Below are positions 1 through 38,574 of a DNA stretch of 38,574 bases, piece after piece (positions within the stretch are counted from its first letter, which is position 1; the number at the start of each line of letters is the position of its first letter). Source of the stretch: Actinomycetota bacterium (lineage in GTDB: Bacteria > Actinomycetota > Actinomycetes > Nanopelagicales > Nanopelagicaceae); NCBI GenBank assembly GCA_009924185.1, contig RFSC01000002.1, positions 1 through 38,574 of the forward strand, in the 5' to 3' direction. The translations under genes and the position numbers were made by a program. Below the pieces are notes generated by a model. It saw only the letters and a program-made list of their open reading frames with translations. It had not been told where the DNA came from and made no database searches.

Positions 1-311
1 ACCATAACCGAGCGGTAATTCATAGAAGAGTTAAAGGGGCTGCGCGCTGAAACAATGCCGTCAACTAAGGTAACTGTGGCACAGATTTGAGCACCTGCTT
101 TTAGGGCCATAAACATCCGTGATCCGGTTGAACCATGCAGAAGGATTCGATCTCCATCTCTGCCGTAAGCGACTGGGATGACCATCGGTTCTTTAGTGTC
201 GGGATCGTTAAAACCAATATGTGCCACTAATCCCTCATCCAGAATTGAATAAATCTCAGATTTATCCATAACTTGTCGGTTTGGCTTGCGACCTAACTCC
301 CGGTTGGACAT
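1..311 (-). CDS. Pyridoxamine 5'-phosphate oxidase-like (FMN-binding split barrel) protein, C-terminus truncated by window edge
   Basis: Own translation of the minus strand from ATG at 309-311: MSNRELGRKPNRQVMDKSEIYSILDEGLVAHIGFNDPDTKEPMVIPVAYGRDGDRILLHGSTGSRMFMALKAGAQICATVTLVDGIVSARSPFNSSMNYRSVM..; typical PPOX/NimA-like pattern. Not in the ORF track because it runs off the edge. Confidence 0.8.
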   Translation of the reverse strand, partial: MSNRELGRKPNRQVMDKSEIYSILDEGLVAHIGFNDPDTKEPMVIPVAYGRDGDRILLHGSTGSRMFMALKAGAQICATVTLVDGIVSARSPFNSSMNYRSVM

Positions 312-351
312 AGAAATCAGCCTATCTCGTTCTCAAGCTACCAAACACAAA

Positions 352-1191
352 CTAGTTGAAAACCACGGTTCGATTTCCGACGATAAAGATTTTATCTTCG
401 GCGTACAGACGTACCGCTTTAGCCAAAACTCTTCTTTCGATATCGCGACCAATTGCAATTAACTGCTCGGGGGTCGAGGCATGAGTTACATGAGCAACAT
501 CTTGTTCGATGATTGGGCCTTCATCTAAGTCAGAGGTAACAAAGTGAGCGGTTGCTCCGATGATCTTTACTCCTTTGGCGTGTGCTTGGTGATAGGGCTT
601 TGCACCTTTAAAGCCAGGTAGGAAAGAGTGATGAATATTGATTATCTGGTTAGCGTTTTGTTGGCAAAACTCTGCGGAGAGAATCTGCATATATCTTGCT
701 AGTACAACAAAATCAATAGCTTCAGATTTAATCAACTTGTTTAAATCCGCTTCAGCTTCCGTTTTGGTGCTTTCAGATACTGGAATGTGAACAAATCTTG
801 TGTTGTGAGATTCGACTAAGCTCTTTAAATCCTCGCGATTACTTACGACTAATGGAATCTCAATCGGAAGTTCGCCAAGTTCAAACAAATAAAGCAAATC
901 TCTTAAGCAATGGCTTTCCTTAGTGACCATAACTAGTGCCCGTTTAGGTACTGAGTTGTCTCGAATTGATAAGCGGGGTTCAAACTGAGAGAGACCTTCA
1001 CCCAAAACCTTTTGTGCTTGTGCCAGAGTGGAGTTGGTTTCAAAACGGGTGCGCATTACAAAGGTATTTGTTACTGGATCTGTGAACTGTTGATTTTCGA
1101 TGATATTGCCACCAGCGGCCAAAACAGAGCTGGTCATGGCATGGACGATGCCGGGTTTATCTACACACTGCAGCGATGCGATTAAATCCAC
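352..1191 (-). CDS. purU: Formyltetrahydrofolate deformylase
   Basis: 279 aa; N-terminal ACT-like domain (CVDKPGIVHAMTSSVLAAGGNIIENQQFTDP) and formyltransferase domain (INIHHSFLPGFKGAKPYHQAHAKGVKIIGATAHFVTSDLDEGPIIEQDV). Confidence 0.96.
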   Translation of the reverse strand: MDLIASLQCVDKPGIVHAMTSSVLAAGGNIIENQQFTDPVTNTFVMRTRFETNSTLAQAQKVLGEGLSQFEPRLSIRDNSVPKRALVMVTKESHCLRDLLYLFELGELPIEIPLVVSNREDLKSLVESHNTRFVHIPVSESTKTEAEADLNKLIKSEAIDFVVLARYMQILSAEFCQQNANQIINIHHSFLPGFKGAKPYHQAHAKGVKIIGATAHFVTSDLDEGPIIEQDVAHVTHASTPEQLIAIGRDIERRVLAKAVRLYAEDKIFIVGNRTVVFN

Positions 1192-1220
1192 CGCTGCAGT
1201 CTAACTTCTTGAGCTAAGGG

Positions 1221-3323
1221 TTAGTGATTAATTTGGAAACGCTTTAACGCACGAGGGGCCCACCAGTTCCATTCCCCGAACAAACGCATGAGGGCGGGAA
1301 CCAAGAAGGCGCGAATCAAAGTCGCATCAAGCAGAATCGCAAAGGCAACGCCAAAGCCCATCATCTTGATTGAGGTAACGCCGCTGATAATGAAAGCGGC
1401 AAAGACCACAGCCAGAATAAATGCAGCCGCGGTAATGATGCGGGCTGATTTTTGAAGCCCGTAAGCCACTGATTCAACATTTGATTTACCAGCATCATGC
1501 TCCTCTTTAATTCGCGAGAGCAGGAATACTTCGTAATCCATGGATAAACCAAAAGCAACAACTGCGACTATCACTATTGTGCTGGTATCCAAGGTGCCGG
1601 TGTTTATGAAATCTCCAACCAAGAAGGTGAAGTTTCCATCAATAAAGATCCAGGTCAGCACTCCCATCGTCGCTGCCAAGGATGCGACGTTCAAAATAAT
1701 GGCCTTGATTGGCAAAAGAATCGAACCGGTGAACAAGAAAAGCAGTAGTAAGACTGTGACGATAATCCATCCCGCTACCAAAGGAAGAGTTTCAGCGATT
1801 GCACCTTGGGTATCCGCATAATCGGCAGCAACACCGCCGACTAGGGTTCCGCTTGGAGCTTCAAGATCTCTTATCTTGTGAATCAAATCTTCAGCCTCTG
1901 GAGTTCTTGGAGGCATTGAGTGGATCGCAACTAGACGCACACTCTCGCCAACGGTTTCCGGGGTTCCAACTCGGATAACTCCAGGTACTTGCGACAAACT
2001 TTGTGAATAAGCAGAGATCTCTGCGGTTTGATTGGCGCCGGTTGGGAAAACAATCTCTATTGGATTGCTTTCCTGCCCCGGAAATTCGGTAGCAATAAAG
2101 TCAGATGCGATGTAGGCCCGATCATCCTTTGGCAAAACCGAACTGTCGACCTGACTGAATTTAATGTTTGCAATTGGGGCAATTAGCAAGAAGAGCACCA
2201 ATGATGAAGCTGTAACAACGGTTATAGGTCGCTTCATAACAAAGCGAGCGAGCTGAGACCATCTGCCATCCTCTTTTGGTTTGATGCCACCTTTGCGAAC
2301 CACTCCTTTATCAACCTTCTTACCGATTAAAGCAAGAATGGCAGGTAGTGGGATTAAGGCGCCAACAACCGCAAGTGCAACTACAACTGCGCCTGCGTAT
2401 CCCATTGATTTCAAGAAGTTTTGTGGAAAGAAGGTCAGTGAAATCAAGGTAAGAACTACGGTCAATCCCGAGTAGAAAACGGTTTTTCCTGCGGTGCGCA
2501 AGGTATTAACAATCGCGTCCTCATTGGAAAGTCCTTTTTGGAGCTCTTCTCGGAAACGATTTACCACCAATAAGGCGTAGTCAATTCCTAAACCAAGGCC
2601 TAATCCTGTTGTTAAGTTCAGAGCAAAAACACTTACATCAGTTACAAAGGTCAATAAGTAAAGGGCAAAAAAGGTACCAAGTATTGCGGTGATGCCAACA
2701 ACGAGTGGCATGGCTGATGCTGCCATCGCACCAAATACCAAGATTAGAAGTAGGAAGGTAAGTGGAATTGAAATAGCCTCAGATAACTTTAAATCATCTT
2801 GGATTCTTCCATTGATAGCGTTTGCAAAAACTGCGCCACCCGATGCAAAGATCTCAACATCGCCCTTTGGGCCATCGTATTTATCTTGGAAATATCCACC
2901 GGCTTTATCAATTTCAGTGAAGTCGGTAGATTTCAAATAAACAAATATGAAGGCTGATGTTCCATCTTTGCTCTTCAGAGATGGCGCTCCACCAGCTGAC
3001 CAGTATGAAATTACGCTTTCTACGCTGGATTCATTTCTTACTTCAGATTCGATTTGTTGGGCTTGAGCCACAACCGCTGGGTCATCAACTGACTTTTCTT
3101 TTGCATCAACCACGAGAACGACCGCTGGATCCTTGACTTTGAAGGTGTCCTCTAGGTACTCCCAAACCTTTACTGAATCGCTGCCGGGATCTGAGTAGCC
3201 GCCTGAATCAAAGCGGCTAAATACCTGGGAGCCAATGGCGCCGGCCAAGATAGTTACCAAGACAAATACGGAGAGAACCGCTTTTTTTCGTTGCGCAACG
3301 AAATGGCCCAGACTTTCAAACAT
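1221..3323 (-). CDS. MMPL/RND-superfamily transporter
   Basis: 700 aa, two repeats of TM bundles; GLGLGIDYALLVVNRFREEL and FGLSMDYEVFLLSRIKEEHDAG motifs typical of MmpL proteins. Confidence 0.95.
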   Translation of the reverse strand: MFESLGHFVAQRKKAVLSVFVLVTILAGAIGSQVFSRFDSGGYSDPGSDSVKVWEYLEDTFKVKDPAVVLVVDAKEKSVDDPAVVAQAQQIESEVRNESSVESVISYWSAGGAPSLKSKDGTSAFIFVYLKSTDFTEIDKAGGYFQDKYDGPKGDVEIFASGGAVFANAINGRIQDDLKLSEAISIPLTFLLLILVFGAMAASAMPLVVGITAILGTFFALYLLTFVTDVSVFALNLTTGLGLGLGIDYALLVVNRFREELQKGLSNEDAIVNTLRTAGKTVFYSGLTVVLTLISLTFFPQNFLKSMGYAGAVVVALAVVGALIPLPAILALIGKKVDKGVVRKGGIKPKEDGRWSQLARFVMKRPITVVTASSLVLFLLIAPIANIKFSQVDSSVLPKDDRAYIASDFIATEFPGQESNPIEIVFPTGANQTAEISAYSQSLSQVPGVIRVGTPETVGESVRLVAIHSMPPRTPEAEDLIHKIRDLEAPSGTLVGGVAADYADTQGAIAETLPLVAGWIIVTVLLLLFLFTGSILLPIKAIILNVASLAATMGVLTWIFIDGNFTFLVGDFINTGTLDTSTIVIVAVVAFGLSMDYEVFLLSRIKEEHDAGKSNVESVAYGLQKSARIITAAAFILAVVFAAFIISGVTSIKMMGFGVAFAILLDATLIRAFLVPALMRLFGEWNWWAPRALKRFQINH

Positions 3324-3345
3324 TGTTACCCCTTCAAATATCTAT

Positions 3346-3382
3346 ACAGTGTTCAGATTATGCGCGCCAATTTGAACAATGT
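3346..3382. promoter_or_regulatory. Palindromic operator candidate for the adjacent TetR regulator
   Basis: Inverted repeat ACAGTGTTCAGATT (3346-3359) / AATTTGAACAATGT (3369-3382), 12 of 14 positions symmetric, between divergent mmpL and tetR. Confidence 0.7.
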
Positions 3383-3385
3383 CAA
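3357..3385 (-). promoter_or_regulatory. Sigma-A-type promoter for the mmpL gene
   Basis: Minus strand TTGACA (3380-3385), 17-nt spacer, CATAAT (3357-3362). Confidence 0.6.
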
Positions 3386-3400
3386 GTTCTAGAGCATTAT
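3372..3400 (+). promoter_or_regulatory. Promoter candidate for tetR, possibly giving a leaderless transcript
   Basis: TTGAAC (3372-3377), 17-nt spacer, CATTAT (3395-3400), ATG at 3407. Confidence 0.45.
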
Positions 3401-3406
3401 TCTCAT

Positions 3407-4003
3407 ATGGCGCAAAAGGCACTCCTCAAGAGCTCCTATCATCATGGAGATTTGGAGACGGCGCTCGTTAAAGCCGCCATTTCATTGGTTCGTAAATATG
3501 GAGCTGATCACCTTTCTCTTCGCGCTGTATCTGCCGAAGTTGGAGTGAGCCCAAGTGCTGCCTATCACTATTTTCAGGATAAAGATTCTCTAGTTTCCGC
3601 TGTTGGAGAATTTTTGTTTGATCAGTTGGGTGAAAAGCAAGAGTTAGCTATTTCAAAGGTACGAAGCACTGGCGCTAAGGGTGCGCGAGAACGATTTGAA
3701 GCTATGGGCGATGCTTACTTTAAATGGGCACTATCAGAGCCAAATCTCTATCGACTGATTTTTGGAGGCTTCTGTGAACTACCTGATAGCCATAATGACA
3801 GTAAGGCCTGGCAGTTGCTGGAAAAAGGATTGGATGATTTGGTTCAAGCAGGATTGATAACTTCTGCCAATCGAGTCGGCGGTGAGGTATTGGTTTGGTC
3901 AGCGGTGCACGGTGCGAGCTCTCTTGTAATTGAAGGTTTGATGCCAAAAGAGTCATTCCCTATCGTGATAAAGGGTGTTCAAAGATCGTTAGGGATGAAA
4001 TGA
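3407..4003 (+). CDS. TetR/AcrR family transcriptional regulator (start revised from 3323 to 3407)
   Basis: HTH LSLRAVSAEVGVSPSAAYHYFQDKDSLV; ATG 3407 (MAQKALLKSSYHHGDLE) fits family N-termini. The track start at 3323 would place the operator and promoters inside the CDS. Confidence 0.9.
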   Translation: MAQKALLKSSYHHGDLETALVKAAISLVRKYGADHLSLRAVSAEVGVSPSAAYHYFQDKDSLVSAVGEFLFDQLGEKQELAISKVRSTGAKGARERFEAMGDAYFKWALSEPNLYRLIFGGFCELPDSHNDSKAWQLLEKGLDDLVQAGLITSANRVGGEVLVWSAVHGASSLVIEGLMPKESFPIVIKGVQRSLGMK

Positions 4004-4107
4004 GCGAGTTTTTGCCGAACATAACATCTGATGAAATCGATGTTGAACCAGACAATGTTCGCGATGATGAAATCAAAGGGGATAAGCCCCCACATCACGG
4101 CGGTTAG
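4000..4107 (+). CDS. Small acidic protein, 35 aa, ending PPHHGG
   Basis: ATGA overlap with the tetR stop; SD-like AGGGA just upstream; translation MSEFLPNITSDEIDVEPDNVRDDEIKGDKPPHHGG*. Below the ORF-track length cutoff. Confidence 0.6.
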   Translation: MSEFLPNITSDEIDVEPDNVRDDEIKGDKPPHHGG

Positions 4108-4316
4108 TCGCTAGAAGAGCTCTTGCTCTCACTCTTGCTACTTGCAGAATCGGTTTTATAAAAGCCAGATCCTTTAAAGACAATTCCAACATTTGAGTAA
4201 ATCTTGCGCACATCCTTGCCGCATTCTGGACATACCGAAATAGGCGCATCTGTGAAGGATTGCACTACCTCGAAGGCATGCTCACAGGCGTTACATTGGT
4301 ATTGATAGGTAGGCAC
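4104..4316 (-). CDS. FmdB-family zinc-ribbon protein
   Basis: MPTYQYQCNACEHAFEVVQSFTDAPISVCPECGKDVRKIYSNVGIVFKGSGFYKTDS: two CxxC knuckles and the FmdB signature. Confidence 0.95.
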   Translation of the reverse strand: MPTYQYQCNACEHAFEVVQSFTDAPISVCPECGKDVRKIYSNVGIVFKGSGFYKTDSASSKSESKSSSSD

Positions 4317-4384
4317 GGGCGTAATCTAAGGGATGAGTAACGGGCCGCGCTAATTGAGGCGGGCTAACTAGAACGGGGCCGGTC

Positions 4385-6169
4385 GTGATTTTCGATGTAG
4401 CTAACACAGCGCTATCTGTGTTGGTAGCCGGCTGTTTAATCTCTCTGGCTTTCCTGTTGCCAGAACGAGATGGGTTTTTGCAAAAATCAGCAGAGAAGAC
4501 TCAACGATTCCTATTTTTGTTTTCTGGATTATGGATACTCGCTGCATTTGGAAATTTGATATCAACATTAGCTAACATTTTTGAGAGCAACTTCGCAGAT
4601 GTATTGAGCGGCAATATTTTGCGCTCCTTTGTCACTCAAGTGACTCTAGGCAAGTTGTTGGCTTATCAAGTTATTGTTGCAATCTTTGTCTTTATTTTGT
4701 CCAAGAGAGTCCGTAAAAATGGAGGCGCTTTCTGGTTATTAGTTTTGGCGCTAAGCGGATCGCTTGCCCCGATTTTCCAGAGTCACTCGAGTTCACAGGG
4801 AAGTCATGGATTGGCGATTGGTTCTCTGGTAATCCATGTTTTGGCGCTGTCATTTTGGTTGGGATCAGTTTTTGCATTGCAGCTCATGACGCAAAGTGAC
4901 AAGGAGCTAGCCTTCAAGAGAGTCTCAACTATCGCGTTGTGGTCATCAATTGCAGTAGTAGGCAGTGGCGTTACAAATGCTTGGACTAGATTGCGACTGT
5001 CTCAAGATTGGTTCACCTCATATGGCGCATTGGTTGCAACCAAGATTGTTTTGACAGTTGTAGTTTTGCTTGTTGCCAATCAGATGAGAAGAAAGATTTC
5101 AGTATCTCGATTATTGCCGCTGGAATTGACCCTGATATCTCTGATTTTGGGGATTGGTGCGGTGCTAAACCGCTTTACTCCTGAAGAGACTGGAGCTGTC
5201 GAGTTCGACAAGGTACGTGAGCTGGTCGGAATGCCAATGCCTGAAGCCCCAACCCTTTCAAGAGTCCTTTTTGAGTATGAAGCCAAGGGGTTGATATTGG
5301 GTCTCTTAATATTTGCTACTGCGCTATATATCCGTGGCGTTGTTGCATTAGCCCGACGTGGCGATAAATGGCCAGTAGGTAGAACTATCTCTTTTGCTAT
5401 CGGAATCTCACTACTTGACTACGCCACTAGCGGTGGTGTTGGTTTGTATGCACATTTCTCATTTCAGTATCACATGATCGCTCACATGATTCTGAGCATG
5501 ATTGCTCCAATCGCAATTGTTCTTAGTGCACCAATTACTTTAGCTTTACGCACCCTTCCGATTGGAAGAGAGAAAGGTGAGCGCGGGCTACGCGGGGCGT
5601 TGCTCGCCGCTTTAGGTTCTAGAGCTACTGGAATTTGGACCCATCCCATCGTTGCCTTAGCAATTTTTGATGGATCCTTGTTTGCACTTTATTTCACGCC
5701 ACTTTTTGGTGAATTAATGAGTGGACATTTCGGCCACATGATTATGGATCTACATTTCATCGCCGCAGGTCTTCTGTTCTTCCATGTAATTGTAGGAATC
5801 GATCCAAACCCAAGGAAGGTTCATCACTTGGTGCGCATGGTTATGTTGCTTGCGGCCATGAGTATTCACGCCTTTTTCTCTGTAGCTTTGATGTCGGCAA
5901 ACAACTTGATTGATGGTGGGTATTACCAATTACTAGAGCGACCCTGGGCAACTGATTTGTTGAGTGATCAGAAATCCGGCGCTGCAATTGGTTGGGCAAT
6001 GGGAGAGATTCCAATTGTGGTGGCCCTAATTGCCACATTCATTCAGTGGATGCGCAGCGATGCCCGGGAGGCAAAGCGTGCTGACCGGCGTTCCAAGGTT
6101 GATTTAGCGGAGTACAACGCCTATCTCGAGCAACTGGCTGCCCGAGATGAGAAAGAGAATCCAAAGTAG
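4385..6169 (+). CDS. CopD-domain / CtaG (caa3-type) fusion: cytochrome c oxidase assembly / copper membrane protein
   Basis: 594 aa multi-TM; N-terminal CopD-like half, C-terminal CtaG-like half (FSFQYHMIAHMILSMIAPIAIVLSAPITLALR, GHFGHMIMDLHFIAAGLLFFHVIVGIDPNPRK). Confidence 0.88.
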   Translation: MIFDVANTALSVLVAGCLISLAFLLPERDGFLQKSAEKTQRFLFLFSGLWILAAFGNLISTLANIFESNFADVLSGNILRSFVTQVTLGKLLAYQVIVAIFVFILSKRVRKNGGAFWLLVLALSGSLAPIFQSHSSSQGSHGLAIGSLVIHVLALSFWLGSVFALQLMTQSDKELAFKRVSTIALWSSIAVVGSGVTNAWTRLRLSQDWFTSYGALVATKIVLTVVVLLVANQMRRKISVSRLLPLELTLISLILGIGAVLNRFTPEETGAVEFDKVRELVGMPMPEAPTLSRVLFEYEAKGLILGLLIFATALYIRGVVALARRGDKWPVGRTISFAIGISLLDYATSGGVGLYAHFSFQYHMIAHMILSMIAPIAIVLSAPITLALRTLPIGREKGERGLRGALLAALGSRATGIWTHPIVALAIFDGSLFALYFTPLFGELMSGHFGHMIMDLHFIAAGLLFFHVIVGIDPNPRKVHHLVRMVMLLAAMSIHAFFSVALMSANNLIDGGYYQLLERPWATDLLSDQKSGAAIGWAMGEIPIVVALIATFIQWMRSDAREAKRADRRSKVDLAEYNAYLEQLAARDEKENPK

Positions 6170-7328
6170 TATTGCCGGCATGGAAACGCTCTTTTCATTG
6201 CCTGATGAGTACCAAGCGCTAAGAGATAGCGTTAGATCTCTAGCTGACAAAAAGATTCAACCATTTGCTCATGATGTTGATGCGCAGGCTCGGTTTCCAC
6301 AAGAAGCATTTGATGCCCTGCAAGCTGCTGGATTAGCGGCTGCGCATGTGCCAACTCAGTATGGTGGCGAGGGTGCTGATGCACTTGGCGTGGTCATCAT
6401 TATTGAAGAGGTCGCGAGAGTTTGTGCTTCTTCCTCTTTGATTCCTGCAGTAAATAAGTTGGGATCAGTTCCATTAATGCTTGGTGGAAATGAAGAGCAG
6501 AAGAAGAGATGGCTTACACCTTTGGCGCAAGGAAAAGGTTTTTCTTACTGCCTCTCAGAGTCAGAGGCAGGTTCAGATGCCGCCGGGATGAAGACCCGCG
6601 CGGTTCGCAAAGGTGATGGTTGGGTATTAAATGGCAGCAAAAAGTGGATTTCACATGCCGGATTCTCTGAGTACTACACAGTATTGGCATCTACTGATCC
6701 AGAAAAAGGATCAAAAGGAATTACCGCCTTTGTAGTTGAAAAGAGTGATCCTGGTGTTTCATTTGGCGCTCACGAAAAGAAGATGGGCTTTAAGGGATCT
6801 CCAACTCGAGAGGTTTACTTCGACAATGTAGAGCTGGGTGATGATCGTTGTATCAGTGAAGTTGGTGCCGGTTTTGGATTAGCGATGAAAACATTGGATC
6901 ACACCAGAATCACCATCGCAGCTCAGGCATTGGGAATTGCACAAGGTGCTTTTGAAGTTGCCACTAAATATGCTCATGAGAGAAAACAGTTTGGTAAGTC
7001 AATCTTTGATTTCCAAGCGGTTCAATTTATGTTGGCAGATATGGCTATGGAGATCGCAGCGGCCCGTCAATTAACTTACGCCGCAGCCAGCAAGAGTGAG
7101 TCTCTGACCGATGACTTAACCTTCTTTTCAGCCGCCTCCAAATGCTATGCAACCGATGTCGCTATGAAGGTAACTACTGACGCGGTTCAGGTGCTAGGTG
7201 GCTATGGCTATGTGAGTGATTATCCGGTTGAGCGAATGATGCGTGATGCCAAGTTAACTCAAATTTACGAAGGTACCAATCAGATCCAAAGATTGGTAAT
7301 GGCTCGCAACCTCAACTCTGTGCTGTAA
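6147..7328 (+). CDS. Acyl-CoA dehydrogenase (start may be 6180)
   Basis: YCLSESEAGSDAAGMKTRAVRKGDGWVLNGSKKWISHAG, ALGIAQGAFEVATKYAHERKQFGKSIFDFQAVQF, YEGTNQIQRLVMARNL. Confidence 0.96.
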   Translation: MRKRIQSSIAGMETLFSLPDEYQALRDSVRSLADKKIQPFAHDVDAQARFPQEAFDALQAAGLAAAHVPTQYGGEGADALGVVIIIEEVARVCASSSLIPAVNKLGSVPLMLGGNEEQKKRWLTPLAQGKGFSYCLSESEAGSDAAGMKTRAVRKGDGWVLNGSKKWISHAGFSEYYTVLASTDPEKGSKGITAFVVEKSDPGVSFGAHEKKMGFKGSPTREVYFDNVELGDDRCISEVGAGFGLAMKTLDHTRITIAAQALGIAQGAFEVATKYAHERKQFGKSIFDFQAVQFMLADMAMEIAAARQLTYAAASKSESLTDDLTFFSAASKCYATDVAMKVTTDAVQVLGGYGYVSDYPVERMMRDAKLTQIYEGTNQIQRLVMARNLNSVL

Positions 7329-7833
7329 ATCGAACCAGTATCTCTGCAGTAGCTGCAGCATTTACCTTTTGATCGTGTGGTTCATGAGGAACCTCTTCAC
7401 TAGATAGCTCACCGGGATAGACCAAAGCCACCCGCCAAGCCTTTGTTCGAGCTAAAGCGCGGTCATACGATCCGCCACCTTGTCCTAAACGATTTCCATT
7501 TCTATCAATGTGCAGCGCAGGCATGATTACAACATCAATCTCTCCGTTGAAAACCGTGCCATCACTGGTATGCCACTCCAAATCCTTATCCTCCAACATA
7601 TGTGGAGTTAGTACGGTCTTGCCAAGCCGCTGCAACTCTTGATTAAGTACTTTGGTATCTGGCTCAAAACCATAAGAAACATAAGTGGCAACCACCTGTG
7701 CCTGAGAAATTTCTTGGGTGGCCAAAAGATGTTGCCAGTCACTTTCCACCACTAAAAACTCTCTTTCGGCACGAAACCTTTTTCGCATCTCAGCTTTGAT
7801 GCGTTTAACCTCTTTTTTAGCGGTGATATCCAC
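7312..7833 (-). CDS. 5-formyltetrahydrofolate cyclo-ligase family protein
   Basis: DVVIMPALHIDRNGNRLGQGGGSYDRALAR matches the 5-FTHF cyclo-ligase motif. Confidence 0.93.
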   Translation of the reverse strand: MDITAKKEVKRIKAEMRKRFRAEREFLVVESDWQHLLATQEISQAQVVATYVSYGFEPDTKVLNQELQRLGKTVLTPHMLEDKDLEWHTSDGTVFNGEIDVVIMPALHIDRNGNRLGQGGGSYDRALARTKAWRVALVYPGELSSEEVPHEPHDQKVNAAATAEILVRFTAQS

Positions 7834-7866
7834 GGGAATAGCGTAGGTTCAAAGTAAGGTGGCGGC

Positions 7867-8790
7867 GTGAGCGAAACGATAAAACTCTCAGAGTTCGCCA
7901 ATGAATTGTTGGCGCTGGCAAAACCTCTTGCGGCATTTGATATGCCATTGATGGATGCACATGGCGCCACTTTGGCGGTTGATGTAACTGCAAATAACAG
8001 AACCCTTATGAAATCCGGCTCCAGAATTCGCTCAACTCAAATTGGATTAGCGGCCTCTGCAGGTCTAGATCATCTGCCGACCCGACCACAGCCGCGAGTA
8101 GTTGTTATCTCAGCCGGCGCAGATTTAGTTGAACCAGGATCCCCGTTGCGAGATAGGGAAGATGAGTATGAAACCAACTCCTGGCTTCTGACCACCGCAG
8201 TTAAGGAAGCAGGGGCGGTGGGTTATCGAGTGCACACGATTCCTGAAACAGCGGAACAGTTAAAAGATGTTGTCGAAGATCAATTAGTGCGTGCTGATCT
8301 AGTTGTGATCTGCGGAGAGAGCCATGATGATTCTTTTGCATTGATTTACTCGGTCTTGCAACAACTTGGTCAGGTTCGAGAGCTCACCCCGCTCATCAAA
8401 GGAACCGGCAAACATGCCTTTGGAAGTATTGGTCCTGACCGCACGCCGGTGGTAGTTCTGCCAGGTGATCCAATTTATGCCTACATATCTACCGAACTTT
8501 TTGTCCGCCCGATGATTCGCAGCATGTTGGGGTTGTATGACATTCATCGCCCGGTGATCAAAGCAAAATTAAAAAATGATGTAGTGGGCGAGATGGGCAA
8601 AACCTCGTTTGTGCGTGCGGTCTTATCTGATGAAGGTAGTGGCATGAGATCGGTTTCTGCTCTGGACAACCAAGAGGATCTCGTAACGCTCTCCGATGCG
8701 ACCGGATTGATAGTAGTTCCAGATTCGGTGTCAGCGTTAAGTAGTGGTGCCGAGGTTGAGGTATTGCTTCTGGAACGGCGCTTTAACTAA
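7867..8790 (+). CDS. Degenerate MoeA / gephyrin-like (Glp-like) protein
   Basis: 307 aa; MoeA-like N-terminus and core (PRVVVISAGADLVEPGSPLRDREDEYETNSWLL, VVVLPGDPIYAYISTELFVRPMIRSMLG), but missing the ~100-aa domain II region and canonical TSGGVSxGDxD, MKPGKP and PGNPVSA motifs. Confidence 0.85.
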   Translation: MSETIKLSEFANELLALAKPLAAFDMPLMDAHGATLAVDVTANNRTLMKSGSRIRSTQIGLAASAGLDHLPTRPQPRVVVISAGADLVEPGSPLRDREDEYETNSWLLTTAVKEAGAVGYRVHTIPETAEQLKDVVEDQLVRADLVVICGESHDDSFALIYSVLQQLGQVRELTPLIKGTGKHAFGSIGPDRTPVVVLPGDPIYAYISTELFVRPMIRSMLGLYDIHRPVIKAKLKNDVVGEMGKTSFVRAVLSDEGSGMRSVSALDNQEDLVTLSDATGLIVVPDSVSALSSGAEVEVLLLERRFN

Positions 8791-8799
8791 GCAATCTCT

Positions 8800-9372
8800 A
8801 TGGCACGAGTTTCTAGAAACCACTGGCCCTTGATTCTTAATGATGGGGAGCTCACCTTGCGCCCATTGCGGATTCGCGATCGCAGCTCTTGGTTAAGCAC
8901 GAGAAGAAGAAATCGGGAGTGGCTATCGCCATGGGAGGCCACCTCACCAATTGCAGAAGAGAACAAAAACCTACCCACCTATATAGAGATGGTGCAGATT
9001 CATAACAGAGAGGGTCGCGCGGGCCGGTCAATCTCACTAGCGATTTGGTTTGATAAAGAGTTAATTGGACAGATAACTCTGGGCGGAATCTCGTACGGTG
9101 CCTACCGAGGCGGGCACATTGGTTATTGGATTGACCAGAAATTCGCTAACAAAGGGCTCACAACACGAGCGGTCCGGGAGCTAACCAAGTATGGGATTGA
9201 GGAACTTGGTTTACATAGAATCGAAATTAATCTAAGACCTGAGAACATCGCATCAAAACGGGTTGCGGAAAAGTCAGGGTATGTTTTTGAAGGTTTACGT
9301 CCCCGATATCTACATATTGATGGTGCTTGGAGAGACCATCTTTGTTATGTAAAAGAAAATCCACGGCTGTAA
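8800..9372 (+). CDS. RimJ/RimL-like GNAT N-acetyltransferase
   Basis: LTLRPLRIRDRSSWLSTRRRNREWLSPWEAT..; GGISYGAYRGGHIGYWIDQKFANKGLTTRAVRELTKYGIEELGLHRIEINLRPENIASKRVAEKSGYVFEGL. Confidence 0.95.
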   Translation: MARVSRNHWPLILNDGELTLRPLRIRDRSSWLSTRRRNREWLSPWEATSPIAEENKNLPTYIEMVQIHNREGRAGRSISLAIWFDKELIGQITLGGISYGAYRGGHIGYWIDQKFANKGLTTRAVRELTKYGIEELGLHRIEINLRPENIASKRVAEKSGYVFEGLRPRYLHIDGAWRDHLCYVKENPRL

Positions 9373-9396
9373 ATAACAGAAAATTTTTTGCTGGAA

Positions 9397-9439
9397 TTAG
9401 GGGGGAAATACCCTAAAAGTCCGAATCCTGCCTTTAGGG
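9397..9439 (+). promoter_or_regulatory. Leader with mutually exclusive hairpin arms upstream of the glpR-like gene
   Basis: TTAGGG (9397-9402), CCCTAAA (9411-9417), TTTAGGG (9433-9439, overlapping the likely SD 5' of GTG 9449). Confidence 0.35.
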
Positions 9440-9448
9440 TTATCACTC

Positions 9449-10243
9449 GTGGGATCTGGTTTTATTTATTTAATCATCGTAGGGATGTGGATTGCTTATT
9501 TCCTGCCCCGTTGGATCTCCACCCATGAAGAAGTTTCCGGTCGCACGGTAGAAAAATTTGAAAAAACTATGAAGGTTGTTGGTGTTACCTCAGGTAATGC
9601 TGCACCGGATTATGAAGCTTTGTTGGAAAAACGGGAGCAACAGATTGCTAATCGCAGATTAACCTTTGCTGGCATCAGCGGCTTAACAATTTTGGTAACA
9701 GCCTTTGCTCTCTTTGGTCTAGTCTCAATTTCCGCCATTGCACTTCCAGTTTCTGCATTTGTACTGTATGTGGTTCATGCCAGACATCAGATGTTTTCCA
9801 TGCAAGAGGAGTTAAAGCGCGCTCAAGTGCATCAGCAGAGCATTAGCAAGCCAACCACTGGAAGATATTCAGAGTTAATTGCTCGAGCAAAAAGAGTTCA
9901 GACCACACTAAATATCTCTGAAGAACAGTGGACTCCGTTATCAGAACGAGTAGCCACCTACTCACAAGAGGTACAGAGCATTGTGATCTTGCCAAAGGGC
10001 AGCGCTGAGAAGTCCCGCGAAACATGGGAGCCAACTGCGGTGCCGGCACCAAGTTATGTAAATGCTGCCAAGGCTGCACCACAACGTCGCACCATTGATT
10101 TAACGGTTCCTGGCGCTTGGAGTGAGGCTCAAGAGAAAGCTATGCGGGAAGCAATGGCTCCGAAATCAAACCAAATCTTTGATCAGGAACAGGCAGATGC
10201 GATGGAAGAGCATCTGCGGCAATACCGAGCTGCTGGTCAGTAA
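9449..10243 (+). CDS. Three-TM actinobacterial membrane protein, GlpR-like (candidate receptor for the Glp-like protein)
   Basis: N-terminal TM GSGFIYLIIVGMWIAYFLPRWISTHEE, then two adjacent TM segments (residues ~70-110), then a hydrophilic tail; third gene of the moeA-like/rimJ-like/membrane protein cluster. Confidence 0.7.
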   Translation: MGSGFIYLIIVGMWIAYFLPRWISTHEEVSGRTVEKFEKTMKVVGVTSGNAAPDYEALLEKREQQIANRRLTFAGISGLTILVTAFALFGLVSISAIALPVSAFVLYVVHARHQMFSMQEELKRAQVHQQSISKPTTGRYSELIARAKRVQTTLNISEEQWTPLSERVATYSQEVQSIVILPKGSAEKSRETWEPTAVPAPSYVNAAKAAPQRRTIDLTVPGAWSEAQEKAMREAMAPKSNQIFDQEQADAMEEHLRQYRAAGQ

Positions 10244-11479
10244 TTAGATCCAGCTGCTAAACCACATCCGCGCATACCAATCTGAGTATGTGATTACCTG
10301 CCCAACAAATAGCGGGAAAAAGTAAGCAAAAAATAAGGCTACGAGAGAAACCCCGGCCAATGTGTACTGCTGGCGAACTTTGCGGGTAACTTCATTTTCT
10401 AAGAACTTAGTTAGTACAAAACCGATACAGAGAATTAGGAATGGCTGGAAGGCGATGGCGTAAAAGAAAAAGGTAGTGCGCTCTGGGAAGGCCAGCCAAG
10501 GAAGATAGCTAGATAACAAAAAGAGCAGAATCAGACCATTACTTGTCTCTCGCCGATAAATGAAGTAACCAATTGCTACGAAAATTGCAACCAATCCAGC
10601 CCACCACAAAATAGGCGTACCGATTGCTAGCACCTCCTGCGAACAACTGTCGGCACCACAACTCTTTGGATCATCATAGAAAAATGAGGTAGGTCTACCA
10701 AGAACCAACCAGTTCCATGCACTGGCTTGATAAGAGTGATCAGTTGTTAAACCGGTATGAAAGTTCAAAATCTCTCTGTGATAGTTAATCAAAGATGCTA
10801 GCGGGTTGCTTTTGGAGTTACGACTCCATCCATCAGCGCTTAAGAACCAGCCAAACCAGCTAGCTATGTAGACCATCAAAGGAAGCACGCCAAATTGAAT
10901 TGGAGTTAACAAATAGCGACGACTTGCAAATAGCAAATAAATGCCCACGGCCGCTAGAACATAAATCGCACTCCACTTAGTTCCGAGCGCTAGACCAAAT
11001 ACAACTCCAGCCCACCACAGTTTCTCTTTGATTAAAAGGTAAAAGGCGAGCAGGATGAAAAATGATAAAAAGATATCGAGTAATGCGGTCCGGGACATAA
11101 CTAGATGCAACCCATCTAGCGCCATTAATGCCGCTGCAACCACGCTAATAAACTCAGATTTGAACAGCTGTTTTGCGATCAAATAAACCAGCAGTATCGA
11201 TACGGTTCCAATCAGAGCTGCCGTAAACCGCCAACCAAAAGGATTGTCCCCAAATACCTTTATTCCAAGTGCGATTGCCCATTTTCCGACGGGTGGATGC
11301 ACGATGAACTCTGCTGCGCCTTTATCAAGTTCAACCCCATGGGCTAGGTAATCCTTTGCCCCATCAACGTAATAAACCTCATCAAAAACCAATTCAGCTG
11401 GCCGGCCTAGATTTATAAATCTGGTCAAGGCGCTAAATAGCAAAATAGAAAGTAGCGCAAGGAAATGAGGCCGCTTCAT
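10244..11479 (-). CDS. Dolichyl-phosphate-mannose--protein mannosyltransferase-like (Pmt family)
   Basis: 411 aa multi-TM; LVFDEVYYVDGAKDYLAHG and FIVHPPVGKWAIALG motifs; divergent from rsmI as in other actinobacteria. Confidence 0.92.
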   Translation of the reverse strand: MKRPHFLALLSILLFSALTRFINLGRPAELVFDEVYYVDGAKDYLAHGVELDKGAAEFIVHPPVGKWAIALGIKVFGDNPFGWRFTAALIGTVSILLVYLIAKQLFKSEFISVVAAALMALDGLHLVMSRTALLDIFLSFFILLAFYLLIKEKLWWAGVVFGLALGTKWSAIYVLAAVGIYLLFASRRYLLTPIQFGVLPLMVYIASWFGWFLSADGWSRNSKSNPLASLINYHREILNFHTGLTTDHSYQASAWNWLVLGRPTSFFYDDPKSCGADSCSQEVLAIGTPILWWAGLVAIFVAIGYFIYRRETSNGLILLFLLSSYLPWLAFPERTTFFFYAIAFQPFLILCIGFVLTKFLENEVTRKVRQQYTLAGVSLVALFFAYFFPLFVGQVITYSDWYARMWFSSWI

Positions 11480-11524
11480 GATGCATAAGGATACCCATCA
11501 ACAAATTCCCACCATAATGGTGGT

Positions 11525-12358
11525 GTGAGCGAGTTGGTTTTAGCTGCAGTGCCGCTGGGAAATGTTGGTGATGCCTCCGAGCGTTTGAAGTTTGCTATTG
11601 AGAGCGCTGATTTAGTTGCCGCCGAAGACTCTCGTCGCTTTTTGCGACTTTGCAAAGATTTAAATCTAAATTGTCGGGCCCAGGTAATCTCCTTTTTTGA
11701 GGGAAATGAGAGCGAAAGGTTAGAGGAGATTGCCGACGCACTTCGCAATGACAAAAGAGTTTTGTTGGTAACAGATGCCGGAATGCCTTCAGTAAGTGAT
11801 CCAGGGTTCCGTGCGGCTCGCATGGCGATTGATAACAATTTCAAATTAACCGTCATCCCAGGACCAAGTGCGGTATTGGCAGCTTTAGCTCTGTCGGGTT
11901 TGCCCACAGATAGTTTTGCCTTTGATGGATTTCCACCGCGCACCAGTGGCGCAAGACAGGAATGGTTTGCACAGCGAGCAAATGAAACCCGCACTTTGGT
12001 TTTGTTTGAAGCACCACATCGCATCTCTGAAACCATTGCAGCAATCAAAGATGAGTTTGGTGGTAATCGACAAATGGCAATCTGTAGAGAAATTACCAAA
12101 ACTTATGAGGAAACAGTAAGAGGAACAGCGCAGGAACTTTTCGAGTGGAGTACCAGCAAAGAGATGTTGGGAGAGTTCACAATCGTAATTGCTGGATATG
12201 TTCCTGATGCTACGGAGAAATCTGATATCGAGATCGCTGAATTAGTTAAGCATTATGAAGCTTCTGGGATTACCCGCAAAGAAGCAATTTCCATAGTGGC
12301 CAAAGAGCTGCACCTGCCCAAGCGCAAAGTCTTTGACATCATGGTGCTAGATAAATAG
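11525..12358 (+). CDS. rsmI: 16S rRNA (cytidine(1402)-2'-O)-methyltransferase
   Basis: LAAVPLGNVGDASERLKFAIESADLVAAEDSRR, LVTDAGMPSVSDPGFR, VIPGPSAVLAALALSGLPTDSFAFDGFPPR. Confidence 0.96.
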   Translation: MSELVLAAVPLGNVGDASERLKFAIESADLVAAEDSRRFLRLCKDLNLNCRAQVISFFEGNESERLEEIADALRNDKRVLLVTDAGMPSVSDPGFRAARMAIDNNFKLTVIPGPSAVLAALALSGLPTDSFAFDGFPPRTSGARQEWFAQRANETRTLVLFEAPHRISETIAAIKDEFGGNRQMAICREITKTYEETVRGTAQELFEWSTSKEMLGEFTIVIAGYVPDATEKSDIEIAELVKHYEASGITRKEAISIVAKELHLPKRKVFDIMVLDK

Positions 12359-12372
12359 ATAGACTTCTCACC

Positions 12373-13932
12373 ATGTCCGGCAAATCCTTCTATCTGACCA
12401 CGCCCATTTACTATGTAAATGATGCGCCCCATATTGGTCATGCCTATACGACTGTTGCCGGAGATTTGCTAACCCGCTGGCACCGCCAAAAAGGTGAGTC
12501 GGTTTGGTTTTTAACCGGTACCGATGAGCATGGCCAAAAAGTTATGCGTACCGCTGAGGCCAATAACACCCCGCCGCAGCAATGGTGTGACCGATTAGTT
12601 GAAGAGGCTTGGAAACCAGTTTGGCAGCATCTTGAGATTGCCAACGATGACTTTATTCGCACTACCGAACCACGGCACATGGAACGGGTGCAAAAGTTTT
12701 TGCAAGGCTTAATGGAAAAAGGTTTTATCTACGAAGGTAAATATGAAGGTCCTTACTGTGTAGGTTGTGAAGAGTTCAAACTTCCTGGTGATCTTGATGA
12801 AGGAAAGTGCAAAATTCACTCCAAGCCTGTAGAGATGCTTAGTGAAACCAACTGGTTTTTTAAACTCTCTGCTTTTGTTCAGCCCTTGCTAGAGCATTAC
12901 AAAAATAATCCAGAGGCGTGCGAGCCAGCTAGTGCTAGAAATGAAGTTGTTTCATTTTTAGAAGGTGGCGTATCTGATCTTTCCATCTCTCGCTCGACAT
13001 TTAATTGGGGTATTCCAGTTCCTTGGGATACCAAGCAGGTAGTTTATGTTTGGTTTGATGCGTTGTTGAATTACGCCACCGCGGTTGGATTAACTGACCC
13101 AGCGGATTCTGATGGCGGCAAGTTTTTTGCTAAGACTTGGCCGGCCGATGTTCACCTAGTAGGAAAAGATATTTTGCGCTTCCATGCTGTGATTTGGCCT
13201 GCGATGTTGATGGCCGCCGAGCTTCCAGTACCAAAGAAGGTTTTCGCCCACGGCTGGTTGTTGGTTGGTGGAGAAAAAATGAGTAAGAGTAAGTTAACTG
13301 GCATTGCACCATCTGATATCACCAAGCATTTCGGTGTGGATGCGTTTCGTTATTACTTTATGCGCGCTATTCCATTTGGCAGTGATGGCTCATTCTCTTG
13401 GGAGGATATGGCGGCGCGATATACCTCAGAACTCGCCAATGACTTTGGAAATCTTGCTTCTCGCTTAGCTGCCATGGTGGAAAAGTATTGTTCTGGAACC
13501 TTGCCCGCGGTGGCTAAAGACGATGAACTTGCAGCTGCTTTACAGAAGACCGTAGACGCAGCTGACCAGGCAATCTGCGCTTTGGATTTCCAAGGTGGAA
13601 TCAATCAGATTATGGAGTTCTGCAAACAGGTAAATGGTTATGTCACAGCGAAAGAGCCGTGGGCTGTAGCTAAGGATGAAAGCCGCAAAGCCGAGTTAGA
13701 TGAAATTCTTTACAACACCGCAGAGGCACTTCGAGCTCTGGCGGTTTTGCTGCATCCGATAATGCCAATTTCTACCCAGAAGCTTTGGGATTCTCTAGGT
13801 GCTGCACAAAGTTTGGGAGCAATCGGAGCTCAAAAGATTTCTGAGGTTGCCAAGTGGGGACAACTTCCAGCTGGTGCAAAAATCACCAAGGGCGAGATTC
13901 TCTTCCCTCGTCTAGCAGATCTAGAAAGTTAA
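12373..13932 (+). CDS. metG: Methionyl-tRNA synthetase
   Basis: YLTTPIYYVNDAPHIGHAYTTVAGDLLTRWHR; KMSKSKLTG; 519 aa. Confidence 0.98.
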   Translation: MSGKSFYLTTPIYYVNDAPHIGHAYTTVAGDLLTRWHRQKGESVWFLTGTDEHGQKVMRTAEANNTPPQQWCDRLVEEAWKPVWQHLEIANDDFIRTTEPRHMERVQKFLQGLMEKGFIYEGKYEGPYCVGCEEFKLPGDLDEGKCKIHSKPVEMLSETNWFFKLSAFVQPLLEHYKNNPEACEPASARNEVVSFLEGGVSDLSISRSTFNWGIPVPWDTKQVVYVWFDALLNYATAVGLTDPADSDGGKFFAKTWPADVHLVGKDILRFHAVIWPAMLMAAELPVPKKVFAHGWLLVGGEKMSKSKLTGIAPSDITKHFGVDAFRYYFMRAIPFGSDGSFSWEDMAARYTSELANDFGNLASRLAAMVEKYCSGTLPAVAKDDELAAALQKTVDAADQAICALDFQGGINQIMEFCKQVNGYVTAKEPWAVAKDESRKAELDEILYNTAEALRALAVLLHPIMPISTQKLWDSLGAAQSLGAIGAQKISEVAKWGQLPAGAKITKGEILFPRLADLES

Positions 13933-13941
13933 TTTATCTAA

Positions 13942-14802
13942 ATGGCTGATCGTCACAACCGAGATTTAGATAGACAGCCGGCTCCACTACCCGAACCACT
14001 TCCGGTCAATTGTGTTGATTCCCATGCTCATTTAGAGATTGTCACTAACACCGAACCTGATCACCCTGAAATAAAGAGAGTTTTGCAGGAAGCAGCCTCG
14101 GTTGGAATCGACCGCATAGTCCAGGTCGGTTATTCAGCTGAACAATCAAAGTGGTGTGTTCAACTAGCTGAGATTTGGAATGACCAGGTTTTGGCTGCGG
14201 TTGCTCTGCATCCCAACGAAGCACCCGTAGTTGAAGATCTAGAAGGAGATTTGGCGGTTATTGATCAGCTTGCTTCACATCCCAGAGTAAGAGCGATTGG
14301 TGAAACTGGTTTAGATTTCTTTCGCACCGAGCCTGAGCTGCAGGACAAACAGCGCTACTCTTTTAAAAGACATATTGAAATGGCCAAGCGGCACAACAAA
14401 GCTTTGGTGATTCATGATCGTGATGCTCATCGCGCGGTTCTAGACACTTTGGATGAGGTCGGAGCTCCAAATCAAACGGTTTTCCATTGCTTTTCAGGTG
14501 ATGCGTTAATGGCCCGAGAGTGCATTGATAAGGGGTACATACTCTCCTTCGCCGGCACCGTTACCTTTAAAAATGCGCCGCAATTACGGGAAGCGGTAAA
14601 GCTGGTGCCATTAGATCAGTTGCTAGTAGAGACCGACTCACCATTTTTGGCTCCAGCACCACATCGCGGAGCTTTAAACACTCCAGCACAAATCCCCAAC
14701 ATTCTACGTTTTATCGCAGCTGAGCGAGATGAGCCATTAACTGATTTAGCTAACGCAATAAGTGCTAACGCGGAACGAATCTTCGGGTCATTCAAATCAT
14801 GA
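13942..14802 (+). CDS. TatD-family hydrolase (DNase)
   Basis: CVDSHAHLEI, AIGETGLDFFR, LLVETDSPFLAPAPHRG. Confidence 0.95.
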   Translation: MADRHNRDLDRQPAPLPEPLPVNCVDSHAHLEIVTNTEPDHPEIKRVLQEAASVGIDRIVQVGYSAEQSKWCVQLAEIWNDQVLAAVALHPNEAPVVEDLEGDLAVIDQLASHPRVRAIGETGLDFFRTEPELQDKQRYSFKRHIEMAKRHNKALVIHDRDAHRAVLDTLDEVGAPNQTVFHCFSGDALMARECIDKGYILSFAGTVTFKNAPQLREAVKLVPLDQLLVETDSPFLAPAPHRGALNTPAQIPNILRFIAAERDEPLTDLANAISANAERIFGSFKS

Positions 14803-15644
14803 GTATCTCCTTATTGGGTGCAGCGGAGATTCGTGCTTTGGCTGAACAATTAGATGTTCATCCAGCTAAATCACTAGGACAAAACTTTGTTATTGATGCC
14901 AATACCTGTCAGAAGATTGTGCGCCTGGCGGTAATTAGTCAGGGTGATCATGTAGTAGAAATTGGCCCGGGCTTAGGTTCTTTAACATTAGCGCTTTTGC
15001 AAGCAACTAATAAGGTAACAGCGATTGAGATTGATGAGCGACTAGCAAAACAACTTCCCATTACTGCTAAGGAGCATGGCGTTCCGGATGGCAATCTGCA
15101 GATAATGAATCAAGATGCGTTGCAGGTTTTTGATATCCCAGACAATCCCACAAAGTTAGTGGCAAATTTGCCTTACAACGTTTCAGTTCCGGTGCTACTT
15201 AACTTTCTTGAAAGGTTTCCATCAATAACTTCAGGAGTTGTTATGGTGCAAACCGAGGTAGCTGAACGTTTAGCTGCAAAACCTGGAAGCAAGACCTACG
15301 GTGTGCCAAGTGCAAAGGCGGCATGGTGGAGCGACATGATTTTGGCTGATTCAGTTTCGCGCTCTGTGTTTTGGCCGGTGCCGAATGTTGATTCCTCTCT
15401 TGTGAAGTTTGTAAGACATGCGCCGTTAGGGGATGAGAGTTTGCGGCGCCGCACCTTTGAGCTGATTGATAGAGCTTTTGGCCAGCGTCGCAAAATGTTG
15501 AGGGCGATTTACGCTGACATTTATGGTGGTTCAGCGGCGGCGGAAACCGCTTTATTGTCGGCGGGAGTGGAGCCCACCACTCGCGGAGAATCCCTCTCGG
15601 TTGAGAGATTTGCCGCTATCGCAAAGCAGTTAGATAGGCGTTAA
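14799..15644 (+). CDS. rsmA: 16S rRNA (adenine(1518)-N6/adenine(1519)-N6)-dimethyltransferase
   Basis: KSLGQNFVIDANTCQKIV, VVEIGPGLGSLTLALL, VANLPYNVSVPVL. Confidence 0.97.
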   Translation: MSISLLGAAEIRALAEQLDVHPAKSLGQNFVIDANTCQKIVRLAVISQGDHVVEIGPGLGSLTLALLQATNKVTAIEIDERLAKQLPITAKEHGVPDGNLQIMNQDALQVFDIPDNPTKLVANLPYNVSVPVLLNFLERFPSITSGVVMVQTEVAERLAAKPGSKTYGVPSAKAAWWSDMILADSVSRSVFWPVPNVDSSLVKFVRHAPLGDESLRRRTFELIDRAFGQRRKMLRAIYADIYGGSAAAETALLSAGVEPTTRGESLSVERFAAIAKQLDRR

Positions 15645-15670
15645 AGAGAACAAAGTAATACGCTCGCCAC

Positions 15671-16585
15671 ATGCCCTCATACGTGGTGACGCGTGCCCCC
15701 GGAAAGATCAATCTACAACTCTCGGTCGGCCCACTTCAGGCAGATGGATATCACCCAGTCGCTACTGTTTTCCAAGCGGTTTCACTTTTTGATGATGTTC
15801 GTATTTCTTTTTCCGACAATCCTGGAATATCACTTACCGCTTCAGGGAAGGTAAGTGAGCTACTTCCACTTGACAAAAACAACTTGGCTTTTAAGGCTGC
15901 AGATTTAATGTGTAGAAAGTTTGAGATTACTGATGGATTAGCAATCACCTTGACTAAGGAGATTCCAATCGCAGGTGGTATGGCAGGCGGCAGTGCAGAT
16001 GCCGGAGCTACCATTGTTGGAATTGATGCCTTGTTTGGTTTGGGATTGAGTCGAAGCGAGATGGAGAAAATTGGTTCTGAGCTTGGTGCTGATATTCCCT
16101 TTACGATCTCGGGTGGCACAGCTATTGGAACTGGACGTGGTGATCAAATAACGCCGGTGTTGTCCCGCGGAAATTACAACTGGGTGTTGGCACTTTCCAG
16201 CTCTGGATTATCAACCCCCGCTGTTTACCAAGAGTGTGATCGCTTGCGTGAAGGTTTGCAGGTTGCACCACCACACATCAGCGACTCATTAATGCAGGCG
16301 TTAAGTGCCGGCGATGCTGTGGCTTTAGGAAAAGCTTTATCAAATGATCTACAACCAGCAGCTTGTTCATTGAAACCAGCGCTACGTTTAATACTTGATG
16401 TTGGTATGGATTACGGAGCTTTGGGTGGATTGGTATCTGGCTCTGGCCCTACCGTTGCATTTTTGGCAGAGAATGAGGATCACGCTCTTGATTTAGTGGT
16501 GGCTTTGACCTCAAGTGGCGTTGTTGGAAATGTGGTTCGGGCAGCAGGTCCAGTCCCCGGCGCTAGGGTGATTGAAAGCGCGTAA
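15671..16585 (+). CDS. ispE: 4-diphosphocytidyl-2-C-methyl-D-erythritol kinase
   Basis: RAPGKINLQLSVGPLQADGYHPVATVFQAVSLFDDV, KEIPIAGGMAGGSADAGATI; follows rsmA. Confidence 0.96.
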   Translation: MPSYVVTRAPGKINLQLSVGPLQADGYHPVATVFQAVSLFDDVRISFSDNPGISLTASGKVSELLPLDKNNLAFKAADLMCRKFEITDGLAITLTKEIPIAGGMAGGSADAGATIVGIDALFGLGLSRSEMEKIGSELGADIPFTISGGTAIGTGRGDQITPVLSRGNYNWVLALSSSGLSTPAVYQECDRLREGLQVAPPHISDSLMQALSAGDAVALGKALSNDLQPAACSLKPALRLILDVGMDYGALGGLVSGSGPTVAFLAENEDHALDLVVALTSSGVVGNVVRAAGPVPGARVIESA

Positions 16586-16601
16586 CCTCCATCTGCCGCG
16601 G

Positions 16602-16631
16602 TTAGTAGCAGGGAGCCTGACCCAATAGAAT
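16602..16631 (+). promoter_or_regulatory. Promoter candidate for tRNA-Gln
   Basis: TTAGTA (16602-16607), 18-nt spacer, TAGAAT (16626-16631), 7 bp before the tRNA 5' end. Confidence 0.4.
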
Positions 16632-16637
16632 TCAGGT

Positions 16638-16712
16638 TCCTCCATTGTGTAGTGGCTAGCACATGGGCCTTTGAAGCCCAGGGTCCAGGATCGATACCTG
16701 GTGGAGGAGCCA
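16638..16712 (+). tRNA. tRNA-Gln(UUG) with encoded CCA
   Basis: Acceptor TCCTCCA/TGGAGGA, anticodon arm TGGGC-CTTTGAA-GCCCA (anticodon TTG 16671-16673), T arm CCAGG-ATCGATA-CCTGG, discriminator G, CCA 16710-16712. Confidence 0.95.
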
Positions 16713-16737
16713 CTTAACTAGACTGCGGCTGACGAGC

Positions 16738-18174
16738 ATGAAAGGCGGGAAGTTGAGCAAACTGGATCTTGCCATCGTTCTCGCAGCTGGCGAGGGCACT
16801 CGGATGAAATCTTCCCGGGCCAAAGTCCTTCATGAAATCGCAGGTCGCTCATTACTCGGACATGTTTTGCATGCTGTTTCTCCCTTAGAAGCTAAAGAGA
16901 TTCGGGTAGTTGTTGGTGCTGCAAAAGATGAGGTAACAAATCACCTGGCTCAGATTTCACCAAGCGCTAAAACGGTTTTTCAAGAGGTGCGCGGCGGCAC
17001 AGGCCACGCCACAAAATTAGCTTTACAAGGCTTTTCTGGAAACGGCACGGTTTTAGTTTGCGCCGGAGATACGCCATTACTAACTGGACAAACTTTGCTT
17101 GATTTACTCGCTGCGCATCAATCCTCTGGTGCTAGCGCCACTGTGTTGACCGCTGAAATGTTAGATCCATCAGGTTACGGTCGAATCATTAGAGATTCCA
17201 ACAACAATCTCTCTGAAATTGTTGAAGAGAAAGATGCTTCAGAGCAACAAAAGCAGACCCTTGAGATTAACTCAGGGGTTTATGTTTTTTCCGCGCCAGA
17301 TCTAGTCGCGGCCTTGAGTAAGTTGACCGCGCACAATGCGCAAAAGGAAGAGTATTTAACGGATGTAATTGCCATACTTAAATCTGAAGGCAAATTGGTT
17401 TCGGCTTTCCTGACCTCTGATTACACCGAAGTTTTTGGGGTGAATGATCGAGAGCAGTTGGCTACCTGCGGATTTTTGATGAATGCCAGGATTTGTGAAG
17501 CTTTGATGAAAAGTGGCGTCACTATTGTTGATCAAATGAGTACCTGGATTGATGTAACCGCTGAGATTGAGATTGATGTTCATATCGAACCCGGTACTGC
17601 AATTAAGGGAGATACCAAGATTGGTAAATCTGCCGTTATTGGTCCGCGCACTACCTTGATAGATACAAAGGTTGGTGCAGAGGCAAAAGTATTTGAGTCA
17701 CATTGCCAGGAGACTGTAATCGGAAAAGCGGCACAGGTTGGTCCATATACCCATTTGCGCAGCGGAACGGTGCTTTCAGATCAGGTGCGGGTTGGTTCAT
17801 TTGTTGAAATAAAGAACTCAGCGGTAGGCACTGGTTCAAAGGTGCCGCATCTTTCATATGTTGGAGATGCCAGTATTGGTAGCGAAACCAATATCGGAGC
17901 CGCCACTGTATTTGTTAACTATGACGGGGTCGATAAGCACAAGACAGTAATTGGCGATCATGTGCGTATCGGTAGCGACTCTATGTTGGTAGCACCGGTC
18001 ACGATTGGTGATGGTGCCTACACCGCAGCTGGCTCTGTAATCACAGAGGATGTTCCAGCTGGCGCGCTTGGTATCGCTCGGGCCAAGCAAAGCAATATTC
18101 TTGGTTGGGTTTTGAAGAAACGTAAAGGTACCAAATCCGCAGAGGCAGCAGCGAAAAAAGAAGGGCAGAAATGA
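16738..18174 (+). CDS. glmU: Bifunctional UDP-N-acetylglucosamine pyrophosphorylase / glucosamine-1-phosphate N-acetyltransferase
   Basis: VLAAGEGTRMKSSRAKVLHEIAGR; left-handed beta-helix hexapeptides; NYDGVDKHKTVIGDHVRIGSDSMLVAPV. Confidence 0.97.
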   Translation: MKGGKLSKLDLAIVLAAGEGTRMKSSRAKVLHEIAGRSLLGHVLHAVSPLEAKEIRVVVGAAKDEVTNHLAQISPSAKTVFQEVRGGTGHATKLALQGFSGNGTVLVCAGDTPLLTGQTLLDLLAAHQSSGASATVLTAEMLDPSGYGRIIRDSNNNLSEIVEEKDASEQQKQTLEINSGVYVFSAPDLVAALSKLTAHNAQKEEYLTDVIAILKSEGKLVSAFLTSDYTEVFGVNDREQLATCGFLMNARICEALMKSGVTIVDQMSTWIDVTAEIEIDVHIEPGTAIKGDTKIGKSAVIGPRTTLIDTKVGAEAKVFESHCQETVIGKAAQVGPYTHLRSGTVLSDQVRVGSFVEIKNSAVGTGSKVPHLSYVGDASIGSETNIGAATVFVNYDGVDKHKTVIGDHVRIGSDSMLVAPVTIGDGAYTAAGSVITEDVPAGALGIARAKQSNILGWVLKKRKGTKSAEAAAKKEGQK

Positions 18175-19154
18175 GCACTGAACTACGTCTCAGTTCCGAA
18201 AAGCGACTCCGGATTTTTACCGGACGTGGATACCCAGAGCTTGCTGAAGAGGTAGCGGCAGAACTTGGTGTTCCCATTACACCAACCTCTGCTTATGACT
18301 TTGCCAATGGTGAAATATTTGTACGTTTTGAAGAGAGCGTTCGCGGTTGTGATGCCTTCGTAATTCAAAGCCACAGCGCTCCAGTAAATAAACAAATTAT
18401 GGAACAGCTCATCATGGTTGATGCGCTAAAGCGTGCCTCTGCGAAGCGAATCACAGTTATTGTGCCGTTTTATGGTTATGCCCGCCAGGACAAGAAGCAC
18501 CGTGGTCGTGAGCCAATCTCTGCAAGATTGATGGCTGATTTATTTAAGACCGCAGGCGCAGATCGATTGATGACCGTCGATCTTCACACCTCGCAAATCC
18601 AAGGATTTTTCGATGGCCCAGTTGATCATCTTTTTGCCCTTCCATTACTAGCAAATTACGTTGGCTCTAAAGTTGATCGTTCTCGCTTAACTATTGTCTC
18701 TCCTGACTCTGGAAGAGTTCGGGTTGCAGAGCGTTGGAGCGATATCTTGGGTGGAACTCAGATTGCATTTATTCATAAGACCCGCGATCCACGTATTCCC
18801 AATGAAGCGGTCACCGGTCGCGTAGTTGGAGAGGTTGATGGCCAAACCTGCGTAGTTATCGATGACATGATCGATACCGCCGGCACAATCACCAAAGCGG
18901 TAGATGCGCTTTATGAAGCTGGAGCAAAAGAGGTAATCATTGCTGCAACACATGCGGTCTTTTCAGGTCCAGCAGCAGACAGACTTCGTAACTCAAGAGT
19001 CAGCGAGGTAGTTGTAGCCAACACCTTGCCGATTCCAGAAGAGAGTCGATTCCCAAATCTCACAGTACTTTCAATTGCTCCGCTATTGGCTAGAGCGATT
19101 CGCGAAGTCTTTGAAGATGGGTCAGTCACTAGCCTTTTTGATGGCCACTCTTAA
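18171..19154 (+). CDS. prs: Ribose-phosphate pyrophosphokinase
   Basis: YGYARQDKKHRGREPISARLMADL; VVIDDMIDTAGTITKAVDAL. Confidence 0.98.
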   Translation: MSTELRLSSEKRLRIFTGRGYPELAEEVAAELGVPITPTSAYDFANGEIFVRFEESVRGCDAFVIQSHSAPVNKQIMEQLIMVDALKRASAKRITVIVPFYGYARQDKKHRGREPISARLMADLFKTAGADRLMTVDLHTSQIQGFFDGPVDHLFALPLLANYVGSKVDRSRLTIVSPDSGRVRVAERWSDILGGTQIAFIHKTRDPRIPNEAVTGRVVGEVDGQTCVVIDDMIDTAGTITKAVDALYEAGAKEVIIAATHAVFSGPAADRLRNSRVSEVVVANTLPIPEESRFPNLTVLSIAPLLARAIREVFEDGSVTSLFDGHS

Positions 19155-20493
19155 AAAACTTTTCGCACTTTTTTGTGCGTTAACTTTTCTCCCTTTAATT
19201 CCAGCACACGGAGAAGAGCCGTACCGCATCACCGTTATGTCTCGCAATCTGTATCTCGGTGCTGATGTTGGAGTTGCATTAGAGAAGATTCCGAATTTTC
19301 CAGCCGCTGCGCAATTTATGTGGGATCAAATGAGGCAGACTAATTTTGCTCTGCGTGCCCCCAAGTTGGCACGAGAGGCGGTGCAGGACCGACCTGAGAT
19401 TATTGGCGTTCAAGAGGCCACAATCTGGTACTGCAAAAAAGATTTGTTTGGAGATCAGGTAGAGGTATTTAACTTTCTGGATGAGTTCATCGCTGCCACG
19501 AAACAAACTGGCGTGGGTTACTCACTGGCAACGGCAAATGGTCAAGAAGCATTTAACCCGGGTTACAAAATCGCGCCCGTTCCATTTTTAACGAAGGTAA
19601 ATGACCCAGAGGTATTTCAGCCGATTTTTCAACAAGATAGCGCGGCCTGCGGATTTACCATCGGAGATGCGCTTTTGGTGCGAGATGATGTTAAGCAGCA
19701 AATCATTCAAGTAGGAAACTCTGAGTATGAAGCTACTTATTCAATTGTTCCGGTATTGATGACAATTTATCGAGGATATACCTGGGCGGATTTCAAGGTA
19801 CGTGACTCAGTAGTTCGGGTCATAACTACCCACCTGGAATCACTTTGGGATGAAAACAAAGTTCCTAACTCGGCGCTTCAGGCTCAACAGTTAGTCGCGG
19901 ATCTTAAAGATGCAAAGATGCCGGTAATTATCTTGGGTGATTTCAACGCCGATCCCAGAGATCCACGAATTACTAAAGAACCAAATCCAGGAGAGCAGCC
20001 GGTTGTCAGCGAAACCTGTCCAACACCAGGTGGGGCAAAGTGCAACGCTTACAGCACGATGGTTGAGGCGGGGTTTGATAATGCTTCACCAGATGCCAGC
20101 AATCCGCGTTACTTCACTTGGGGTGCGAGCGCATTGTTAAATGGCCCTGATAAAAAGCGTGAGAAGTTTGCTTATAAATTTGGAAACCAATATGGGTTTA
20201 CCGATCGGTTAGATTACATATTCACTAAGAATGTATACGCCACAGTTAGCTCCAAAATAATTGGAAATGTTTATCCTGATGGAAGTGGAGTTTGGAGTTG
20301 TGGCACCGAGCTATGTTTTCCATCTGATCACGCCGGAGTTGTAGCCACAATTGAACTACCTCGTGGTGCCGGTGCGATTGATCCAGATTTGCCGGAACGG
20401 GAAAGATCCTCATTTACCTACCTGCCACTCTTTGGGGCCGGAGCCGTGATTTTGTTGGTTTTGCTCATTCTCCGTAAGCGAATTTGGCGATAA
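19141..20493 (+). CDS. Exported, C-terminally membrane-anchored endonuclease/exonuclease/phosphatase-family protein (start revised from 19075)
   Basis: Signal peptide MATLKKLFALFCALTFLPLIPAHGEEP; EEP motifs RNLYLGAD, IIGVQEATIW, ILGDFNADPRD, DRLDYIFTK, PSDHAGVVA; C-terminal TM FGAGAVILLVLLILRKRIWR. Confidence 0.88.
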   Translation: MATLKKLFALFCALTFLPLIPAHGEEPYRITVMSRNLYLGADVGVALEKIPNFPAAAQFMWDQMRQTNFALRAPKLAREAVQDRPEIIGVQEATIWYCKKDLFGDQVEVFNFLDEFIAATKQTGVGYSLATANGQEAFNPGYKIAPVPFLTKVNDPEVFQPIFQQDSAACGFTIGDALLVRDDVKQQIIQVGNSEYEATYSIVPVLMTIYRGYTWADFKVRDSVVRVITTHLESLWDENKVPNSALQAQQLVADLKDAKMPVIILGDFNADPRDPRITKEPNPGEQPVVSETCPTPGGAKCNAYSTMVEAGFDNASPDASNPRYFTWGASALLNGPDKKREKFAYKFGNQYGFTDRLDYIFTKNVYATVSSKIIGNVYPDGSGVWSCGTELCFPSDHAGVVATIELPRGAGAIDPDLPERERSSFTYLPLFGAGAVILLVLLILRKRIWR

Positions 20494-20564
20494 CTCAGGG
20501 TTTAGGTAGCCTTCCCTCCACTTAAGGCGAGGGGCAAACCCCGTTATCGACGAAAGGCTTAACA

Positions 20565-21194
20565 ATGGCTGAGGTATCAATCAAGGGCGCGATCCGAAAT
20601 GAATTCGGTAAGGGCGCATCACGCAGAATCCGTCGCGATGGCAGTGTGCCAGCGGTTATTTATGGTCATGGCGAGAAGCCAACCCACATCTCACTTCCAG
20701 CTCGTGAAGTTGGAGTGGCAATCAAAACCTCAAACGTTTTGCTAAACATTGATCTTGGAGAAAAGCAGGAGCTAGTTCTGCCTAAGTCCATTGTTAGAAA
20801 TCCACTCAAGGGAACTCTTGAGCATATTGATTTGATTATCGTGCGCCGCGGTGAGCGCGTAGTTGTTAACGTCCCAGTTCATGCACATGGTAAGCATGAT
20901 CCAGAAGGTATCTTGGAGCACGTTCACAACACTATTGAGGTTGAAGCAGATGTAACTGCAATTCCTACCTCTCTTGATCTTGATATTGAAGGACTTCCTG
21001 CAGGTGAGTCAAAGACCGCTGCTGATGTGGTTCTTCCTGCCGGCGTTGTTCTTAAGAGCGATCCAAAGATGGTTGTCGTGCACCTATCAGTTCGTGCCAC
21101 AGCTGATGAAGCTGCACCTGTTGCGGCCGCTGCTGAAGGTGAAGCTGCTGCGGCTGCGCCTGCTGAAGGTGCTGCTGAAGCAAAGTCCAGCTAA
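20565..21194 (+). CDS. rplY: 50S ribosomal protein L25/general stress protein Ctc
   Basis: GASRRIRRDGSVPAVIYGHGEKPTHISLPARE; Ala/Glu-rich C-terminal tail; between prs and pth. Confidence 0.96.
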   Translation: MAEVSIKGAIRNEFGKGASRRIRRDGSVPAVIYGHGEKPTHISLPAREVGVAIKTSNVLLNIDLGEKQELVLPKSIVRNPLKGTLEHIDLIIVRRGERVVVNVPVHAHGKHDPEGILEHVHNTIEVEADVTAIPTSLDLDIEGLPAGESKTAADVVLPAGVVLKSDPKMVVVHLSVRATADEAAPVAAAAEGEAAAAAPAEGAAEAKSS

Positions 21195-21229
21195 CACTTT
21201 TCTTTACGCCTTACGGCTAACCTTTCTCT

Positions 21230-21847
21230 ATGTTCGGCCGTAAAACTCAAGACTCTGACAATCAATCAACTAATCGTTGGTTGATTGTTGGCTTGGGAAA
21301 TCCGGGTCCTGAGTATGAAAAGACCCGACACAATATTGGCGCCATGGTGATCACTCAAATGGCGGCTACAGCCGGTGTTAAGTTCTCATCTCACAAAGCC
21401 CGGGCCAATGTTGCAGAGTTCAAACTAGGTTTTGGAGGCGAAGCCCCATCCTTAGTCGTAGCAACTCTGCGTTGCTATATGAATGAATCTGGCGGACCAA
21501 CCAAAGCTTTAGCTGATTTTTACAAAATTAAGGGCGACCACATCATCATCGCTCATGATGAGTTAGATATTCCATACCAAGCAATTAGAGTGAAATTTGG
21601 TGGTGGGGACAATGGTCACAATGGGCTGAAAAGTATTACCTCTGCCCTAGGTAAAGCGGATTACTTCCGGCTGAGGCTTGGAATTGGCAGACCGCCCGGA
21701 CAACAAGATCCAGCTGATTTTGTCTTGAAGCCATTTTCCAGCGCGGAGAAAAAGAGCATCGATGAGTTTTTGATTACCGGAGGGCAAGCTGTTGAATCTT
21801 TAGTGCAGTTCGGTTTAGAAAAAACTCAACAAAACTTTAACTCTTAA
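21230..21847 (+). CDS. pth: Peptidyl-tRNA hydrolase
   Basis: LIVGLGNPGPEYEKTRHNIGAMV; HDELDIPYQAIRVKFGGGDNGHNGLKSI. Confidence 0.98.
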   Translation: MFGRKTQDSDNQSTNRWLIVGLGNPGPEYEKTRHNIGAMVITQMAATAGVKFSSHKARANVAEFKLGFGGEAPSLVVATLRCYMNESGGPTKALADFYKIKGDHIIIAHDELDIPYQAIRVKFGGGDNGHNGLKSITSALGKADYFRLRLGIGRPPGQQDPADFVLKPFSSAEKKSIDEFLITGGQAVESLVQFGLEKTQQNFNS

Positions 21848-24538
21848 TCAGCCAGTATTGCGCAATCCGGCAGCAACGCCATTAATAGTCAACAATAAAG
21901 CTCTAGTAATCATTGGATCAGAGCTGTCGCCACGCACCTTCTTTAAGAGCGAGATCTGCAAAAGGTGTAAAGGCGCCAAATAGGCATCACGAATCTGCAA
22001 AGTGCGGGCCAGAATCGCCTGATCACCCAGAATTTCACTCTTCTTGGTTAGCAACAAAATCTCTTTAACGGTTAATTCAAACTCCTGCTCGATACTGTCT
22101 AGAAAGTGATGTAGTCCTGGTTCAACCAATGCAGAGACATACTTTCGAGCCATTACTAAATCTGTTTTTGCCAAGGTCATCTCAACATTACTGATGAAGG
22201 TCCGGAAGAAGTGCCAATCACGCAACATCGCTTGCATGGTTTGTTCATGTCCAGATTCGCGGGCGGCTTTCAAACCACTTCCTACTCCAAACCATCCCGG
22301 GACAATCTGTCTAGATTGTGTCCAACCAAATACCCATGGAATGGCGCGCAAGGAGGAGAGATCAGCGCTGGCATCAGGGCGTCTTGATGGACGTGATCCG
22401 AGGAAGAGATTTCCTAATTGTTCAACTGGGGTTGATTGATAAAAATAAGCGGGCAAATCTGGATGTTCGACCAAGGCGCGATAGGTTTTAAATGAAGCAT
22501 CACTAATAGCGCTCATCGCAGTGTTCCACTTTGTTAAATCTTCGGGGGATTGCCGAGCGGCGCGGTTAAGAACTGTCGCTTCCAAAGCAGCGGCCAGGGT
22601 TAGCTCAACATTTTCTCTTGCCAAAGATGGCAGCGCATACTTATCTGAGATTACCTCTCCCTGTTCGGTCATCTTTATTTGACCATCTAGGGTTCCCCAA
22701 GGCAGAGCGATGATTGCATCATAGGTTGGTCCACCGCCACGTCCTACTGATCCACCGCGACCATGGAAAAGTCTTAACTTGATTCCATGTTTACGGGCGA
22801 CATCACGAAGTTTTCTTTGTGCTTGGTGAATCTCCCATTGGCTGGTGGCGATGCCGGCATCCTTGTTTGAATCAGAGTAACCCAACATCACCTCTTGTAT
22901 GTTGCCCCGCAGTTCAACAATTTGGCGATAAATCGGATTTGATAAGAGAGTTTCGAGAATCTCACCGGCGGCGCGCAACTCTGCAACTGTTTCCAATAGC
23001 GGTGCCACATCCACCCGAGCAACTGAATCACTTAAATCAATCAAACCAGCTTGTTTAGCGAGCAATGCTGCAGCTAGGACATCTTCCGGTCCTTTTGTCA
23101 TAGAAACTATGTAGGTCTCAACAACGGAAGGATCAAAGTTATCTTGCAGCTCTTTAACCGCGGTAAAGGTGCGTAAGGTCTTAGCATCCTGCTCATCAAG
23201 AGATGAGACGACGGCATTTTGTGCCGTCAATTGCTGGGTTAGAAACTCACACTTTGCTTTTGAATCAAGAGAAACATAATCAATGCTGGGGAATAGGGCA
23301 GCGATTGCGCGCTGATGAGCTCCAGAGTGCTCTCGTACATCCATGGTGGCATGTGTTAAACCAAAGGCTGCGATGGTTCTGATGGTGCGCTCCAACAATC
23401 CCTGAGCAATCAACTCGCCTCTATTGGCTAGCAGTGAGTTGTACATCAACATCAAATCATCAATTAACTCTTGGGTATTTGCGTAATCACGACCAGGCTC
23501 ATGAACAGCGCCTTTTGTATGTCGGTCCCGGGTAAGAAGTAAACGGTGTCGAATCGCGGTTGCCTTTAATCGGTATGGCTCTTCCACGTTAATGCGTTTG
23601 AATCGTGGTTCAATCTCAGGCAGACGTTGCAAATCCAGTTCTACAGAATCAAGTAGCGGTTGAGAGGTTCCGGCTAACTTGGTAGAAATTGATAAAGCCT
23701 GACGTAGTTCATCTAGAGCCTCCAGGGTAACTCGTATGGCATGGCCCATCTGCAAAACAATGGCCTGCTTGGTTATCTCTGGGGTGATGTTTGGATTGCC
23801 ATCACGGTCACCGCCAATCCAAGAACCAAAGGTAAAAGGTGTTGCGGTTGGTGGCAGTTTTATTCCGAGACGCTTCAACTCGCGAGCGAAATCATCAAGT
23901 ACCTCTGGAATAGTTAATCGGAATAGATCATCTAGGTAATAAAGTGCATTGATAGCTTCATCGAGCGGCTCTGGTCTGCCAAGTCGAAGCTCATCGGTCT
24001 GCCATAACAAATCAACCGCCTCCGCCAATCTTCTTTCTTGGGCGGGGGATTCAGGTTGATCTAACAACTCTGAAATTGTGGAAAGTTTGCTCAATACAGA
24101 TCTACGAGCCGCTTCAGTTGGATGAGCGGTAAATACTGGACGAACCTGGAAATTTTCCAACCATTTGCGCAACTGTTCATCAGAAAAATCATGACCAGAT
24201 TTCTTAGCCTCCAAAATATGATCAACTGCACGTGATAACCAAGAACCGCCATTGTTGCGCTCCTCGGCTAAGACTCTGGAGCGATGTACTTGTTCAGCAA
24301 CATTTGCCAAGTTAAAGTAAACGTTAAAGGCACGAACTAGTTTTGCTGAATCTACAGTTGAAATTGATTGCAGCAAATCCTCGCCATTGCCTTCGCGCAC
24401 TGATTTTCTAACTAGCTCCACTAAATTCAGGAGCGCTTCACCATCTTGACGGGCTAAGGATTGGCCAAGCAGTTCGCCTAGTCTTCTTACATCACTACGC
24501 AAAGAGGCGTTATCTTGTGATTTATCTAGCTCGGACAC
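21848..24538 (-). CDS. ppc: Phosphoenolpyruvate carboxylase
   Basis: 896 aa; VFTAHPTEAARRSV, MLGYSDSNKDAGIATSQWEIHQAQ, FHGRGGSVGRGGGPTYDAI. Confidence 0.98.
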   Translation of the reverse strand: MSELDKSQDNASLRSDVRRLGELLGQSLARQDGEALLNLVELVRKSVREGNGEDLLQSISTVDSAKLVRAFNVYFNLANVAEQVHRSRVLAEERNNGGSWLSRAVDHILEAKKSGHDFSDEQLRKWLENFQVRPVFTAHPTEAARRSVLSKLSTISELLDQPESPAQERRLAEAVDLLWQTDELRLGRPEPLDEAINALYYLDDLFRLTIPEVLDDFARELKRLGIKLPPTATPFTFGSWIGGDRDGNPNITPEITKQAIVLQMGHAIRVTLEALDELRQALSISTKLAGTSQPLLDSVELDLQRLPEIEPRFKRINVEEPYRLKATAIRHRLLLTRDRHTKGAVHEPGRDYANTQELIDDLMLMYNSLLANRGELIAQGLLERTIRTIAAFGLTHATMDVREHSGAHQRAIAALFPSIDYVSLDSKAKCEFLTQQLTAQNAVVSSLDEQDAKTLRTFTAVKELQDNFDPSVVETYIVSMTKGPEDVLAAALLAKQAGLIDLSDSVARVDVAPLLETVAELRAAGEILETLLSNPIYRQIVELRGNIQEVMLGYSDSNKDAGIATSQWEIHQAQRKLRDVARKHGIKLRLFHGRGGSVGRGGGPTYDAIIALPWGTLDGQIKMTEQGEVISDKYALPSLARENVELTLAAALEATVLNRAARQSPEDLTKWNTAMSAISDASFKTYRALVEHPDLPAYFYQSTPVEQLGNLFLGSRPSRRPDASADLSSLRAIPWVFGWTQSRQIVPGWFGVGSGLKAARESGHEQTMQAMLRDWHFFRTFISNVEMTLAKTDLVMARKYVSALVEPGLHHFLDSIEQEFELTVKEILLLTKKSEILGDQAILARTLQIRDAYLAPLHLLQISLLKKVRGDSSDPMITRALLLTINGVAAGLRNTG

Positions 24539-24577
24539 CGGCTAATAATGACACGATAGAATTCAACCAAGATCGCT

Positions 24578-24605
24578 AGCCCCCCTGGTTTTTTCAGGTG
24601 GGGCT
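24578..24605 (+). other. GC-rich stem-loop in the mfd leader (AGCCCCCCTG-loop-CAGGTGGGGCT)
   Basis: Left arm 24578-24587, right arm 24595-24605 (one bulged nt), followed by TTTAAGCCGTTTATTT; located between divergent ppc and mfd. Confidence 0.5.
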
Positions 24606-24644
24606 TTAAGCCGTTTATTTGAGCAGGTGAAGGAGGTTTTAGCT

Positions 24645-27600
24645 ATGAGATTACGTTCTCTCATCTCGCTATCTGAAACAACCCAAACTCTGCTGCAATC
24701 AAGTAATTCAAATCTGATCGCAATTCCGTCGGCAACTCCTTTTCTGATTGCAGAACAGTCAAAGGAAAATCAAATACTGCTGGTCGCGCATTCCAGTCAA
24801 CGCGCGACTGAGTTAACGCAGGAGTTGGCGGAGTTAATAGATGGGGTAATGGAGTTTCCCGCTTGGGAAACTTTGCCTCATGAAAAGTTAAGTCCCAATA
24901 GCGATACTGTCGCAAGAAGAATTCAGGCCTTACTCAACATAGAGCGGGCCAAAGTAGTGGTTACTTCTGCGCGCGCTTTGGTGCAACCAATCGTTTCATC
25001 TGCAATTGAGTTGCCACTTTTGCAGATATCTAGAGGAGAGCATCTTGAATTTGAAGCTCTGATTTCAAATCTAGTCCTAAGAGCTTATAACCGAGTTGAT
25101 ATGGTGGAGCGTCGTGGTGATTTTGCGGTAAGAGGTGGAATCATCGATGTGTTTCCACCGCTTTCGCCACACCCGGTCCGCATTGAGTTCTTTGGTGATG
25201 AGATTGAAGAGCTCAAATACTTTGAGATAAGTGATCAACGAAGTTTTGAGGCTATCAGCACTCCAATAACTCTGATTCCCTGCCGAGAGGTTTTGATAAC
25301 TGATGATGTCAAAGCGCGCGCTACAGATTTGAAGTTGCAATATCCAGAGCTAGTCGCCATGTGCACAAAGATAGAAGAGGGAATTTATGTTGAAGGCATC
25401 GAGTCACTAGCTGCGGTTCTAACTCCGAAGATGAAAACCTTGGTGGAGTATCTTTCAAATGACTCTAAAGTGATTTTGTTAGAGCAGGAGCGAATAAAAT
25501 CTCGGGTACAGGATTTGATTAGCACCAACCAAGAGTTTTTGGCTGCTGCCTGGTCCAACATTGCTTTAACCAGTAAATCTGATGCAGTTAACCCCCAAAT
25601 TCCACTCCGTACCGAACTCCAAATAGGTGCCTTTGTAGAACTGGATGATTTGAAAGAGTTGGCATCGGTCAAGGGGATTTCCTGGAACAGCATTAACTCC
25701 TTTGGCTTTGAATCTGATCCGGAAATCACACAGTTCTCCGAGATTGAGCCTTACCGAAACAAGGTGGAAAAAATAATCTCTGATGTTAGAAATCAATTGG
25801 CAGATGGTTTCTTAGTCGTTGTTTCAGTTGCGGGACATGGTTTGCAGGAACGATATCGAGATATCTTCCAGGAGGCGGATATTCCTGCGGTGCTTAAAGA
25901 GAGTATTGATGCCAAGTTAGTCAGGGGTAGCCTCTATTTAATTAGCTCAGCGTTTAGAAATGGTTTTAAGGATAATACGGAAAAGATTTTGTTTATCACT
26001 GAGGCTGAGATAACCGGCTCCAGAGATAACCGGATATCTGCCACCCGAATGCCATCCCGACGAAAAAAGAGCATCGATCCACTAGAGCTAAAGAGCGGGG
26101 ATTATGTAGTTCATGAGCATCATGGTGTTGGGCGATACATCGAGCTAGTTCAAAGAACTGTAGCTGGCGCATCACGTGAGTATTTGGTTATCGAGTACGC
26201 CGCATCCAAACGAGGACAACCAGCGGATCGGATTTATGTTCCAACAGATGCTCTCGAACAGATAACTAGATATGTTGGCGGTGAAACTCCAGCGGTAAGT
26301 CGCATCGGTGGCGGTGAATGGATCAAGGCAAAATCAAGGGCGAAGAAGGCGGTTAAAGAAATCGCTGGAGAGCTAATCCGTTTGTATGCAGCACGTACCA
26401 GCTCGCCAGGGTTTGCATTCTCTCCAGATACAACTTGGCAGCGAGAGCTAGAAGACTCCTTTGCATATGTTGAAACACCGGATCAGCTTGTGACAATTAA
26501 TGAGGTAAAGGCTGATATGGAAAAGCCTTATCCAATGGATCGAATTGTTTGCGGCGATGTGGGTTATGGAAAGACTGAAATTGCAATAAGAGCAGCATTC
26601 AAAGCGGTGCAAGATGGCAAACAGGTAGCGGTATTAGTGCCCACAACACTTTTAGCCCAACAACACTTTGCTACTTTCACTCAGCGCTACGCCGGGTTTC
26701 CGATAAAGGTTGCCGCCCTCTCTCGCTTCAACTCAACTAAAGAGATAAATGATGCGTTAAAAGACCTAACCTCTGGCGCGGTTGATGTCGTGATTGGAAC
26801 TCATCGCCTGCTTTCTGATGATGTTGCCTTTAGGGATCTGGGCCTCATAATCGTTGATGAAGAGCAGCGTTTTGGAGTAGAGCATAAGGAAAAGCTAAAA
26901 AAGCTGCGGGCCAGTGTTGATGTTCTGGCAATGTCAGCTACCCCGATTCCGCGGACCCTAGAGATGGCTATCACCGGCATTCGAGAGATGTCTACGATCG
27001 CTACCCCTCCAGAGGAGCGCCATCCGGTCCTTACTTATGTTGGTGCATATGACGACAAGCAGGTTGCAGCTGCGATTCACCGAGAGTTGTTAAGAGATGG
27101 TCAGGTCTTTTACATTCATAATCGTGTCGAAAGTATTGATGAAGTCGCTACCAGAATACGAAAGTTAGTACCTGAAGCACGAGTAGCAATAGCTCATGGC
27201 CAGATGAATGAAGCAGCTCTCGAACAGGTAGTAGTGGCTTTTTGGAATCGAGAGTTTGATGTTTTAGTTTCAACCACGATTGTAGAAAATGGTATTGATG
27301 TTGCTAACGCAAATACTCTTATTGTTGAACGCTCTGATGTTTTTGGACTTTCTCAATTGCATCAGTTGCGTGGCAGAGTGGGAAGAGGACGGGAGCGGGC
27401 CTATGCCTACTTCCTTTATCCCGCTGATAAACCGTTAACTGAGTTAGCGCTGGATCGTTTAACTACTATCGCAAAAAACACTGAGCTGGGAGCAGGTATG
27501 CAGGTTGCATTAAAGGATTTGGAGATTAGAGGAGCTGGCAATCTGCTAGGTGGCGAGCAATCTGGACACATTGCAGATGTGGGATTTGATCTTTATATGC

Positions 27601-28136
27601 GAATGGTGGGAGAAGCGGTTAATGAGTACAAGCGTGGAGTTATAGATGGCGTAGAAGAAATTCTGGAGTGCAAAGTAGAGCTACCTATAACCGCTCATCT
27701 TTCACCTGAGTATGTGCCTTCAGATCGCTTGAGACTTGACCTCTATCGACGTTTGGCTGATGCCAAAGATGATGCAGAGATTGATGCAATTAAAGAGGAG
27801 TTAGTGGATCGATTTGGTTCGCTGCCACATGAGGCGCAGGCGCTGTTGCAGGTTGCAAAACTGCGCACATTTGTTAAAGCGCATGGCATTACTGATTTTG
27901 CGGTCCAGGGTCGATATGTGAAGGTCGCTCCCTTACAGCCCAGCGAATCCTTAGAACTCAAGATAAATCGTCTCTATCCAGGCTCAATTGTGAAATCTGT
28001 GACAAAGGTGGTGATGATTGCCCGTCCGCAGAGCGCAGCGTGGGAGTCAGCAGCTGATGAAATAGGAGATACTTCACTCCTTGATTGGGCCTTTGAGTTA
28101 GCGCAGACTTTGCTTGAGCGCCCCAAACGAAAGTGA
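24645..28136 (+). CDS. mfd: Transcription-repair coupling factor (start revised from GTG 24627 to ATG 24645)
   Basis: VCGDVGYGKTEIAIRAAF, IIVDEEQRFGVEHKEKLK, QLRGRVGRGRERAYAYF. The GTG at 24627 lies on a strong SD (AAGGAGG 24630-24636) that suits ATG 24645. Confidence 0.97.
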   Translation: MRLRSLISLSETTQTLLQSSNSNLIAIPSATPFLIAEQSKENQILLVAHSSQRATELTQELAELIDGVMEFPAWETLPHEKLSPNSDTVARRIQALLNIERAKVVVTSARALVQPIVSSAIELPLLQISRGEHLEFEALISNLVLRAYNRVDMVERRGDFAVRGGIIDVFPPLSPHPVRIEFFGDEIEELKYFEISDQRSFEAISTPITLIPCREVLITDDVKARATDLKLQYPELVAMCTKIEEGIYVEGIESLAAVLTPKMKTLVEYLSNDSKVILLEQERIKSRVQDLISTNQEFLAAAWSNIALTSKSDAVNPQIPLRTELQIGAFVELDDLKELASVKGISWNSINSFGFESDPEITQFSEIEPYRNKVEKIISDVRNQLADGFLVVVSVAGHGLQERYRDIFQEADIPAVLKESIDAKLVRGSLYLISSAFRNGFKDNTEKILFITEAEITGSRDNRISATRMPSRRKKSIDPLELKSGDYVVHEHHGVGRYIELVQRTVAGASREYLVIEYAASKRGQPADRIYVPTDALEQITRYVGGETPAVSRIGGGEWIKAKSRAKKAVKEIAGELIRLYAARTSSPGFAFSPDTTWQRELEDSFAYVETPDQLVTINEVKADMEKPYPMDRIVCGDVGYGKTEIAIRAAFKAVQDGKQVAVLVPTTLLAQQHFATFTQRYAGFPIKVAALSRFNSTKEINDALKDLTSGAVDVVIGTHRLLSDDVAFRDLGLIIVDEEQRFGVEHKEKLKKLRASVDVLAMSATPIPRTLEMAITGIREMSTIATPPEERHPVLTYVGAYDDKQVAAAIHRELLRDGQVFYIHNRVESIDEVATRIRKLVPEARVAIAHGQMNEAALEQVVVAFWNREFDVLVSTTIVENGIDVANANTLIVERSDVFGLSQLHQLRGRVGRGRERAYAYFLYPADKPLTELALDRLTTIAKNTELGAGMQVALKDLEIRGAGNLLGGEQSGHIADVGFDLYMRMVGEAVNEYKRGVIDGVEEILECKVELPITAHLSPEYVPSDRLRLDLYRRLADAKDDAEIDAIKEELVDRFGSLPHEAQALLQVAKLRTFVKAHGITDFAVQGRYVKVAPLQPSESLELKINRLYPGSIVKSVTKVVMIARPQSAAWESAADEIGDTSLLDWAFELAQTLLERPKRK

Positions 28137-28142
28137 GAGTTT

Positions 28143-28742
28143 GTGAAGAGATTTCTAGCTGTAATTCTGGCGGTTGCATTAGTAGCGGTAACTGGTTGTT
28201 CAAAGGTTGACTCAGCAGCAACTGTTGGTGACCGAGAGATTGCTCTCTCTGATCTGCAATCACAAGTAGATCTAATCCTCAAAGAGCGTGAAGGTGTCGA
28301 TACGACGCAGATGCAGCTTGAAGATGGCGAGGCTTTGACCCGCTCTCAACTTTCTTACATGATTTCAAATGCCATTATCGAAGATGTTGCTAAAGATGAG
28401 AAGATTGAAATCAGCGCCTCCGAGATTGAGGCTTACAAGATTGAGATTTATACCAACATTGGCGGTGAAGCTAACCTGCCTAACGTCCTAGTTAGCGCTG
28501 CAATTCCTTCAACCTCACTTGATGATGTTTTGCGTCGCGACCTAGTTTTGCGTAAATTGACTGAGCAACAATCTGCGGCCGGTGCTGATGAAACCACCAT
28601 CAATACCTTCATCCAGAAGTTGGTTACCGACAAAGCCAAAGCTCTTAAAGTTACCGTTAATCCAAGATATGGAAAGTGGGATGAGTCCACGCTTACTGTG
28701 GTTGCAGCAGAAGCATCGGGCGACGCGGTTACAGATAAGTAA
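28143..28742 (+). CDS. SurA N-terminal-domain-like lipoprotein
   Basis: Signal peptide and lipobox (ALVAVTGC); SAATVGDREIALSDLQSQVDLILKER; between mfd and mazG. Confidence 0.85.
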   Translation: MKRFLAVILAVALVAVTGCSKVDSAATVGDREIALSDLQSQVDLILKEREGVDTTQMQLEDGEALTRSQLSYMISNAIIEDVAKDEKIEISASEIEAYKIEIYTNIGGEANLPNVLVSAAIPSTSLDDVLRRDLVLRKLTEQQSAAGADETTINTFIQKLVTDKAKALKVTVNPRYGKWDESTLTVVAAEASGDAVTDK

Positions 28743-28748
28743 AAAGTT

Positions 28749-29393
28749 ATGGCATACGAAAATCTGATTCGCCTCGCTGAGGTAATGAATCAACTTCGTT
28801 CGCCTGGTGGGTGTCCATGGGATGCAGAACAAACCCATGAATCACTGCTCAAATACTTGTTAGAGGAGTCCTACGAATTCATTGAATCTGTTGAGAGTGG
28901 CAATCGCGTTGATATGCGCGAAGAGCTGGGCGATCTTTTGCTGCAGGTTTACTTCCACTCTCGGATAGCGCAGGAGCATGAAACACAGCCCTTCAATATT
29001 GATGATGTTGCAAAATCAGTTGCTGACAAGTTGATATCCCGTCATCCCCATGTGTTCTCAGGGGAAACGGTCAGTTCTAGTGGGGATGTTTTGGAAAATT
29101 GGGAGCGGATCAAAAGAGAAGAAAAAGGCCGCACCTCTGCTCATGATGGCGTTCCAACTGGACAACCAGCATTGCCTTTAGCAACTAAGTTAATTTATCG
29201 GGCGCAGAAAAATCATCTAGAGATGCCGGTTCATCCCGCGGAGACACCATTAGATGCAGAGATGTTAGGGGAGCAGCTGCTCTCTCTGGTCTCTTGGGCG
29301 GTAACTCATGATGTGGATCCTGAGGTGGCGCTTCGTAAAGCAGCGATGCAGTACCGAGACAAAATGAGCGAAGAGGAAGCGCAACGCAAATAA
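28749..29393 (+). CDS. mazG: MazG-family nucleotide pyrophosphohydrolase
   Basis: LRSPGGCPWDAEQTHESLLKYLLEESYEFIESVE, MREELGDLLLQVYFHSRIAQE, KLISRHPHVF. Confidence 0.96.
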   Translation: MAYENLIRLAEVMNQLRSPGGCPWDAEQTHESLLKYLLEESYEFIESVESGNRVDMREELGDLLLQVYFHSRIAQEHETQPFNIDDVAKSVADKLISRHPHVFSGETVSSSGDVLENWERIKREEKGRTSAHDGVPTGQPALPLATKLIYRAQKNHLEMPVHPAETPLDAEMLGEQLLSLVSWAVTHDVDPEVALRKAAMQYRDKMSEEEAQRK

Positions 29394-30704
<1,311 letters not shown>

Positions 30705-30742
30705 TTTGGATTACAACCAGCGCTGAGAGTTAAGGAGCGGAT

Positions 30743-31189
30743 ATGAGACGCAGGAAGTTAAAGCTGCGCTCGGCTCTGGAGGGATTTGCTGAAAAACGTG
30801 GAATCTCAACTCGGTTACTAATTCTTTTTATTGTTCTCTTTGGTGTTGCAGTTACTCTGGCACCGCCAACACAACATTACTTTGCACAGCGCGCGCAGAT
30901 CAGCGCATTGCAAGCAGATGTTGAATCCAACCGTAAAAAACTACAAGAGGCGCGTGCTGAGTTGCAAAGATGGCGGGATCCTGAGTACATAAAATCTCAG
31001 GCTCGTGACCGACTTCATTTTGTGTTGCCAGGGGAGCGGCAGTACATAATTCTGGGAGTCAATAATCAGGTTGATGATGGCACCTCAACCGCTGCACCAA
31101 TTAATCAAGATTTTCCTTTAGGCGTACCTTGGTACTCCCGAGTCATCTCCTCCATCACATCAGTTGGTGTCGGAGCGCAAAATCCATGA
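30743..31189 (+). CDS. FtsB/DivIC-family septum formation initiator
   Basis: One TM then coiled coil (ISALQADVESNRKKLQEARAELQRWRDPEYIKSQARDRLHFVLPGE); downstream of eno. Confidence 0.92.
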   Translation: MRRRKLKLRSALEGFAEKRGISTRLLILFIVLFGVAVTLAPPTQHYFAQRAQISALQADVESNRKKLQEARAELQRWRDPEYIKSQARDRLHFVLPGERQYIILGVNNQVDDGTSTAAPINQDFPLGVPWYSRVISSITSVGVGAQNP

Positions 31190-31199
31190 GTAGCAGCAC

Positions 31200-31715
31200 A
31201 TGAGCAATAAACCAAGCGCTGAAGATTTGGCGGCGATAGAGGTACAGCTAGGTCGCACCCCAAGAGATGTCCATGCCGTGGCGTACCGCTGCCCATGCGG
31301 CAATCCGGCGGTTGTTGAGACGCCACCGCGCTTAAATGATGGAACTCCTTTTCCAACCTTTTACTACGCCACTTGTCCCAACTTAACCTCTGCGATTTCA
31401 ACCCTAGAAAACTCAACTTTGATGGCAGAGATGAATGAGCGTCTTCAAATTGATGCGCAATTAGCTGGCGAATACCGTGCAGCGCATGATGATTATTTGG
31501 CGGCCAGAGCTGCCTTGGGTATTGAGGTTCCGGAAATCTCAGATACCTCAGCTGGAGGAATGCCAGATCGGGTTAAATGTCTACACTCTTTGATTGCGCA
31601 TTCATTAGCGGCTGGAGCTGGTGTTAATCCACTTGGCGATGAGGCATTGTCGAAACTGCCGCAGTGGTGGCAAAACGGAGATTGTTTAGAGCGTCGTAAT
31701 CAGGAGCGAAAGTAA
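31200..31715 (+). CDS. DUF501 family protein
   Basis: LGRTPRDVHAVAYRCPCGNPAVVETPPRLNDGTPFPTFYYATCPNL; DRVKCLHSLIAHSLAAGAGVNPLGDEAL; between ftsB and ppx. Confidence 0.93.
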   Translation: MSNKPSAEDLAAIEVQLGRTPRDVHAVAYRCPCGNPAVVETPPRLNDGTPFPTFYYATCPNLTSAISTLENSTLMAEMNERLQIDAQLAGEYRAAHDDYLAARAALGIEVPEISDTSAGGMPDRVKCLHSLIAHSLAAGAGVNPLGDEALSKLPQWWQNGDCLERRNQERK

Positions 31716-32630
31716 ATGTCTCGAGTAGCGGCGATTGATTGTGGAACCAACTCAATTCGATTGTTGATAGCAGATGTTTCAGGTGACAACTTCCGCGAAG
31801 TTTCTAGAACCATGGAGATTGTTCGGTTGGGTCAAGGTGTGGATCAAAACAAAGCTTTTCACCCTGATGCTTTAGAACGTACCTTCAAAGCGGTTCAGTT
31901 GTTTGCTGATGAAATCAGTAGGCGGGGTGTATCCAAAATTAGATTTTGTGCCACCAGCGCAACACGTGATGCCACCAATAGAGATTTGTTCATAGATGGC
32001 GTCAAAGATTTATTGGGCGTTGCGCCGGAGGTGATTAGTGGTGAGGAAGAGGCCAGACTCTCATTTTTAGGGGCAACTAAAGAGTTGAAGGGTTTTGGTG
32101 CGCCATATCTAGTAGTTGATATTGGTGGTGGCTCTACCGAGTTTGTTTTTGGCGCTGAGACGGTTCAGTTTGCCAAAAGTCAGAACATCGGTTGTGTTCG
32201 AATGAGCGAGAGGCATTTCACCTCACTTCCACCAAAACCAGATGAGATTGAAAGAGCAAGACAAGATATTGATGCTGCAATTCAAGAGGCGGCCAAATTT
32301 GTGCCAATCACAGAGGCAAAAACTTTGATTGCGGTGGCAGGAACAGCAACCACTGTTGCAGCCGCCGCTCTAGAGTTAAAGCAATACGACCGCTATGCCA
32401 TACATCTTTCTCGTATTTCTGCTGCCAAAACCCATGAAGTTGCCAATGCTTTCCTACAAATGAATCGTGAAGAGATTGGCGCTTTGGGCTACATGCACCC
32501 CGGTAGAGTCGATGTTATCGCCGCTGGCTCCCTAGTGTTATCTCGAATTATGGAGCTTTCTAAAGCGAAAGAATTTGTTGCCTCCGAGTCAGACATACTT
32601 GATGGAATGGCTTGGTCACTTGCCGACTAA
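31716..32630 (+). CDS. Ppx/GppA exopolyphosphatase/phosphatase family
   Basis: VAAIDCGTNSIRLLIADV; VVDIGGGSTEFVFG; AGTATTVAA. Confidence 0.96.
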   Translation: MSRVAAIDCGTNSIRLLIADVSGDNFREVSRTMEIVRLGQGVDQNKAFHPDALERTFKAVQLFADEISRRGVSKIRFCATSATRDATNRDLFIDGVKDLLGVAPEVISGEEEARLSFLGATKELKGFGAPYLVVDIGGGSTEFVFGAETVQFAKSQNIGCVRMSERHFTSLPPKPDEIERARQDIDAAIQEAAKFVPITEAKTLIAVAGTATTVAAAALELKQYDRYAIHLSRISAAKTHEVANAFLQMNREEIGALGYMHPGRVDVIAAGSLVLSRIMELSKAKEFVASESDILDGMAWSLAD

Positions 32631-33363
32631 TCCAGCACGTTTAGCACCAAAACTTTCCAACTTGAAGTTGCTAGATCAAGAGTTAATCAAGTGCACCGCA
32701 TGCCCGAGGCTTGTGCAGTGGCGACAAGAGGTTGCAGTCACCAAGCGAAGGGCATATCAAGATCAAAAGTACTGGGGAAAACCAATTACAGGTTTTGGCC
32801 CAACAAATGCCAAAGTTGCGGTGATTGGGTTAGCTCCCGGAGCGCATGGCGCTAACCGCACCGGTCGAGTCTTTACCGGTGATAGTTCTGGAGATTGGCT
32901 GTATCGCTCCTTACATAAAAATGGTTTAGCAAAGATTCCAACCAGCGACTCTTTAAATGATGGACAAGAGTTAATCGACACTCGAATTATGTGCGCGGTG
33001 CGATGTGTTCCACCAGGAAACAAACCAAGTATTGAAGAGAGTAAAAAATGTCAGCCCTGGTTACTAAGAGAGGTGGAGCTGCTCTTCCCAACAACTCGAA
33101 GCTACTTGGCCCTAGGTGGGATCGCTTGGCGCGCCATCATCGATGCACTTGCGGAGTTGGGTGAGGAATTGCCTAGAAACCGCCCAAAGTTTGGCCACGG
33201 TGCCCAATTCAACTTTCTGGGCAGTGATGGGAATACTAGATTGGTCATTGGGAGTTACCATCCCAGCCAACAGAATACTTTTACGGGGAAGCTAACGCGG
33301 AGCCAATTGGATTCGGTGGTTAAAAAGGCAGGTAGATTTGCCCACTCAGGTAAGCCCCTGTAG
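32602..33363 (+). CDS. Uracil-DNA glycosylase family protein (family 5/UdgB-like, Fe-S); start 32575 or 32602
   Basis: CTACPRLVQWRQEV, VIGLAPGAHGANRTGRVFTGDSSGDWLY, GSYHPSQQNTFTGKLT. Confidence 0.93.
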   Translation: MEWLGHLPTNPARLAPKLSNLKLLDQELIKCTACPRLVQWRQEVAVTKRRAYQDQKYWGKPITGFGPTNAKVAVIGLAPGAHGANRTGRVFTGDSSGDWLYRSLHKNGLAKIPTSDSLNDGQELIDTRIMCAVRCVPPGNKPSIEESKKCQPWLLREVELLFPTTRSYLALGGIAWRAIIDALAELGEELPRNRPKFGHGAQFNFLGSDGNTRLVIGSYHPSQQNTFTGKLTRSQLDSVVKKAGRFAHSGKPL

Positions 33364-33426
33364 CCCAACGGCAGAGGCAGACGACTTAAAATCGTCCAAG
33401 TGTGGGTTCGACCCCCACCGGGGGCA
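33354..33426 (+). tRNA. tRNA with UAA anticodon (nominally Leu), class-I short variable arm, CCA not encoded
   Basis: Acceptor GCCCCTG/CGGGGGC, anticodon arm GACGA-CTTAAAA-TCGTC (anticodon TAA 33387-33389), variable CAAGT, T arm GTGGG-TTCGACC-CCCAC, discriminator A. Confidence 0.9.
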
Positions 33427-33469
33427 CATATCTGTCAGCAGTACCGATATGAACTACTAAAGGAGAGCA

Positions 33470-34282
33470 ATGAATAGTTCAAATCCCGTACTAGGGAAGG
33501 CTTTTGGTCATAGAGATGGTCAAAGCAATGGTCGCGGTTTTGCCTCAATGGGTTCGGTATTAACTCCGGACAATCTGGAGGAGACATATAACGCTCCTGC
33601 GGCATCATCGCTACGCACCGGTCGCATGACCATGGATGATGTAGTTGCGCGATCTGGAATTCTCTTTGGTATCTCAGTTGTAGTTGGTGCAGCTGCTTGG
33701 TACTTGAATCTTGGTGGCGGAGCGCTGCTGATTGGTTTTGTCGGTGGTTTGGCTACCGCATTGTTTGGAATTTTCAGCAAGAAGGTTCGCCCCGCTGTCT
33801 ATCAGGCTTATGCGGTTTGCCAAGGTCTAGTTCTCGGCATAATCAGCAAGAGTTACGAACTTTTCTATGATGGCATCGTTCAGCAGGCGATTGTTGCAAC
33901 TATTGCAGCATTTGTTGGAATGCTCTTCCTTTACAAGAGTGGTCGTCTACGCGCGACACCAAAGTTCACAAAAATGTTGCTAGGTGCAGCTCTCGGTTAC
34001 TTTGTTCTAGCCATCGGCAGCTTCATTAGCTCATTCTTCGGAGTTGGCAATGGCATGGGTCTATATGGCCTAAGTGGCTTTGGTCCACTTCTTGCTATCG
34101 CTGGTGTTGCAATCGCATCCTTCTTCTTGATTCTTGATTTTGATCAGATTGAAGAGGGTGTGCGGGCAGGTGTGCCACAAGAAGAGTCATGGCGTGCCGG
34201 CTTCGGTCTACTAATGACCATGGTTTGGTTGTACCTAGAGGTATTGCGCCTACTAGCAATTTTGCGCGGTAATAACGACTAA
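33470..34282 (+). CDS. Bax inhibitor-1/YccA family membrane protein
   Basis: Seven-TM protein; AYAVCQGLVLGIISKSYE, ILDFDQIEEGVRAGVPQEESWRAGFGLLMTMVWLYLEVLRLLAIL; SD AAGGAGA upstream. Confidence 0.95.
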   Translation: MNSSNPVLGKAFGHRDGQSNGRGFASMGSVLTPDNLEETYNAPAASSLRTGRMTMDDVVARSGILFGISVVVGAAAWYLNLGGGALLIGFVGGLATALFGIFSKKVRPAVYQAYAVCQGLVLGIISKSYELFYDGIVQQAIVATIAAFVGMLFLYKSGRLRATPKFTKMLLGAALGYFVLAIGSFISSFFGVGNGMGLYGLSGFGPLLAIAGVAIASFFLILDFDQIEEGVRAGVPQEESWRAGFGLLMTMVWLYLEVLRLLAILRGNND

Positions 34283-35523
34283 CCCTCGTTTAATTGAGGT
34301 TTACGGGAATCCCCGAGACTAGCGGTATTGGTCTCGGGGATTCTTATTGCAGCAATAATCGCCAGTGAAAATACCGCAGCGCTAAATGCGATTGCGGTGC
34401 GGTAAGAGAAATAATCAGAGATAAAGCCGAGAAGAATTGGGCCGACCATCATTCCCGCATCGCCGGCCATCTGCCAGAAAGCGTAAACCTTTCCACTCTT
34501 GCCCTTGATTACATCGCCAACAATCGCGCCAGCTGACGCGGCAAAACCTGCACCTAATCCCATGACAATCATGGCGATTAGATAAATGGTGGTGTTGGTT
34601 GATAAGACCAATAAAGCGAGCGCCAGCATCACTATTGAAAAGCCCACCAAAATTACGGGTTTGCGACCATTTTTGTCGGAGTATTTACCGGCACGAACCA
34701 TCACAGAACCTTGCGCAATCAATGCGATCGTAAAACTTAATCCCACCAGCGAAGCACTAGCGCCTAAATCTTCCACCACAAAGAGCGGCAAAATCGAGGA
34801 GCGCATGCCAAATAAAATCCAGCTACCTAAGAAGGCCAGAAATAGAGAGTAAAGGTAAGGCTTGATTTGCAGCGCTTCCCGAATGGTTAGGGCACGCTCT
34901 TCTTGTTGAGATTCAACCCTAGCTCCTAAGCGGCTCTCGTGAAGATAAATCATCGAGACGGTTCCTGCAGCGATTAATAAAGCTGAGTAAATGAAAAATG
35001 GAGCGCGCGGCGAAAGAGCAATCAAAGCACCACCAAAAGCAGGACCAGCCACTCCACCGGCGATGAATCCACCGTTATATAGTGATTGCGCCCGACCTCT
35101 TTGATTATCGGCAACCACTCGAAGAATTAATGCACCTGCAGATACAGAAAACATTGAAGAGCCCAGTCCGCCTGCGGTTCTGAAAATCAATAGCTGTTCA
35201 TAACTTTGCGCTAAACCTGCCAACAGAGTGAAGATGGAGACCATAAAAAGGCCAAAACCCAGCACTACTCGCTCGCCAAATCGATCAACTAACTTTCCGG
35301 AGAAGAGTCCAGAAACAAACCGCATAATTGCAAAGGAGGAGATGATCAAGCCAATCAAGGTATTGGAGACGCCAAAGGTTTTAGCAAAGATTGGTATAGC
35401 TGGAATTATCAAACCAAATCCCACCGCAACTAAAAAAGATATGGCGGTTAGGACTGATACCTCTTTTGGCAGTCCCTTGAATGGAGAGGAGAGTTTTTTA
35501 GCCAAGTGCCTCGCCCGCCGCAT
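34279..35523 (-). CDS. MFS transporter; start uncertain (track 35607; 35523 or a TTG near 35505 more likely)
   Basis: 12-TM pattern; [57 protein letters not shown]. Confidence 0.92.
34307..34343 (+). terminator. Candidate intrinsic terminator of the BI-1 gene, embedded in the C-terminal codons of the opposing MFS gene
   Basis: Perfect 13-bp inverted repeat GAATCCCCGAGAC (34307-34319) / GTCTCGGGGATTC (34331-34343), 11-nt loop, then TTATT on the + strand. Confidence 0.6.
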
Positions 35524-37084
35524 CTTGTCTTGCAGAGGCATGACTTTGACTGTCCTGCAAAGGCTTCTCTTCAAGTGCGATCGCAAAGAAGAAGGCGAGC
35601 GCAACAACAGGGAAGGCGCTTAGAAATACAACTTGGAATGAGTCGGCAAAGGCCTCTAAAACTCTCAATTGGATCTCTGCTGGCAGAGTTGCAATCATCG
35701 CAGTATTGCTAGTGAGTGTTTCAATCATGCCTGGTTCAACTACGGATGAACCGCCGAGCTGTGTTTGTAGGTTATCTGCAACGCGATTGCTGAGGATGGT
35801 GCCAAATATCGCAGTACCAAAGGCGCCGCCCAGAGAGCGGAAAAATGTATTTGAAGAGGTGGCGATACCAAGATCCTTAAACTCCACCGCATTTTGCACC
35901 GCGATAACGATAGTTTGCATGCATAGTCCCAAACCACCGCCGATAATTACGGCAAAGATTGCTATCTGCCAATATGGAGTTGAAACATCTGCAGTGCTCA
36001 TCAAATAGATGCCAAAAGCCATCAGAAGAGTGCCAACAACTGGATACTTTTTGTAACGACCTGTCTTTGTGATTAGTCGACCGCTAGTGATCGTGAAGGA
36101 GAGAATTCCAATCATTAATGGAATCAGCTTCAAACCAGCTTCGGTTGCCGAGTTACCTTGAATGATCTGCAGGTAAAGAGGCAACATAACAATCGCGCCA
36201 AACATTCCTGCTCCAACAATGAAGCCGATTATGGAGGTCAGGGTAAAGGTACGATTCTTAAACAAGGTCATGGGCAATATTGGCTCTGTAGCCCTTAACT
36301 CCCAAAGTACAAACAAAACCGCAAAGATAACGCCCGCTACTAAAGTTGAAACAGTTCTTGGCTCACTCCAGCCATTCTCAGGACCCAAAACAGATAATGC
36401 AATTAAGAGTGAAACTACCGAGATAACCATCAGAATTGCGCCAAGAAAATCAATTTTGTGTTCTCTTTTCACCTTAGGTATATGCAAAACCATGGAGGTG
36501 ATTATTAACGCCAAAATTCCGAAAGGTATATTGATATAGAAAATCCAGCGCCATCCTGTAATTCCTAGGATTTCACCTCTATCAGAGAAAAAACCACCCA
36601 ATAGGGGGCCAGCTACCGAAGAGATTCCCCAAACCGCCCCAAACAATCCTTGATACTTGCCACGTTCGCGAGGTGCAACCAGATCACCAACAATTACAAA
36701 GGTAAGTCCCATCAAACCACCCGCGCCAATTCCTTGAATGGCTCGTGTGATGATTAGTTGTTCCATGGAGGTTGAAGCACCAGCTAGAAGAGAGCCAATC
36801 AGAAACAAAATAATGGAAAATTGATACACGGGCCTGCGGCCATATAGATCTGAGATCTTGCCGTACAAGGGTGTGGAGGCGGTTGAAGTCAAAAGATATG
36901 CAGTAACTACCCAGGTGTAATGATTTAAACCATCAAACTCCTCGACGATACTTTTCAGAGCTGTAGAGACGATAGTTTGATCCAGCGCGGCAAGCAGCAA
37001 GCCAGTCATAAGGCTGGACATGATGATGAGAATCTCTCGATGGGTTAACGGCTTGGAATGGTCTACTTTTGCTCTATCCCGCAT
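35498..37084 (-). CDS. DHA2-family (EmrB/QacA-like) MFS drug transporter
   Basis: [59 protein letters not shown]. Confidence 0.95.
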
Positions 37085-37095
37085 GATTTCCTAAC

Positions 37096-38133
37096 GTGAA
37101 TTTGGCCCAGAGAGTTAAGGCTACTACTCTCAATCCTGTGAAAAGTGTTATTGCAGAGAATTTAGTAAAAACATATGACAAAGGCGCTGTTAAGGCGCTA
37201 AATGGATTGAGTTTAGATGTCGAAGAAGGAACAGTTTTAGGCGTGCTTGGACCAAACGGTGCCGGCAAAACCACAACTGTGAGAATTCTCGCAACATTGT
37301 TAACACCTGATTCAGGGCATGCAACTGTTGCTGGAATTGATGTGATTAAAAATCCAGATCAAGTTCGCGAAGTAATTGGATTGTCAGGCCAGTATGCAGC
37401 GGTAGATGAAACTCTCACCGGCTGGGACAACCTGGTTATGTTTAGTCGTTTGTATCATCTATCGCCATCTGCTTCCAAGAAAAGAGCAGAGGAGTTACTG
37501 GAACAGTTCTCTCTAACTGATGCAGCAAAGCGTCCTATCCGTACCTACTCCGGTGGTATGAGACGTCGATTAGATTTGGCAGCCTCTTTAATTGTTAGAC
37601 CAAAAATCCTATTTCTAGATGAGCCAACAACAGGATTAGATCCGCGCGGCCGTCAAGAGATGTGGGGAGTAATTGATTCTCTGGTTAAAGATGGCACAAC
37701 ACTGCTTTTGACAACGCAGTATCTAGAAGAGGCTGATCAATTAGCTGACGATATTGCGGTAATTGATCATGGCAAGGTAATTGCGAGAGGTACCTCTGAC
37801 CAACTAAAGCGTCAGGTTGGCGGCGAGCGTCTAGAGATTGTTGTTGAATCACAAGATCTCAAAAAAGCTACCGAGATTGTGGAGCGAGTAAGTGGTGGAA
37901 AGGCTCTGGTAGAAGAGAGCGCCCGCCAGGTATCAGCCCCCGTTACTACTGGTTCAAAGGCATTGATTGAAGCGGCCCGCTCCTTAGATGATGCCGGAAT
38001 TCATCCGCTTGATATTGGTTTGAAGCGACCTTCTCTAGATGATGTCTTCATCGCCCTGACTGGCCATGCCGCAGAGGATAAGAAGGAAGAGGAAGTTGTA
38101 GATCCGAAAGCGCGAAAGAGGAAAAAGAAATGA
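37096..38133 (+). CDS. DrrA-type daunorubicin-resistance-like ABC transporter ATP-binding protein (start may be GTG 37138)
   Basis: GVLGPNGAGKTTTVRILATLL, YSGGMRRRLDLAASLIVRPKILFLDEPTTGLDPRGR; C-terminal DrrA extension. Confidence 0.95.
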   Translation: MNLAQRVKATTLNPVKSVIAENLVKTYDKGAVKALNGLSLDVEEGTVLGVLGPNGAGKTTTVRILATLLTPDSGHATVAGIDVIKNPDQVREVIGLSGQYAAVDETLTGWDNLVMFSRLYHLSPSASKKRAEELLEQFSLTDAAKRPIRTYSGGMRRRLDLAASLIVRPKILFLDEPTTGLDPRGRQEMWGVIDSLVKDGTTLLLTTQYLEEADQLADDIAVIDHGKVIARGTSDQLKRQVGGERLEIVVESQDLKKATEIVERVSGGKALVEESARQVSAPVTTGSKALIEAARSLDDAGIHPLDIGLKRPSLDDVFIALTGHAAEDKKEEEVVDPKARKRKKK

Positions 38134-38574
38134 AGTACGCAGTCTCTGATTCTTTAGTAGTTACTAAGCGCCAGCTCTTGCAGCTGATTCGTATCCCGGA
38201 AGTTCTTATCTTTTCCACTATCCAACCGGTGATGTTTGTCCTTCTTTTCCGTTATGTATTTGGTGGCTCAATCTCAACTGGAATTCCCGGCGTTGATTAT
38301 GTGCAGCTACTAATGCCAGGAATCTTTGTGCAGACCGTCGCATTTACGCTCGCTGGAACGGCGGTCGGCCTAGCTGAAGATATGCAAAAGGGTTTAATTG
38401 ATCGCTTTAGATCACTTCCGATTTCCCGTTCCGCAGTTGTATTTGGCCGAGCTCTAGGGGATAGCACCCTCAACATTGTTGTTTGGCTTTGCGATGTCAT
38501 GGATTGGCGTTTTGATTGGATTATCGGTGCGCTCCGCCCGAGTCGCCAACGCAGCGGTTTTCATTGCAGTCTTT
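38130..38574 (+). pseudogene. DrrB-type ABC permease, apparently disrupted by an internal out-of-frame deletion near 38478-38486; runs off window
   Basis: Own translation: MKYAVSDSLVVTKRQLLQLIRIPEVLIFSTIQPVMFVLLFRYVFGG...MQKGLIDRFRSLPISRSAVVFGRALGDSTLNIVV (good DrrB), then nonsense WLCDVMDWRFDW..; the +1 frame from 38482 gives FGFAMSWIGVLIGLSVRSARVANAAVFIAVF (good DrrB). Confidence 0.7.

Follow-up and report, generated by a model that had tools for sequence, protein, structure and literature searches.

A Glp without domain II beside sepX in Nanopelagicaceae, probably a minimal division scaffold

Introduction

Which protein remains when a MoeA homologue has lost a whole domain, and what keeps it under selection? 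The question was raised by an open reading frame in DNA of a member of the Nanopelagicaceae, the freshwater acI lineage. The window, i.e. the whole stretch of DNA analysed, comprises 38,574 nucleotides (GenBank assembly GCA_009924185.1, contig RFSC01000002.1). The frame is intact, opens with GTG and encodes 307 aa (Table 1). A sequence-only reading had taken the product for a gephyrin-like, non-enzymatic descendant of MoeA with one domain excised. This description is supported by our analysis, with the exception that the repurposing was inherited from Glp, where it is already known, and that only the excision of domain II is new here. With domains I, III and IV retained, the protein is probably a minimal, catalytically dead Glp that remained a division scaffold after domain II had been lost.

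Table 1. Positions of the glp locus features in the window, and of Moco gene clusters in three Moco-positive short-form genomes
Feature	Position	Strand	Remark
5-Formyltetrahydrofolate cyclo-ligase (5-FCL)	7312..7833	-	invariable neighbour of the glp locus, in divergent orientation
Short Glp (307 aa), MoeA fold with domains I, III and IV but no domain II	7867..8790	+	
Deletion junction, residues A42-R45	7990..8001	+	~97 residues of domain II gone relative to the 404-aa sister form
Former catalytic loop, ICGESHDDSFAL replacing TSGGVSxGxxD	8308..8343	+	
LPGDPIYA replacing LPGNPVSA	8458..8481	+	
Hairpin region of domain IV, counterpart of the FtsZ/GlpR-binding loop in C. glutamicum Glp	8611..8664	+	contact residues not conserved
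RimJ-like GNAT acetyltransferase	8800..9372	+	constant member of the glp locus, between glp and sepX
SepX/GlpR, membrane receptor of Glp	9449..10243	+	NF050099 4.3e-30, under the model's curated cut-off
Moco cluster, G029 contig C3	about 26-37 kb		
Moco cluster, G067 contig C1	about 952-968 kb		
Moco cluster, G103 contig C1	about 777-792 kb		

Absence of domain II and identification as Glp

The absence of domain II, and with it of DNSAMDG, was borne out alike by Pfam, by alignment with a long sister form and by a structural model. Pfam domains were found for MoCF_biosynth (residues 80-218) and MoeA_C (232-302), and MoeA_N was matched by the last 24 model positions only. In the alignment with a 404-aa sister protein a gap falls between 'AVDVTA' (residues 37-42) and 'NNRTLMKSG' (43-51), so that in the short form 'LAVDVTA' is followed directly by 'NNRTLMKSGSRIR...', where the long sister forms continue from 'LAVDIRS' through 'TVALPPWDNSAMDGFAV...HIRKMGSDIN' to 'VGDLILTAGTQLN...'. 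The absent stretch, 'TVALPPWDNSAMDGFAV...HIRKMGSDINV', corresponds to about residues 46-145 of Corynebacterium glutamicum Glp, i.e. domain II, which in that protein is inserted in domain I (PMC10522489, from which the domain limits at the junction were taken). Nor did domain II turn up elsewhere: a transfer to another gene was considered and rejected, since neither the own genome nor most short-form genomes gave a MoeA_N match and the neighbouring genes belong to other families. The core motifs are changed as the sequence-only reading had described, with IKGTGKHAFG as a further altered motif besides those in Table 1.

The best NCBIfam model was Glp (NF045515; 1.1e-68, 231.9 bits), with actinobacterial MoeA second at 1.9e-47. 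The match to the Glp model starts at position 145 of 403, past domain II, leaving positions 1-144 largely unmatched, and the score stays under the curated cut-off of 475 bits, for which the loss of domain II is mainly responsible; as the cut-off is not reached, the protein is filed as a variant of Glp and is called short Glp in the following. An AlphaFold2 model built from 36 family sequences (pLDDT 87.4, pTM 0.87) had its best Foldseek matches in the PDB to two structures of C. glutamicum Glp, in complex with the FtsZ tail (8bvf, E 2.1e-26) and alone (8bve); Cnx1E, E. coli MoeA and the gephyrin E domain came later, with query-normalised TM values of about 0.8. In a tree of 307 columns, for which sparsely filled columns such as those of domain II were dropped, the Glp side (43 rows) was separated from MoeA (5 rows) with a support of 100/99, and short Glp fell on the Glp side. 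Of the Pro-rich hinges that join domains I and III, it carries hinge 2 (RPQPRV, conforming to RPxPRV) as other Glps do, a motif absent from MoeA paralogues; its hinge 1, PLAAFDMPL, is less distinctive. Short Glp is an orthologue of Glp itself.

Genomic neighbourhood and distribution

The earlier reading had missed the partner gene sepX/glpR, which starts 0.7 kb downstream of short glp with rimJ in between. The order glp-rimJ-sepX was found in nearly every related locus fetched, glp abuts rimJ in the short-form loci, and glp remains beside sepX in virtually all loci of two families, even where moaC and mogA have been removed. This constancy argues against a new function outside division, e.g. 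in small-molecule or nucleotide binding or in regulation, with the place in the locus kept by inertia. We consider such a function improbable, even though domain III has kept its fold and, in close relatives, a loop from the former active site has newly become conserved.

Within the family the gene is present in 117 of 120 genomes, and the deletion is lineage-wide: the short form (about 290-330 aa) occurs in 15 of 17 sampled genera, and a long form of 404-409 aa with domain II in g6 (G005, G020, G032 and the fragmentary G054) and g15 (G014). The intactness of the frame, already stated in the sequence-only reading, is backed by more than 100 intact short copies with the same junction, single-contig genomes included, and by dN/dS values of 0.04-0.08 (about 0.04 against near relatives), similar to those of neighbouring genes. 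Short Glp is under strong purifying selection, and sister genomes show no general decay of the gene. Given these copies and the dN/dS, the idea of a decaying pseudogene or an assembly artefact, to which a few interrupted MAG copies might lend some colour, has a negligible probability. Those copies, split by frameshift or stop (G092:C1:355667-356583, G074:C80:7870-8789 and G047:C172:8480-9381), are probably assembly errors, and real decay may have occurred in them.

Across the class (395 genomes), the forms outside the family were long among the matches listed, with one exception in family f39 (genomes of 1.5-1.8 Mb). There, genus g94 has a short form at the same locus, and the sister genus g95 combines a long Glp, degenerate at the active site, with a separate MoeA. 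The domain-II-less Glps of f39 are L187-L190 (G299, G475, G509, G521), and L211 (G308) was noted alongside. In the Glp tree the short label needs two changes, on well-supported branches and throughout the bootstrap range; the short clade of the family is supported by 100/100 and has g6/g15 as its sister group. A tree of FtsZ, RimJ and 5-FCL requires two changes as well. Since long forms are found all around, the two changes are read as two losses, and domain II was apparently deleted at least twice, the second time in the unrelated family f39. A single origin of all short forms was rejected, since well-supported branches of either tree call for two changes.

Relation to the Moco pathway

MoaA, MoaE and MoeA_N were not found in the own genome (68% complete) nor in the near relatives G017 (99%) and G062 (90%), and the window held no other Moco gene, as the earlier reading had noted. 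Among the 120 family genomes, 31 encoded MoaA, 30 a MoeA_N protein, 29 both and 88 neither, and 86 of these 88 Moco-less genomes have kept short Glp. A separate MoeA_N protein was present in 24 of 25 moaA-positive short-form genomes and belonged to a different clade from Glp in the three examples placed on the tree; short Glp was not encountered as the sole MoeA of a Moco-positive genome. Short Glp is independent of the Moco pathway. A Fisher test of form versus moaA was not relied upon, since the genomes do not represent independent samples.

These data also bear on the possibility that short Glp is still an active molybdopterin molybdotransferase without domain II, as the retained MPT-binding (MoCF) domain could suggest. 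Residues D59, T100, R137 and D142 (E. coli MoeA numbering) are physically missing, E188 is replaced by D and other residues are substituted. Together with the lack of Moco genes in the own genome and near relatives and with the separate full-length MoeA that moaA-positive genomes almost always have, this leaves an active enzyme with hardly any probability.

Where short-form genomes are Moco-positive, about 3-4 kb suffice to hold moeA, moaE and moaA, and a large PF00384 oxidoreductase is encoded within about 15 kb (Table 1), as though the pathway formed a compact island, perhaps a later acquisition. The single PF00384 matches seen in Moco-negative genomes, each of about 790 aa, are probably NuoG by length and ubiquity. 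The canonical MoeA L068 (G026, genus g13) is encoded in a 641-aa open frame, possibly as a fusion or with a long N-terminal extension.

The g6 and g15 genomes encode MoaA, MoaE and XDH-type molybdoenzymes, and MoeA_N was matched by long Glp alone; of these genomes, three are 99% complete. The long Glp of these genera keeps D59, T100, R137, D142, E188, D259, R350 and S371 of E. coli MoeA, several of which are the positions mutated in PDB titles. Immediately 3' of it are genes that we take, from their translated ORFs, to be moaC and, in g6, then mogA, as in many other actinobacteria; the g15 contig ends inside moaC. Judged by its active-site residues, long Glp of g6/g15 is apparently a competent single-copy MoeA. 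C. glutamicum, family f5 and genus g95 are intermediate, having kept domain II with a degenerate active site. L197 and L198 of f5 (1.4-1.7 Mb genomes) mark a transition from the long enzyme to the short form: both are long Glps with a badly degenerate site, lie directly next to rimJ and are accompanied by no second MoeA_N protein.

About 20 of 30 sampled genomes had a single MoeA_N match, and comparable positions fell in the glp locus; two of these genomes, from f5, are degenerate at the active site, and the examples from f9 and f20 are intact. According to a published generalisation, bacteria with Glp carry two or more MoeA copies, and Glp itself is no longer catalytic. This view is challenged by the single MoeA_N protein in g6/g15 and about 15 further sampled actinobacterial genomes, several of them with an intact active site, which suggests that the generalisation is not valid for all lineages.

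Potential interaction with FtsZ and SepX/GlpR

Contact between C. glutamicum Glp and the FtsZ tail is made by the domain IV hairpin, and GlpR binds with nanomolar affinity to a site on Glp overlapping that of the FtsZ tail (PMC10522489). Short Glp has not conserved the residues that contact FtsZ in the corynebacterial protein (M361, Y369, L370 and others): S and R stand at the positions of M361 and Y369, and the hairpin is shorter. Domain IV is the least conserved domain of short Glp, with 7 of 76 positions invariant, and domains I and III are much more conserved. Six residues of the former catalytic loop (G150, E151, D154, S156, F157 and L159) are invariant in 36 close relatives, giving a GExxDxSF motif that is not kept in basal genera, e.g. 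g10 and g13, and that could be a new contact site.

Such a pattern would fit a division protein bound to SepX/GlpR without direct FtsZ binding, in which domain IV has drifted and another partner is bound by the conserved face of domains I and III; its way of working would then not be that of corynebacterial Glp. We consider this unlikely, though to be taken seriously. A DVPDF-type FtsZ-tail motif was found in all short-form genomes checked, and the tail is kept in relatives as EDEIDIPDFMK or EDEIDVPDFMK types (the own genome, 68% complete, yielded no ftsZ). The contact residues also differ in the ordinary long Glps of f19 and f20, and M361 is kept in no other Glp of the comparison table, so that the residue-level test says little about FtsZ binding. 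The M361/Y369 signature of the FtsZ-binding loop was described for Corynebacteriales and is treated here as a corynebacterial feature. FtsZ binding by short Glp seems likely to have persisted. As hinge 2 and, in relatives, the FtsZ tail are kept, the receptor gene is adjacent and purifying selection is strong, we infer that short Glp is a SepX/GlpR-bound, FtsZ-associated scaffold.

Proposed origin and comparison with known systems

For the division scaffold that we favour, the following course can be proposed. The ancestral long protein probably combined a division role with molybdate insertion. After Moco synthesis had been lost or taken over by another MoeA, domain II, which is part of the active site and without known division contact, would have been excised at both of its junctions with domain I, moaC and mogA would have disappeared too, and the division half would have stayed under selection. 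In Nanopelagicaceae either the Moco loss or the deletion may have come first. The resulting short Glp would be a cytoplasmic dimeric scaffold docking on SepX/GlpR and on the C-terminal tail of FtsZ at the septum, and the change as a whole was probably one from a double-duty to a division-only protein. A wider scenario is offered more tentatively, at somewhat less than even odds: the ancestral actinobacterial Glp would have been single-copy and double-duty (glp-moaC-mogA-rimJ-sepX), as it would still be in many lineages, and streamlined lineages would have lost the enzymatic half at the level of both locus (moaC, mogA) and domain at least two times, with the ex-catalytic loop turned into a new binding motif.

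Short Glp shares with C. glutamicum Glp (Cgl0883; 8bve/8bvf; PMC10522489) the orthologous clade, the locus with rimJ and glpR, the fold of domains I, III and IV, the degenerate active site and the Pro-rich hinge 2, whereas only the corynebacterial protein possesses domain II, and its FtsZ-binding hairpin is longer and includes M361/Y369. The long Glps of g6, g15 and other Actinomycetes (L040-L043, L191, L196, L199) are orthologues with the same hinge, EDQLVRAD motif and flanking genes, but differ by domain II, an intact MoeA active site and an adjacent moaC (mogA). Common ancestry, the MPT-binding domain III and domain IV connect short Glp to E. coli MoeA, from which it is set apart by lacking domain II, the catalytic residues and, in its genome as sequenced, the Moco pathway. 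Gephyrin E domain and Cnx1E have a MoeA-derived scaffold fold as well, and that of gephyrin clusters a membrane receptor; unlike short Glp, gephyrin and Cnx1E have enzyme activity, domain II and a MogA (G) domain.

We found no mention of a Glp or MoeA without domain II in the open-access literature, and one paper describes the four domains as highly similar across all MoeA proteins. In short Glp, nature has carried out a domain deletion on a protein with a double history. Molybdate insertion requires domain II, but the function for which Glp is kept under selection does not. Short Glp defines a minimal Glp for binding studies, and moonlighting versus repurposing becomes testable between sister genera. 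Another likely division gene lies in the window at 30743-31189 (plus strand), after enolase; it encodes a small membrane protein that, by position and sequence, may be FtsB/DivIC-like.
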